From positions 1 through 64,000 of the forward strand of contig JAURIR010000003.1 of the NCBI GenBank assembly GCA_030832645.1: a DNA stretch of 64,000 bases. Direction: 5' to 3'. The position numbers and the translations under genes are program-made. Positions 1 to 64,000 of the stretch are shown one piece after another (position 1 is the first letter of the stretch; each line of letters opens with the position of its first letter). The notes below the pieces were generated by a model, which was not told where the DNA came from, searched no databases, and saw nothing but the letters and a program-made list of their open reading frames with translations. The DNA comes from Chitinophagales bacterium (GTDB lineage Bacteria; Bacteroidota; Bacteroidia; Chitinophagales; Chitinophagaceae).

Positions 1-1
1 C

Positions 2-457
2 CCAGGGAAAAAATACTTCTTTGTTGTAGGTACTCAATATAATTTCAACAACTACAGTGGTGTATACGAAGGATTGCCATTGGCATTTCGTAGAGGGTCG
101 TGGACATTATTCAGTTTCCATAATTTGAAGCTTACGCCTACTACTCAATTATCATTGCAGGGATTTGTCCGATTCAACGGGCAGTTGCAATTTTATGAAT
201 TGAGCACTTTTGGTGCGATGAATATGAATCTATCTCAACAATTGCTCAAACGAAAGCTCACATTAACGTTGAGCGCGAATGATATGTTGTATACCAATCG
301 GAACGAATTTTTATTATCTCAAGGCAGTGTGAAAGCAACTGGTGAACGCTATGGAGATACCCGACGATTTGGATTGAATCTTCGGTATAATTTTGGTATT
401 CGAAAAAAAGAGAAGGAACCTGGGATGATGGATCAATTTGGGAATGTATCTCAATAG
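2..457 (+). CDS. C-terminal part of an outer-membrane beta-barrel protein (TonB-dependent receptor-like, OMP_b-brl_3 type), truncated by the window edge
   Basis: Frame is open from base 2 (PGKKYFFVVGTQYNFNNYSG...), with alternating strand pattern and terminal RRFGLNLRYNFGIRKKEKEP, typical of this family's C-terminus. Confidence 0.75.
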   Translation, partial: PGKKYFFVVGTQYNFNNYSGVYEGLPLAFRRGSWTLFSFHNLKLTPTTQLSLQGFVRFNGQLQFYELSTFGAMNMNLSQQLLKRKLTLTLSANDMLYTNRNEFLLSQGSVKATGERYGDTRRFGLNLRYNFGIRKKEKEPGMMDQFGNVSQ

Positions 458-558
458 TTAGTAGTTGATCTGGTAGTAACCTCCATTATTTCAAAAAAGA
501 ATACGCTTACTTTTTGCTTACAAGGTTATAGTCGAAGGCTATATGAATATCTGTACTG

Positions 559-1233
559 TTACTTCAACGGCCTAACCATGATGTCTTTATAATAGACTAT
601 ACTTTTGGGATCATGGCCTTGTAATGCAAAAGTTCCACTGGAAATGATTCGGCCGATATGATTTTTTGCAGGGACAAAATCTTCTGGTTGTGTCCAATCT
701 GTTACAACCTGATCGTTTACTTTAACAATAACATGTTTGCCTTCAACTCGAATATATTCTGTATACCAAATATTATCACTCACGTATACCTCCCTGGTAT
801 CCTTTATATCATATAGTCCACCTGTTCTTTTCCAATCGGTATGTGAATTATTGACTTGCACTTCAAACCCTTTATCAGGAAATCCTTTCTCCTGGTAAAC
901 AGTATGAAAATAAATACCTGAATTGGATCCTGGCTTTGTCATAACCTGTGCTTTGAACTCAAAATTTCTAAAATCGTGGTTCATTACCGGTCCGTCGTAA
1001 TACAAATGTGATCGTACGCCCGCAACTTTGATGCTACCATCCTCGATTGAAAATGTACCTGGTTGTTCGCTGTGCTTCCAGCCATTGAAGGACTTTCCGT
1101 CAAAAAGACTGATCCATTGGTTCTCCTTTTTTACTCCTTTATTACTTGCACAGGCAGATAAAATACAAGCCACTATAGTTGTATAAGCGATGCTTCTCAG
1201 AAGTGGAGGCATTTCAAATTTCTTAGTAATCAT
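559..1233 (-). CDS. DUF1080 (3-keto-disaccharide hydrolase-like) lipoprotein
   Basis: Lipoprotein-like signal (ILSACAS); WISLFDGKSFNGWKHS...GSNSGIYFHTVYQEKGFPDKGFEVQVNN signature of DUF1080. Confidence 0.85.
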   Translation of the reverse strand: MITKKFEMPPLLRSIAYTTIVACILSACASNKGVKKENQWISLFDGKSFNGWKHSEQPGTFSIEDGSIKVAGVRSHLYYDGPVMNHDFRNFEFKAQVMTKPGSNSGIYFHTVYQEKGFPDKGFEVQVNNSHTDWKRTGGLYDIKDTREVYVSDNIWYTEYIRVEGKHVIVKVNDQVVTDWTQPEDFVPAKNHIGRIISSGTFALQGHDPKSIVYYKDIMVRPLK

Positions 1234-1426
1234 GTGTTCAATTTAAAAGTAATAACTATGATTTACTCAAGTACTAGACGATGAACCGATCAAATATTCT
1301 ATAATTTAAAGATATTTTTCATAACCTCCAAAGTTGGTTATATTTAAGGTGTTTGATGAATATTTTACTTTTTATCAACCATACCATTGTATAGTTCTAT
1401 TAATTATTCATTTTAAAATAGTCTCA

Positions 1427-2230
1427 ATGAGAAAAATACTGGCATCATTCATCGTCTTACTTATTTGCTCCCCTATATTGGCTCAACATAGTTTACAAAA
1501 AATATGGGAGTCTGACTCTATCACTCTGAAAGGTCCAGAATCTGCTACCTACGATCCAGTATCCAATATAATTTATATTTCAAGTATGAACAACGGTGCC
1601 ATAGTTCAGATGGATTTGAACGGAAAAATCATTAAGCCGGATTGGGTAACTGGTCTTACTTCCAACAAAGGATTGGGCTTCTACAAGGGCTTTCTATATA
1701 ACGCTGAGACAAACTCTGTAGCTGTTATTGATATGAGCAAAGGCACTATTGTAAAGCGTATACTGATTGAAGGTGCAGTGATGCTAAATGACTTGGAAGT
1801 TGACTCAAAGGGAATTGTTTATGTAAGTGATACAAGAGCCGGGAAAGTTTACAGAATTGAGAACGATAAATCCAGTATCTATCTTGAGAATATCCCTGGT
1901 GCTAATGGCCTAATGGCTGTTGGCAGCGATCTTTATGTAGTTGGTTCTTCTACTTTTCAAAAAGTGAATGCAGAAAAAGAGATTACAAAAATCGGTGATG
2001 GATATGAAAACGGACTCGATGGAATTGTACAGCTTTCAAAAGATGAGTTCATATTGAGTAATTACAGGGGTATGATTTACTATGTATCTGCAAGAGGTGA
2101 TAAACAAGTATTACTTGACACACGTGGAATTAGAATAATGGCAAATGACATCAGCTACAATAAAAAATCAAAAACGCTGTACGTTCCATCTTTCAGTACC
2201 AATCGAATCATTGCCTACACCGTAAATTAG
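1427..2230 (+). CDS. SMP-30/gluconolactonase-like secreted beta-propeller protein
   Basis: Start moved to ATG 1427 (MRKILASFIVLLICSPILAQ signal peptide); GPESATYDPVSNIIYISSMNNGAIVQMDLNGK, NDLEVDSKGIVYVSDTRAGKVYRI. Confidence 0.7.
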   Translation: MRKILASFIVLLICSPILAQHSLQKIWESDSITLKGPESATYDPVSNIIYISSMNNGAIVQMDLNGKIIKPDWVTGLTSNKGLGFYKGFLYNAETNSVAVIDMSKGTIVKRILIEGAVMLNDLEVDSKGIVYVSDTRAGKVYRIENDKSSIYLENIPGANGLMAVGSDLYVVGSSTFQKVNAEKEITKIGDGYENGLDGIVQLSKDEFILSNYRGMIYYVSARGDKQVLLDTRGIRIMANDISYNKKSKTLYVPSFSTNRIIAYTVN

Positions 2231-2369
2231 AATAAGCATGCATAGTTTATGCCGCTTGATACATGTAAAACATTCACAGGCTACTACTGAATACTGTTAA
2301 AATCAGAAAAATATCAGCTCTTTCCAAACATGTATCATCTTTTTTATGTTATAAGTGAAATAACTTAAC

Positions 2370-2978
2370 GTGAACAATATGCTACCTATACTCTTGGTTG
2401 TATTCGTCATACTTATTGCATTCCAATCGTTTATGTCTATATCTACCTCTAAAATCGAAAAACAGCAATACCGTGTCATCAAAAAAGAAGCTGGTTTTGA
2501 AGTCAGGTACTATCCTCCTGCTACACTAGCCACTATCAAATCATCTGCAAAGTCGTATAGGGAACTCTCCAGTGCAGGATTTCGCAAAATAGCGGGTTAT
2601 ATATATGGTAACAATGAGTCCTCTACAAAAATTGCAATGACTTCTCCTGTACACATGGATATCAATAAAAATGAATCTTCGATGAGTTTTGTGATGCCTT
2701 CAAAATATTCCAGTAAAAATTTACCCCGACCGAATGATGTCAATGTGGAAATACACGAATCACCTGAAGAATATGTTGCTGCCATTGAATTTGGTGGATT
2801 TGCAAACGATGCTACCATAAAGAAATATACAGAACAACTTGAGAAATCACTTGAACTAAAAGGAATAAAACCTATTGGCAATTTCAGGTATCTTGGATAT
2901 AATCCGCCGTATCAACTGATAGCCAGAAAAAATGAAATCATCGTTGCTATTGATTGGCAGGAAAATGCTGTTAAATAA
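2370..2978 (+). CDS. SOUL family heme-binding protein
   Basis: FEVRYYPPATLATI, KIAMTSPVHMD, MSFVMPSKY, RYLGYNPPYQL: SOUL/HBP signature. Confidence 0.85.
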   Translation: MNNMLPILLVVFVILIAFQSFMSISTSKIEKQQYRVIKKEAGFEVRYYPPATLATIKSSAKSYRELSSAGFRKIAGYIYGNNESSTKIAMTSPVHMDINKNESSMSFVMPSKYSSKNLPRPNDVNVEIHESPEEYVAAIEFGGFANDATIKKYTEQLEKSLELKGIKPIGNFRYLGYNPPYQLIARKNEIIVAIDWQENAVK

Positions 2979-3052
2979 GAGATCAGCAGCAAGATTCATT
3001 TAAACATTCTTATACCCTTGCTAAATGCTGCATTTTAAGATACTAAACCAAT

Positions 3053-3382
3053 TCAATATTGTTTACCATTTGTTTCAAGCAATTCAAAGGCATCAGACCA
3101 GTTTGGTATGCTCTCAGACTCAAATCCATAGGTTTTGCCTGTAGCTATCTTATGAAAAGATTTCATTGCTTTTAGGTGAATTCCGCTTCTCATAAATTCT
3201 AGCATCGTGTTTCTATCGTTCCAGGCTGTCAACGTGCATTGATATCCGTTGATTCGTTTGACTTCACAAAAGAGATTCCCTTTTGCTGTTTGTGCTTGCC
3301 TAAAGGAAGGGATAGCAAGTTGCCAAAATTTGAAAAAGCCTAGTATCCCTTTTGGTTTGAGTCCGGTGATGGATATATACAT
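3053..3382 (-). CDS. DUF3291 / antibiotic biosynthesis monooxygenase-like small protein
   Basis: Dimeric ferredoxin-like pattern (FRQAQTAKGNLFCEVKRINGYQCTLTAWNDRNTMLEFMRSGIHLKAM). Confidence 0.5.
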   Translation of the reverse strand: MYISITGLKPKGILGFFKFWQLAIPSFRQAQTAKGNLFCEVKRINGYQCTLTAWNDRNTMLEFMRSGIHLKAMKSFHKIATGKTYGFESESIPNWSDAFELLETNGKQY

Positions 3383-3391
3383 GTAGTAGTT

Positions 3392-3859
3392 TTAGTATAC
3401 CGAAGCTGATGAAATAATATCTTTTATAATTTGTGTATGGTGTCTGGTATGAATGTCCAGCATGATAAACGTATTCTTCTTACTTAGATTTCCAAAAACG
3501 GGATGCAGAAAAAATTGATTGCGTTCGGCTTTCTTCAATCGTTCTATAGCCTCTCTCGTAGCAGCGAATAATGTCTCAAAGTCCGTTTTCTCTATTTGCT
3601 TGGGTATTACACTATCCGGAGCTTTCCCTTTACCTCTCGGAAATTTATTTTGAAAGAAAACAATTGTTCGAATGAAATTAAATTTCCATTTATACTTCGC
3701 AGGGTCTGACTTACAAACAGTTTCTATAATTTTTATAATCACCAACAATGAATGTTCAATGTGCCAGCCCACATCTACTTCTGAAATAGATTTATTGATT
3801 TTATCCGAATGAGGTATATAAGTATATAGCTCCGACAGTGGGTATTCAAGATTTCTCAT
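3392..3859 (-). CDS. DUF1569/DinB-like four-helix protein
   Basis: VGWHIEHSLLVIIKIIETV and HPVFGNLSKKNTFIMLDIHTRHHTQIIKDI, DinB-like His pattern. Confidence 0.6.
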   Translation of the reverse strand: MRNLEYPLSELYTYIPHSDKINKSISEVDVGWHIEHSLLVIIKIIETVCKSDPAKYKWKFNFIRTIVFFQNKFPRGKGKAPDSVIPKQIEKTDFETLFAATREAIERLKKAERNQFFLHPVFGNLSKKNTFIMLDIHTRHHTQIIKDIISSASVY

Positions 3860-3962
3860 TTATAAATTTTGTTGGACAATTTAAGTTAATGCAAAAAGCC
3901 CAAATGAGAAATCTTTCATAAAAGATTATAAACCATCTACTGTTTGTTAGATTGTAAATAGT

Positions 3963-4607
3963 TCAGGTTTGTTTTAATGACTCTTCTTTTTCGTTTTTAC
4001 TAGCTCTTCCGAATAAAATTTGAAAAAATAGTGGAGCAATGAATAAATATACAACCCAGCTCTTTTTAAGAAAAGCAAGAGGTATGATTAATATATAAAT
4101 TATAGTAGGTAAAATAATTCTCCAGCACATATTGTGGTATAGCTTTTTATCAACATTCTGATCGATAAATCGCTTTTCCCATGCATATATCAGCATTCCC
4201 AGATGAAGAATACTGACAAGAATCAGGTTAGCACTGTAAACAATTACACTGATGGTGGTAAATAAATAGTTTGCAAGAAATCCAGATGAGAAAGGTATTA
4301 AACATATAAACATCAAAAAGAAAATATTGAGCCAAATACTAAAGATGTTGGTTTTCACCATGTGGTGGTGATTGAAATGGGTATCTACCCAAAATGCACC
4401 TACCACAATAAAGCCAAGAAAAAAGATAAAGAGTTTTGGAATGATTTGATCTAACATGAATTTCTTCACATTCTGTTCGTCTTCGCCTGCTGGCACTACC
4501 AATGCCAGTGATAGAATTGTAATAACAATAGCAAAAACTGCATCCGTCAACGCTTGGATGCGGTTGACATTTAGTTCGGTAAATTGTATGATGTTCTTTT
4601 TTTTCAC
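3963..4607 (-). CDS. TMEM175 (DUF1211) family membrane protein
   Basis: NVNRIQALTDAVFAIVITILSLALVVP resembles the RxxxFSDxVFAIxIT first-helix motif; several hydrophobic helices. Confidence 0.75.
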   Translation of the reverse strand: MKKKNIIQFTELNVNRIQALTDAVFAIVITILSLALVVPAGEDEQNVKKFMLDQIIPKLFIFFLGFIVVGAFWVDTHFNHHHMVKTNIFSIWLNIFFLMFICLIPFSSGFLANYLFTTISVIVYSANLILVSILHLGMLIYAWEKRFIDQNVDKKLYHNMCWRIILPTIIYILIIPLAFLKKSWVVYLFIAPLFFQILFGRASKNEKEESLKQT

Positions 4608-4714
4608 ACTGCAAACTAAAAAGGTGTAAAAAGGGAATCAATAATAGGTGTAATACATTTCTATGATTACAATCCTATGGAGTATTCAGTACATCGTAAA
4701 TCCTATTTCAATTT

Positions 4715-5992
4715 CTATCGTCTTGCATCTTTGTAAACGATACCGCCCTTCATTACCCATTTCACATCTTGCAATGCTTTGATGTCTTTAGTAGGATCTA
4801 TCTTAGTTGCAATGATATCTGCAAAAGCACCTGGGATGATCTCACCAATTTTACCTTTCTTGTCTAGCAATTCAGCTGCAGTGGTGGTTGCAGTTTGAAT
4901 GGCTTTAACAGGATCCAATCCCCACTGTACGAAATATTCAAAGTCTTTTGCTTGTGGTAATTTCCAATCGTATCCTCCAATGTCTGTTCCGTATGCAAGT
5001 TTCACGCCCATGCTCATGGCTTTTTTGAAAGTTGCCTCAATGGATTGTTGGAAATACAGATTGATTGGGCTGCCTAATTTTGCTCTTCCTTCTGCGACAT
5101 AAGCATTTACAAAAAGAGTCGGGCACCAGTAGATTCCATTTGAAGCCATTAGTTTCATGCATTCCTCGTCCATTCCGCTACCATGTTCAATGGTGGAAGC
5201 GCCTGCATTGATGGCAGCAATGATTCCATCCCTCGTCATAGCATGTGCTGCCAATCTTTTTCTGCTTTTTATGGTTTCGTCTCCGATAGCAGTGATTTCT
5301 TCTGGTGTAAAATTTGGTAACGACCTGAAACTCCCATCATCCAAGCGGTAGTAACCGCGGTCTGCATAAATTTTGATCCAATCTGCACCGCCTTCCAGTT
5401 GTTGCCGTACAGCTCTTCTGGCTTCATCAGCACCCGTAATCTCCTGCAAACCTTTTGGCATTTTTAATTCCCAGGAGTATTCGGAAGATTTGATGGGGTA
5501 ATGTCCTGTTGTATTGATAGCCAAGGTAGAAACAAGTAATCTTGGTCCGATCATTTCGTTGTTTTCTATGGCATGTTTGAGGTCTACATCTGCATAGCCA
5601 GCACCTTCGGTTCCGAGATCACGCATGGTAGTAAAACCGTTCATGAGTGCTTGGGAACAACTTTTAACTGCACGTATGGTACGGTAAGGAACCGATTCTT
5701 TTAATACTTGTACATTGTAGTCCTCGCTTGAAATATCTCCTTGCAAGAGCACGTGTGTATGGCAATCAATCAAACCAGGTAGTACAAATGCATCAGACAA
5801 GTCGATTACACTATCAGGCTTGATATCACCCCCAACAGCGAGAATCGTATTGCCTTTTATAAAAATGGTTTGATTTGTTTTAATGCTTCCTGTTTTGGTA
5901 TCAAGAAGTTTACCACATTTTATAGCAATTGTCTTTTGTGCCTTAGCAGTTAAACAAATAATGAGTGATAACAGGAAAACTATTTTTTTCAT
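4715..5992 (-). CDS. Secreted amidohydrolase (imidazolonepropionase-like / Xaa-Pro dipeptidase family)
   Basis: Start moved to ATG at 5992 (MKKIVFLLSLIICLTAKAQ); VLPGLIDCHTHV, KIYADRGYY, LAAHAMTRDG, STIEHGSGMD, LAYGTDIGGYD. Confidence 0.85.
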   Translation of the reverse strand: MKKIVFLLSLIICLTAKAQKTIAIKCGKLLDTKTGSIKTNQTIFIKGNTILAVGGDIKPDSVIDLSDAFVLPGLIDCHTHVLLQGDISSEDYNVQVLKESVPYRTIRAVKSCSQALMNGFTTMRDLGTEGAGYADVDLKHAIENNEMIGPRLLVSTLAINTTGHYPIKSSEYSWELKMPKGLQEITGADEARRAVRQQLEGGADWIKIYADRGYYRLDDGSFRSLPNFTPEEITAIGDETIKSRKRLAAHAMTRDGIIAAINAGASTIEHGSGMDEECMKLMASNGIYWCPTLFVNAYVAEGRAKLGSPINLYFQQSIEATFKKAMSMGVKLAYGTDIGGYDWKLPQAKDFEYFVQWGLDPVKAIQTATTTAAELLDKKGKIGEIIPGAFADIIATKIDPTKDIKALQDVKWVMKGGIVYKDARR

Positions 5993-6050
5993 CTTACAAT
6001 GATTTATCAGTTGTTTTACTCGTATGAAATCTGTTGCTTCATTTACTGAT

Positions 6051-6479
6051 TTAAATTCTGTAGTTATCTTCTCTCCAGTTTTTAATTTCCTCTTTGATTT
6101 GCTTCGAACGCATTGATTCTTCGGCTGCGCGCTTTGCCAATGTGGGAAGTTCTTCGTCGGATGCAAAACGCAGTGCAATGATTTGACGGATGTTCAAGCG
6201 ACTGTCAAAGGGCTTTCCTGTGAGAATGAAGTGCCTGAGGGATTCCTCTGCACGAATAGCCCTGTCCTGTGCTTTCAAGGCGTATGTTCTTACCATCCCT
6301 CCAATCAACAGCAGTAATACAAAGACTAGTACCAACAACGATGCGCTGTAATAACCATCGGGTTTGCTGTTGACGAGGTTTACAATACTTCCGATAAGAC
6401 CTGCAATTAGCAGTGGAGCAGAAACATAATGGTAAGGCGGATGCATTCTGGCGTGGTTACTGAAGTTTTGTGTAGACAT
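6051..6479 (-). CDS. DUF6526 family membrane protein
   Basis: QNFSNHARMHPPYHYVSAPLLIAGLIGS... two TM helices, RIRAEESLRHFILTGKPFDSRLNIRQIIALRFASDEE-type tail. Confidence 0.65.
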   Translation of the reverse strand: MSTQNFSNHARMHPPYHYVSAPLLIAGLIGSIVNLVNSKPDGYYSASLLVLVFVLLLLIGGMVRTYALKAQDRAIRAEESLRHFILTGKPFDSRLNIRQIIALRFASDEELPTLAKRAAEESMRSKQIKEEIKNWREDNYRI

Positions 6480-6518
6480 ATGTGTGTTTTATATTTCATA
6501 ATTTAAGAGCATTGCTTT

Positions 6519-7958
6519 TCAATCTTCAAAAACTATACCCCACTTGGTGATCCATGCTTTGGTGGTTCCGATATAACGGTCAATTTCATCTCCACCGCCA
6601 TTGATTCTTGGGTCGTTTTCTTTTTGCATCCAATCCTCCAGTTTTGTCCTCATTGTTTTTAACGCAGTGCCATATAATTTGTTGCCAGCAAGATTGTGTA
6701 ATTGGAACGGATCTTTCACTACATCGTATAACTCTTCGGAAGGTCTTTTACCAAAGCTTAGATTGAAATAATATTTTATACTTGGTTGATCTTTGTTATC
6801 AATCAATAAGGCTTTGGAGGGGCCTCCATCTACATCACCATATATAGAAGGAGTACCCGGTATGGATTCATCTCCTGCGGGATATCGGTCTGGCCGTAAA
6901 TTCTTGATATATAAATACTGATTGTTTCGGACTGCTCTCATAGGATATCCGGCTAACATACCCTGGTCAACTCTACAAAGACAATGTCTTTCTCTTTCCA
7001 AATAAACCTCTTCTCTGTTTGATTTCTTTATGCCCCTCACAATTGGCACTAAACTTTTACCATCTACTTCAGGTACTTGTGCTACACCCCCCATTTCAAG
7101 AAAACTTGGCATGAGATCAATTAGATTGACAAAAGATGTATTGGTACTATTTTTTTGGTATTGATTTCTATAGTCACTGATGATCAATGGCACTTTCGTA
7201 CCATGGTCGTATAAATTTGCTTTTGCATGAGGGAAAGGCATTCCATTATCACTTGTCAAAACTATAATTGTATTATCCAGTCGTCCTGCTTTTTCAAGTA
7301 AAGCCAACAGTTCACCAACTTCACGATCAAATCGTTCAATCAGATGAAAATAATCTGCTAGATCATTTTTGATTTCAGATGTATTTGGAAGAAAACCAGG
7401 CACAGTAATGTTATCAGGATTGATTCCATTTCTTTTTCCTGCACCAAATGGGAAGAAGCGGTGGGGGTCGTTGGTGCCAAACCAAAAGAAAAATGGTTGA
7501 TTTTTATCTGTTTGATTCAATAGTTGTTTGAATTCAATTTCTTTACCAGCTGGATTCTCCGTGTATCCCATTTTTGTATAGTCTCCAGGTCCCCAGCCCT
7601 TTCTTTCGAATCCAACTACATAACCATCTTTTCGAAGTAGTTGCACGAATGTGGGAGTACTTACATCCAATTTTCCAACCAGGTTTACACCTTCTCCTAG
7701 TTTGTGGGGGTACATGCCCGTCAGCATTCCAGCTCTTGATGGGGTACATGACGGGGATGCAGCATACGCATTGGTAAATTTCACTCCTTGTTTTGCAATC
7801 TTATCTATATTAGGTGTTTTTACAATTTTATCACCGTACACACTTGCATAGGGATAGCTGAGATCATCTGCGAGTAGAAATAAAATGTTTGGTTTTGTTT
7901 GTGCAACTGCTGTAGACGTAAATGCAACTGTAAAAAAAAGAAATAGCAACCATCTCAT
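6519..7958 (-). CDS. Sulfatase
   Basis: KPNILFLLADDLSYPYASVYG; catalytic SCTPSRAGMLTG (C/S-x-P-S-R); TIIVLTSDNGMPFPHAKANLYDHGTKVPLII. Confidence 0.92.
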   Translation of the reverse strand: MRWLLFLFFTVAFTSTAVAQTKPNILFLLADDLSYPYASVYGDKIVKTPNIDKIAKQGVKFTNAYAASPSCTPSRAGMLTGMYPHKLGEGVNLVGKLDVSTPTFVQLLRKDGYVVGFERKGWGPGDYTKMGYTENPAGKEIEFKQLLNQTDKNQPFFFWFGTNDPHRFFPFGAGKRNGINPDNITVPGFLPNTSEIKNDLADYFHLIERFDREVGELLALLEKAGRLDNTIIVLTSDNGMPFPHAKANLYDHGTKVPLIISDYRNQYQKNSTNTSFVNLIDLMPSFLEMGGVAQVPEVDGKSLVPIVRGIKKSNREEVYLERERHCLCRVDQGMLAGYPMRAVRNNQYLYIKNLRPDRYPAGDESIPGTPSIYGDVDGGPSKALLIDNKDQPSIKYYFNLSFGKRPSEELYDVVKDPFQLHNLAGNKLYGTALKTMRTKLEDWMQKENDPRINGGGDEIDRYIGTTKAWITKWGIVFED

Positions 7959-8005
7959 GGTGTAAATCTACTCTATTGTCTTGAAGTTTGATACTAGTTC
8001 GAGGG

Positions 8006-9109
8006 CTACCTAAACAGATCTTTTAATTTTCTTTCATTCTTTTTCCAAAACGAGAAAAAGGAGCCTTTTGGTAAGCCTGCATCAGGTATCATCCATGAAC
8101 GCTGGTCTTCTATCCCTTCGTAGTGTGTGTTTAAAGGATGTTCTTTATAATAGACGGGTTGATTATTAAGTTGTGATTTTAAATCAGCGAAACTCCCGGT
8201 GAATACTTGAATGCCTTCAATATTCTTTGATAGTTCCAATACAAATGATATACATCCATCCGAAACAGGATATTGATGAAATACTTTAGGTTCCAGTAAT
8301 ACTATTCTATTTGCTTTTGTATCTGCTCTCCATGTCGGGGATAAATTATAATAATTATAAATCATCGTTGGAAGCGCTGGATCAATTTGGAGTGAATTTG
8401 ACGATGGAAGATTGGTTTGTAATTCACTTGTATCTACTTCTATTAGTTCTGCTGGTGTTGACAGATCCTGCAAAACATCGTACGATATATCGAGGTAGGT
8501 CCCCTTTTGTTTACTAGCGGTATAGTGGTTGATGTTTTCTTGATTTGCAATATATTTCTTATTCGAAAATGTGCCGGCTATCCATTGCCAGGAAAGAGCG
8601 TTGCTTCCCCAATCTCCATCCAATAAATGGTAGTACATCCATTTTGCCGGGTGCATCCAATGAGATTTACCCAAGTTGCAGGCAATGAACGCACTGTACA
8701 TACGGAGGTGATTGTGCATCATACCAGATGCTGTCAGCCGTCGAATTCCATGATCGATGGCATCAATGTAAGTTTCTCCTTTTATAACTGCAACAGGAGT
8801 ACCATGGTGGTGTACATGCGTTTGCTGATTTTTTATATCACTATTGATACCTTCATTCAAATCTTGCCATACCCGTTGGAAATATTCTCTCCAAAAAAGT
8901 TGCTGAAGAAATTTTTCGCAGGAAGAATAGGAATACTTTTTTGAAACGAGGTGTTCTACTATCATTCTGGTATCGAGGACACCTCTCGATATGTATGGCG
9001 AAAGTTCAGTGATGGAACCATCAATAAAATTGCGACTCCTTCCATATCGGACAGGGTCAATACGATCCAATTGATCAACTATATCTTGGTACTTGGTTGG
9101 AATATGCAT
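8006..9109 (-). CDS. Photolyase/cryptochrome FAD-binding-domain protein lacking the canonical N-terminal antenna domain
   Basis: Begins directly with RNFIDGSITELSPYISRGVLDTR; FWREYFQRVW; LDGDWGSNALSWQWIAGTFSNKKYIANQENINHYT. Confidence 0.88.
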   Translation of the reverse strand: MHIPTKYQDIVDQLDRIDPVRYGRSRNFIDGSITELSPYISRGVLDTRMIVEHLVSKKYSYSSCEKFLQQLFWREYFQRVWQDLNEGINSDIKNQQTHVHHHGTPVAVIKGETYIDAIDHGIRRLTASGMMHNHLRMYSAFIACNLGKSHWMHPAKWMYYHLLDGDWGSNALSWQWIAGTFSNKKYIANQENINHYTASKQKGTYLDISYDVLQDLSTPAELIEVDTSELQTNLPSSNSLQIDPALPTMIYNYYNLSPTWRADTKANRIVLLEPKVFHQYPVSDGCISFVLELSKNIEGIQVFTGSFADLKSQLNNQPVYYKEHPLNTHYEGIEDQRSWMIPDAGLPKGSFFSFWKKNERKLKDLFR

Positions 9110-9112
9110 GTA

Positions 9113-9403
9113 TCAGCGTTTGCTGATTTTATTATGTGTGATCTGTCTTTGGAGTGCGCATTTGAATCGACTGATTTCAGGGTTCCTCTTTAGGGCATGT
9201 TTTTGACTGATGCCGCTGTTGACTCTTTTTCTCCATAGATTAAAACTCGATCGTTTCAATTCTTTTCGCATCAATCGTATCACCTCTGCTTCGGTGATGC
9301 CGAATTGAGCAAAAATGGCTTCAAACGGTGTACGGTCTTCCCATGCCATTTCAATGATTCGATCGATTTCTATAAGGCCTTTATTTTGTTCCATACTGCT
9401 CAT
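9113..9403 (-). CDS. TIGR03643 family protein
   Basis: IDRIIEMAWEDRTPFEAIFAQFGITEAEVIRLMRKELKRSSFNLWRKRVNSGISQKHALKR; 3 bp upstream of the photolyase-like gene; start at ATG 9403 assumed. Confidence 0.85.
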   Translation of the reverse strand: MSSMEQNKGLIEIDRIIEMAWEDRTPFEAIFAQFGITEAEVIRLMRKELKRSSFNLWRKRVNSGISQKHALKRNPEISRFKCALQRQITHNKISKR

Positions 9404-9535
9404 TTTCAAAACTTTACCTTTTATTATTGACTTTAACAAAAATCTCTATCGAAAGTTTGGTGTAAGGGATTGGCAAGTTCTTCCGGGTATTCAACACCAA
9501 TTAATTAATACCTTTATATATATATATTATAGTGA

Positions 9536-10315
9536 ATGTTTTCAAAAATCCACAAACGACTCGCATCTAAAACATTCATTTTTCTTTTCTGTCTTTTATT
9601 TCTATTTCTTTTAGTTGCTCATTCTCAAGAAACAGGAAGAATGGAAACGGATCGCCCAGATCAAACCGAATCTCCTTATATAGTTAAAAGAGGCTACTTT
9701 CAGGTAGAAAGTGGATTTAATAAAAATTTTATTTCATTCAATTCCGACTATTTTTTACCAACAAATTTAATCAAGTACGGGGTGAGCAAAATAGTTGAGT
9801 TCAGGTATTCGTCTCTTTTAAACTTATCAAAGCAGCAGCTTCGATTTAAAAATGAAGCACTTGGGTTAAAGATTTTTCTTTTCGATGAAAAGGGCATACT
9901 TCCTAAAACATCATTGATTGCACATTATCATTTAGGAGATTTGAAGAGAGATCTCACCGATTTGAATCGTACACCACATTCAGTGGGGGATGCAGTCTTT
10001 ACATCCCAGCACCAGCTAACAGACAATTTATCGGTTGGATATAATTATGGAATCGAATTTCATAATGATGGAAAACACGAAGCTATCTTTCGTTTTGCAC
10101 CTGGACTGAATATTGGTGATAATTCATATGCTTATTTAGAAACTTTCGGGAGATTCCCACTTAAAAAATACGAGGATTTATGGGTGGACGGGGGGCTGGC
10201 CTATTACTTGAATGATAATACAAAGATTGATATTAGTGCAGGCCGAAGTATTAAGCAAAGCAGTGACTACTATTTTGCTTTAGGAATTTCATTCAGGTTC
10301 AACATAATGAGGTAG
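9536..10315 (+). CDS. Outer-membrane transporter-like protein (phenol MetA degradation-type beta-barrel)
   Basis: Signal peptide; METDRPDQTESPYIVKRGYFQVESGF and terminal ISAGRSIKQSSDYYFALGISFRF. Confidence 0.75.
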   Translation: MFSKIHKRLASKTFIFLFCLLFLFLLVAHSQETGRMETDRPDQTESPYIVKRGYFQVESGFNKNFISFNSDYFLPTNLIKYGVSKIVEFRYSSLLNLSKQQLRFKNEALGLKIFLFDEKGILPKTSLIAHYHLGDLKRDLTDLNRTPHSVGDAVFTSQHQLTDNLSVGYNYGIEFHNDGKHEAIFRFAPGLNIGDNSYAYLETFGRFPLKKYEDLWVDGGLAYYLNDNTKIDISAGRSIKQSSDYYFALGISFRFNIMR

Positions 10316-10478
10316 ATTTCTGAAAAAATGCATAACTAATTGTTTTAAGATTTTCTCCTTTTATCAGTGTATGTTTATACAAAAGCTATTCTTATTCATA
10401 TTTTGTCAAGTCTTTGTAAAATCATCTGAACTATATTTTTGAGTAAATCTTTCAAATAGCTTTGTAAAAATTTTACAC

Positions 10479-11276
10479 ATGGCATCTCCATTCGTTTCAA
10501 AATTGCAAGCAGAAATACAGCCGTTAAGAGAGCAATTGGTTCATCACCCCGTATATGCTTCCATTCACTCGTTGGAAGATTTACAGGTGTTTATGGAACA
10601 CCATGTGTATGCTGTATGGGATTTCATGTCGTTGTTAAAGGCATTGCAGCTTCATCTCACTTCTGTTCAAATTCCGTGGAGACCAGTTGGCAATGCTACT
10701 ACTCGTTTCTTGATCAATGAAATTGTTACGGGTGAAGAAAGTGATGTGGATGAAAACGATAATCGAACGAGTCATTTTGAACTTTATTTGAAAGCAATGC
10801 AACAGGCAGGTGCACAAACAGCATCCATCGATGCGCTTATAGAAGATGTCAATAAGAATCTCTCTGTTGCTTCAATATTATCTGCTCCATCCATACCAGA
10901 AGCTGCTAAAGGATTTATGCAAACTACATTTGATGTTATTCATTCGAACCAACCTCATTTGATGGCAGCTGTGTTTACATTTGGAAGAGAAGATTTGATT
11001 CCAGATATGTTTTTAAGCTTTATTAAAGAATTAAAAAAAGAATTTCCCAATAAGGTTAATATCATTCAATATTATATTGAGCGTCATATCGAAGTCGATG
11101 GTGGCCATCATTCTGCACTTGCATTGGAAATGACAGAAACACTTTGCGGCAACGATCCTCAAAAATGGGAAGAGGCAACATTGTTTGTAAAAAGGGCACT
11201 TCAATCTCGTCTCGCGCTTTGGGATGCGATTAACTCCAAGATCAACTCTTCTATTGAAGAAGGTCAGTACCTCTAA
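10479..11276 (+). CDS. DUF3050 domain protein (heme-oxygenase-like fold)
   Basis: LREQLVHHPVYASIHSLEDLQVFMEHHVYAVWDFMSLLKALQ...; RHIEVDGGHHSALALEM. Confidence 0.8.
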   Translation: MASPFVSKLQAEIQPLREQLVHHPVYASIHSLEDLQVFMEHHVYAVWDFMSLLKALQLHLTSVQIPWRPVGNATTRFLINEIVTGEESDVDENDNRTSHFELYLKAMQQAGAQTASIDALIEDVNKNLSVASILSAPSIPEAAKGFMQTTFDVIHSNQPHLMAAVFTFGREDLIPDMFLSFIKELKKEFPNKVNIIQYYIERHIEVDGGHHSALALEMTETLCGNDPQKWEEATLFVKRALQSRLALWDAINSKINSSIEEGQYL

Positions 11277-11293
11277 ATGAGGTATCTTTAAGA

Positions 11294-12787
11294 ATGCGCA
11301 AATTTGTTGGATGGGGGTTGATTGCAATAGTGACCTCTGTTTCACTTTACTACTATTCGATCCAAAATACCCCAACGTATTTGTCTGAAGGAGAAATCCT
11401 TTCCAAAAAATATTGCTCTTCCTGTCATGAATATGCAGCTCCTCAATTATTGCCTGAACATATCTGGGTTGAAAAAGTGCTTCCTGAAATGGGATTGCGG
11501 TTGGGTATAGGCGATAAGAATACGTTATTGTCTCGTATGTCATTGAAACTTTTTGATCAACTCAACAACATAGGAATTTACCCGAATAAAAATCTACTAT
11601 CAGAAAGCGAGTGGCTTTCGATTGTTCACTATTACCGATCCAATGCAATGAAGGATTCTCTTTCAAACTCCTATAATGATTCGAGTACGGACGGGGGTAG
11701 ATTGTTTGAACAAATGCAAATACATTCTGATCATGGAGCTGAGCCTTCAACTACTTTGGTCCGATTTATTCCCAAACGAAAAGAAATTTGGTTAGGAAAT
11801 CGTTCAAAGGAAATCAAAAAATATTCTCTTGAGGGGATTCAAAAAAGGATTATCCATACACCCAGTCCCGTGGTAGATGCAATTGACCAAACTAATCCTA
11901 TTTATCTTGGAATTGGCAATATGCTTCCCAACGAAGATAGAAATGGAAGGATGTTTCATGTCAATGACAAAGGCACATTCGGTATGCTGTTGCTTGATTC
12001 ATTGCATCGTCCTGTTCAAATGGTGCGATCTGATATAGACAAGGATGGAGTAGACGACCTCATTATTTTAGAGTTTGGGTATGAAACTGGTCAAGTACGA
12101 TTGGTAAATGGGAAAACAGGAACCACTTCTATCATTAGTCATCAACCCGGTGCAAGAAATATTCATTTGCGCGATATTGATAAAGACGGGCTGATGGATA
12201 TATATATACTTTTTGCACAGGCCAGAGAACAGGTAAAGCTCTTTCATAATCTTGGGAACAATACGTTTCAAGAAGAAGTATTGCTTCGCTTCCCCTCTGT
12301 GTATGGTTCCAGTTACTTGGAAATGGCAGATATGAACAACGATGGTTTAGAAGATCTGGTTTTGTCTTTTGGCGACAATGCAGATTATTCAATTACAAAG
12401 AAGTCATTTCACGGTATTGCGATTTATATCAACAATGGCAAAGGACAATATAAAAAGGAATATTTTTATCCTACCTATGGAGCCACAAAAACAATTGCCA
12501 AAGACTTTGATAATGATGGCGATCTTGATTTAGCTACAATTGCGTTTTTCTCTGAAGCAGAGCGCGGTGGTTCATTTATCTATTTTGAAAACAAAGGGGG
12601 AATGAATTTTCTACGAAAAGACCATCGCATTCCCCAAGCAAAATGGTTGGTGATGGAATCCGATGATATGGACAACGACGGAGACCAGGATATTATACTT
12701 GGTAATTTCCAAATGGGAAGCAACACCACATCTACTGATTTTTCAAAAAAGACACAGGCACTTGTATTGAGGAATAATACAAAATAG
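11294..12787 (+). CDS. Monoheme cytochrome c-like N-terminus fused to FG-GAP/VCBS repeats
   Basis: CSSCH heme motif near the N-terminus; repeated DIDKDGLMDIYILF / DMNNDGLEDLVLSF / DFDNDGDLDLATIAF / DMDNDGDQDIILGNF. Confidence 0.85.
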   Translation: MRKFVGWGLIAIVTSVSLYYYSIQNTPTYLSEGEILSKKYCSSCHEYAAPQLLPEHIWVEKVLPEMGLRLGIGDKNTLLSRMSLKLFDQLNNIGIYPNKNLLSESEWLSIVHYYRSNAMKDSLSNSYNDSSTDGGRLFEQMQIHSDHGAEPSTTLVRFIPKRKEIWLGNRSKEIKKYSLEGIQKRIIHTPSPVVDAIDQTNPIYLGIGNMLPNEDRNGRMFHVNDKGTFGMLLLDSLHRPVQMVRSDIDKDGVDDLIILEFGYETGQVRLVNGKTGTTSIISHQPGARNIHLRDIDKDGLMDIYILFAQAREQVKLFHNLGNNTFQEEVLLRFPSVYGSSYLEMADMNNDGLEDLVLSFGDNADYSITKKSFHGIAIYINNGKGQYKKEYFYPTYGATKTIAKDFDNDGDLDLATIAFFSEAERGGSFIYFENKGGMNFLRKDHRIPQAKWLVMESDDMDNDGDQDIILGNFQMGSNTTSTDFSKKTQALVLRNNTK

Positions 12788-12878
12788 ATATGAATAAAAT
12801 TGATTCGACGAAAATCCTTATTCATTCTACTCCAAATTAATTAATATTGATAATTTAGAAAACACTATTTCAGCATAC

Positions 12879-14306
12879 ATGAGTTACGAGGCTATTTCTG
12901 TATTCGATATGTTTAAAATATGTGTGGGTCCTTCCAGTTCGCATACCCTTGGCCCTTGGCGTGCTGCACAACAATTGGTTTCGTCTATAGAACACCAACA
13001 AAAACTTTCATCGGTTGCTTCTATTAAGGTATTCCTATACGGCTCATTGGCAAAAACAGGGAGAGGTCATGGAACGGATTTAGCAATTTCATTGGGGCTT
13101 TCAGGAGAAGACCCTGAAACTATTCCGGTTGATCAAATCAATGCTCGTTTTGAAAAAATAAAATCTACTAATAAAATTTTATTAAAGAATACATCTGAGA
13201 TTGGATTTGATCCATCAACTGATATAGTTTTTCTAACCAATGACATGCTCCCCTTCCATCCAAACGGAATAAATTTTCAAGTAGAATTGAAAGACGGGAA
13301 TCATTTCAGTCAAACATGGTATTCAATAGGTGGGGGTTTCGTTGTACAGGAAGGCGAGTTGCCTTCAGGTAAAAATGAAGTTGCAGTTCCATATCCTATT
13401 CAACGTGCGGATGACATCTTACGTTGGTGTAATTCAACAAAAAAGCAAGTGCATGAGATTGTTTTTGCCAATGAACGTATGTGGCATGATGCTGATTCAA
13501 TTCGAAAGGGTCTATTGAATATATGGCATATCATGTCTACCTGTATTTATCGCGGATGTCATGCGAGTGGTCAATTGCCAGGTGGACTGCATGTAAAACG
13601 AAGGGCAAGTGAGATAAACAAACATCTTATCAAAAAAGAATACACCACAAATCCTACGGCTTGGTTAGATACCATAAAAAATGGTGGCAATGATTTTAAA
13701 TACATTCTCGATTGGGTCAGTTGCTTTGCATTGGCGGTAAACGAGGAAAATGCATCTTTTGGTAGGGTAGTAACAGCACCAACCAATGGGGCAGCTGGCG
13801 TTATACCAGCCGTATTGATGTATTATGTACTTTTTTGTGATGGGAACGATGAAGATAGAATTATCCATTTTTTATTGACTGCTTCAGAAATAGGCAGTTT
13901 ATTTAAAAAAGGGGCTACTATTTCAGCAGCAATGGGCGGATGTCAGGCAGAAATTGGGGTTTCTTCTGCAATGGCAGCAGCTGCGTTGACGGAAGCATTG
14001 GGAGGAACACCTCAACAAGTGATGATGGCAGCTGAAATTGCTATGGAACATCATTTGGGATTAACATGTGATCCAGTTGGCGGATTGGTACAGATCCCAT
14101 GTATTGAGCGAAATACCATGGGGGCTATAAAAGCTATTACTGCAGCACAACTTTCGTTGCAGAGTAAACCAGACGATGCTATTGTGAGTTTGGATAAAGT
14201 AATTGAAACCATGTGGCAGACTGCATTAGACATGAATCACAAATACAAGGAAACGGCTGATGGCGGGCTTGCCATACAGATTTCAATCAATTTACCTGAG
14301 TGTTGA
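12879..14306 (+). CDS. sdaA: L-serine ammonia-lyase (single-chain, Fe-S type)
   Basis: [85 protein letters not shown]. Confidence 0.93.
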
Positions 14307-14696
14307 TATAGGTTCAATCAAGTCCCACAAATTACCATAGAGGTCTCTAAATACCGAAACAGTTCCATAGGGTTCTTTTGAGACGGGTCGCATGAATTCA
14401 ACTCCTTTTGATTGATAATCTTCGTAATCTCTCATAAAATTATCGGTGTAGAGAAATAGAAATACTCTCCCGCCCGTTTGATTACCAACATATTCCAGTT
14501 GTTTTTCGTTGCTTGCTTTTGCCAATAATATATTGCATCCATTTTTACTTCCTTTGGGCTTTACCACTACCCATCTTTTTTCTGGAGAAAGCTGGGTATC
14601 CTCTAATAATTCAAATTTTAGTACCTGTGTGTAGTAGTGAATGGCTTCGTCGTAATCCTTGACTACTAAACTTATTTGTCCGAGGTATTGATTCAT
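14292..14696 (-). CDS. VOC family (glyoxalase-like) protein
   Basis: [30 protein letters not shown]...[15 protein letters not shown]. Confidence 0.85.
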
Positions 14697-14753
14697 ATAC
14701 GTAATAAGGGTACTAATTTATAAATTTTCAATAATTTGGGTCAAATAACTTTT

Positions 14754-15506
14754 ATGGAAGTGCATCATCCACATCATATTGTTCACAAGAAAAAATGGAA
14801 CGAGTATATTTTAGAGTTTATTATGCTGTTTGTTGCAGTATCTCTGGGATTCTTTGCAGAGAATCTTCGAGAGCAGCAAATCGAAAAGCACCGCGAAATT
14901 TCGTATTTGGAAAATGTACACGAAGATTTACAACTTGATTTTCAAACAACGGATACGGTTATTCAATCCAATAATGTGCGATTAGCTGCATTAGATACGT
15001 TTTTTGTTCGTTTGAATTCTACTACTGTTACCAACGAGGATGTTTATTATTATGTGAGGAATCTTGCTTTGCGTTCCACGTTTGAAAGTTCACATATCGG
15101 GTTTGATCAAATTAAATCTGCTGGCGGATTACGCATGATTAAAAACAAAGAAATTACATCAGGTATTCAGCAATACGAGAAAATGCTTTCTTCTATAGAG
15201 AAGTTGGAGGAATTAAGGGATAGAACGCTGGAGCAGGCACGATTTAAAATGGCACGTGTATTCGACGCAAAAGTTCTTTATGAAATGTCTATTCATCAGT
15301 CGGAGGCCATCATTCGTTTCCCAAAACCAACTGCAGCAGATAATATTTTAAAGAAGGATCCAGCTGCATTGAATGAATTGATAAATCTTGTTTCCACTGG
15401 ATTGAATACTAACCGGTATATAACATCTCGATTGAAGGCTTTGCTAAAAATTGGCAATCAATTAGACAATGCCATCATGAAAGAATACGGGGATAAAATG
15501 CATTGA
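14754..15506 (+). CDS. DUF6090 family single-TM protein (paralog 1)
   Basis: MEVHHPHHIVHKKKWNEYILEFIMLFVAVSLGFFAENLREQQIEKHRE; start moved to ATG 14754. Confidence 0.75.
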   Translation: MEVHHPHHIVHKKKWNEYILEFIMLFVAVSLGFFAENLREQQIEKHREISYLENVHEDLQLDFQTTDTVIQSNNVRLAALDTFFVRLNSTTVTNEDVYYYVRNLALRSTFESSHIGFDQIKSAGGLRMIKNKEITSGIQQYEKMLSSIEKLEELRDRTLEQARFKMARVFDAKVLYEMSIHQSEAIIRFPKPTAADNILKKDPAALNELINLVSTGLNTNRYITSRLKALLKIGNQLDNAIMKEYGDKMH

Positions 15507-15507
15507 T

Positions 15508-15855
15508 CTATTCTATAATTTGGCAGCTTGCGTGTTTGCCAAACCATCTATAACGGCTGCGTGCTATCCAGTCGTATATTTTATTTCGTAGACCTTCCGG
15601 GAATAAAGAAATTATCGTATTCAACCATCTAAACGGCATGTACATGTTACTCAGAATCTTACTTACTGCGGCTGATTTAAATAGATAGTTACCGGAATGG
15701 ATTTCTAAAACTACAGAATCATACGATGAATTGTTTTGTTTCAAGGTTGACTGCTGCAGTGGCTGAAGTCTGAATGTACCTGGGCGCGAAAATCGAATTA
15801 CCATTGATACAAAACCAGTGCAGAGTTTACAAACGCCGTCGTAGTAAATAATCAT
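15508..15855 (-). CDS. DCC family thiol-disulfide oxidoreductase-like protein (DUF393)
   Basis: IIYYDGVCKLCTGFVSMVIRFSRPGTFRLQPLQQ. Confidence 0.88.
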   Translation of the reverse strand: MIIYYDGVCKLCTGFVSMVIRFSRPGTFRLQPLQQSTLKQNNSSYDSVVLEIHSGNYLFKSAAVSKILSNMYMPFRWLNTIISLFPEGLRNKIYDWIARSRYRWFGKHASCQIIE

Positions 15856-15863
15856 TTATAAAG

Positions 15864-16022
15864 TTACTGATTACTTATCTTCTTTTTATTCATCCTGCAT
15901 TTGTCGCTGCAATAAATTACTTCTTCCCATATTTTATCCCATTTTTTTCTCCAGGTAAAAGGGCGTTTGCATACAGGGCAAATTTTTTGTGGGAGATTTT
16001 CTTTTTTAACCGCTTTCTTCAT
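15864..16022 (-). CDS. DUF2256 small zinc-ribbon protein, 52 aa (absent from supplied ORF track)
   Basis: Manual minus-strand translation from ATG at 16022-16020: [52 protein letters not shown], stop at 15866-15864; CPVC...CSDKC ligands. Confidence 0.92.
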
Positions 16023-16024
16023 TG

Positions 16025-17107
16025 TTATTGAAACGAAATTGTTTTACCGGTTTGTGCAGATTTTCGTGCTGCTTCCAAAATTTTCACCACAATCAAATTA
16101 TTCTCCATCGAATAGGTCCCAAAGGAGGGGATGGTAATTTTATTTCGGATTACATCTGCGAAGTAAAGAAAGGGGCTTGTATAGGTGTTTGTTTCCTGCG
16201 GCGTAAGCTTGTATTCAACTTCTCCACCAGTTTTCCCTTTTGCCTTCATATTATTATTGTCCTTGGTTATGATATACCCATTTGATCCATAAATGGCCAT
16301 GTCTTTTCTGGCAAATGGCCAATTCCAAGAAGCTTGTATGATGCATTGAGCCGAAGGATACTTTAAAATAATAGTAGCCTCGTCTTCCACTTTTGGATAG
16401 ATCGCGGGCTTGAATTGAGAGGTAACAGCTGTTACAGAAGTTGGCATCTCTCCATTCATAAGCAGTGTCATCAAATTTGCTCCATAACACCCAAAATCCA
16501 TCAGGGCGCCTCCTCCGTTTTGAACAGGGTCTGTTAACCATTCAAAAAACTCTTTTGATACACCTATTTCCTTTGGTCCCTCATGTCCGTCGTGTACTAC
16601 AACTTTTCTGATTTTTCCCATAAAAGATGTATCACGTGTCATTGCAAATGATTTATCTGTAGTTGGATACCAAGAAGTTTCAAAATTGGTCAATACAAGT
16701 GTATGATGCTTTTTGGCTAAAGCGATCATTTTTTCTGCGTCTGCAACAGTTGTTGCCAAGGGTTTTTCAACCATAACATGAATTCCTTTTGGTGCAGCAG
16801 CTTCTACTACCGACAAGTGCTGTAGGGTAGTACCAAAACTCAGCACCCCTTCTGGTTTAACGGCATCCAGCATTTTGTTTAAATCGTTGAAAAATAACGA
16901 GGGGTCTAGATGGTATTTATCTGTCATCTTCTTAATAAGTTCCTGGTTGGTTTCAAAAATTCCTACCAATTGAACTGCTGCATCATTTTTTCTTCCAAGT
17001 ATCCACGCGTTGTGACCGTGAGAGATTCCTGCTACTACAAGACGAACGGGTTGTGCTTGAGTCCAGGTGATGCAGAATAATGAGAGGACGATGATAATCT
17101 TTTTCAT
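16025..17107 (-). CDS. Gfo/Idh/MocA family oxidoreductase (secreted)
   Basis: [39 protein letters not shown]; signal peptide [19 protein letters not shown]. Confidence 0.88.
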
Positions 17108-17167
17108 GACAATAATTATTTATTCACTGAAATCGCGTCTCTTAAATCTACAACAACTTATCGAGAA

Positions 17168-17195
17168 TTTGAATCAGATGAAATGTATATCTTTA
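17168..17195 (+). promoter_or_regulatory. Possible Bacteroidota-type promoter for the GntP gene
   Basis: TTTG at 17168-17171 and TATCTTTA at 17188-17195 (TAnnTTTG-like), 16 nt apart, upstream of ATG 17224; by eye only. Confidence 0.3.
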
Positions 17196-17223
17196 ATTCA
17201 CTCCTTTTTCAATAGATCTAACT

Positions 17224-18504
17224 ATGTGGGGACTATTATGCATCGGCATTGTTGCACTGGTTGTATTGATTTCATATGTTAAGGCACCACCTTTTCTTTC
17301 TTTTTTGTTGGTGTCTATTATGGTAGGGCTGGCGGATGGATTAACAACAACTACTATCATCGATGCTCTTCAAAAAGGAATTGGATCTACTCTAGGATCT
17401 ATACTCTCTATTATTGTACTAGGTGCAATGATTGGTAAGCTGATTGCCAAAAGCAATGCAGGTGTTGTTATTGCAGATCAATTGGCAAACTATTTTGGTG
17501 CAAAAAGATTACCCTTTGCATTCATGATTATAGGGTTCATTGTTAGTCTGCCTTTATTTTTCTCGGTGGCATTTTTATTGTTGACTCCTTTGGTGTTGAC
17601 TACTGCTAAGCGACAACATATCAATCCTGTTTATTTAGGAATTCCCATGCTCGCATCTATGTCAATTACACAGGGATTTCTTCCCCCACATCCAGCACCG
17701 TATTATTTAGTAACCCATTTACCTGGTGCTGATATGGGAATTACATTAGGCCTTGGAATTATTATTGCTATTCCAGCTATGTTAACTTCAGGATGGTTAT
17801 TTGGAAAGACCTTAAACAATATTTCATCTGATCCCTTGAATTTTGTACAAGAGGATGAAATCAAAAATCCTCCATCATTTATTTCTTGTTTACTCATCAT
17901 TCTTCTACCTGTTGTTCTTATTGCCTTGCGTTCTTTTTATAAGAATGATTTTATTGAATTTTTAAGTGAACCGGTTATAGCCTTGATGATCTCTCTATTG
18001 ATTGCGCTATATATATTGGGAGTTAAACGTAGAGTCGCGTGGAACCAGATTCAAGTTTGGATGCTGGATTCTATAAAAGAGGTTGCACCACTTATTTTAA
18101 CTTTTGCGGGTGCAGGTGCATTCAAAGAAATTTTACAATCTATGAAGATTGGCGATGAGGTGCTGCGTTTTGCCATGAGCAGCTCTGTCAATCCTCTATT
18201 GCTTGCATGGCTAATGGCGGCCCTGTTGCGCATTATTACTGGTTCATCAACTGTTGCCGGTATTACTACTGCTGGTTTAATCATTCCTGTTTTACTGAAA
18301 ACTGGGGTGAATCCAAATCTTTTAGTGCTCAGTATTGGCGCGGGGTCAATGGTTCTCTCTCATGTAAACGATACAGGCTTTTGGTTGTACAAGGAGTACT
18401 TCGGAGTATCCATAAAAGATACATTGCGTTCCTGGACAATCATGGAAACTATTTTAGCAGTGGTGGGTCTTTTGGGCGTATTGGCCCTTCAATATATTAT
18501 TTAG
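17224..18504 (+). CDS. GntP family gluconate:H+ symporter-type permease
   Basis: GSTLGSILSIIVLGAMIGKLIAKSN; GFLPPHPAPYYLV; GSSTVAGITTAGLIIPVLL; SHVNDTGFWLYKEYF. Confidence 0.9.
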   Translation: MWGLLCIGIVALVVLISYVKAPPFLSFLLVSIMVGLADGLTTTTIIDALQKGIGSTLGSILSIIVLGAMIGKLIAKSNAGVVIADQLANYFGAKRLPFAFMIIGFIVSLPLFFSVAFLLLTPLVLTTAKRQHINPVYLGIPMLASMSITQGFLPPHPAPYYLVTHLPGADMGITLGLGIIIAIPAMLTSGWLFGKTLNNISSDPLNFVQEDEIKNPPSFISCLLIILLPVVLIALRSFYKNDFIEFLSEPVIALMISLLIALYILGVKRRVAWNQIQVWMLDSIKEVAPLILTFAGAGAFKEILQSMKIGDEVLRFAMSSSVNPLLLAWLMAALLRIITGSSTVAGITTAGLIIPVLLKTGVNPNLLVLSIGAGSMVLSHVNDTGFWLYKEYFGVSIKDTLRSWTIMETILAVVGLLGVLALQYII

Positions 18505-18523
18505 CGCGAGACTGATGGTGAGT

Positions 18524-20029
18524 CTATCTACTTTTATGTAGTGCAGTAAGAAAAGATTCTGCATGATGCAAATGATTTTTCTTTTTTGAATCCTCCATCT
18601 TATCCCATGTTTTTAACAACATTGCCCAACGAGGATTTTTTGAAAATACATTTCGGTAGGTAGATAAAAATCGCCAAAAAAGCCCATCCCATATTGCTTG
18701 CCACTCTCCCTTGGGGAAGTCGCCCATCTTCATGAGATAATTCGATCCTGCAATGTAGGGTTTACTTGTAATCATACCCCCGTCACTGAATTGCGACATA
18801 CCGTATACATTTGGTACCATTACCCAATCGTATGCATCAATGTACATTTCCATGAACCATTTGTATACTTCATCTGGATGTATCTCGCAGAGCAGCATGA
18901 AATTTCCTACTACCATCAAACGTTCGATGTGATGATTGTATCCTGTTTTTAGTAATTTCTGAATAGTAATATCAATCGGTGGAATTCCGGTTGTTCCATC
19001 ATAAAATGATTTCGGCATTTTATGTTTGAAGTTCCAAAAGTTCTTCGTGCGTTGTACAGAGCCTATTTTCTGATAGGTCAATTGAACAAATTCTCTCCAT
19101 CCCATCAATTGGCGTATGATACCTTCTATACTATTAATAGGAGCCTGTCCTTTTTTATATGCATCCAACAATTTTTGAATAATATCTGCTGGAGACAACA
19201 ATCCTATATTCAACAAAGGACTGAGTACACTGTGGAACAATGTATTTTCTTTGCATACCATTGCATCTTCATAGATGCCAAAGTCTTGAAGTTTTTCTTG
19301 AATGAAAAGATCCAATGCTTTTTCTGCATCTGCGTGCGTGCAAGGGTAATATACTTTTGAATTATTTTTTTCGAATGGAGAAGTTGATTCACCAAAATGC
19401 TTCTTGAAATGAGTTTCTGTATATGTAACAGCCTCCTTGATGTACGGATTTTCTCCTGAAAAATGAATCGGAGGGATAGTAGTATTCTTTGGGATCTTTT
19501 TTCTGTTTTCTACATCGTAGGTCCAGCTTCCGCCTAGTGGTGCATTTTTCGCATCTATCAGAATATTTCTTGATTTTCTCTGTTCAATATAAAACCCTGT
19601 TTGGTAAAATGGCCGACGATTGCCCAATAGCGCAATGTCATCTTTTTTATTATTGATGAAATTAGGACTTGGAAGGAATGCTAGTTGAATTTTATACTTC
19701 TTAGAATTTTCTTCGAGTTGTTTTTCCAACCAGTTATCGTTTGGGTGAAATAGCTTGGTACGCGTGACTTTATTTTTACTGAATAGCTTGAATAAGTCAC
19801 TGATCTTTGATTCCTTTTCCTTGTTATCAATATAATGCACATCGAATTTGCTCTTACGAAGCATTGCTTCGTAGTATTTCATCGAGGAACGATGCAGCAT
19901 TATTTTTTGTTTGTGGAATGCGTATTGATTGAAAAACAATTCGTTCTCAATTACATAGATTGGAACTGATTTCTCAAATTGAGAGCAATCTTTGAATAAC
20001 TGATGAGGGAAAATGAGAAAAACCTCCAT
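18524..20029 (-). CDS. Cryptochrome/photolyase family protein (PhrB/FeS-BCP-related) without the expected C-terminal cysteine cluster
   Basis: VFLIFPHQLFKD...VYVIENELFFNQYAFHKQKIMLHRSSMKYYE; HHIERLMVVGNFMLLCEIHPDEVYKWFMEMYIDAYDWVMVPNVYGMSQFSDGGMITSKPYIAGSNYLMKMGDFPKGEWQAIWDGLFWRFL. Confidence 0.9.
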   Translation of the reverse strand: MEVFLIFPHQLFKDCSQFEKSVPIYVIENELFFNQYAFHKQKIMLHRSSMKYYEAMLRKSKFDVHYIDNKEKESKISDLFKLFSKNKVTRTKLFHPNDNWLEKQLEENSKKYKIQLAFLPSPNFINNKKDDIALLGNRRPFYQTGFYIEQRKSRNILIDAKNAPLGGSWTYDVENRKKIPKNTTIPPIHFSGENPYIKEAVTYTETHFKKHFGESTSPFEKNNSKVYYPCTHADAEKALDLFIQEKLQDFGIYEDAMVCKENTLFHSVLSPLLNIGLLSPADIIQKLLDAYKKGQAPINSIEGIIRQLMGWREFVQLTYQKIGSVQRTKNFWNFKHKMPKSFYDGTTGIPPIDITIQKLLKTGYNHHIERLMVVGNFMLLCEIHPDEVYKWFMEMYIDAYDWVMVPNVYGMSQFSDGGMITSKPYIAGSNYLMKMGDFPKGEWQAIWDGLFWRFLSTYRNVFSKNPRWAMLLKTWDKMEDSKKKNHLHHAESFLTALHKSR

Positions 20030-20065
20030 AGGGAGGTTAACAATTTTTATTTAATTCTGTTCAAA

Positions 20066-20596
20066 TTACCAGGCTGCTTCAAAATTGACCTTGACCTCGT
20101 TGTCTACTTTTGAAAGCATGAAGGAAGGTCTCTCTATTTTAAAGTCTTCTAACAAAAAGATGAAGTTTCCGCTTACGATGGTCTTGGTGCCCTTTTTTGA
20201 CATGGCACCTTCAAACGAGATTTCTTTTTTAACGCCATGAAAATCGAGCAGACCCTTTACAAGTAATTTCTCTTTGTTGGCGTATTCAATTGAAGTGGAT
20301 TGAAAAGATATCGTTGGAAATTTTAGTGCTTCAGTTACTTCCATCATATGTGCATCTCGGTTGGAGCTTTTGGAATCAAATGCACTCACTTTGGTTATAA
20401 TAGCCACCTTTTCAACTTGCCCACTGTTATTCAGCTGGACAATTCCATTAAGTTGGTTGGAAGTGCCTTCCCATGCATGCATGATATGATTCATGGCATA
20501 GGTGATCGAAGATTGACTTTTATCTATCGGGACTTTTGTTTGCGAAAAAGATAAGAACGGCGTACATCCAAGAAACAGAGCGAATAGAAGTTTCAT
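20066..20596 (-). CDS. YceI family protein
   Basis: VPIDKSQSSITYAMNHIMHAWEGTSNQLNGIVQLN...; LLVKGLLDFHGVKKEISFEGAM. Confidence 0.85.
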   Translation of the reverse strand: MKLLFALFLGCTPFLSFSQTKVPIDKSQSSITYAMNHIMHAWEGTSNQLNGIVQLNNSGQVEKVAIITKVSAFDSKSSNRDAHMMEVTEALKFPTISFQSTSIEYANKEKLLVKGLLDFHGVKKEISFEGAMSKKGTKTIVSGNFIFLLEDFKIERPSFMLSKVDNEVKVNFEAAW

Positions 20597-21190
20597 TTAT
20601 TTAAATTTTATACTGATAATGGCTGCGCCAAAGCTTGCAAATGTTGTAATGGCAGCAGCCCTGTGGTATGCTTTTGGAGCATTCTCTGCCAGAATATTTG
20701 TTGTAATCATGCCAGCGAGGTGAACTATAGACAATAATTTGTGTAATCGAATCGCAGAAAGTTTTTTATCTCGGTTGAGCAGCGGTGGGGGAGCGAAAAA
20801 TGACATGGCTGCAGTAGCACCGTAGGTAATATTTACAGCTGTAGCCAGGTTTTCGTGAACATCTTTGATGCCATAATTACCTTTATATAATTGTGAACCG
20901 GTATATGCCTGTCCTGCCATACCACCCAATGTGATGAATCCTAGCACCTGATGAGCCACCAGCATTGCTCTTCTGACTTTTAATTCTTTTTCTCTATTTG
21001 CAGTATTCAATTGGATGATAGGTCTCATCAGCCCTTTTTCTCCCCACAAAATTCTTTGGGAGATGAGCATTCTAGGAGGTAATAATTGAACAGATGAGTC
21101 CGCTTTGTCTTGAAGTTCGGCCAATAGATCATTTTGAGCGGAAGCGAATTGGGACATTGCTAGAAACAATAGGAAAAACAGCTTTTTCAT
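20597..21190 (-). CDS. Hypothetical 4-TM membrane protein, possibly cytochrome b561-like
   Basis: Signal/TM at ATG 21190; hydrophobic helices containing VAHQVLGF, DVHENLATAVN, LHKLLSIVHLAGM, AYHRAAAITTF; abuts YceI gene. Confidence 0.55.
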   Translation of the reverse strand: MKKLFFLLFLAMSQFASAQNDLLAELQDKADSSVQLLPPRMLISQRILWGEKGLMRPIIQLNTANREKELKVRRAMLVAHQVLGFITLGGMAGQAYTGSQLYKGNYGIKDVHENLATAVNITYGATAAMSFFAPPPLLNRDKKLSAIRLHKLLSIVHLAGMITTNILAENAPKAYHRAAAITTFASFGAAIISIKFK

Positions 21191-21297
21191 GCGCGTATAT
21201 GAATTGGGGTGTAATTTACTCAATGTTTGAATGTTGAGCATTTATAAAAAAAGCTAAAAAATCAAACACTTAGATTATTCTATCTTTGACAAGGTTT

Positions 21298-22053
21298 ATG
21301 TTAAAAAGTTACATTTTACTATTTTTTCTTCTTTTTGGTGGTTTCTCTTTGGTTGGATGGGCACAATCTAGCAAGACTGTCAATCAAAATGTCTGGATTT
21401 CCTATACTGGCTTGCTTCCAATCAATAAAAAATTTTCTATACACACTGAACTATCCTGGCGTAGAAATGAATACCTGAAAAATCCACAGCAGTTATTACT
21501 ACGGACTGCATTGGTGAGGAATTTTGCCAAAGGGGTATCCCTTGCAGGTGGCTATTCTTACATAATTACCTACCCTTATGGGGCTTTTGCAAGTAAATCG
21601 ACCTTCCCCGAAAATCGAATCTGGGAGCAATTGCAGGTCAAAAAACAATGGGGTAAAACGGAAGTGATTTCACGATTGCGTCTTGAGCAACGATTCGTGT
21701 ATCAGCCAGTGTTGGTTGGAACTTCCTACAAACCGGGTCCTTCCGTATATTCTACACGCATACGTATTATGCAGCGTTTTTCTATTCCATTATTTACTCC
21801 TTCGATCAAAGACAAGGCTATCTATGCTGCTGTTTTTGATGAACTATTTTATGGATTTGGTAGACAGATCGGGTCTCACCATTTTGATCAAAATAGATTT
21901 TTTGGAGGGCTTGGTTATGTGGTACCAAAATTTGGCAGAGTGGAGGTGGGGTATTTACATCAACAAATTCACAGAAGCGGAGGAACAAAAATTGAGAATA
22001 ATAGAACTATTCAAATTAATTTTCTTCCTACCCTCCTTACAAACAGAAAATAA
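21298..22053 (+). CDS. DUF2490 family beta-barrel-like protein
   Basis: NVWISYTGLLPINKKFSIHTELSWRRNEYLKNPQQLLLRTAL...ENRIWEQLQVKKQWGKTEVISRLRLEQRF. Confidence 0.8.
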   Translation: MLKSYILLFFLLFGGFSLVGWAQSSKTVNQNVWISYTGLLPINKKFSIHTELSWRRNEYLKNPQQLLLRTALVRNFAKGVSLAGGYSYIITYPYGAFASKSTFPENRIWEQLQVKKQWGKTEVISRLRLEQRFVYQPVLVGTSYKPGPSVYSTRIRIMQRFSIPLFTPSIKDKAIYAAVFDELFYGFGRQIGSHHFDQNRFFGGLGYVVPKFGRVEVGYLHQQIHRSGGTKIENNRTIQINFLPTLLTNRK

Positions 22054-22064
22054 AAAGTTTCATT

Positions 22065-22925
22065 TTATTTTACTTGTATCTTCTCTTTGAGTAGTTCGAT
22101 GAGTTTTTTGTTATCACCTGATGCGCTGAATGCATTCGCTCTTTCTCCGAAAACCCAAAGTGTGTAAGGTATTTCCTTTTGAACTCTTAGTTCATTAGGA
22201 ATAACATTTTCGTCACCACCTTTTTTTGTTTTGATGATCACAACTCCGTTCGCTCCTCTTACACCGTAAAATGCAGTTGCAGATGCATCTTTTAGAACTT
22301 CAACCGACGCGATATCATCTGGATTGATGCTGCTGATATTATTGATAGGCACATCATCAACTATATACAATGGGTTGCTGTTTGAATTGACTGAACTAAA
22401 TCCACGAATTCTAACTTTCGGTACACCACCAGGTGAATTATCGTTTCCCACTACTACACCTGCAGCTTGACCCTGCATCTTTTGTACTACTGTTCCACTG
22501 GTTAGGGCGAGCTGTTGCTGAGTGATCTTGCTATTTCGCGCATTGGATTCTGCAGTACGTATTTTATTTTTTTTAGGAGTAAATTGAATACCGATACCAT
22601 TTTCTTGGTTTGATCCCTTCCCCTTTATCATGGTAACTTTCCCCAATTCATTCAAGGATATGCCGATCGTATCGTAAATCGGTTTTCCTGTTATGTAATC
22701 GTTTGGATCGGTATAAAAAATATATAAACTATCGTTTAGTAGGGTGAATTTTCTTTCTGCACTTGACTCCTGAATCAAATTATTATTAAAAACAAGAGAT
22801 CCCATTTTTGTGAAATGTTTTTCCAAGAGGAATACCAGGTCACGGTCTTTAGTAGAGGCGTTGATTTGAGATTTTATATCAGATATGAAAACAACGCATA
22901 AAAGAATGAGTGCTATCTTTTTCAT
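22065..22925 (-). CDS. TonB-dependent-receptor plug domain protein without a beta-barrel
   Basis: MQGQAAGVVVGNDNSPGGVPKVRIRGFSSVNSNSNPLYIVDDVPINNISSINPDDIASVEVLKDASATAFYGVRGANGVVIIKTKKG, then stops about 50 aa later. Confidence 0.85.
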   Translation of the reverse strand: MKKIALILLCVVFISDIKSQINASTKDRDLVFLLEKHFTKMGSLVFNNNLIQESSAERKFTLLNDSLYIFYTDPNDYITGKPIYDTIGISLNELGKVTMIKGKGSNQENGIGIQFTPKKNKIRTAESNARNSKITQQQLALTSGTVVQKMQGQAAGVVVGNDNSPGGVPKVRIRGFSSVNSNSNPLYIVDDVPINNISSINPDDIASVEVLKDASATAFYGVRGANGVVIIKTKKGGDENVIPNELRVQKEIPYTLWVFGERANAFSASGDNKKLIELLKEKIQVK

Positions 22926-22980
22926 GTTGTTGGTTTATATAAAGTTATAAAACAAATCTAATGGAAATGCAATTGTATTG

Positions 22981-23652
22981 TTAATTGATTGTATAGTTAT
23001 CAAACTGAATCTCTGCTTTTCCTTTATTCATTGAATTTTTATCCATTTTTTGATTTTTCGAAGTTGCATTATCAAAATCAAGTGTCAATCCTTTTGGTAT
23101 TTTATAATCCTTTGCGTTAAACGTAAACACCAATTTATCGGGTAGCCCATATTTCTTGTATTTCCCATATTCCATCTTCATCTCATAGGTCCCTTCTTCC
23201 TTTGTGGTCGTGCTACTTTTTTCTACTACATAGTCTGTTTCGTTGATATACAGTGTAGACAACACAATATTATTTTCTTGTGAAGTGGGCAGCAACCGCA
23301 CTACTCTCAGCGTTTTATTATTAACAGTTTCTTTTCCTCCATCTATGATGGTATATTCATTCGACAATATATTTTGTAAAGAGATTGCACGCACGCCTTT
23401 TGGAATAAATGTTACGCCGTTTTTACTGGTAATGCTCAATTCATTTGGTTTCTTAAATAGCACCGTCACTTTTGCAACAGGAATTTTTAAATAAGCAATA
23501 GACGTTTTAAGCGTACCTACTGCTTCGTATTTATTTATTTTTTCTAGTTTTTCTTTGACACGTTGCAGGACACTATTGATATCTTGACTTTGAGCAGATA
23601 TACTTGATAGGAATAGAAGGGCAATGAATACAGTTGATTTAATATGTATCAT
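22981..23652 (-). CDS. LolA-like outer-membrane lipoprotein carrier family protein
   Basis: Signal peptide; VLQRVKEKLEKINKYEAVGTLKTSIAYLKIPVAKVTVLFKKPNELSITSKNGVTFIPKG. Confidence 0.6.
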   Translation of the reverse strand: MIHIKSTVFIALLFLSSISAQSQDINSVLQRVKEKLEKINKYEAVGTLKTSIAYLKIPVAKVTVLFKKPNELSITSKNGVTFIPKGVRAISLQNILSNEYTIIDGGKETVNNKTLRVVRLLPTSQENNIVLSTLYINETDYVVEKSSTTTKEEGTYEMKMEYGKYKKYGLPDKLVFTFNAKDYKIPKGLTLDFDNATSKNQKMDKNSMNKGKAEIQFDNYTIN

Positions 23653-24542
23653 GATAGAATATCTTTTCTTTTAAAGAAGTACCAAGTAAGGGTTTGAAGA
23701 ACCCCAATATGAGCCAATAGAATGAGTACACTGTATTTAATTGACCGAAGATCTTCGATACTTCCTTTAATAGGAACGCCCTCGGGGGTTGTGGCTATGT
23801 AAAAGAAACCTTTCCAACCCACCAAATAGCTGGTGAAGAGATAAGGTTTTACATGAATATCTATGATAGGGATGTTCATATTGGAAACAATCGTAAAAAC
23901 CAGCACAATACAGATCGTAGTAATAATGGGGCCGATAGAATTTTCGGCAAACAAGGAAAAAAATATAGCGAGTGAAACAATCACCGTCAAAGCAATGGCT
24001 GCATATCCGAATGCTGCCAAATACCTCCATAAAATATCATCACTTGAAATCTGCATGATTTGAGAAACTTCGCCTGCAACCCTGAATACAAGCATGTCTC
24101 CAGAGCCAAATATGAGTACTGATAGCCCTAGTGAGAACAATGCCATCCATACCAATAGAACAAGTGTATATGCAATGGATGCAAGAAATTTTGCCCATAA
24201 AATTTCATGCCTGTAAACAGGTTTGCTTAACAATAGACGCAATGTCCCCATGTTGGCTTCTCCGCTGATTGCATCACCTGCAACCAATGCAACGAGTATT
24301 GGTACCTGAACAAGGAGTGTATTTAATATAATATAGCACATGAAATATCCGTTCAGTGCATTTACTTTATTAAGTTGAAAACTGTCGTTGACTCCTTGCA
24401 GCATCAGGTTCATATAATTTTCACCATCTGCTTTGAATGCAAATTGAAATATTAGAACAATCGCAGAGATCGCTGCAAAGGATATGAAGGTCCTGGGCCG
24501 TTTACTGATTTTGAATAATTCAATGGCTAGAAGCGATCTCAT
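23649..24542 (-). CDS. ABC transporter permease (ABC-2 type)
   Basis: Multiple TM helices; ALVAGDAISGEANMGTLRLLLSKPVYRHEILWAKFLASIAYT; 4-nt overlaps with both neighbours. Confidence 0.88.
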   Translation of the reverse strand: MRSLLAIELFKISKRPRTFISFAAISAIVLIFQFAFKADGENYMNLMLQGVNDSFQLNKVNALNGYFMCYIILNTLLVQVPILVALVAGDAISGEANMGTLRLLLSKPVYRHEILWAKFLASIAYTLVLLVWMALFSLGLSVLIFGSGDMLVFRVAGEVSQIMQISSDDILWRYLAAFGYAAIALTVIVSLAIFFSLFAENSIGPIITTICIVLVFTIVSNMNIPIIDIHVKPYLFTSYLVGWKGFFYIATTPEGVPIKGSIEDLRSIKYSVLILLAHIGVLQTLTWYFFKRKDILS

Positions 24543-25453
24543 ATTGTAGAGTTGGTGAGTTGAAGAAAATAATTCTCAAGTGAGTGGTTTGTTTTCACAT
24601 TCATGATAGCAATATCTTTTTCAACCAAAAATTTTACCAATTCAGGAACCAGTTTTTTATTCATTTTAAATACCAGCGAATCGTTTGATAGTAATTGACG
24701 ACTCCATTGACTTTGTCTAATTTGATTCATTGCAGCGCCGGGGTCATTCGTTTCAATTTCTACAATGGTATTCGCAGGGTCTAACAATTCATTTACTTTT
24801 CCTTCTACTATCTTTTCTCCTTTGTGTAGGATGATCATATTGTCTGCAATCATTTCAATTTCGTGTAAGAGATGCGAGGATATCAAAATGGTTCTTCCTT
24901 CGTTTTTACTGAAATGAGTAATCAAATTTCTGATATCTGCGATTCCCTGTGGGTCCAAGCCGTTTGTGGGTTCGTCTAAAATGATAAAGGAAGGATCATT
25001 GAGGAGTGCAATGGCAATCCCCAATCGTTGTTTCATTCCCTGGCTGTATGATTTCACTTTGTCGTTTCCTCTGCCGGAAAGGCCAACTTTCCCCAATAAT
25101 TCCTCCAGTTCTGCTCGCTTGAGTTGGTTTCCATAGATCATGGAAAATATTCGCAGGTTATCGTAACCGGATAAATAATTATACGCATCCGGTTTTTCAA
25201 TAATTGCACCGATGTTGCGTAAAATAGCTTTTTCATTCCCTTTTAACGGGGTATTAAAAATCTTGATTACCCCTTTGGTAGGTTGAATCAACGAAAGCAA
25301 CATTCTCAGTGTAGTACTTTTTCCTGCTCCGTTTTGACCTAGGAATCCGTATACGCTGCCTTTTTCAATTTGAAAGGAAATATTTTTTACTGCCTCGAAA
25401 CTACCATAGGACTTTGATAGTCCCTCCACCTCCACTATAAGTTGTGCCATCAA
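24539..25453 (-). CDS. ABC transporter ATP-binding protein
   Basis: GFLGQNGAGKSTTLRMLLSLIQPTKG; YSQGMKQRLGIAIALLNDPSFIILDEPTNGLDPQG. Confidence 0.93.
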   Translation of the reverse strand: MMAQLIVEVEGLSKSYGSFEAVKNISFQIEKGSVYGFLGQNGAGKSTTLRMLLSLIQPTKGVIKIFNTPLKGNEKAILRNIGAIIEKPDAYNYLSGYDNLRIFSMIYGNQLKRAELEELLGKVGLSGRGNDKVKSYSQGMKQRLGIAIALLNDPSFIILDEPTNGLDPQGIADIRNLITHFSKNEGRTILISSHLLHEIEMIADNMIILHKGEKIVEGKVNELLDPANTIVEIETNDPGAAMNQIRQSQWSRQLLSNDSLVFKMNKKLVPELVKFLVEKDIAIMNVKTNHSLENYFLQLTNSTI

Positions 25454-25498
25454 GGGTTTAACAATTGGGCGGTCATATGGTTGATAAAAAAAGTAAAA

Positions 25499-27046
25499 TC
25501 AATTTACTTTTTGCATATTGCTCACAAATGCGAGATGACGGCTATCTGGAGACCATGAATTTACGTTGATAGTGCCCTGACCACCATACAAATGGGCAAT
25601 TACTCTCGGTGCCCCACCCGATACAGGCATGATGCGCAGCATTACCTTTTTATAGGAAGGATGGGAGTTTGGATCGATATCGGTAGGAAAAGAAATAATC
25701 GACATCCATTTTCCATCGGGTGAAATATGCGGAAACCAATTGTTGTACTCGTCGAAAGTGAGTTGCTCCTTGTTACTACCATCGGGTTTCATTCTCCAAA
25801 TCTGCATCGTACCCGATTGCGTTCCGTTGTAATAAATATATTTCCCGTCTGGGGAGTATTCGCATCCGTCCACGTGCCCACTTGTGTTTTTTGTCAGGTC
25901 TTCCTCCATACCAGTTTCAACATTCACTTTATAAATATTATAAACTTTACTTCCATTTCTTTGCGCAACTACCACCACTTCTTTATTGCCAGGTGCCCAT
26001 CCATGCCAATAGGAGGGAGTTTCTTTGGTAACTAATTTTGGAGTTCCTCCTTCAATGGGTAAAACCCATACGGCAGAGCTGGTTAGTTTTTGTTCGACCC
26101 TTGAACTGCTAATGGCTAACATTTTTCCATCAAATGAAATACCATGATCGTTGTTGTTTTTATTTACTTGATCAGTATTTAATTTTTCAAGCGCACCTCC
26201 GCCAACGGGAATTTTATACAACAGACCACCATCATTGAATAATAATTTTTTTCCATCTGGCATCCAATTCGGCGCCTCAAATCGGTGGTTTGCTTCGTGA
26301 ATAATTTTTCTTTTACCTGTGAACGCATCGATAATTTCTAACCTGCAACTGAATACAGGTTCTTTTGTACTCAGTGTTTTTTGTACAACAGGATTGGGAT
26401 GGTAGGTGTAGGGAACGGGTTGGTCAATACGTACATTCCAAGCCTCGATCGTAACACTATCTTTTTCGTTTTGAGCCCTTGCAAATAATCCAACAAATAC
26501 ATCGTCTTTTAATTCTTTCAATTCCTGTGTACCTATTACCTGGAGCGGTTCTCCAAAGTTGGCAACTCTCATGGTATAGCTATTCCCGCTTCTCTCCAAC
26601 TGAATAGTTTGCATATTTTTTTTAGGAAATAGGATAATATTTTCTGGATTGCGGATACTATCGTTTATTTTTCTCCTCCATTGTAAATACATTGCCCCAC
26701 TTTCGTTTTGACAGGCTGAAATTTGTTCGCTGTTATTGGTAAGCGATGACCTAATCATCCATCCAAATTCCTTTGCGATAAGACTAAATTGGGCATTACT
26801 TTTTATATCTGCTGTCAATATAAAATCGCCGCTAATTTTTTTATAGAGATAATGAAAATCTTCTGCGCTATTTTTTATGCTTGAACCTCCTGCAGTCAGG
26901 GTATATGATTGATCCGTGTTATCAAAATTGGCACCCCCTTTTTTCACTGGGGTTCCTACATCGCTCGATTGAGAAAATATTCCAATAAATTCTTGTGCAT
27001 ATAGATTAGATGATATTAAAAATAAAATCAGGAATATATTTTTCAT
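25499..27046 (-). CDS. TolB-like/PD40 beta-propeller secreted protein
   Basis: Start moved to ATG 27046 (MKNIFLILFLISSNLYAQ); NWMPDGKKLLFNDGGLLYKIPVGGG, CEYSPDGKYIYYNGTQSGTMQIWRMKPDGSN. Confidence 0.78.
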   Translation of the reverse strand: MKNIFLILFLISSNLYAQEFIGIFSQSSDVGTPVKKGGANFDNTDQSYTLTAGGSSIKNSAEDFHYLYKKISGDFILTADIKSNAQFSLIAKEFGWMIRSSLTNNSEQISACQNESGAMYLQWRRKINDSIRNPENIILFPKKNMQTIQLERSGNSYTMRVANFGEPLQVIGTQELKELKDDVFVGLFARAQNEKDSVTIEAWNVRIDQPVPYTYHPNPVVQKTLSTKEPVFSCRLEIIDAFTGKRKIIHEANHRFEAPNWMPDGKKLLFNDGGLLYKIPVGGGALEKLNTDQVNKNNNDHGISFDGKMLAISSSRVEQKLTSSAVWVLPIEGGTPKLVTKETPSYWHGWAPGNKEVVVVAQRNGSKVYNIYKVNVETGMEEDLTKNTSGHVDGCEYSPDGKYIYYNGTQSGTMQIWRMKPDGSNKEQLTFDEYNNWFPHISPDGKWMSIISFPTDIDPNSHPSYKKVMLRIMPVSGGAPRVIAHLYGGQGTINVNSWSPDSRHLAFVSNMQKVN

Positions 27047-27068
27047 GAGATTTATTTTAGTTGGGGTA

Positions 27069-27776
27069 CTAATCAAAAATGATCGTACCGAATCGCTCAT
27101 AATCGTGGAAATTCTTTCTGGTAGGCATCCAGCTCCACTGACTTGTTTTATTGTCGTAATCTATTCTGTAAAAATTTGCTCTCCAAGTGGTTCCTTTTTC
27201 TGGTGGAACGTTTTGAAGCGGTGCTAAAAGTTTAAAGGGAATAAAAAATTCTGCGATCCACGAACTTGTTTTCCCATCCTTTTTTATAATTGAAGCGGCA
27301 TGTTTTGTAAGTCGATCTCCTTCATAATGCCATGGTCTCCAACCTAAAAATTTACCCTCGTAATTGGGAACCAGAATCGGTAGTTCATAGTTATAAGGCG
27401 ATAGCTCGTATTCAAAATAAATCTTGGATGCTTCGTTTGGCCAGAAAAAAACTTCCACTACATCTTCATTGTAGATGTCGGCAAAATCTTCTTTGATCGT
27501 AGAGGTGATGATACTGTCTTCAGAAACATACAGGCAGTAGATTCCTTTATCCGAGTAGAGTATTTTAAATTGGCTGGAATAATGTTGAATCCCTTTACGG
27601 TAAGGGAGATTGATAAATGAAGTTTGCTCCCAATTCTTAGCATCTCCTTTTCCGCTTACTTCAAAATCAATTGTTTTTTTAATCTTCAATATACCAGAAT
27701 CAGCTGGATGATCAGCCGCCTGCAGATGAAAACATACAGCCACCAATAACAACAACAATTTGAATGTTTTCATCAT
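27069..27776 (-). CDS. Carbohydrate-binding family 9-like secreted protein
   Basis: FKILYSDKGIYCLYVSEDSII...YNEDVVEVFFWPNEASKIYFEYELSPYNYELPILVPN; IAEFFIPFKLL...WRANFYRID. Confidence 0.75.
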   Translation of the reverse strand: MMKTFKLLLLLVAVCFHLQAADHPADSGILKIKKTIDFEVSGKGDAKNWEQTSFINLPYRKGIQHYSSQFKILYSDKGIYCLYVSEDSIITSTIKEDFADIYNEDVVEVFFWPNEASKIYFEYELSPYNYELPILVPNYEGKFLGWRPWHYEGDRLTKHAASIIKKDGKTSSWIAEFFIPFKLLAPLQNVPPEKGTTWRANFYRIDYDNKTSQWSWMPTRKNFHDYERFGTIIFD

Positions 27777-27779
27777 AAA

Positions 27780-28649
27780 CTATTTGCGAAGCATTGGAAA
27801 TAATCTTCTGATGTCTTCCTCTTTTGGCTGAGAACCGTATTCACAAATTTCAAATGCCTCGAAATTTTTTACCTGCTTCGCTTTTTCTTCTCCGTACCAT
27901 TTAATAAGGGAGGCCATGAATTCTGGTTTAATTTGTTCTTCGTAGCGCTTGGTCATCCATTGAATTTTTTCTTCTTTTCCTGCGGGTACTTCGTTTTCAT
28001 AATGACCGATCCAAGGATTCCACTCATAGAATTGAGAAACATGCGCGTCCAGCCCATATATTTTCTTTTTATAAACTGGGGTGATGTCTACAACAATATC
28101 TGGTCTGAATGGATTGGGTCTCTGAAAATTATCTCTTGTATAGAGAAATATGGGATTCTTTTTCAATGCTGGAACGTCGTAAGCAATGTTTGGTACGGCC
28201 ACCATGTAAGCAGCATCTTGTACCAATACGCCCGTATAGCGATGATCGGGATGGTAATCATTAGGGCGGGGAGCAATGACGACGTCTGCATTCCATTCTC
28301 TGATTTTACGAATGATTTGAAGACGTACTTCTAAGCTTGGCATCAACATACCGTCGTGGTTATCCAATACATCGTATTTGATTCCCAATCTCTTTGCAAC
28401 TTCTTGTGTTTCCGCATATCTTCTTTCCGCAAGTGCTCTTCCTTGCATTTTATGATGACCCGCATCACCGTTGGTAACGGCTACAAATTTTACAGCATGT
28501 CCCATTTCAGCAAACATGGCTGCAATACCGCCTGCATCTATGTCACAATCATCAGGATGCGCTCCTATAACAATGATTCTGCTTTTTTCTTGTGCAGAAA
28601 GAGTAAAAAGAAAAGAAATAAATAACGTAAATAATAAAATCTTTTTCAT
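27780..28649 (-). CDS. PIG-L (LmbE) family deacetylase, secreted
   Basis: RIIVIGAHPDDCDIDAGGIAAMFAEMGHAVKFVAVTNGDAGHH; PNDYHPDHRYTGVLVQDAAY. Confidence 0.92.
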   Translation of the reverse strand: MKKILLFTLFISFLFTLSAQEKSRIIVIGAHPDDCDIDAGGIAAMFAEMGHAVKFVAVTNGDAGHHKMQGRALAERRYAETQEVAKRLGIKYDVLDNHDGMLMPSLEVRLQIIRKIREWNADVVIAPRPNDYHPDHRYTGVLVQDAAYMVAVPNIAYDVPALKKNPIFLYTRDNFQRPNPFRPDIVVDITPVYKKKIYGLDAHVSQFYEWNPWIGHYENEVPAGKEEKIQWMTKRYEEQIKPEFMASLIKWYGEEKAKQVKNFEAFEICEYGSQPKEEDIRRLFPMLRK

Positions 28650-28719
28650 GGCAATCGTTTGAATATTTACAATCGTATACTGTAAGTTATGAAATTCTTA
28701 TATTCATAAAAACTTTAAG

Positions 28720-29505
28720 ATGGAAGTGCATCATCCTCATAGTCATCATGGACCAAAGAAGAGTAAAGAGTATATAATAGAGTTTCTGATGCTCTTTGCA
28801 GCAGTCAGTTTAGGATTTCTAGCAGAAAATATACGTGAAGGATTCATAGAAAGACATCGTTCTCATGAGCTAGCATTGGCATTAAAGACAGATATTGAAC
28901 AGGATGTTGAAAAAATACAGATTTTAAATACCAACCGAATTGAAATTTTGCGAAAAGCAAAACTCGCAGTTTTGGATATTGAAAAAAACGGGTTTAAACA
29001 GTCGGATACAAATCAATATAGACTGATGTTGCGTTCTGCTTATTACTGGCAGTATTTTGAGCCAACAACTGCCAATTTAGATCAAATTATTAATTCAGGT
29101 TCATTAAGGTATTTTAAAAACAAGGAACTCATAAAGGCAATCGCTACGTACAAAAATTATATCAATTTACTTCAATCAAGAAATGAGAGAGAAAAACAGT
29201 ATTTCTATGACGTTATGCAACCAATGGTTTTGGAGCATTTGAATTTATCTCCAATGGATACCACACATTTTAATGGAGAAATGATTAATAAAGATTTTTT
29301 TAATAAGATTGACTCTGGCTTAATCAATATTAAGTCAAAAAATTTAATCATGTTCAATAATGACCCTGCAACACAATTCAAGGTATTAAATGCCTATAGA
29401 GCATTTAGCATCAATATGACTAATACCATGAGATCATATGTAAAACCATACCTTGTTGAATCTAAACATTTGGTTGAACTGCTTGAAAAAGAATTAGAGG
29501 AATAG
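28720..29505 (+). CDS. DUF6090 family single-TM protein (paralog 2)
   Basis: MEVHHPHSHHGPKKSKEYIIEFLMLFAAVSLGFLAENIREGFIERHRSHE; DQIINSGSLRYFKNKELIKAI. Confidence 0.75.
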   Translation: MEVHHPHSHHGPKKSKEYIIEFLMLFAAVSLGFLAENIREGFIERHRSHELALALKTDIEQDVEKIQILNTNRIEILRKAKLAVLDIEKNGFKQSDTNQYRLMLRSAYYWQYFEPTTANLDQIINSGSLRYFKNKELIKAIATYKNYINLLQSRNEREKQYFYDVMQPMVLEHLNLSPMDTTHFNGEMINKDFFNKIDSGLINIKSKNLIMFNNDPATQFKVLNAYRAFSINMTNTMRSYVKPYLVESKHLVELLEKELEE

Positions 29506-30279
29506 TCAATGCTGATAATGATCTAATGCTTCAATGAGCGCTTTTCCTTTTTTCTTTACCCTCATAAAGTTTGCAATACTGGTTCTCATTAAAATTGTAC
29601 GCTCATACAGTTCTCCTGCAAAAATATCTCTTGCCTGATCTGAAATATATTTTGTTTTCAATCCTTCTCTCATACCTTGTAAGTTTTTAGGCAGTTCAAC
29701 TTTTGCTACATCTCCAATTGAAATAAGTTTAGCATAAATATCTGGATTTGCACTGATTAGAAAGTCTGGAGGTAAAATCTCTTTTAGTTTGTCCCAAAAT
29801 TTTAGCCACTGCTCTTGTTCCTGAGTAAAACTCCTAAACTCTGCAACGTCTGCTTCCATTTCATATTCTGTGATTTTATCAATCAATTCAGGATCTTTAA
29901 TATACCTCAATGAACCTGAATTCTTCATTTGATCAAAAATTCTTTTATCATTAGCAAATCTGTAAATCCAAAGGCTGAAATTTTTATTAATATCATACAA
30001 CGAAATTCTTTGTGACTTATCTCTAAGTGCATACATCAATGAATCATAATAATTCAGTAAAGGCATATCCTGCTTGATTACTGAATCAATTTGGTATTCA
30101 TTTTTATCAATTTCTATTTTAAACATATCGATAAATTCTGCAGCCCGATGTTGTTCTACTTGACGCTCTCTGAAGTTTTCAGCAAGAAAGCCGATACTTA
30201 CAGCAGCAAATAACATGATAAATTCAGTAATATATTCTTTCCAATTTTTTGGAACATGATGTTTGTGATGTACTTCCAT
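29506..30279 (-). CDS. DUF6090 family single-TM protein (paralog 3)
   Basis: MEVHHKHHVPKNWKEYITEFIMLFAAVSIGFLAENFRERQVEQHRAAE; DQMKNSGSLRYIKDPELIDKI. Confidence 0.75.
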   Translation of the reverse strand: MEVHHKHHVPKNWKEYITEFIMLFAAVSIGFLAENFRERQVEQHRAAEFIDMFKIEIDKNEYQIDSVIKQDMPLLNYYDSLMYALRDKSQRISLYDINKNFSLWIYRFANDKRIFDQMKNSGSLRYIKDPELIDKITEYEMEADVAEFRSFTQEQEQWLKFWDKLKEILPPDFLISANPDIYAKLISIGDVAKVELPKNLQGMREGLKTKYISDQARDIFAGELYERTILMRTSIANFMRVKKKGKALIEALDHYQH

Positions 30280-30300
30280 TGGGTAAGTATTTTTATTGGA

Positions 30301-31518
30301 TTAATGTTTAACTGCAGAGATGATTTTGCCTACAAGTTCATCCAGGTATTTATTTTCTATCCATCTCGCTACGATTACCAATTCGTTTTCACGATCAACA
30401 TAAATCATGTTGGTGCCGTTTCCAATATGTGCATAGGCAGTTGCTGGAGCTGACGGATATAGTTTTTTATCAGTGTTCAAAAAGAAATTCATAAATCCAT
30501 AACCAGGATTGGCAGGAGTGGGTGTAGTTGATAATTCTATCCATTTTTCTGCAATCAACTGTTGGTCTTTCCATTTCCCTTTGTTGTAGGTTAGCCATCC
30601 AAATCTTGCCATATCCATCGCATTGATGAACAATCCGCCACCAAAATGCCCTCCACCGCTTACCGATTGTATCATTTTACCATCCAGAACAATCCATGAA
30701 TTTCTATAACCTGTCCAATGCCATTGGTTGCTTGCTCCGATGGGGTCCATGATTTTTTCTCTCAACACTTCGGGTAAAGCGCGATGCCATAGTGTTGTTG
30801 CTGCAAGTGCCAAGGCATTTACTCTCGTATCGTTGTATTTATAAACTGAGCCCGGCTCGTTTCTTTTTCGGTTGATCCATTCACTCGGTTTATCATCCGG
30901 ACGATCTGCCCAATCGGGCTTCCCCCATAGAACACCCTCCCAGTCACTGGTTTGACGCAACATATGATCCCAGGTAATCTTTCGGTTGTGTTCTGTTTCA
31001 AATGGTTTGATGAAAAACGACTGTCCCAACTGATCTCCGGTTCTGTATACAACTGGATCGTATGGCTCAATCATGGGCACATACTCCACTACTTTATCTT
31101 GAATAGATTTAATCAATCCTTTTTCTACTGCCAATCCAATCAATGTAGATAAGAAGCTTTTTGTTACGCTGTGTGTCTGCTCTGTATTGTTGACATCTCC
31201 CCAGGAACCGATGATATATCCTTTGTAGATAACGAGTCCACTGGTTGATTTTCTTTCAGCAAATGCTCCAATGCCATCACTGAGAGGCTCTTTGTAAAAA
31301 TTATATATCTGTGCAATCTCCTGATTCTTGGGCAAGGTTGTTTCATGTTCGATCGCAAATTGAATTGCTCCTTTGAGTTTTGTTTCATCTACACCCATGG
31401 AAACCGGCGGTTTTGATTCCCACGATCCTCTGGGAGGATAGTAAACCGGTACAGTTGAATTTTTTGTTTGAGCAAAAAGAAATTGAACAGAAAAAAAGAG
31501 GAAGAAGAGCTTTTTCAT
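30301..31518 (-). CDS. Serine hydrolase (beta-lactamase/class C-like)
   Basis: TEQTHSVTKSFLSTLIGLAVEKGLI (SxxK); YKYNDTRVNALALA; start at ATG 31518 (MKKLFFLFFSVQFLFAQ). Confidence 0.88.
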   Translation of the reverse strand: MKKLFFLFFSVQFLFAQTKNSTVPVYYPPRGSWESKPPVSMGVDETKLKGAIQFAIEHETTLPKNQEIAQIYNFYKEPLSDGIGAFAERKSTSGLVIYKGYIIGSWGDVNNTEQTHSVTKSFLSTLIGLAVEKGLIKSIQDKVVEYVPMIEPYDPVVYRTGDQLGQSFFIKPFETEHNRKITWDHMLRQTSDWEGVLWGKPDWADRPDDKPSEWINRKRNEPGSVYKYNDTRVNALALAATTLWHRALPEVLREKIMDPIGASNQWHWTGYRNSWIVLDGKMIQSVSGGGHFGGGLFINAMDMARFGWLTYNKGKWKDQQLIAEKWIELSTTPTPANPGYGFMNFFLNTDKKLYPSAPATAYAHIGNGTNMIYVDRENELVIVARWIENKYLDELVGKIISAVKH

Positions 31519-31609
31519 GTAGTAATTATCTGGTGTTGAAGTTAAAAAAGTTCGATTACTTGAACTCAATAAAATTCAATAATTTCAAGGGTCTCAATAA
31601 ATTGCTCGT

Positions 31610-32473
31610 ATGAAACATACAATAAAATTAGTAGGATGTATTGCCTTGCTTGTTGTTCAATTTGCAACGGCACAAAAAAAATCCATCGAACAATGGGAGT
31701 CGATGTTCAACGGGAAGGATCTTACTGGATGGACACCCAAGATTAGAAATTATCCATCGGGCGAAAACTTCGGAAATACATTTAGAGTAGAAGACGGGAA
31801 ACTTGTTGTTCGTTATGATGCGTACGATTCTTTTGACGAAAGATTTGGACACCTGTTTTATAACAAATCCTATAATTATTATAGAATTCGATTGGAATAC
31901 AGGTTTGTAGGCGATCAGTCTAAAAACGGTCCTGGTTGGGCTTTCCGCAACAGCGGCATCATGGTGCACGGGCAAACTCCACAAAGTATGGGACTCAAAC
32001 AAGATTTTCCAGTTTCAATAGAAGTACAATTATTAGGGGGTGATGGAAAGAACAAACGTACTACCTGTAATTTATGTACACCCGGAACAAATGTTGAAAT
32101 AAACGGTAAACTGGAGAAAACGCATTGCATCAACTCTACTTCCGAAACCTATCATGGTGATCAGTGGGTGCGAGCTGAGGTATTGGTGCTGGGAGATTCC
32201 GTTGTAAAACATTATGCAAACGGACAAGAAGTATTGGTTTATATGAAACCACAAATTGGTGGGGGTAATGTGGATGGCCAGGAAATTATTTTTGGTAAAG
32301 CAGGCGATCTGTTAACTGGGGGATCTATTTCTCTGCAAAGCGAGAGCCATCCCGTTGAATTCAAAAGTATAGAAATATTAAATTTAGAAGGTTGTATGGA
32401 TCCAAAAGCATCTAATTACAAATCATATTATATAAAGTCTAAACCATCTGATTGTCGTTATAATAAAAAGTAG
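31610..32473 (+). CDS. DUF1080 protein with C-terminal GCxDxxAxNY motif
   Basis: WESMFNGKDLTGWTPKIRNYPSGENFGNTFRVEDGKLVVRYD; C-terminal LEGCMDPKASNYKSYYIKSKPSDCRYNKK. Confidence 0.85.
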   Translation: MKHTIKLVGCIALLVVQFATAQKKSIEQWESMFNGKDLTGWTPKIRNYPSGENFGNTFRVEDGKLVVRYDAYDSFDERFGHLFYNKSYNYYRIRLEYRFVGDQSKNGPGWAFRNSGIMVHGQTPQSMGLKQDFPVSIEVQLLGGDGKNKRTTCNLCTPGTNVEINGKLEKTHCINSTSETYHGDQWVRAEVLVLGDSVVKHYANGQEVLVYMKPQIGGGNVDGQEIIFGKAGDLLTGGSISLQSESHPVEFKSIEILNLEGCMDPKASNYKSYYIKSKPSDCRYNKK

Positions 32474-32476
32474 ATT

Positions 32477-34030
32477 ATGAAAAAGTTCTTATTCAGTTTT
32501 GTATTACTAGTATCTCTCTCTGCCATTGCACAGCAACGTCCACCCGTGGCTCCTGCAGCGCCAACCTCTACACCACCTCCTGCCGCAGCAGCGGATGTAA
32601 AACCGAATCCGGCAAATATTCCTTTCAATCCTGATCAGTCTATCACTGCTGATCATGAAGTAACGATTAAGGGAGCGAAGGTTCCATATAAAACTATCAC
32701 AGGAATGATGCCTGTGTGGGATACGGAGGGGAAAACGCAAGCAGGGGTATTTTATACCTATTACGAAAGATCTGATGTAAAAGACCGCGCATCCAGACCT
32801 TTATTGATTTCTTTCAATGGTGGCCCGGGTACTGCATCTCTTTGGATGGAGTTGGGATACACTGGTCCACGTATTTTAAATATTGATGACGAAGGATATC
32901 CTGTACAGCCTTATGGATTGAGAGATAATCCATATTCTTTATTAGATGTTGCAGACATTGTTTATGTAGATCCTGTGAATACCGGATTTTCAAGAGCAGT
33001 GAGTAAAGACATTCCAACATCCAGATTTTTTGGAGTGAATGCCGATATCAAGTACTTGGCAGAGTGGATCAATACATTTGTTTCACGTATGAACCGTTGG
33101 GCTTCTCCAAAATACTTGATAGGAGAAAGTTACGGAACGGGGCGCGTTTCAGGATTGGCATTGGAGCTGCAAAATGCACATTGGATGTTTTTTAATGGAG
33201 TCATTTTGGTATCACCCACTACGTTGGGAATTGAGAGGGATGGCCCGCTGGCTGCTGCTTTGCGTATACCTTACTTTGCAGCAACTGCATGGTATCACAA
33301 GGCATTATCGGCTGATTTGCAGCAAAAGGATTTGACAGCCATGTTGCCCGAAGTAGAGAAGTTTACAGTTGATGAATTGATACCTGCTATAACCAAAGGA
33401 GGATTCTTAGATGATGCAAAGCGAAAAGAAATTGCAGCTCGTGTAGCTAAGTATATTGGTGTTTCTGAGAAAGTTGTTTTGCAGAACAACTTAGATATTG
33501 CTCCTTCATTGTTTTGGAAAGAATTATTGCGCGATAAAGGTTTTACTGTTGGTAGATTGGATTCACGTTACAAGGGTATTGACAGAAGAGATGGGGGAGA
33601 GCAACCCGATTTCAATGCAGAGTTGATTTCATGGGAACATTCATTTACACCTGCCATCAATATGTATTTGCGTGAAGAATTGAAATTCAAAACAGACTTA
33701 AAATATTATGTATTTGGTCCGGTAAATCCATGGGATCGTACAGGAGATAAAACAGGAGAGAATTTACGTCAAGCGATGGCCGAGAACCCTTATTTGCATG
33801 TTTTGATTCAATCGGGCTATTACGATGGGGCCTGTGATTATTTCAATGCCAAGTATAGCATGTGGCAGATGGATCCAAGCGGTAAATTAAAAGATCGTTT
33901 GAATTGGGAAGGATACAGAAGCGGTCACATGATGTATTTGCGTCGTCCAGATTTGGAAGCGAGTAACGAGAGCTTAAGAAATTTTATCAAGAAGACTACT
34001 CCAAAGCCTGGGCAACCTGCAAAATATTAA
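32477..34030 (+). CDS. Peptidase S10 family (serine carboxypeptidase-like)
   Basis: LISFNGGPGTASLWMELGYTGPR; YLIGESYGTGRVSGLAL; SGYYDGACDYFNAKY...EGYRSGHMMYLR. Confidence 0.9.
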   Translation: MKKFLFSFVLLVSLSAIAQQRPPVAPAAPTSTPPPAAAADVKPNPANIPFNPDQSITADHEVTIKGAKVPYKTITGMMPVWDTEGKTQAGVFYTYYERSDVKDRASRPLLISFNGGPGTASLWMELGYTGPRILNIDDEGYPVQPYGLRDNPYSLLDVADIVYVDPVNTGFSRAVSKDIPTSRFFGVNADIKYLAEWINTFVSRMNRWASPKYLIGESYGTGRVSGLALELQNAHWMFFNGVILVSPTTLGIERDGPLAAALRIPYFAATAWYHKALSADLQQKDLTAMLPEVEKFTVDELIPAITKGGFLDDAKRKEIAARVAKYIGVSEKVVLQNNLDIAPSLFWKELLRDKGFTVGRLDSRYKGIDRRDGGEQPDFNAELISWEHSFTPAINMYLREELKFKTDLKYYVFGPVNPWDRTGDKTGENLRQAMAENPYLHVLIQSGYYDGACDYFNAKYSMWQMDPSGKLKDRLNWEGYRSGHMMYLRRPDLEASNESLRNFIKKTTPKPGQPAKY

Positions 34031-34039
34031 TTCAACCAA

Positions 34040-34075
34040 CTGTTAACCGTTAACAATTAACGGTTAACAGTTTTT
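34040..34075 (+). terminator. Intrinsic terminator hairpin between convergent genes
   Basis: Perfect 14-bp stem CTGTTAACCGTTAA / TTAACGGTTAACAG with 3-nt loop CAA, followed by TTTTT. Confidence 0.75.
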
Positions 34076-34889
34076 ATATTTCAGCACTATTTATTTTTTC
34101 TGTCGGGTTCATGATGTAGGTAAGCATTGTACCATTCTTATGGAGCTCGACAATTCGGTAGCCTCTGTAAGGCGTGCCCCAATTTCCTCCAACATGACTG
34201 TCAAATATATACGGGATGTTGTCTTTCCATTTGATTCCGTCCTGGTCATGCTCATGTCCATGAAATACCGCCTTCACATTCTTCTGTTTTTTAATCAATT
34301 CCTGGAACGCCGGTGAATCGATTCCATTGGCTGTCCATTTAATTGGAGGGATATGAATAAAGAGAAAAATATGTTTTGCGTTTTTGTGCTCTTCGAATTT
34401 TTGTGCCAACCAATCTAAATCCGGAGGCAGGTATTTTCCTTGTTTGTTAGAAGTTGTTGCAAACAATAAAACGTTCTTGCCAATAACATGATCAAAATTC
34501 AACGGAGTTTGCCACCCTGTTTCCCATTCATCTTTGGTGGCAGTGTCATGATTGCCTTGGGTTACAAAATACTTAAAGGGTAATCGATCGAAAGTTGATT
34601 TCAAATATGGGAAATAACTGATGTCGTCGTGTACAAGATCACCGTTGAAAACACAGAACTCAAAAGGATCGGCGGCATGAGCACTTTGTATATGCCCTAA
34701 TGCTGTATCCAACATTTCTTGGTAAGCAGTTTTAGGCTGTCCATAATGTATATCGGATGCAATCACAAATCGAAGCAATGGTTTTTTGCTTTCAAAAGCA
34801 CTCAGATCGGTTGCAAAGATCGATTTGGTATTGAAAACTACTAGTGCAGTCGATGCACCTTGTAAAAATTTCCGACGATTCATGTTCAA
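34074..34889 (-). CDS. Metallophosphoesterase
   Basis: RFVIASDIHYGQPK; CVFNGDLVHDD; FVTQGNHDTA; AVFHGHEHDQDG. Confidence 0.9.
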   Translation of the reverse strand: MNMNRRKFLQGASTALVVFNTKSIFATDLSAFESKKPLLRFVIASDIHYGQPKTAYQEMLDTALGHIQSAHAADPFEFCVFNGDLVHDDISYFPYLKSTFDRLPFKYFVTQGNHDTATKDEWETGWQTPLNFDHVIGKNVLLFATTSNKQGKYLPPDLDWLAQKFEEHKNAKHIFLFIHIPPIKWTANGIDSPAFQELIKKQKNVKAVFHGHEHDQDGIKWKDNIPYIFDSHVGGNWGTPYRGYRIVELHKNGTMLTYIMNPTEKINSAEI

Positions 34890-34910
34890 GGATTGAACAC
34901 GAAAGTTAAT

Positions 34911-35654
34911 TTATTTTTTTGCGAAATTTCCAAATACCTTTTTCAAAAGATCTGTTGTTCTGGCCAAAGGATCTCTTCGAATTTTCTTCTCTTCTTCCGC
35001 CATTTGATAGAAAATACCATTCAATGCTCTTTCTGTTACATAGGCCGTAAGATCCGGGTTGATTTTCTTTAAACTGACTTTATTGTATCCATTTATTATG
35101 GTTGCCCAATGCTTGGTTGCATTTACTTTGTTCAATGAATTTTCTATAACGGGCCTGAATTTATTAGCCAACGCTGTTGTAGTTGTTTGTCTCAAATACT
35201 GCGTTGCAGCTGAATCACTTCCTCTTACTATTGTTATTGCATTTTCGATGTTCATCGATTTGATGGATTCAATAAATATAGCAGCAGCCTCTTTACAAGC
35301 ATCCTCTGCTCCACGGTTCATGCTTAAGATGGCTTCATCTACCTGATTGCCTAAGCCAATATTTCTCAACGTCTTTTCTACTTTTTCTGCTTCCGGCGGC
35401 AATAAAATTTTCAGGACATCGTTTTTGAAAAATCCGTCTTCTTTTGAAAGCAAGGAGGTACCCTTTTCTACCCCTATACTCAACGCTTGTTTGAGTCCTG
35501 CAATCATTTCTTCTTTTTCTGAACCCTTGGACTCTGTTATACCCAATGCGTCATTGGCTTTCTGAAGCAGTCCCTTGATTTGGGCATTGGATTGTAAACT
35601 AATGAGAATGAAAACAAAGGAGATAAAACTTTTCATGGGAGGTGTTATTTTCAT
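34911..35654 (-). CDS. DUF4197 family protein
   Basis: EEMIAGLKQALSIGVEKGTSLLSKEDGFFKNDVLKILLPPEAEKVEKTLRNIGLGNQVDEAILSMNRGAEDACKEA. Confidence 0.88.
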   Translation of the reverse strand: MKITPPMKSFISFVFILISLQSNAQIKGLLQKANDALGITESKGSEKEEMIAGLKQALSIGVEKGTSLLSKEDGFFKNDVLKILLPPEAEKVEKTLRNIGLGNQVDEAILSMNRGAEDACKEAAAIFIESIKSMNIENAITIVRGSDSAATQYLRQTTTTALANKFRPVIENSLNKVNATKHWATIINGYNKVSLKKINPDLTAYVTERALNGIFYQMAEEEKKIRRDPLARTTDLLKKVFGNFAKK

Positions 35655-36835
35655 GACGTGAAAATACTCTTCCCTTTTGATATGGTTCTGTTAATTTCCA
35701 GTTCATTATTGAAAATAATCAGATCGGCATCCATTCCTTTTTTTATTGAACCAATGCGATCATTCAATTTCATGATTCTGGCAGGAGTGGTTGATAGCAT
35801 CTTGACCGCGTTTACCAGGGAGACATCCGCCATGGTCATCATCGTGCGAATCAAACGGTTGGCAGTGGCAGTACTTCCTGCAAAAGCAGACTTGTCGGAA
35901 AGTTTCGCTACACCTTCTTCCACCAAAACATCTGTACCTGTTGAATGATTTCCCAATTTATAGGTTCCATCTGGCATAGCAGCACCCCTCATCGCATCTG
36001 TTATCAAGGCGATATGATCTGGACCTTTGATTTTATAAACCAACTTTAGCAATGGGGATGGAAGGTGAATACCGTCCGCAATGATTTCTACATCCAATTC
36101 ATCGTGTAGGTATCCTGCTTCAATCACTCCGGCATACCGCTGTGCGTTTTTTCTAACAACACCCGACATGGCAGAATAAAAATGGGTTAATAAACTAAAT
36201 CCATTCTCGTATGCTTCTTTTGCTTCTTCATAAATAGCATCGGTATGTGCCATGGAGGCAATGATTCCCTTATTGCTCAATATTTTTCCCAATTCAATGG
36301 CACCTTTTTTTTCGGGTGCAATGCTCCATCGTTTAATATGGGGCGATCTTTCTAAGATTTCCATATACTCCATTGGATCGGGATCCCTGATGAATTTTGG
36401 GTCCTGTGCACCACGTTGATTCATAGAAAAATAAGGCCCTTCCAGGTGAATGCCCAGCAATTGAGCTCCCTCGTTCGGGGCTTGGTGAACTTTATTATAA
36501 ATATCGAGGGTGTTTAAAATACCTTCTTTGGTGGCCGTTAGTGTTGTAGCTAATAATGAAGTAGTTCCATATTGGGCATGCAGTTTAGCAACATTCAGAA
36601 ATGCCTCCTCGCTTTCATCCATAAAATCGTAACCACCTCCACCGTGTACATGGATGTCTATAAATCCTGGTGAAACATACTTGCCTGCGGCGTCGATTTC
36701 CGTACAATCCGAGCCTTCAATATTTCCCTTTTCAACTGCAATAATTTTTCCTTCTTCTATTAAAATACTCCCATGAGATATGATCTCATTCTCTGTGATG
36801 ATGTTACCGTTGATAATTTTTATACAGTTTTTCAT
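35651..36835 (-). CDS. nagA: N-acetylglucosamine-6-phosphate deacetylase
   Basis: VSPGFIDIHVHGGGGYDFMD; LGIHLEGPYFSMNQRGAQDP; THFYSAMS; LITDAMRGAAMPDG; ATG at 36835 overlaps upstream stop by 4 nt. Confidence 0.92.
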   Translation of the reverse strand: MKNCIKIINGNIITENEIISHGSILIEEGKIIAVEKGNIEGSDCTEIDAAGKYVSPGFIDIHVHGGGGYDFMDESEEAFLNVAKLHAQYGTTSLLATTLTATKEGILNTLDIYNKVHQAPNEGAQLLGIHLEGPYFSMNQRGAQDPKFIRDPDPMEYMEILERSPHIKRWSIAPEKKGAIELGKILSNKGIIASMAHTDAIYEEAKEAYENGFSLLTHFYSAMSGVVRKNAQRYAGVIEAGYLHDELDVEIIADGIHLPSPLLKLVYKIKGPDHIALITDAMRGAAMPDGTYKLGNHSTGTDVLVEEGVAKLSDKSAFAGSTATANRLIRTMMTMADVSLVNAVKMLSTTPARIMKLNDRIGSIKKGMDADLIIFNNELEINRTISKGKSIFTS

Positions 36836-38133
36836 GCCGTCCATTTTCTTATTTGATGTCCTTTGATGGCATAGAAACTTAAATAGAGATAACAGGGTAG
36901 TAAAATCCAATAGGCTTCTTGTACACTAAAACGATCTGCTATATATCCGTACACCAGAGGAATCAATGCATTGCCACTCAATCCCATGATCAAAAGCGAT
37001 CCTCCCAGTTTGGTGAATTTCCCCAATCCCTCCAGCGCAAGTGGCCATACCGCGGCCCATACCAGCGAATTAGAAAGACCTAGCAGCACAACAAACCAGA
37101 TTGACACAGATGCTTGATGACCCAATAAATTTATTTCACCGCTCGACAAGGTGATGCAAAAGGTGAATACGATTCCTAAACTCGTGCAAACTCGCAACGC
37201 ATTTACCTGCTTGATAAATTTAGGAATACAAATGATGCCAATAATATAACCGATGATAGTGGCAGTAAGCACATACGCTGGAAATGATTTTGCCTCCAGC
37301 AGTGGCATATTCATCGATAATGCATAATTAATGATAGTATCTATGGAAATGATTTGTGTACCTACATGTAAAAAAATGGCGAGTGCTCCAAGTATAAGAT
37401 GGGGAAATTCAATGATCGATTTTTTATCAGCATTGGCTTCAGCTACTTCTTTCGTTTCTTTTTCTGTATCAATTTCAGGTAACGGAGAGAATCGAACCAA
37501 AAGTCCCAATAAAAATAATACACACCCAACAATTAAATAGGGTTGAATAACCCTTCTGATCAATTCATCAAGTGCCTGATTTTTTTGTATTGCGTCCATG
37601 CCTTGTAACTGCGCAAACAAATCAGTATCCGTTGCTCTTAAAATCACAGCTGCAAAAAGTAATGGGGCAACGATGCCTGCCCCTTTGTTGAATATACCCA
37701 TGATGCTGATGCGTTGGGCAGCACTTTCTTTGGGGCCGAGAATGGTGATGTACGGATTTGCAGCTGTTTGTAAAATGGAAAGTCCAATTCCGATTGTAAA
37801 CAATCCCACTAAAAATATTTCGTATGTTCTTGTATACGCTGCAGGGATAAATACAAAGGCACCAACCGACATACACCAAAACCCAATCATCATTCCTTTT
37901 TTAAACCCGATTTTTTTTAGAAGATAGCTTGCCGGGATGGACATGATGAAATAGGAAATATAGAATGCAAACGTAACGAGGTACGATTCAAAATTATTGA
38001 GTTCGCACGCTATTTTAAAATAGGGGATTAAAATCGAATTCACCCACGATACAAATCCAAAAATGAAAAATAGCATTCCAATGATCAGGATGGATATCGT
38101 TGTATCTTTTTTAGAAAGTTCTCCTGTGTTCAT
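36832..38133 (-). CDS. Sugar MFS transporter (FucP/NagP-like)
   Basis: FFIFGFVSWVNSILIPYFKIACELNNFESYLVTFAFYISYFIMSIPASYLLKKIGFKKGM. Confidence 0.9.
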   Translation of the reverse strand: MNTGELSKKDTTISILIIGMLFFIFGFVSWVNSILIPYFKIACELNNFESYLVTFAFYISYFIMSIPASYLLKKIGFKKGMMIGFWCMSVGAFVFIPAAYTRTYEIFLVGLFTIGIGLSILQTAANPYITILGPKESAAQRISIMGIFNKGAGIVAPLLFAAVILRATDTDLFAQLQGMDAIQKNQALDELIRRVIQPYLIVGCVLFLLGLLVRFSPLPEIDTEKETKEVAEANADKKSIIEFPHLILGALAIFLHVGTQIISIDTIINYALSMNMPLLEAKSFPAYVLTATIIGYIIGIICIPKFIKQVNALRVCTSLGIVFTFCITLSSGEINLLGHQASVSIWFVVLLGLSNSLVWAAVWPLALEGLGKFTKLGGSLLIMGLSGNALIPLVYGYIADRFSVQEAYWILLPCYLYLSFYAIKGHQIRKWTA

Positions 38134-38135
38134 AT

Positions 38136-38876
38136 TTATTTATTTTTCAATCGCGAAGCAGAATGCTGGTCGAGTAGTACAACACAATTGGGATGATTTT
38201 GTAAAATACTGGCAGGATAATGATTACTGATGTTTCCATTTAGACAATTGCTAACAGCAATAGCTTTTCGTTCATCGGGAACAGAACAGATAATCATTTC
38301 TGACTGCATGATCTGATGAATCGACATGCTGATGGCTTTGGTAGGAACATCCTCTAATGTTTCAAACCAACCTTCTCCCCATTGTTGTTTTCTACAAGCA
38401 TCGTCTAGCTCTACAATGATATACGGATCAGTGGTTTCAAAATCTGCAGGAGGATCGTTGAAGGCCAGATGTCCATTTTCCCCGATCCCTACCATTGCAA
38501 GGTCAATTGGTACATCGCTTATCAACTTGTTGAGTCGCTTGCATTCATCTACAGGATTGTTTTCTCCGTTGATCAAATAATAATTTTTCAACCGAGAAAC
38601 CTTTTCAATGAATCGCTCCATCAAATACTTCCGGAAACTTGCTTTGTGTGAAATTGGAATGCCGATGTATTCATCCAAATGAAACATAGTAACCTTTCCC
38701 CAATCAATAGATGAATCTTTTGTCAAAGCGTCCAATACTGGAAATTGACTTGTGCCCGTGGCGAGTATGATGTTGGCCGTTCCCTTCAATGCAATTGCCT
38801 GATGAATTTTTTCAATGGCTTGTTGACCAGCTGATTTTCCAAGTTGCGCTGCATCATCAAAAATCTCCACCTTCAT
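38136..38876 (-). CDS. nagB: Glucosamine-6-phosphate deaminase-like protein
   Basis: NIILATGTSQFPVLDAL; VTMFHLDEYIGIP; DLAMVGIGENGHLAFNDPP. Confidence 0.88.
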   Translation of the reverse strand: MKVEIFDDAAQLGKSAGQQAIEKIHQAIALKGTANIILATGTSQFPVLDALTKDSSIDWGKVTMFHLDEYIGIPISHKASFRKYLMERFIEKVSRLKNYYLINGENNPVDECKRLNKLISDVPIDLAMVGIGENGHLAFNDPPADFETTDPYIIVELDDACRKQQWGEGWFETLEDVPTKAISMSIHQIMQSEMIICSVPDERKAIAVSNCLNGNISNHYPASILQNHPNCVVLLDQHSASRLKNK

Positions 38877-38890
38877 AGTAAATCCTCTTT

Positions 38891-39985
38891 TTATATTTTT
38901 AGAAATATTTTTTTATCGTATAAAAATTTTAGGAAGACCCATTTGATTAAAACGCCTGTTATTGCCAGCGCTACAGCATTGAAAGGGTCACCGATAATAT
39001 CGGCCAGCCATTGAAATACAGCCTTGTTGGCATAACTCCACTGAATAAACTTTCCTGACATGTAAATCAAAATTGAATTCATGCCGATTACTTTAAAAAA
39101 GAATGCCCATCGCTGAATACCCTTGACGTCTATGATATAATAGAACAATGCAAATAGCAGTAAGTTCCATCCAGTTGTATACAATACGAATGAACTCGAC
39201 CACATGTTTTTATTGATAGGGAAATCCATGTTCCAAAGCAATGCCGCTCCAATTGAAAGTATACCTGCAATAAAAATGTTTTTGATTTTTACAGTGTCAG
39301 CTTCATTTGAATTTTTTAAATAGCTTCCTGTTAAAATACCAGCTAACCCTGTGGCAACGGCAGCGATATTATTAAAAAGCCCGACTGTATCATGAATGCC
39401 CCTCGATAGTTTTCCTGGTAGAACAGTTCTGTCGAAGTAGGACGCAAAATTTCCTGCTTCGGTTAAATCGCCCATCGGGAAACCCGGTGCAGAACTGAAT
39501 TTCAGGATAATCCAGTATCCAATCAATAAACCTGCAAACCAAATTGCTTGGAATCGTTTACTTGCGTACATATATATACAACAGGAAAAAACATAGGCGA
39601 TGCCAATTCTGCCCAATACACTCATTATTCTGAAATCCGATAAAGGTCTGATGGCTAGTCCGTTGTTGTAGATCATTCCAAGTATAAAAAGAATCAATCC
39701 TCTTTTCATGGTTTTCATCATCAAAGAATGTTTATCCATTCCTTTTGCAAGAGCAGCATCTATAGAGTAGGTAGCTGCAATTCCAGATACAAACATGAAA
39801 AGAGGAAATATCAAATCATACGCATGAAAGCCGTTCCATACTGGATGAGTGAATTGATTGGAAAGAGCGTTCCAAAAAGGGTGGTGTGTTCCCTCTGATA
39901 GGGTATGGAAAATTTCTTCCGCACCGATGATCCAAAACATATCAAATCCGCGGAGTGCATCCAGCGAATACAAACGCTTGTTCAT
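38891..39985 (-). CDS. Heparan-alpha-glucosaminide acetyltransferase-like membrane protein (NagX/DUF5009 type)
   Basis: RLYSLDALRGFDMFWIIGAEEIFHTL; multi-TM; TGWNLLLFALFYYIIDVKG...IGMNSILIYMSGKFIQWSY. Confidence 0.85.
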   Translation of the reverse strand: MNKRLYSLDALRGFDMFWIIGAEEIFHTLSEGTHHPFWNALSNQFTHPVWNGFHAYDLIFPLFMFVSGIAATYSIDAALAKGMDKHSLMMKTMKRGLILFILGMIYNNGLAIRPLSDFRIMSVLGRIGIAYVFSCCIYMYASKRFQAIWFAGLLIGYWIILKFSSAPGFPMGDLTEAGNFASYFDRTVLPGKLSRGIHDTVGLFNNIAAVATGLAGILTGSYLKNSNEADTVKIKNIFIAGILSIGAALLWNMDFPINKNMWSSSFVLYTTGWNLLLFALFYYIIDVKGIQRWAFFFKVIGMNSILIYMSGKFIQWSYANKAVFQWLADIIGDPFNAVALAITGVLIKWVFLKFLYDKKIFLKI

Positions 39986-39988
39986 CGT

Positions 39989-41332
39989 TTATATTTTAGG
40001 TTCCCAACCCTTCTCGTATTCTCTGCTCCATAGCTTCATCGCTTCCTTATCGTTCAAAATATGTCCGTTGGTTGGATCTACTTTCAATGCACGTCCTGTT
40101 CTTTGTGCAATGTTTCCCAATTGAACCAATAGCGTACTTTGATGCCCACTTAAAATATCAGAGTTCAGTTTTGCTCCTTTACGAATGGCATCAAAAAAGT
40201 TTTGAATGTGCAAAGCATCGAGCTCCATGCCTGGACCGGTACGATCCAATGCGTTGGCGGTGATGTCGTTCTTTACTTCTTTCACCAGCTTGCTTTTCAG
40301 ATCAAAAATTTTATAGGCATTGCCACTTTCAATAAGTAGTGATCCTGTTTCTCCATAAAAGATAACACCTACACTGCTTCCTTCTGCATTCTTTCCGTTG
40401 CAGGATCTTCCTTCCCAACTGATCAATGTATTGTTGGCAAATTCAAGATCAATTACTTGTGTGTCGGGAGTTTCCCAATCATCTTGGAAGCGGTATCTTC
40501 CACCAGCGGAGGTAACGCGGGTAGGGTATTCAACGCCCAGGCCCCAACGTGCGAGATCCACCATATGTGTACCATTGTTCAACGCTTCACCTGTTCCCCA
40601 ATGCCAGAACCAATGCCAGTTGTAGTGAATGAGATTGTCTTTGTATGCTTTTCTTGGTGCAGGTCCTTGCCACAAGTCGTAGTTCAACCATGAAGGAACA
40701 TCTGCTGTTTTTCCGATTCCAATCGATTCGCGGTTATTGGTGTACCATGTTTTTGCATAATAAGGTCTTCCAATTGCACCTGCTTTCAATTCTCCAATAG
40801 CTGCCATCACATTAGGCCAAGATCTGCGCTGGTTACCCATTTGCAATAGCTTGTTGTGCTTTGCTGCTGCTTTCACCAACATCTCTCCTTCGTTCGGATT
40901 GTGACTGCAGGGTTTTTCCAGATAGACATGTTTACCTGCAGCTACGGCTAACATGCCTGCAGGTGCATGCCAATGGTCGGGTGCAGTAACAATCAGCAAA
41001 TCAAGATTTTTATCTTCCAGTGCTTTTCTAAAATCACCTTGTGCGGTTGGTTTCTTTCCTTGTATTTTTTCTATAGCACTTACACACTTATCCATAGCGC
41101 GTACATCAACATCACATACGTACATCATCTCACATTCTTTTTGAGAAGCGAAATTGCTTCCTACAGAAAATCCTCTGCTGTTCACGCCCATAACGGCTGC
41201 ATTGATTTTCTCGTTGGATCCCAATATCCGCTTGTATTGACTTGCAGAAAAGCCAGGTAAAATACCACCAAATGCAACAGCCATCGATGCTGCAGAGGTT
41301 TTTTGAATAAACTTTCTTCTTGAACTGCTCAT
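39989..41332 (-). CDS. Gfo/Idh/MocA family oxidoreductase with Tat-like leader
   Basis: SSRRKFIQKTSAASMAVAFGG; NEKINAAVMGVNSRGFSVG; GKHVYLEKPCSHNPNEGEMLVKAA. Confidence 0.9.
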   Translation of the reverse strand: MSSSRRKFIQKTSAASMAVAFGGILPGFSASQYKRILGSNEKINAAVMGVNSRGFSVGSNFASQKECEMMYVCDVDVRAMDKCVSAIEKIQGKKPTAQGDFRKALEDKNLDLLIVTAPDHWHAPAGMLAVAAGKHVYLEKPCSHNPNEGEMLVKAAAKHNKLLQMGNQRRSWPNVMAAIGELKAGAIGRPYYAKTWYTNNRESIGIGKTADVPSWLNYDLWQGPAPRKAYKDNLIHYNWHWFWHWGTGEALNNGTHMVDLARWGLGVEYPTRVTSAGGRYRFQDDWETPDTQVIDLEFANNTLISWEGRSCNGKNAEGSSVGVIFYGETGSLLIESGNAYKIFDLKSKLVKEVKNDITANALDRTGPGMELDALHIQNFFDAIRKGAKLNSDILSGHQSTLLVQLGNIAQRTGRALKVDPTNGHILNDKEAMKLWSREYEKGWEPKI

Positions 41333-41337
41333 ACGGT

Positions 41338-42393
41338 TTAATTGATTGAATGAATAATGTGGGTTGCCTTTTTCTTATGTAGAGTAAAAATTTCTTGAAG
41401 TGAAATCTCTTTGCCACCTTTTCTTTTGCTTTCGTCTGCTGCTTCCATGAAGGTATAAATCTCGAGTGTTTCTTTGGGATCAATAGGCATAGTACCTGTT
41501 TTAAAAAATTCTATGATTTTATCCAGCAAGTTATCATACCCTTTATATGGTCCGAGTATCATAGGCCCTTTTTCTCCGTATACCGTTCCTCCGTATTCGT
41601 GTTTACCAGTTCTGGTACCGCGGAAGGTTCCTACTCTTCCATCGTTCCAAACACCTACTACTATTTCAGTTCCTTCTGTTTGTTTTCTTGTAACCTTTTC
41701 ACACCCCATCCCCATTACAGTATACAATGTTTCCACTCCATGAATGCCGTACCAAAAAAGATCGGGATGCGTTTTTTCAAGTGTAGCAGGACTAAAACAA
41801 TCAGCCCCAAGAATTTTCCCCATCTTACCAGAAGCCGCTTCCTGAGCGGATTCCATATACCTCAGCGAAGAACTGGAAAAGAAGGGAACATGGAGCGATG
41901 CAGAAATTTCATACAATGCAATGGCATCTGCCAACGTTCCTGCAACAGGTTTGTCAATGAAAAGAGGCTTACCTGCTTTTATCACTTCAATTCCTTGTTG
42001 TAAGTGAGGTCTGCCATCGTTGGTTTCTAAAAGAACGAAGTCAACTTTTGTAAGCAATGTTGCAATGGAGTCTACAATTTCAACTCCCATTTTTTTTACT
42101 TCGTCTGTATAGCCAGGAATTCTTTTGGTGGATGATTCGATGTCTGCACTGCCATTTGGATAAGCGGCCACTACACGAAAGCCTTTGTATTTTTCGGGAG
42201 AGTCGGCGGAATTGAGTGCTTTGGTAAATGCAATGCTATGAGATGTATCCAATCCAATAATGCCAATTCTTCCAGAAGAGGCAACTGCAGTTTTGAAGAG
42301 GGAGGGCTGGATAAAGGAAGACAATCCCCATCCCAAACCAGCTACACTTGTATGCAGCATAAACTGTCTGCGGCTGTATGGTTTCATTGGCAA
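41338..42393 (-). CDS. Gfo/Idh/MocA family oxidoreductase with Tat-like leader
   Basis: SRRQFMLHTSVAGLGWGLSS; RIGIIGLDTSHSIAFTKAL; AGKPLFIDKPVAGTLADAIAL. Confidence 0.88.
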   Translation of the reverse strand: MPMKPYSRRQFMLHTSVAGLGWGLSSFIQPSLFKTAVASSGRIGIIGLDTSHSIAFTKALNSADSPEKYKGFRVVAAYPNGSADIESSTKRIPGYTDEVKKMGVEIVDSIATLLTKVDFVLLETNDGRPHLQQGIEVIKAGKPLFIDKPVAGTLADAIALYEISASLHVPFFSSSSLRYMESAQEAASGKMGKILGADCFSPATLEKTHPDLFWYGIHGVETLYTVMGMGCEKVTRKQTEGTEIVVGVWNDGRVGTFRGTRTGKHEYGGTVYGEKGPMILGPYKGYDNLLDKIIEFFKTGTMPIDPKETLEIYTFMEAADESKRKGGKEISLQEIFTLHKKKATHIIHSIN

Positions 42394-42499
42394 TCGTTTT
42401 GGCTAAAAGCGTATATCAATATACACCAGATTCAGCAGAAAATCAATTGGGGGGCACTGTTTATGAAAGAGAAATCGGCGGAGAAAAAAATATCTCTCG

Positions 42500-43234
42500 T
42501 TATTCGCCAAGAAGTTCTTTTACGTAATCGTTTTCGGGAGTATTTTTCACCTTATCGGGTTGATCAAATTGTATCAATGCTCCATTTTTGAGAATCATCA
42601 ATCGATCTGCCCATGGCAAGATTTCGTCGGGATGATGGGAAACCATGATACAGCCGAGATTTTTTTCTGCAAAAATGGTATCTACTACTTGGTGTATGAT
42701 TTTTTTATTGATGCCATCCAAATTTGAGAAAGGTTCATCCAGCAAAAGCAAGGAAGGATTACCTGTTAATGTTTTTGCCAGCGAGATTCGTTGACGCTCT
42801 CCTCCGGAAAGCTCGTTTGTCCTGCGTTTCATCAAATGATCGATTTTACAGAGTTCATAGAGGTGTCTTGAAGCATCGTCTTCTATTTTAGAAGACATTT
42901 CTAAAATCTCGTGTACATAGTAATTGTTCAGTAGTTCAAAGTGTTGTGATAAGTATCCAATTTGTGGATGACCGGGCAATAAAACTTCTTCCGGTCCTTT
43001 TACTTTTTTTTCTTGAAAGTGAATGCTTCCCATAGAGGGCTGAACCAATCCGGCAATCAATTTTAACAAAGTGGTTTTGCCGGAACCGGTTTCTCCCATC
43101 AATCCAATTTTCTCACCTTTCTCCATGGAAAAACTTATTTCCTGGAGGGTGGTACGCTCATTTTCTTTGCGAACAAGCCTATCAACTATCAGTTCAGCCA
43201 TCTTTTGGATTTCGGTGAGCAAAGCTACTTCCAT
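42500..43234 (-). CDS. ABC transporter ATP-binding protein (orphan)
   Basis: GLMGETGSGKTTLLKLIAGLVQPSMG; NELSGGERQRISLAKTLTGNPSLLLLDEPFSNLD. Confidence 0.9.
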   Translation of the reverse strand: MEVALLTEIQKMAELIVDRLVRKENERTTLQEISFSMEKGEKIGLMGETGSGKTTLLKLIAGLVQPSMGSIHFQEKKVKGPEEVLLPGHPQIGYLSQHFELLNNYYVHEILEMSSKIEDDASRHLYELCKIDHLMKRRTNELSGGERQRISLAKTLTGNPSLLLLDEPFSNLDGINKKIIHQVVDTIFAEKNLGCIMVSHHPDEILPWADRLMILKNGALIQFDQPDKVKNTPENDYVKELLGE

Positions 43235-43309
43235 TCCCTCAGTTTATGATTGCTATTTCCTTTTCAATTATCATAATAAATAAGTAAATTGTTTCAATAA
43301 TTTTTTGAA

Positions 43310-44926
43310 ATGAAAAGAACATACTTATCTCTTGCATTTGCAGCATGGATGCTGCTTTTGACAGCCACTCCAGGGTTGTCTCAAAAGAAATACGACGAAA
43401 AACAACTTGCAGCAATGAAAGCGCAATTGGCCGAATCTGTTGGAAAGAAAGCGAAGGATATTCAAGTGATGGTAGATCAGATTTTTAGTTTCAGTGAATT
43501 GGGCTTTCAAGAATGGGAAACATCCAATTTCATCACATCTGTTCTAGAAAAAAATGGATTTACCGTTGAGAAAGGTATTTCCGGAGTACCCACTGCCTGG
43601 ATGGCAAAATGGGGATCAGGTTCTCCTGTGATTGCATTGGGCAGTGATATAGATTGTATACCAAAGGCTTCACAAAAACCAGGAGTTGCTTACAAGGCAC
43701 CGATTGTAGAAGGTGCACCCGGCCATGGCGAAGGACACAATTCGGGTCAAGCTGTTATTATTTATGCAGCGATTGCCATGAAGGAAATGATGCAAAAAGA
43801 AAAAATACCTGGAACAATTGTCATTTGGCCAGGTGTTGCAGAAGAATTAGTGGGAACAAAGGCTTGGTATATACGCGATGGGTATTTTAAAAATATCGAT
43901 GCATGCATCTTCACGCATGTGAGTGGAGATTTCACCTGCGATTATGGAGACAATGGTGGCAATGGATTGGTGAGTGTACGGTATGATTTTGATGGAGATG
44001 CTGCTCATGCTGCAGGTGCTCCGTGGAGAGGGAAAAGTGCGCTCGACGGTGTTGAGTTGATGAACGTGGGATGGAACTATAAAAGAGAACATTTGAAACC
44101 AACCAATCGATCCCACTATGTGGTAGTTGATGGTGGTGATCAACCGAACGTGGTTCCTTCAAAAGCGAGTGTATGGTATTATTTCCGTGAAAGAACCTAC
44201 GAAGACATCAAAGCAAACTACGATGCAGGTACAAAAATTGCAGAAGGCGCAGCAATGATGAGTGGTACAACGGTTTCCCATCAGATTCTTGGAACTGCAT
44301 GGCCAGGTCATTTCAATAAACCTTTGGCAGAAGCGATGTATGCAAATATTAAAAAAGTTGGAATGCCTGTTTGGGATGATAAAGACCAGGCAATGGCCAG
44401 AGCAGTGCAAAAATTAGTGGAAGCACCAAAAAAAGATAACAGCGGAAAACCAATTGATGGATTGAGAAAAGAAGTAGATACCATCAAAGGATCCGTTCCT
44501 TTTTCATGGGGCGGAGGTTCAGACGATATTGCAGATATTTCTTGGAACCTTCCCACGATTGTATTACGCTTCCCAGCAAATATTCCTGGAACAAAAGGAC
44601 ATCATTGGGCAGATGCCATCGCAATGGCAACGCCTATTGCACACAAAGGATCTACTGCAGGTGCTAAAGCTACAGCAATGACATTGTTGGATTGTTTCAC
44701 CAATGCTGCTTTGGTTACAGATGCAAAAAAATACTTCAAAGAAGTGCAAACAAAAGACACGCAGTACAAGCCTTTCATCACAGAGAAAGATCCTCCTGCC
44801 ATTCATTTGAATCAAGGCATCATGAATCAGTACAAAGATCAATTGAAGAAATTCTATTACGATCCCACCAAATACGGAACTTATTTAGAACAATTGGGTA
44901 TTGAATATCCTACCGTCAATAAATAA
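43310..44926 (+). CDS. M20-type amidohydrolase (AbgB-like)
   Basis: FSFSELGFQEWETSNFITSVLEKNGF; IALGSDIDCIPKASQKPG; APGHGEGHNSGQAVIIYAAIAMKE; GDAAHAAGAPWRGKSALDGVELMN. Confidence 0.88.
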   Translation: MKRTYLSLAFAAWMLLLTATPGLSQKKYDEKQLAAMKAQLAESVGKKAKDIQVMVDQIFSFSELGFQEWETSNFITSVLEKNGFTVEKGISGVPTAWMAKWGSGSPVIALGSDIDCIPKASQKPGVAYKAPIVEGAPGHGEGHNSGQAVIIYAAIAMKEMMQKEKIPGTIVIWPGVAEELVGTKAWYIRDGYFKNIDACIFTHVSGDFTCDYGDNGGNGLVSVRYDFDGDAAHAAGAPWRGKSALDGVELMNVGWNYKREHLKPTNRSHYVVVDGGDQPNVVPSKASVWYYFRERTYEDIKANYDAGTKIAEGAAMMSGTTVSHQILGTAWPGHFNKPLAEAMYANIKKVGMPVWDDKDQAMARAVQKLVEAPKKDNSGKPIDGLRKEVDTIKGSVPFSWGGGSDDIADISWNLPTIVLRFPANIPGTKGHHWADAIAMATPIAHKGSTAGAKATAMTLLDCFTNAALVTDAKKYFKEVQTKDTQYKPFITEKDPPAIHLNQGIMNQYKDQLKKFYYDPTKYGTYLEQLGIEYPTVNK

Positions 44927-44953
44927 AATTAGTAAGAGCATCAATTTACCTAC

Positions 44954-46225
44954 ATGAACAATCGATTCAACCGAAGAAATTTTTTAAGCTCAACGGCACT
45001 TCTATCCGGCGCAGTTGCATTGCCTTCTTTTCAAGTGGAAGATGATCTTCCTGCATCGATCAATAAATTAAAACCCATGATCGATGGCATCGTTCCGATT
45101 TCTGTGCAAGAAAGAAAACAACGTATTGCCAAAGCACAAGAGTTAATGGCCAGAGAAAAGTTGGATGCAATATTCATGGAAGGAACTACCACATGTTTTT
45201 ATTTCACCGGTATGCGTTGGGGGCAAAGTGAACGAACGTTTGGTGTAGTTATACCTGCAAAAGGCGAACTGGCCTATGTTTGTCCTAAGTTCGAAGACGA
45301 TCGGGCGAAAGAGTTGATAAATACCACATTCGGATCAGAGCTCCGTTGCTGGGAAGAGCATGAAAGTCCATATCAATTGATTTTAAATATTGTCAAAGAC
45401 AGAGGTGTTACACACAGACGAATTGGTATGGAAGAGCGTGTGCGATTTTTCATTGCAGACGGAGTGAAAAAAGTTGCTACTGGATTTGAAGTAGTGGATG
45501 CAACCCCTGTAACTGCTGGGTGCAGGATGTATAAAACCAACGCCGAGATTGCATTGATGCAAAAGGCAAACGACGTAACTATCGAAGCTTATAAAGCAGC
45601 ATTTGCAACTATTGTTCCGGGGATGTCTCAAGCTACGTTCGCAGCAAATATTTCCAGCGCATTCAGAAAGCTGGGCTATACCGGAGGTGCCAGTGTACAG
45701 GTAGGAAAATATTCAGCACTTCCTCATGGAAGTATCACTCCTCAAACTATCAAGGAAGGCGATATAGTAATGGTGGACGGAGGTACCAGTTGCGAGGGAT
45801 ATGCATCAGATATTACAAGAACTATTATTGTGGGTAAACCTACTCAACGTCAAGTGGATATATGGAATCTGGAAAAGAAAGCACAAGACGCTGCATTCGC
45901 TGCCATGAAAATAGGAGCACCCTGTGAAGCAGTAGATGCTGCAGCACGAAAAGTGATTGAGGATGCAGGATTTGGAAAAAATTATGGCTTACCGGGATTG
46001 CCACATCGCACCGGACACGGAATTGGATTGGAAGGGCACGAGTGGACGAACTTTGTAAAAGGAAATACTACTAAAATAGCTCCCGGTATGTGTTTCAGCG
46101 ACGAACCTACCATTTCTATACCCGGTGAATTTGGTATACGACTAGAGGACTGTGTGTATATTGGAAATGACGGTCCGCATTTCTTTACGAAGCAAAGTAT
46201 TTCTATTGAACAACCTTTTGGATAA
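44954..46225 (+). CDS. M24 family aminopeptidase (Xaa-Pro peptidase-like), Tat-like leader
   Basis: RFNRRNFLSSTALLSG; GDIVMVDGGTSCEGYASDITRTIIVG; LPHRTGHGIGLEGHEW; FSDEPTISIPGEFGIRLEDCVYI. Confidence 0.92.
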   Translation: MNNRFNRRNFLSSTALLSGAVALPSFQVEDDLPASINKLKPMIDGIVPISVQERKQRIAKAQELMAREKLDAIFMEGTTTCFYFTGMRWGQSERTFGVVIPAKGELAYVCPKFEDDRAKELINTTFGSELRCWEEHESPYQLILNIVKDRGVTHRRIGMEERVRFFIADGVKKVATGFEVVDATPVTAGCRMYKTNAEIALMQKANDVTIEAYKAAFATIVPGMSQATFAANISSAFRKLGYTGGASVQVGKYSALPHGSITPQTIKEGDIVMVDGGTSCEGYASDITRTIIVGKPTQRQVDIWNLEKKAQDAAFAAMKIGAPCEAVDAAARKVIEDAGFGKNYGLPGLPHRTGHGIGLEGHEWTNFVKGNTTKIAPGMCFSDEPTISIPGEFGIRLEDCVYIGNDGPHFFTKQSISIEQPFG

Positions 46226-46234
46226 ATCAATTCT

Positions 46235-47383
46235 ATGATAAAAAAAATTCTCATCAGTCTCGTTGCCATTGTATTGATCATCGTTGGCTTGAGCTTCACA
46301 AATCGTTTTTCTCATTTAAAAAATTTCACTGTATGGGGTGCGCATACCATTCATGATTACAAAACACATCCAACACGTTTGGTAGAGAGCGGTGATCAAC
46401 ACCAACCTTGGGTTCTCGACTCTGGCTATAATTCTAAAGAAATTCCTGCCGATTTAATGACCATCATTGATTCGAATGATACCCATGCATTTCTTGTAAT
46501 ACAAGATGGAAAATTGATTTATGAAAATTATTGGGATGGATATGACACTACACGCTTGAGCGGATCTTTTTCTGCAGCTAAAAGCATCATTTCTCTTTTG
46601 ATAGGTATTGCAGTGGACGAAGGAAAAATAAAATCACTCGAGGAACCCGTAGCAAACTATGTTCCTCATTTTAAAACAAATGGGTTAGAAAAAGTTCGTA
46701 TCAAAGATTTGTTGACGATGAGTTCTGGTACCAACTACAATGAAGCGGATAAAGGGTATTTCAGTTTGAATGCATATGGTTATTATGGCGACGACGAAGA
46801 ATACATGGTGGGCATGATGGCAAAAAAGGAAGAGCCAGGAGTCTATTGGCAGTATAGAAGTGGTGATACCCAAGTGCTTGGTTTGATTGTTGAAAAAGTT
46901 TTTAATACATCCATTTCTGATTTGGTTTCAGAGCGTTTCATGAAGCCCATGGGTGCTCAATCAGATGCACTTTGGCTATTGGACGGATCTAAGAAACACG
47001 AGAAAGCATTTTGTTGCTTCAATGCAGTAGCGAGAGATTATGCACGATTTGGACAATTGGTATTGAACAAAGGGAAATGGAAGGATAAGCAGATTGTATC
47101 TGAAAAATATATAGCAGAAGCAACAACACCTGCGTCTTATTTAAAAGATCGCTACGAAGATGATAAAGCAGTTGATTTTTATGGCTATCAATATTGGATG
47201 GTAGATCACAGCGGAGTGCATGCGATTGCACAAAATGGACTTTTTGGACAATATGTATATATCATTCCAGAAAAAAATGCAGTTGTTGTTCGCTTGGGAG
47301 AATCAAAAGTGACCAAGCCTATTCATCACCACCAGCCGGAAAACTTTACCTACATTGACGCTGCGCTCAGCGTATTAAAATAA
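46235..47383 (+). CDS. Serine hydrolase (beta-lactamase/class C-like)
   Basis: RLSGSFSAAKSIISLLIGIAVDEGKI (SAAK); YWQYRSGDTQVLGLIVEKV. Confidence 0.88.
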   Translation: MIKKILISLVAIVLIIVGLSFTNRFSHLKNFTVWGAHTIHDYKTHPTRLVESGDQHQPWVLDSGYNSKEIPADLMTIIDSNDTHAFLVIQDGKLIYENYWDGYDTTRLSGSFSAAKSIISLLIGIAVDEGKIKSLEEPVANYVPHFKTNGLEKVRIKDLLTMSSGTNYNEADKGYFSLNAYGYYGDDEEYMVGMMAKKEEPGVYWQYRSGDTQVLGLIVEKVFNTSISDLVSERFMKPMGAQSDALWLLDGSKKHEKAFCCFNAVARDYARFGQLVLNKGKWKDKQIVSEKYIAEATTPASYLKDRYEDDKAVDFYGYQYWMVDHSGVHAIAQNGLFGQYVYIIPEKNAVVVRLGESKVTKPIHHHQPENFTYIDAALSVLK

Positions 47384-47400
47384 TAAATTCTACATAGATA

Positions 47401-47435
47401 TTAAAAAGGTCGGATGTTGAATCCGACCTTTTTAA
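47401..47435. terminator. Bidirectional intrinsic terminator between convergent genes
   Basis: Perfect 15-bp stem TTAAAAAGGTCGGAT / ATCCGACCTTTTTAA with loop GTTGA; A-tract/T-tract on both sides. Confidence 0.85.
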
Positions 47436-47439
47436 TTTA

Positions 47440-50400
47440 TTAAAGAATCACTGCATCTAATTGCTGTGATTTATACAATTGATTGTAGTCGAGAATTGAT
47501 TTTTTGATTGATTCCAGATTTTTCTTCTGCGTATTCCATTCGGATTGTAAATCAGCCAAACGATTTTTTATTCCCTGTGTGATACGAGGATCTGGAGAAT
47601 CTGCCAGCATTTTTATGTTGAAAAACTCAGAATTGATTTTACTTGGCCAGTTGATAACATCCTGTCCGTTTTGAATTCTGCTTTCTACAATAGTGGATTC
47701 CCATTTATCAATTGATTTCAACAAATTCTTTGCTTCGGTCAATACTTTTTCTGCATTGGTCTTTTCTTTTAGAATTTCTGTTTGATGCTGTAATTGTTTT
47801 TTAATCTTACGCACATCGTTTACAGTTGTATGGAGTTCAGTGATGGTGGCAACAATTGTTTTTAATACCGACTGTTGTTCGTTCCACTCCGCTTCGGATG
47901 CTTGAATGCTTGGATTGGGCAATAATGTAATTTCGGTTTCAGAAGTTCCATTCTTGGTTTCCAATTTGGCTTTGTATTTACCAGGCTTCACAGCATAACC
48001 ATTGTAATTACCCCATACATACACTCCTTTTACATCCGGGGCAATTTGATCTACTCTGAAATCCCATAAGAACCTGTTATGTCCTTTTGCAACCGGAATT
48101 GTTGCCAGAGGAGTTGGGCCTCCAGGGTACTTGCTATACGATTCGTCTTTTTTGTTTGTATACGTTCTGATGATATTTCCATTGAGATCACTGATACTGA
48201 GTTTAACTGTTTCACTGTCCATGGCAGCAGGAAGAAAATAATCCAAGATCACTCCTTCCGGAGCATTTTGTCCTGCATTGTATTTTTCTTCTGGCAATCC
48301 ATTTCCACCGCCAAATTTATAAGCAGCTTTTGGTGAGATCAATTTTACACTTGACGCATCTGCATATTGTTGGATAGCACTCAAGTCGTCTAGTATCCAA
48401 AAGGCACGACCGGCAGTAGCTGCAATCAAATCATTGTCGCGGATGATCAAATCAGTTACAGGCACCACTGGTAGATTTCGTTGAAAAGGCTCCCAACTTG
48501 AACCCGCATCTTTTGATAAATAAAATCCTCTTTCACTTCCTGCGTAAAGAATATTTTTATTTTTCTTGTCCTCGCGAATTACTTTGATGAAGTCATCTGC
48601 TTTTACACCATTGATGATTTTGGTCCAGGTTTTTCCATAATCAGTTGTCTTATAAGAGTAAGCACCGTAGTCATTGAACTTATACCTCGTTGCAGCTACA
48701 TAGGCAGTTCCTTTATCAAACGACGATAATTCAATGCTGTTGATTTGTGATTCTGCTAAATCTGCAGGGGTCACATTCGTCCAGGTTTTTCCACCATCCA
48801 ATGTAACCTGAACGTATCCACAATCGCTGCCCGTCCAGATCACTCCTTTCTCCAAGGGCGATTCAGCGATGTAGAACAACGTATTGTAGTTTTCTCCACC
48901 TGCACCCTCGTTGGTGAAAGGAATACCACCCGGACCTTGTTTCGATTTTTCGTTGCGGGTAAGATCTGGGCTGATGGCTTCCCAGTTCAAGCCTCCGTTG
49001 GTAGATTTCAATACAACATTTCCACCATGATAAATTGTTTTTGGATCGTGTGGAGAAACGATGATGGGGGCATTCCAATTGAAACGATATTTCATGTTGC
49101 GCGGTTCAATTGCAAGGTTCATCGTTGGGTATGCTTGAATATCTTTTGTTTCGTTTGTTTTTGTATTCAATACTTCGATATAACCCTGATAGCAGCCTGC
49201 ATAGATAAGCGAGGGATCGTTGATGTCGAATGCAGGAAATGCAGATTCACAGCCTGGGCCAATACTCCAATCTCTCTCTGTTAATGCTGGTCCGTTGTTT
49301 CTGCTGGCTACAATTACAGAACTATTGTCTTGCTGGCCTGCATATAATTTATATGGAAATACATTGTCGGCATTTACGCGATAAAATTGAGCAGTGGGCT
49401 GATTCATGATGGATGACCATGAGCGCGCATTGTCATAACTGATTTCTGCACCACCATCATCTGCCAATGCAATATTTCCTGAATAAGTTGGGTTGATCCA
49501 TAGATCGTGTGTATCTCCGTGTTGTACTTTAACAGGAGCAAATGTTTTTCCTCCATCGATTGATTTCATCATTGGAGCATTCAATACATATACTATATTT
49601 TCATTTTTAGGATCAGCGAATACTTCCATGTAATACCACGAACGTGAACAAATGTCCTGGTTATTAGAAAGCAAACTCCATGTTTTACCTGCATCGTCGG
49701 AACGGTATAAACCAGATTTTGCTTTATCTGTTTCCACAATAGCAAATACTCTATTTGAATTCGCTCTTGAAACGCTGATACCAACTTTACCCATCAACTT
49801 TGGCAAGCCTTCTGTTAATTTTGTCCATGTGGCTCCTTCGTCGGTAGATTTCCAAATAGCAGATCCTGGTCCCCCACTTGACACAGTCCATGGAAATCTT
49901 TTGTGTTCCCATGATGCAGCGTACAATATTCTCGGATTATTCATGTCCATCGAAAGTGAGGAGATGCCTGTACTATCATTGATGTATAAAACTTTTTTCC
50001 ATGTAGTTCCTCCATCAATAGATTTAAAAACACCTCTATCATTGTTTGGCCCGTGCACTGTACCCTGTGCAGCAACAAATACTACATCCGGATTTTTTGG
50101 ATGCACAACGATATCAGCGATGTGACGAGTTTTCTCCAACCCTATATTCTTCCATGTTTTTCCTGCATCAGTAGATTTATATACACCGTTGCCATAACTC
50201 GTCATCACCCCTCTTACTGCATGTTCGCCTGTTCCTACATAAATAACGTTCGGGTCTGCTTCAGAAACAGCAATCTCTCCAATGGTGCCCACAGTAAAGA
50301 ATCCATCTGAAATATTTTTCCAGCTGATGCCACCATCGTCGGTTGTCCAGACACCACCACCGGTATATCCTACATAAAATTTTTGGTCATTGTTAACGAC

Positions 50401-50574
50401 ACCGCTCACGGCATTGGCTCTGCCGCCTCTGAATGGACCAACATTTCTCCATTTTAGGTTTTTGAAAATAGAGTCGGGACTTACCGATACAGCAACAGGA
50501 GCAACTTCTTTTTTCTTTTGAGCTTGAGCAAACAAAAAGAAAAAGGCGAGAAGGCTAAGGAGCAATTTTTTCAT
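47440..50574 (-). CDS. VPS10/sortilin-like BNR-repeat beta-propeller secreted protein (1044 aa)
   Basis: Signal peptide; repeated Asp-box segments GVWTTDDGGISWKN, GVYKSTDAGKTWKN, GVFKSIDGGTTWKK, GLYRSDDAGKTWSL. Confidence 0.88.
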   Translation of the reverse strand: MKKLLLSLLAFFFLFAQAQKKKEVAPVAVSVSPDSIFKNLKWRNVGPFRGGRANAVSGVVNNDQKFYVGYTGGGVWTTDDGGISWKNISDGFFTVGTIGEIAVSEADPNVIYVGTGEHAVRGVMTSYGNGVYKSTDAGKTWKNIGLEKTRHIADIVVHPKNPDVVFVAAQGTVHGPNNDRGVFKSIDGGTTWKKVLYINDSTGISSLSMDMNNPRILYAASWEHKRFPWTVSSGGPGSAIWKSTDEGATWTKLTEGLPKLMGKVGISVSRANSNRVFAIVETDKAKSGLYRSDDAGKTWSLLSNNQDICSRSWYYMEVFADPKNENIVYVLNAPMMKSIDGGKTFAPVKVQHGDTHDLWINPTYSGNIALADDGGAEISYDNARSWSSIMNQPTAQFYRVNADNVFPYKLYAGQQDNSSVIVASRNNGPALTERDWSIGPGCESAFPAFDINDPSLIYAGCYQGYIEVLNTKTNETKDIQAYPTMNLAIEPRNMKYRFNWNAPIIVSPHDPKTIYHGGNVVLKSTNGGLNWEAISPDLTRNEKSKQGPGGIPFTNEGAGGENYNTLFYIAESPLEKGVIWTGSDCGYVQVTLDGGKTWTNVTPADLAESQINSIELSSFDKGTAYVAATRYKFNDYGAYSYKTTDYGKTWTKIINGVKADDFIKVIREDKKNKNILYAGSERGFYLSKDAGSSWEPFQRNLPVVPVTDLIIRDNDLIAATAGRAFWILDDLSAIQQYADASSVKLISPKAAYKFGGGNGLPEEKYNAGQNAPEGVILDYFLPAAMDSETVKLSISDLNGNIIRTYTNKKDESYSKYPGGPTPLATIPVAKGHNRFLWDFRVDQIAPDVKGVYVWGNYNGYAVKPGKYKAKLETKNGTSETEITLLPNPSIQASEAEWNEQQSVLKTIVATITELHTTVNDVRKIKKQLQHQTEILKEKTNAEKVLTEAKNLLKSIDKWESTIVESRIQNGQDVINWPSKINSEFFNIKMLADSPDPRITQGIKNRLADLQSEWNTQKKNLESIKKSILDYNQLYKSQQLDAVIL

Positions 50575-50613
50575 ACTACTGATTTGAGTGATTACAAATT
50601 AAGGGTACTGAAG

Positions 50614-50647
50614 ATAAAAAAAAATTGCTCCACTTTCGTGGAGCAAT
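50614..50647 (-). terminator. Intrinsic terminator for the downstream minus-strand Gfo/Idh gene
   Basis: 10-bp stem ATTGCTCCAC / GTGGAGCAAT, loop TTTC, A-run at 50616-50624 reading as a T-tract on the minus strand. Confidence 0.75.
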
Positions 50648-50672
50648 GATATAAGCTTGATAGGTAAATAGC

Positions 50673-52148
50673 TTATTTTTTAATTTCCCAACCTGGACGG
50701 TAGTTTCTGGTAACAAACTGGTTTGCTTCTTCGAAGTTGGTAATTCGCATATTGTTTCCATCCCACAATAGCTTTTTGCGGCCGTTGAATTCAAATCCAT
50801 TTCTGCCAGCAGCATTCTTCACTTCTTTGCGCAACATATAACTTCTGATTGCAAGGTTGCCCATCAAAACTGTTTCTGTCAATGGACCAGAATAGTCAAA
50901 CGATGAGGTCAATCCCTTGTGCTCTTTACTATTGAAGCCTGCTTTACATGCCTCTGTCCAAGAAACTTGGTGTCCGAATTCTGGAAGTCCTTTTGGTGCA
51001 TTTGGATCGGGTGCTGGCATCGTGATGCGCTCACCGTTGTTCAAATAAATTTTAGGATTGTTTCCATACATACCAATTACCATCACACCTTTTGAACCGT
51101 GCAAATAAACTCCATTGTCTCCACCAGCATCCGGGCTCAACGGTTCATCGGCAGGAATTTGATCAGGATGGAATGGCTTCAAGCCTCCGTCCATCCATAC
51201 CATTTTCAGCTGCGATTTATTTTTCTTGGTTTCAGGGAATTTAATTTCCACCAATGCGGATGGAGGGCATCCTTCTGGAATGTACTCAGGCGTCCAGTCT
51301 TTGATGAAAACCTGTCCCACACTGCATTCTACTTCAGTTGGGTATCCCAATCCTAAAATTCTGAAAGCAGAATCGATGGTATGACATCCGATATCACCCA
51401 AGGCTCCTGTACCAAAATTCCACCATCCTCTCCATTTGAATGGATGATACAACGGGTTGTAGTCTACATACTCAGCGGGGCCGAGCCAGGTGTTCCAATC
51501 TTCTGGCGACATAGATGCTGGAAGAGCCGGTTTGTCTTTTGGAACTGGAATTCCTTGAGGCCATACAGGACGGTTCGTCCATATTTCTACCTTGTGAACA
51601 GGTCCGATCAATCCCTTATTGAACCAATCGATAGCAACTTGTTGCTGAGGGTTGGAAGATCCCTGGTTACCCATTTGAGTAACAACTTTGTATTTTCTTG
51701 CTGCCTCTGTCATCATACGTGCTTCGGCAATATTATGTGTGAGAGGCTTCTGTACGTATACGTGCTTTCCCATTTGCATGCAGGCCATTGCAGCGAACGC
51801 ATGGAAGTGATCGGGAGTAGAGATCGTTACAGCATCGATGTCTTTTCCAGACTCTTCGAGCATTTTTCTGAAATCCTTGTATCTCTTTGCATTAGGGAAT
51901 TTCTCTACGGCAACTTTTGCTCTATCAAAGTCTACATCAGTGAGAGCAACTACATTATTAGCTCCGTTATTAAAGGCATTGATGATGTCTGATTGACCTT
52001 TACCACCGGCGCCGATGGCAGCAATGTTCAGCTTATCACTTGGGGCAACGTATCCTTTACCAAGCACATGGCGTGGAACGATAAAGAAGCCAGCTGCAGC
52101 AAGTGAACTTTCTTTGATGAAATTTCTTCGATTTTTTTGATTCGACAT
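50673..52148 (-). CDS. Gfo/Idh/MocA family oxidoreductase with Tat-like leader
   Basis: NRRNFIKESSLAAAGFFIV; LNIAAIGAGGKGQSDI; GKHVYVQKPLTHNIAEARMMTEAARK. Confidence 0.92.
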   Translation of the reverse strand: MSNQKNRRNFIKESSLAAAGFFIVPRHVLGKGYVAPSDKLNIAAIGAGGKGQSDIINAFNNGANNVVALTDVDFDRAKVAVEKFPNAKRYKDFRKMLEESGKDIDAVTISTPDHFHAFAAMACMQMGKHVYVQKPLTHNIAEARMMTEAARKYKVVTQMGNQGSSNPQQQVAIDWFNKGLIGPVHKVEIWTNRPVWPQGIPVPKDKPALPASMSPEDWNTWLGPAEYVDYNPLYHPFKWRGWWNFGTGALGDIGCHTIDSAFRILGLGYPTEVECSVGQVFIKDWTPEYIPEGCPPSALVEIKFPETKKNKSQLKMVWMDGGLKPFHPDQIPADEPLSPDAGGDNGVYLHGSKGVMVIGMYGNNPKIYLNNGERITMPAPDPNAPKGLPEFGHQVSWTEACKAGFNSKEHKGLTSSFDYSGPLTETVLMGNLAIRSYMLRKEVKNAAGRNGFEFNGRKKLLWDGNNMRITNFEEANQFVTRNYRPGWEIKK

Positions 52149-52234
52149 GGCAAGCTTTTTAAAATGAATGATGAATATCCAAGTTACAATTCGAGCGTAA
52201 GATTTATTACATTTAGAGTAATAATTTTTTTCTT

Positions 52235-55108
52235 ATGCTCAAGAACTTCTCTCGTTGGATGACAATTTTCGCATTTCTGTGCGCATCCCATGTTTCAATC
52301 GCTCAAAATGTTCCTCAACAATTTCTATCCCATCTCAAGTGGAGAATGATTGGCCCGCACCGTGCAGGCCGTACCGTTGGTATATGCGGTGTTCCTTCTC
52401 AACCCAATGTTTTTTACATTGGTGTAAACAACGGAGGTGTCTGGAAAACAAACGATTATGGACATACATGGAAACCCATCTTTGATGATCAAAACACAGG
52501 GTCGGTGGGCGATGTCGTTGTCGCGCCTTCGAATCCCAACGTTATATATGTAGGAAGCGGAGAAGGAATTCAGCGACCGGATTTATCCGTCGGAAATGGA
52601 GTGTATAAATCTACCGATGCTGGACAAACTTGGGTCAATCTTGGCTTGCACGATGCACAACAAATTGGTGGCATTGCAGTTGATCCGCAAAATGAAAACA
52701 GATTATTTGTTGCGGCATTGGGACATCCATACGGACCAAACAAAGAAAGAGGTGTGTACAGGAGTTTGGATGGCGGAAAAACATTTCAGCAAGTATTGTA
52801 TTTCAATGAAAACACAGGTGCTGTGCAGGTTGCCATCGATCCAAACAATTCAAACATCATCATCGCAGATATATGGGCAGCTCGTCAAGGTCCATGGGAA
52901 AATGGTGCATGGAATGGAAAAGAAAGCGGCTTGTTTAAATCAGAGGATGGCGGCACTACATGGAAAAAACTTACCAAAGGGTTGCCAACAGCAACCGAAG
53001 ACGGGTTGGGAAGAATTGGTTTTACAATTGCTCCAAGCGATTCAAAACGAATGTATGCAACCGTAGATGCAGAAAAGAAAGGTGGAATTTACAGAAGTGA
53101 TGACGGTGGTGAATCTTGGTACATGCTTACCGAAGATGGAAGATTGTGGGGAAGAGGATCTGACTTTGCGGAAGTAAAAGTAGATCCTAAAAATGCCGAT
53201 ATCGTTTACTCTGCCAATGTTGTAACCTGGAAATCTACCGATGGCGGTAAAACCTGGACAGGTATCAAAGGAGCACCAGGGGGCGACGACTATCACAGGA
53301 TATGGATCAATCCTACTAATCCAAACATCATCGCCATGGGCTTGGATCAAGGAGGAACTATTACAGTTAACGGCGGAGAAACGTGGTCTTCTTGGTACAA
53401 CCAAGCTACTGCTCAGTTCTATCATGTGAGTACCGATAATGCTTTCCCTTATAATGTATATGGCGGACAACAAGAGAGTGGTTCAGTGGGTATTGCCTCC
53501 AGATCAAACGATGGCAACATCAGTTTTCGCGAATGGCATCCTGTTGGTGTTGAGGAGTATGGATACATTGCTGCAGATCCACTGGATCCTAACATTATTT
53601 ATGGTGGAAAAATTACAAAGTACGATAAGAGAAATGGTCAGGTGCAAAATATTTCACCCGTACCGGTGCGTGATGGAAAAGTTAGATTCATTCGAACTGC
53701 CCCAGTTTTGTTTTCTCCTGTTGATCCTAAAACATTTTATTTCGCAGGAAATATTATTTTTAAAACGACCGATGGTGGAAACAGTTGGACAACCATCAGT
53801 CCTGATTTAACAAGACCATCGTACGATATTCCATCCAGTGTTGGAGTATTTACAGAGGAAGGAATGAAAACCATGCCAAGAAGAGGAGTGGTGTATGCAT
53901 TGGCGCCATCCAATAAAAACATCAATACAATTTGGGCTGGCACAGACGATGGCCTGGTGCACATTACACGCGATGGCGGATTGCATTGGAAAGATATCAC
54001 TCCTGCAGGTGTTACTTCTTGGAGTAAAGTTTCACAAATTGATGCAAGTCATTTTGACGACAATACTGCGTATGTGGCTGTAAATAGAATTCGTTGCGAT
54101 GATATGAAACCACATATTTATGTTACACACGACGGTGGTGCAAGCTGGAAAGAAATTGTCAATGGGTTGCCAACTGAGCCGATCAATACAGTTCGTGAAG
54201 ATCCAATACGAAAAGGGTTGCTCTATGCAGGTTCTGAAAATGCAGTCTATATTTCTTTTGATGACGGCGGGCATTGGCAATCGTTGAGACAAAATATGCC
54301 GAGCACCTCTATCAGAGATTTAGTTGTGAAAGACGATGATTTAGTGATTGGAACGCATGGAAGAAGTTTTTGGATCATGGATAATATCAGTGCACTTCGA
54401 CAGTTGAATATTTCTAGCAACACGGGTACTATTTTATTCAAACCACAAAAAGCTGTGCGTGTAAGATGGAATATGAATACAGATACTCCCTTACCTCCGG
54501 AAGAGCCAGCTGGGCAAAATCCTCCGGATGGGGCAATGATCGAATTTTATTTACCTCAACCGGCAACTTCTGTTGAATTGGAAATTCTCGATCAAAAAGG
54601 AGCTGTCATTCGAAAGTACAGTAACAGCGATACGTTGTATAAAGTTCCAGCAGTCAATATCCCATTGTACTGGATCAGGCCACAGCAGCAGATTTCAACC
54701 AGTGCTGGTATGCAACGATTCCTGTGGGATTTGCATTATCAACCGTTGAACGAAGCACCCAGTTATGCAATTGCTGCTGTTAAAAATAATACAGCTCCTG
54801 ATCCAACATCTCCTTGGGTGATGCCAGGTGTATATACCGTGCGTTTGAAAGTAAATGGGCAATTGCAAGAACAGAAGATTACAGTGGTAATGGACCCTCG
54901 TGTAAAAACATCTGTCAAAGATTTACAACGGCAGCACGATCTAGCTATGATATGTTATGAAGGCAAAAAGAAAACAGAACATACAAATGCTTCGTTGTAC
55001 AGAAAGTTCAACACTTTGTTTGAGATTTTAAGTACTACTGATTTGGCACCCACTATTCAAACCGAAAAAGCCGTTTTGGCCGCACAGCAAGAGCTAAGTA
55101 AACATTAA
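52235..55108 (+). CDS. VPS10/sortilin-like BNR-repeat beta-propeller secreted protein (957 aa), paralog of 47440..50574
   Basis: LKWRMIGPHRAGRTVGICGV; Asp-box segments GVYKSTDAGQTWVN, GVYRSLDGGKTFQQ, GLFKSEDGGTTWKK, GIYRSDDGGESWYM. Confidence 0.88.
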   Translation: MLKNFSRWMTIFAFLCASHVSIAQNVPQQFLSHLKWRMIGPHRAGRTVGICGVPSQPNVFYIGVNNGGVWKTNDYGHTWKPIFDDQNTGSVGDVVVAPSNPNVIYVGSGEGIQRPDLSVGNGVYKSTDAGQTWVNLGLHDAQQIGGIAVDPQNENRLFVAALGHPYGPNKERGVYRSLDGGKTFQQVLYFNENTGAVQVAIDPNNSNIIIADIWAARQGPWENGAWNGKESGLFKSEDGGTTWKKLTKGLPTATEDGLGRIGFTIAPSDSKRMYATVDAEKKGGIYRSDDGGESWYMLTEDGRLWGRGSDFAEVKVDPKNADIVYSANVVTWKSTDGGKTWTGIKGAPGGDDYHRIWINPTNPNIIAMGLDQGGTITVNGGETWSSWYNQATAQFYHVSTDNAFPYNVYGGQQESGSVGIASRSNDGNISFREWHPVGVEEYGYIAADPLDPNIIYGGKITKYDKRNGQVQNISPVPVRDGKVRFIRTAPVLFSPVDPKTFYFAGNIIFKTTDGGNSWTTISPDLTRPSYDIPSSVGVFTEEGMKTMPRRGVVYALAPSNKNINTIWAGTDDGLVHITRDGGLHWKDITPAGVTSWSKVSQIDASHFDDNTAYVAVNRIRCDDMKPHIYVTHDGGASWKEIVNGLPTEPINTVREDPIRKGLLYAGSENAVYISFDDGGHWQSLRQNMPSTSIRDLVVKDDDLVIGTHGRSFWIMDNISALRQLNISSNTGTILFKPQKAVRVRWNMNTDTPLPPEEPAGQNPPDGAMIEFYLPQPATSVELEILDQKGAVIRKYSNSDTLYKVPAVNIPLYWIRPQQQISTSAGMQRFLWDLHYQPLNEAPSYAIAAVKNNTAPDPTSPWVMPGVYTVRLKVNGQLQEQKITVVMDPRVKTSVKDLQRQHDLAMICYEGKKKTEHTNASLYRKFNTLFEILSTTDLAPTIQTEKAVLAAQQELSKH

Positions 55109-55128
55109 TTATTCGTCAATTTTCTAGT

Positions 55129-57546
55129 ATGAAAAATATTCTTTTCTCTTTGCTATTGGTTGGATGTATGCAGCTCAATGCACAGGTTCCTGTTAATCCA
55201 GATCTTCTGAAAGGGTCCTGGCGAGCAAGTTGGATTACCTGTCCTAATGTAGCACAAAGAGATTACGGTGTTTATCATTTTAGAAAATCATTTACGATTG
55301 ATGATATCAAAGAAAAGTTTATTGTTCATCTAAGTGCAGACAATCGGTATCGTTTGTTTGTAAACGGAGTGGCTGTTTGCAGCGGACCTGCAAGGGGGGA
55401 TTTATATAATTGGTATTTTGAATCAGTCGATATTGCCCCTTATTTACGCAAAGGGAAAAACACCATCGCAGCATTGGTTTGGAATATGGGAGTGCATGCA
55501 CCTGTAGCTCAAATCTCTAATCAAACAGCATTTGTGCTGCAGGGTGATACGGATGCAGAGAAAGTAGTCAATTCAAATGCTACTTGGAAGGTGATAAAAG
55601 ATTCATCCTATGTTCCATGTTCATTGGATAATGGGGCAAGAGTAAAATCGTATATGGTTGTTGGACCCGGGGATCAGGTAGATGCAAAAAATTATCCTTG
55701 GGGCTGGGAACAACTGGACTATGATGATGCAAAATGGCTAAATGCTTCGAGCATCACCAATCCTGTCAATGTTGGATACGGATCAGATAATCTATGGAGC
55801 TTGAAGCAACGAAATATTCCGTTGATGTTTGAGAAAATGCAACGTATTCAAACTGTTCGAAGAAGCGAGGGGATGGAAGTAGGCAGTACTTTTTTATCTG
55901 GCAGTAAATCGTTGGTTGTTCCTGCAAATAAGACAGTTTCAATTTTATTGGATCAATCTTTCAATACAGTTGCCTATCCGCAGCTGATTACTTCTAAAGG
56001 AAGGGGAGCGAGTATCAAACTGAGTTATACCGAAGCTTTGTTGGCAGATCCGAATTCGGAGAAGTACAAAGATGTTAGTATCAATGGAGCTACTCGAAGA
56101 AAGGATTTTCAAAAAGGGAATCGAAATGATATTCATAGTAAGTTGGTAATTGGCAACTACGATATTTTTATTGCCGACGGTGGAGTGCAAAGAGTTTTCA
56201 GGCCACTGTGGGTGAGAACCTATCGCTATATACAATTAGATATCACTACAAAAGACGAGCCACTTGAAATAAATGATCTCTATGGGATGGCAACAGGTTA
56301 TCCATTTGAAGTGAAAGCTTCGTTCAAGTCGAATGATTCATCCTTGCAACAAATTTGGGACATTGGATGGCGAACAGCACAGCTCTGTGCAGGGGAAACC
56401 TATTTTGATTGTCCGTATTACGAGCAATTGCAATACGAAGGGGATACCCGTATTCAATCGTTGATTTCATTGTATGTAACAGGAGACGATCGTTTGATGC
56501 GTAAGGCCATTTTAGATTTTTACCATTCGAGGGTGCCAGAGGGGTTAACACAAGGAAGATATCCCAGCAGCCGCTTGCAGGTAATTCCGCCTTTCTCCTT
56601 GTATTGGGTAAGTATGTTGCACGATTATTGGATGCATCGAAAAGATGCAGCATTTGTGGAGCAGTTCCTGGTTCCTATTATGGGAGTATTGGATTGGTAC
56701 GAAAGAAAAATTGATCAGCAGAAAAATATGTTGGGTCCGATGAAGTGGTGGAATTTTGTGGATTGGAATCAAAAATTTCCTGGAGGCACTCCTGATGGTG
56801 CAAACGAAGGCAACTCCTCCGTGATTACATTTCAGTATGTGTATACATTGAAACAAGCTGCAGAGCTGTTCAATTATTTTGGTAAACCAAACGATGCAGC
56901 TCATTATAAAAATCTTGCAGATCGATTGGGCAAAGGTGCATTTACTGCTTGTTACGATAGCAAGAAAGGTGTGATGGCCAATACACCATTTAAAAACACT
57001 TTCAGTCAGCATGCAAGTATTATGGGCATTCTATCAGGCAGTGTTCCAAAAGAGCTGCAGCAAAAAATGATCATGAATACCTTAACGGATACCAGTATCA
57101 GTCAGGCTACTTTTTATTACAGATTTTATTTGAACCGCGCATTGAAGTATACTGGCAATGCAGACAGGTATTACAAGGAATTAAAACCATGGCGAGATAT
57201 GATCGATTTAGGGTTGACCACCTTTGCAGAAGAGCCCGATCCTACACGATCTGATTGTCATGCATGGAGTTCGAGCCCTAATTATGATTTCTTTGCAACC
57301 ATTTGTGGCATTACTCCATCCAAACCAGGTTTTTCGGCTGTTAGAATTGCTCCTGCTCTTGGAGAGTTGAACCATGTTGTTGGTGAAATGCCCCATCCAA
57401 ATGGAATCATCAAAGTTGAAATACAAAAGGATGGATCTTCTGGAGTGCTGGCAACTATTGAGTTGCCTTCCAATGTACCGGGAGTATTTTCCTGGAAAGG
57501 CAAGGAAGTATCCCTTCATTCAGGAATACAAAAAATCAAACTCTAG
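55129..57546 (+). CDS. Alpha-L-rhamnosidase-like glycoside hydrolase (GH78)
   Basis: GETYFDCPYYEQLQYEGDTRIQSLISLYVTGDDRLMRKAI; C-terminal FAEEPDPTRSDCHAWSSSPNYDFFATICGI. Confidence 0.88.
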   Translation: MKNILFSLLLVGCMQLNAQVPVNPDLLKGSWRASWITCPNVAQRDYGVYHFRKSFTIDDIKEKFIVHLSADNRYRLFVNGVAVCSGPARGDLYNWYFESVDIAPYLRKGKNTIAALVWNMGVHAPVAQISNQTAFVLQGDTDAEKVVNSNATWKVIKDSSYVPCSLDNGARVKSYMVVGPGDQVDAKNYPWGWEQLDYDDAKWLNASSITNPVNVGYGSDNLWSLKQRNIPLMFEKMQRIQTVRRSEGMEVGSTFLSGSKSLVVPANKTVSILLDQSFNTVAYPQLITSKGRGASIKLSYTEALLADPNSEKYKDVSINGATRRKDFQKGNRNDIHSKLVIGNYDIFIADGGVQRVFRPLWVRTYRYIQLDITTKDEPLEINDLYGMATGYPFEVKASFKSNDSSLQQIWDIGWRTAQLCAGETYFDCPYYEQLQYEGDTRIQSLISLYVTGDDRLMRKAILDFYHSRVPEGLTQGRYPSSRLQVIPPFSLYWVSMLHDYWMHRKDAAFVEQFLVPIMGVLDWYERKIDQQKNMLGPMKWWNFVDWNQKFPGGTPDGANEGNSSVITFQYVYTLKQAAELFNYFGKPNDAAHYKNLADRLGKGAFTACYDSKKGVMANTPFKNTFSQHASIMGILSGSVPKELQQKMIMNTLTDTSISQATFYYRFYLNRALKYTGNADRYYKELKPWRDMIDLGLTTFAEEPDPTRSDCHAWSSSPNYDFFATICGITPSKPGFSAVRIAPALGELNHVVGEMPHPNGIIKVEIQKDGSSGVLATIELPSNVPGVFSWKGKEVSLHSGIQKIKL

Positions 57547-58650
57547 TTAGATTCGTTTGGCAAACTTTTGTGCTTTCAACGACAGTTCAGTAGCCAGGAA
57601 GCAATGTGCTTGAGGCATAGCAGTTTCTGTTCTGTTTACTACATCGTCTACAAATTGCTTTCCAAAATTGAGTGCAACATCTTTACAGTTGATGTAATTG
57701 GTTTCTTTGTTGTTGGCATAATACAAATGATTGCCACTGTCGTAACGTGCGATGTCAATATTTTTTCTGATCTCAATAAATCCCTCTGTTCCTAAAATGG
57801 TCAATCTTCCATCTCCCCAGGTTTTTAAACCGTTGGGAGTGAACCAATCGACTCTGATGTAACCTTGTCCACCATTGCCTTTCAGCATAACATCTCCAAA
57901 ATCTTCGAATCCAGGTTTATCGGGATGGTTTACGTTGCCGATTTGAGAGGCTACTACTTCTGCACTTGTAGAGTTTGTGAAAAATAAAAATTGATCAAAC
58001 TGGTGAGAAGCGATATCTGTGATGATGCCTCCAAATTTCTTTTTGTCCCAAAACCAATCGGGTCTGGAGGAAGGATTTATGCGGTGCGGACCGAGGCCAA
58101 TGGTTTGAATTACTTTTCCTATCAATCCCTCTTTGATCAATTCTCCTGCTTTTACAGTAGCCTTGTTTTCAAAACGCTCACTGAACATGATGGAGTAAAT
58201 ACGCTTGGTTTCTTTCTGTACTTTTTTTACTTCTGCCAATTGCTCCAACGTGGTGATGCCTGGTTTATCTACTAGATAATCTTTGCCGTGCTTCATTACT
58301 TCAATACCAAGTGGACCTCTTTCAACCGGAATACCGGAGCTGAGAATCAATTGGATGGAATTGTCTTCCAAAATTTCTTTTTCACTGGAAGCAACTTTTA
58401 CTTGAGGGAAGGCTTTCGTATAGGCCGCTATCAACTCTGGCTCTTTTGCATATACTGCCACCAGCTCACCCCCTCCATTGATCACAGAACTGGTCATGCC
58501 ATAAATATGATTATGGTTGATATTGATTACAGAGAAACGAATTCTTTTTTCTACCGGTTGAATGATTTTATTCTCTTGGGTAAAAGACGATAACAACGGG
58601 AGTCCGCTTGCTGCGACAGTTGATTTAAGAAATGTTCTGCGTGGAAACAT
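57547..58650 (-). CDS. Gfo/Idh/MocA family oxidoreductase
   Basis: Start at ATG 58650 (MFPRRTFLKSTVAASGLPLLSSF); HGKDYLVDKPGITTLEQLAEVKK; DWFWDKKKFGGIITDIASHQFDQFLFF. Confidence 0.88.
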   Translation of the reverse strand: MFPRRTFLKSTVAASGLPLLSSFTQENKIIQPVEKRIRFSVININHNHIYGMTSSVINGGGELVAVYAKEPELIAAYTKAFPQVKVASSEKEILEDNSIQLILSSGIPVERGPLGIEVMKHGKDYLVDKPGITTLEQLAEVKKVQKETKRIYSIMFSERFENKATVKAGELIKEGLIGKVIQTIGLGPHRINPSSRPDWFWDKKKFGGIITDIASHQFDQFLFFTNSTSAEVVASQIGNVNHPDKPGFEDFGDVMLKGNGGQGYIRVDWFTPNGLKTWGDGRLTILGTEGFIEIRKNIDIARYDSGNHLYYANNKETNYINCKDVALNFGKQFVDDVVNRTETAMPQAHCFLATELSLKAQKFAKRI

Positions 58651-58733
58651 ATGCGATGAATTTATATAAGCGTTAATAACTTTTCGAATGTACAGATTCC
58701 ATTTGCATCCGGGCGCAATTTTACGAAATCGAT

Positions 58734-60044
58734 TTACTTCAAGAGGTAGTCGATGACCAATACTCCGATCAATCCCATGAATGAAACGATCGTTTCCATG
58801 ATGGTCCAGGATTTCAATGTTTGTTTGATGCTCAAATTGAAATATTCTTTGAACAACCAAAATCCGCTGTCGTTGACATGCGATAACATGAGGCTTCCAG
58901 AGCCTACGGCCAATACCATCAAGCTTGGATCGGTATGTGTGGCTATCACAACGGGGGCAATGATGCCTGCAGTTGTTAAACCCGCTACAGTAGCTGAACC
59001 CATCGCAACCCGGATGATGGCACTGATCAACCAGCCGAGTAACAATGGGGGTAGCTGCAATTGATTGAATGCATCCGCTAGCTGCGCACTTACCCCGCTG
59101 TCTACATACACTTGTTTAAGTGCACCAGCTCCTGATACAATCAAAATGATCATCAATACATCTTTGATCGAATCAGCATAGGTATGCATGATTGCAGCAA
59201 GTGATTTACCCCGGGTAATACCTAAAGCGATCGTAGCGTATACCATAGAAATAAACATCAACATGCTCGGATCAGATATAAATTGAATGAGGGGGATGTT
59301 GTTGGAGGGGGTATTCAAATGGAAGTAAGTAGATACCAGTAAAATAAAAACAGGCAGCAGGCAGGTAATGATGCTATTTAAGAAGCTCGGTAGGGAGGAG
59401 ACTTCTATATCTTTTGGTTTAAATGTTTGCAAGGGTTCCACATCCATTTTTTTTAGTGTCGTTGCAAAGAGAGGTCCTGCGACAATAATGGTAGGAATAG
59501 CAATGCAGATGCCGTATAACAATGTCTTACCCATATCTGCATGCAATTGATTGACCAATGCTGCAGGCGACGGGTGTGGGGGCAACAAACCATGTGTTAC
59601 GGAAAGAGCTGCCAGCATTGGAATTCCGACATAAACAGCGGGAAGTTTTAGTCTGTATACGATTGAAAAAATCAAGGGTACCAATAAAACAAAACCAACA
59701 TTATAGAAAAGTGGAATTCCTACAATAAATCCTGTTAATACCAACGCCCATGTGATTCGTTTTTCTCCGAAGGTTTTCAACAATACGTCGCTGATTTTCT
59801 GGGCGGCTCCTGATTCGGCAACGAGTTTCCCGATCATGGCTCCGAAGAGAATAACCATCAGCAAAGATCCAAGGGTATCACCCACTCCTTTTTGAATAGA
59901 GCCAGGTATCTTTTCAAGGGGCATCCCCAACATGAGCCCGCCTGCAAGTGAAACAATGATAAAAGCAATGAACGTATTGCATTTTAGCCAGGAAATCAGC
60001 AATATGAGCAACAAGATGCAAACGGCGATCGTTAAGAAAAGCAT
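58734..60044 (-). CDS. GntP family gluconate:H+ symporter-type permease (second copy)
   Basis: GDTLGSLLMVILFGAMIGKLVAESGAA; GLLPPHPSPAALVNQL; GSATVAGLTTAGIIAPVV; SHVNDSGFWLFKEYF. Confidence 0.92.
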   Translation of the reverse strand: MLFLTIAVCILLLILLISWLKCNTFIAFIIVSLAGGLMLGMPLEKIPGSIQKGVGDTLGSLLMVILFGAMIGKLVAESGAAQKISDVLLKTFGEKRITWALVLTGFIVGIPLFYNVGFVLLVPLIFSIVYRLKLPAVYVGIPMLAALSVTHGLLPPHPSPAALVNQLHADMGKTLLYGICIAIPTIIVAGPLFATTLKKMDVEPLQTFKPKDIEVSSLPSFLNSIITCLLPVFILLVSTYFHLNTPSNNIPLIQFISDPSMLMFISMVYATIALGITRGKSLAAIMHTYADSIKDVLMIILIVSGAGALKQVYVDSGVSAQLADAFNQLQLPPLLLGWLISAIIRVAMGSATVAGLTTAGIIAPVVIATHTDPSLMVLAVGSGSLMLSHVNDSGFWLFKEYFNLSIKQTLKSWTIMETIVSFMGLIGVLVIDYLLK

Positions 60045-60141
60045 TGCGTGAATTTATTGGGTCAATTCTTTTGTTAATTTAAAACTTTAAGTAATTTAAA
60101 CATTCTAATTAATATAGTTTGATCATTTAAAAACATTCATC

Positions 60142-60963
60142 ATGAAAAATAGAAGATCGTTCCTTCAACTTTCAGCACTGGGAATGGCTGGAGCAATTGC
60201 CAAACCATCTTTCGCAATAGAGCAGATGGAAAAATCAATTGAATTTCCAATTGGATTTGCAGGGTATTCGTTTGCAAAGTTTGATATCGATAAAATGATA
60301 TCCATGTTGCAAAAATTGAATGTGAAAAATCTCTCTCTGAAAGAAATTCATTTGCCACTCAATAGTACCAAGGAAGCTATTGAAGTTGCCAAGAAAAAAT
60401 TTGCAGACGGGGGTATCAATGTTTACACAGTTGGTGTTGTATACATGCGCTCGAAAGAGGCCGTAGACCAGGCCTTCGAATATGCAAAGAACGTAGGGGT
60501 AGAGATGATTGTGGGGGTTCCTAACCAGGATTTACTTTCTTACGCGGAGGCAAAAGTGAAAGAGACCAATATTCGTTTGGCTATTCATAATCATGGTCCG
60601 GAAGATAAATTGTATCCTTCGCCAAAAGATATATACGATCGAATCAAGAATTTTGACAGTCGAGTGGGACTTTGTATTGATATTGGTCATACACTTCGTG
60701 CAGGGGTTTTACCTGAAAAAGCTGTGAAGGATTACCGCGATCGTTTGTTTGATTTACATGTGAAGGATGTAACTGCCATGGCCAAAGATGCCAAGGTGAT
60801 TGAAATTGGAAGAGGGGCTATCAACTATCCTGCTTTTATTGAAGCACTCGAAAAAATAAATTACAAAGGCATGTGCAGTATTGAATACGAAAAAGACATG
60901 TCTGACCCATTGGTTGGTATGGCAGAATCCGTAGGATTTGTGAAAGGCATTATTCGAGGATAA
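60142..60963 (+). CDS. Sugar phosphate isomerase/epimerase (TIM barrel) with Tat-like leader
   Basis: NRRSFLQLSALGMAGAIA; LAIHNHGPEDKLYPSPKDIYDRI; GLCIDIGHTLRAGVLPEKAVKDYRDRLFDLHVKDV. Confidence 0.9.
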   Translation: MKNRRSFLQLSALGMAGAIAKPSFAIEQMEKSIEFPIGFAGYSFAKFDIDKMISMLQKLNVKNLSLKEIHLPLNSTKEAIEVAKKKFADGGINVYTVGVVYMRSKEAVDQAFEYAKNVGVEMIVGVPNQDLLSYAEAKVKETNIRLAIHNHGPEDKLYPSPKDIYDRIKNFDSRVGLCIDIGHTLRAGVLPEKAVKDYRDRLFDLHVKDVTAMAKDAKVIEIGRGAINYPAFIEALEKINYKGMCSIEYEKDMSDPLVGMAESVGFVKGIIRG

Positions 60964-60972
60964 ACCCCTTGT

Positions 60973-61455
60973 GTGAAACTCAATAGCTGTAAGGTTTTGG
61001 TTGACTATGGTATTGCCACGCTGGTGGAAGATGCCACTGGTATGAAAGGTTTATTATCTAATAGTAAAGTGGAGGCTGGTCAAGTCGTGACTCCTTTTTA
61101 TGCAAGAGAGACGTTGAAGGAACCCAATTACTTAACCTTGCAGATCAATGATCAGGAACATATTTTGTTGGGTCCTGAGTTTATTCAATATACCAATCAC
61201 AGTTGCGATCCAAATGTTTTTTTTGATACCACCGAAATGAAACTAGTGGCCTTGAGAGATATTCAGGTTAACGAGGAGCTTACTTTTTTTTATCCCTCTA
61301 CAGAATGGAAGATGGATCAAGCCTTTGAGTGTTTATGTGGGTCTGAAAAATGTATCAAAAAAATTCAAGGCGCTTTTTCACTCACTGCTCAACAACAACA
61401 GTCCTACAAGCTCAATCAATTTATACTGAATAAAATTCAGGAAGGTGCACATTAA
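60973..61455 (+). CDS. SET domain-containing protein
   Basis: YTNHSCDPNVFFDTTEMKLVALRDIQVNEELTFFYPSTEW...ECLCGSEKCIKKIQG; SET motif NHSCDPN plus post-SET-like CLCGSEKC; GTG start. Confidence 0.85.
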   Translation: MKLNSCKVLVDYGIATLVEDATGMKGLLSNSKVEAGQVVTPFYARETLKEPNYLTLQINDQEHILLGPEFIQYTNHSCDPNVFFDTTEMKLVALRDIQVNEELTFFYPSTEWKMDQAFECLCGSEKCIKKIQGAFSLTAQQQQSYKLNQFILNKIQEGAH

Positions 61456-62332
61456 ATCGCTTGCTTTGAAAAAAATATTCCTCAATCTGTTTTGTTTTTG
61501 TATCGTTCTTTCATCTGCTGCACAACATAAAGATCACAAGCTGGAAAAGAAAATTGCAGACCAGATAAAGGGCTTCAATGGTCAAATGGGCGTATATGTC
61601 AAGAGCTTAAAAACCGGTAAGACGATTTCCATCAATGGAGATACTGTTTTTCCTACTGCAAGTATTGTGAAGGTTCCGATTCTCATTGGCATCATGAACC
61701 GAATCCATAACAACGAACTTAGTTACCATCAAAAACTTATTTGGTACGATACCTTGAACTATGATCCTGGAGAAGATATTGTTGCATATTTAAAACCTCA
61801 AACAGCAATCGAGTTAAGTAAGGTGATGATGTTGATGATGACCATCTCTGATAATACAGGTAGTTTATGGTTGCAAAGTATTGCCGGCACGGGTACACGA
61901 ATCAATCGCTTACTGGATAGCATGGGCTATACTGCAACCCGCGTTAATAGCCGAACTCCAGGAAGAGAGCAAAGCAGATCCGAATTCGGTTGGGGGCAAA
62001 CAACTCCGAATGAAATGGGAAAAATTTTTGAAGACATCGTGAACGGTAAAATAATCAACAAAGAATCTTGCGATAGAATGTTGCGTATAATGGGTAGGCA
62101 GTATTGGGACGAAGAAGCATTGTCATCTATACCTCCAACTGTTTTTGTCGCTTCAAAGAATGGTGCAGTCAATGCCAGTCGTAGCGAAGTACTCTTTGTA
62201 AATGCAAAGCATCCTTATATACTCAGTGTCTTCACAAAAAATAATAAAGATACTAGCTGGGAGTCTTCTAATGAAGCATGGGAGCTCACCAGAAAATTAT
62301 CTAAATTGGTTTGGAATTATTTCAATGAATAA
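61445..62332 (+). CDS. Class A beta-lactamase-like serine hydrolase
   Basis: TASIVKVPILIGIMN (SxxK), MTISDNTGSLWL (SDN), FVASKNGAVNASRSEVLFV (KxG); start codon uncertain (GTG/TTG). Confidence 0.8.
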   Translation: MHIKSLALKKIFLNLFCFCIVLSSAAQHKDHKLEKKIADQIKGFNGQMGVYVKSLKTGKTISINGDTVFPTASIVKVPILIGIMNRIHNNELSYHQKLIWYDTLNYDPGEDIVAYLKPQTAIELSKVMMLMMTISDNTGSLWLQSIAGTGTRINRLLDSMGYTATRVNSRTPGREQSRSEFGWGQTTPNEMGKIFEDIVNGKIINKESCDRMLRIMGRQYWDEEALSSIPPTVFVASKNGAVNASRSEVLFVNAKHPYILSVFTKNNKDTSWESSNEAWELTRKLSKLVWNYFNE

Positions 62333-62341
62333 ATTTTTGCA

Positions 62342-63985
62342 ATGAAACAATTGATTGTTTTTTTCTCTGTACTTGTTTTTTTCTCCTGCAATTCTTCAAA
62401 CAGGGCAGACAAGGTATATGTGAATGGTAATTTTTGGACTGGGGACAGCGCCAATCCAACGGCAACAGTTCTTGCCATCAAGGGAGATAAAATTATCTAT
62501 GTGGGAAATGACGCCTCACAAGTAAATGCTACAGAGCAAATTGATCTCAACGGTAATATGGTGGTGCCAGGATTTACCGACAACCATACACATTTTCTTT
62601 CTGCTGGATACGGATTATCCAGTGTTAAGCTAAAAGATGCCATGACCAAGGCAGCTTTTATTCAGCGCATCAGTGATTTTTGTAAAACCCATCCCGGAAA
62701 TGCATGGATTCGGGAAGGAAATTGGGATAATGAAAATTGGGGAGGCGAATTACCAAGTAAAGAGTGGATCGACTCTGTATCAGGTGATCATCCCATTTTT
62801 ATTTCACGTTATGATGGGCATATGGCTTTTGCAAATTCAAAAGCAATGCAACTTGCTGGGGTAAATGCATCAACTGTATCGCCAGCAGGAGGTGTTGTCG
62901 TTAAAAATACAAAAGGAGAATTGACGGGTTGTTTCAAAGACAAAGCAATGTCGTTGATTGAAAAGGCAATACCCGATCCAACAGAGGCAGAGTTGGAAGA
63001 GTATTACAAAGCAGCCGCTAACTATGCATTGGAGCGAGGAGTGACGCATGTAAATGACATGGGATCTTATGGTGGGTGGATGGATTTAAGCACTTACAGA
63101 CGCGTAGCTCAAAAAAATAATTCACTCATTAGAATGTATTCATTCGTGCCATTGGCTACTTGGAGCAGACTCGATTCTTTTGTACAAAAAAATGGAAGAG
63201 GAGATGATTTATTGAAATGGGGTGGATTGAAAGGGTATGTGGATGGGTCGTTGGGGTCAACTACTGCATGGTTTCATCAACCGTATTTGGACGATCCGAA
63301 GTCGACCGGGCTTACCATCACTGATACAATTGATTTACGAAATTGGGTGATTGGAGCAGACAAAGCAGGCCTGCATGTTGCGGTACATGCAATTGGCGAC
63401 CGTGCAAACGACTTTATTTTGTCTGTATATCAGGAGGCAGAAAAAATAAATGGATCGCGTGATAGAAGATTCAGGGTTGAACATGCTCAGCACGTGCGGT
63501 TGGAGGCCATCGATCATTTTGCAAACCAACAAGTGATTGCCTCTATGCATCCATTTCATTTGGTAGACGATGGTATTTGGGCATACAAGCGACTCGATAC
63601 AAACAGATTAAAAGGGACTTATGCAATAAAGACCATGATGGATAAAGGGGTGACTGTTACGTTTGGATCTGATTGGCCTGTGGCTCCTGTTGATGCATTA
63701 TATGGATTGTATGCAGCCGTAACGAGAAGAACAGGCGACAATAAAAATCCAAATGGATGGTATCCTGATCAAAAAATTTCTATTGATCAAGCCCTGCGTG
63801 CATATACCCAAAATAATGCGCGCGCCTCTTTCATGGAGGGGAAAATAGGAGTATTGAAAAAAGGGTACTACGCCGACTTTGCAGTACTTGATCAGGATAT
63901 TAAGAAGATTGATCCGATCACACTCAAAGAAGTGAAGGTGTTAAGAACAGTTTTGAACGGGAAAGAAGTATTTGTAAGAAAGTAG
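62342..63985 (+). CDS. Amidohydrolase family protein (YtcJ-like)
   Basis: VYVNGNFWTGDSANPTATVLAIKGDKIIYVG; MVVPGFTDNHTHFLSAG; LHVAVHAIGDRAND; VTFGSDWPVAPVDALYGLYAAVTR. Confidence 0.92.
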   Translation: MKQLIVFFSVLVFFSCNSSNRADKVYVNGNFWTGDSANPTATVLAIKGDKIIYVGNDASQVNATEQIDLNGNMVVPGFTDNHTHFLSAGYGLSSVKLKDAMTKAAFIQRISDFCKTHPGNAWIREGNWDNENWGGELPSKEWIDSVSGDHPIFISRYDGHMAFANSKAMQLAGVNASTVSPAGGVVVKNTKGELTGCFKDKAMSLIEKAIPDPTEAELEEYYKAAANYALERGVTHVNDMGSYGGWMDLSTYRRVAQKNNSLIRMYSFVPLATWSRLDSFVQKNGRGDDLLKWGGLKGYVDGSLGSTTAWFHQPYLDDPKSTGLTITDTIDLRNWVIGADKAGLHVAVHAIGDRANDFILSVYQEAEKINGSRDRRFRVEHAQHVRLEAIDHFANQQVIASMHPFHLVDDGIWAYKRLDTNRLKGTYAIKTMMDKGVTVTFGSDWPVAPVDALYGLYAAVTRRTGDNKNPNGWYPDQKISIDQALRAYTQNNARASFMEGKIGVLKKGYYADFAVLDQDIKKIDPITLKEVKVLRTVLNGKEVFVRK

Positions 63986-64000
63986 TCGTTTTTTATTCCT

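Follow-up and report, generated by a model that had tools for sequence, protein, structure and literature searches.

What the [4Fe-4S] cluster does in prokaryotic (6-4) photolyases is still described as elusive (PMC12082625). One gene in the window analyzed here, a 64,000-nucleotide stretch of a contig from a Chitinophagales bacterium, raises the question of what such a protein is, and what it does, when the cysteines that would hold the cluster are missing. A first-pass annotation had placed the gene in the FeS-BCP lineage and proposed that it may stand for a cluster-free subclass with altered repair or signalling. The open reading frame starts with ATG:

18524-20029, minus strand: very probable cluster-free prokaryotic (6-4) photolyase, 501 aa, stop codon at 18524-18526 (from Pfam, solved relatives and a structure model)

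The product of this gene is a PhrB/CryB-type protein. Compared with Pfam, it matches DPRP (PF04244, E=4.9e-50) and FAD_binding_7 (E=1.9e-9), and its best structurally solved relatives are CryB (3zxs), the Caulobacter (6-4) photolyase (Cc(6-4)PL, 9hnk), SePhrB (8ijy) and PhrB (4dja), with E-values from 4e-75 to 9e-70 and approximately 30% identity to the solved enzymes. The AlphaFold2 model (pLDDT 96.1, pTM 0.94) found its best matches in the PDB in CryB/PhrB, at a TM-score of about 0.91, and the protein thus combines the DPRP N-terminal domain, the photolyase FAD domain and the PhrB fold that mark the PhrB-like group.

Ligands for a [4Fe-4S] cluster are, however, absent from the protein. It contains four cysteines (C15, C230, C259 and C381), and none lies C-terminal of C381. 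In an alignment to CryB, Cc(6-4)PL and SePhrB, the position of the first ligand (Cys1) is occupied by Pro351, and the loop that holds the other three ligand cysteines is ten residues shorter and free of cysteine, with TRMACLS ... SDYCRGCAYAVKDRTGPRACPFNLLYW of CryB aligning with TGIPPID ... GDFPKGEWQAIWDGLFW of the 501-aa protein. The two sites are located as follows:

18977-18979, minus strand: Pro351, where ligand Cys1 would be (C350 in PhrB), a position that is Cys in 113/113 cluster forms
18689-18715, minus strand: shortened loop P439-W447 (PKGEWQAIW), followed by Asp448, replacing the CxxC...C loop, net ten residues shorter (from the alignment)

None of the four conserved [4Fe-4S]-ligating cysteines of FeS-BCPs is therefore found at an equivalent position in the alignment with PhrB/CryB-type proteins, which bears out the earlier claim that they are missing; the peptides on which that claim was based had been quoted correctly. 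A shift of the ligand cysteines to neighboring positions is ruled out by the same alignment. A frameshift or assembly error is rejected as well, since the identical pattern is common to 174 relatives, including isolates, and is all-or-none.

These relatives came from four sources: the source genus and its order, named genomes, 297 Bacteroidota genomes, and 244 genomes of the cyanobacterial phylum, to which a Gastranaerophilales locus belongs. All were assigned as cluster or cluster-free by alignment. Among the 287 relatives typed, which are sequences and not independent events, a few loci being overlapping copies of one genome, 113 hold all four ligands and 174 hold none, with no intermediates; one further sequence (L125), incomplete at a contig end, stands outside this number. 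The cluster-free forms carry a signature of their own, in which the Cys1 position, present in 173 of them, is Pro in 171, Ile in one and Leu in one, accompanied by Trp443 (171/174), Asp448 (170/174) and Asp353 (172/174). Trees were built without the ligand columns. In a tree of 101 sequences a single branch (SH-aLRT 100) separates the cluster-free form from the cluster form. A carefully built tree of 25 diverse sequences gives this split 100/100 support, and all 200 bootstrap trees examined contain it. The 501-aa protein falls on the cluster-free side, among the Bacteroidota, together with two sequences of the same genus (70% and 68% identity), and sequences from small (1.6-2.7 Mb) genomes of the cyanobacterial phylum share both the branch and the signature. 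With all Cys-less members on one side of one branch, at 100/100 support, and with cysteines that are all present or all absent, the proposed cluster-free subclass is confirmed. The tree itself gives no direction of change; loss of the cluster is favored over gain because the cluster has been argued in print to be ancient, being shared with the primase PriL (PMC4619345).

The cluster-free branch is large and already published, and the gene exemplifies it well without being a discovery. In 2015, 7% of 464 homologues were reported to be without the cysteines and without Tyr460 (PMC4619345), and several orthologues have since been described that miss the cysteines (PMC12082625, citing Portero et al. 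2019). Subgroup M of the prokaryotic (6-4) photolyases, which comes from multiple lineages and includes PromaPL of Prochlorococcus, is alone among the subgroups in having none of the four cysteines, and is further characterized by a Met near the flavin N5, a broken electron chain and a complex antenna pattern (PMC9178010). PromaPL is given as a (6-4) photolyase without the cluster in PMC9178010 and PMC9426592, both citing FEBS J 2019 286:1765, and the cysteines are likewise absent from picocyanobacterial Phr2 (PMC9426592). Like these proteins, the 501-aa protein has no ligating cysteines, an interrupted electron chain (Phe392, Tyr343), a Met near the flavin N5 (Met404) and an antenna pocket of the variable kind, and it lies on one branch with the members of the cyanobacterial phylum that have 1.6-2.7 Mb genomes; unlike them, it belongs to a Bacteroidota host, and its identity to the small-genome cyanobacterial sequences is about 42-44%. 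We consider it highly probable that the gene encodes a prokaryotic (6-4) photolyase that depends on FAD and belongs to the cluster-free branch (subgroup M, PromaPL-type).

Whether absence of the ligands goes along with altered function can be judged from the sites around the flavin, the lesion and the antenna:

18929-18931, minus strand: His367, counterpart of His366, the proton donor that PhrB requires for (6-4) repair, invariant in both types
18755-18757, minus strand: Tyr425, equivalent of PhrB Tyr424 (lesion binding), invariant in both types
19514-19516, minus strand: Asp172, predicted Mg2+ ligand (Cc D178), invariant (role from PMC12082625)
19265-19267, minus strand: Asp255, predicted Mg2+ ligand (Cc D253), invariant (role from PMC12082625)
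18818-18820, minus strand: Met404, near the flavin N5 where PhrB has Glu403, Met in 173/173 cluster-free forms
19934-19936, minus strand: Phe32, at the antenna-pocket position of Glu37/38 (from the alignment; role from PMC12082625)

In PhrB, His366 is essential for (6-4) repair and the Y424F exchange abolishes lesion binding (PMC4619345), while Tyr430 supports repair (residue roles from PMC4619345 and PMC12082625). Equivalents of all three, and of both predicted Mg Asp residues, are invariant in the two types, and Trp390 is kept in both save for one exception, so that the 501-aa protein has the catalytic His, the lesion Tyr and the Mg Asp pair of the PhrB-like group. Other positions differ. 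In the electron chain of the cluster-free forms, Trp342 is replaced by Tyr in 127/173 and Tyr391 by Phe in all; the flavin-N5 position is E, M or V in the cluster forms; and the lumazine site is changed from Asp10 to His/Asn, from Glu37 to Phe/Leu/Tyr and from Trp53 to Arg/Leu. Glu37/38 contacts the lumazine ribityl in PhrB/Cc(6-4)PL (PMC12082625), and the 501-aa protein has His9, Phe32 and Arg47 in place of the lumazine residues of the D10, E37, W53 type, which are themselves not universal in FeS-BCPs. Compared with Agrobacterium PhrB and Rhodobacter CryB, the protein is thus alike in fold, FAD domain, His366, the Mg Asp pair, Tyr424, Tyr430 and Trp390, and unlike in its missing [4Fe-4S] ligands, its loop shorter by ten residues, its Tyr in place of W342, Phe in place of Y391 and Met in place of E403, and the changed lumazine residues. 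SePhrB of Synechococcus elongatus, which has an 8-HDF antenna, shares the fold, the repair residues and the Met at N5, but retains all four cysteines. An 8-HDF antenna made via FO synthase was considered for the source genome and rejected, as no FO synthase was seen there and the only two CofH-like matches were MqnC and MqnE of menaquinone synthesis. A lumazine synthase (PF00885) match was also missing from the source assembly, although present in 14/14 control genomes, and this is more likely an assembly gap (93% complete) than a true absence.

The invariant repair residues, set beside the changed chain, N5 and antenna sites, lead us to read the protein as an ordinary (6-4) photolyase in which a protein core stands in for the cluster and the antenna is different or absent. 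By analogy with PhrB, it most likely repairs (6-4) photoproducts with FADH-, around a packed protein core at the cluster site: blue or UVA light would excite the reduced FAD, from which an electron would reach the (6-4) lesion, with His367 and Mg2+ assisting the repair. Cluster mutants of PhrB are insoluble (PMC4619345), hence a cluster-free fold must be stabilized differently; the shorter loop, with the conserved Pro351, Trp443 and Asp448, may fill the space of the cluster and would presumably pack and stabilize the C-terminal helices, a role that the cluster plays in PhrB. The changed pocket residues suggest that an antenna, if any, would be bound otherwise than lumazine is in PhrB. Another contig of the source genome encodes a full-length photolyase that, judged by eye from its sequence, looks like CPD class I, which makes (6-4) lesions the likely job of the gene at 18524-20029.

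Other readings of the cluster-free branch carry little weight by comparison. A CPD photolyase was proposed as likely for picocyanobacterial Phr2, an argument made from the missing cluster (PMC9426592), yet a switch of the branch to cyclobutane dimers seems quite unlikely to us, given that the equivalents of His366, Tyr424, Tyr430 and both Mg Asp residues, all either required for (6-4) repair in PhrB or associated with it, do not vary, that a separate full-length photolyase is already present in the host, and that PromaPL is called a (6-4) photolyase in other papers (PMC9178010). Full conservation of the lesion-binding and proton-donor residues also makes a light sensor (bacterial cryptochrome) devoid of repair function very improbable, even though CryB of Rhodobacter, the best match, affects gene expression (PMC9178010) and W342 of the electron chain is Tyr in the 501-aa protein; no recurrent signalling gene was found among the neighbors examined. 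Continued binding of a cluster through other ligands can be given hardly any credence: four cysteines persist elsewhere in the protein, but C15, C230 and C259 are distant in sequence from the cluster site, the loop at the site is shortened and Cys-free, certain cluster-free relatives hold just 1-3 cysteines in the entire protein, and no support for such ligands was found. We thus retain the reading as a cluster-free (6-4) photolyase. Besides the cluster, the antenna pocket and some of the electron chain do differ. The altered repair suggested by the first-pass annotation is unsupported, as the repair and lesion-binding residues are invariant in both types and, in the Bacteroidota sample, the genomes with a match have one type each; for altered signalling no support was found.

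A further gene in the window (8006-9109, minus strand) is photolyase-like; its 367-aa product has an N-terminal FAD domain (PF03441, E=6e-20) and looks like a short photolyase-like protein (SPL/NewPHL). The gene directly adjoins a DUF2805/TIGR03643 gene (the pair spanning 8006-9439, minus strand). A DUF3050/haem-oxygenase-like protein (10479-11276, plus strand; PF11251, E=6e-99) is encoded between both photolyase genes. In about nine relatives the cluster-free gene has a similar photolyase-like gene no more than a few kb away; the short photolyase-like and DUF2805 genes were the only recurring flanks, in some relatives, and are too few to argue function. A promoter and terminator scan gave promoter-like sites no commoner than in shuffles, and a repeat search gave none of note.

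Across the 297 Bacteroidota genomes, the cluster form was found in 70 and the cluster-free form in 31 (source genome included), with one match each and none with both, versus 7.3 expected with both if the types were independent (hypergeometric P=1.4e-4, which is only indicative, the genomes not being independent). This pattern, which could be partly a matter of ancestry, is indicative of two types that replace each other in the Bacteroidota sample, and genomes of the source genus itself divide between them. In the order of one SAR11-type locus the family occurs in 126/147 genomes, and of the best-scoring copies newly fetched from it 29/29 are cluster-free; for the order to which a SAR86 locus belongs, the corresponding values are 102/151 and 30/30, giving 59/59 best-scoring fetched copies for both surface-ocean orders together (L292-L350). 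Cluster-free copies also occur in Actinomarina and in small-genome (1.6-2.7 Mb) members of the cyanobacterial phylum. These observations suggest that the cluster-free form prevails as the prokaryotic (6-4) photolyase of the sunlit open ocean, with iron sparing as a natural guess at the reason. It is possible, although we would sooner doubt than affirm it, that the cluster-free enzyme is a one-for-one replacement of FeS-BCPs of single origin, iron-sparing or oxidation-proof, with a Pro/Trp/Asp core in place of the cluster, and usual in SAR11, SAR86, Actinomarina and picocyanobacteria, the most abundant lineages of the sunlit ocean.

The subclass itself is confirmed and was already in the literature, and functional novelty is unsupported. 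The cluster-free SAR11-type and SAR86 copies are perhaps the best lead of this analysis. Enzymes that are cluster-free by nature and keep the same active site offer a clean comparison for what the cluster adds, and the 501-aa Bacteroidota protein is one usable test protein among many.
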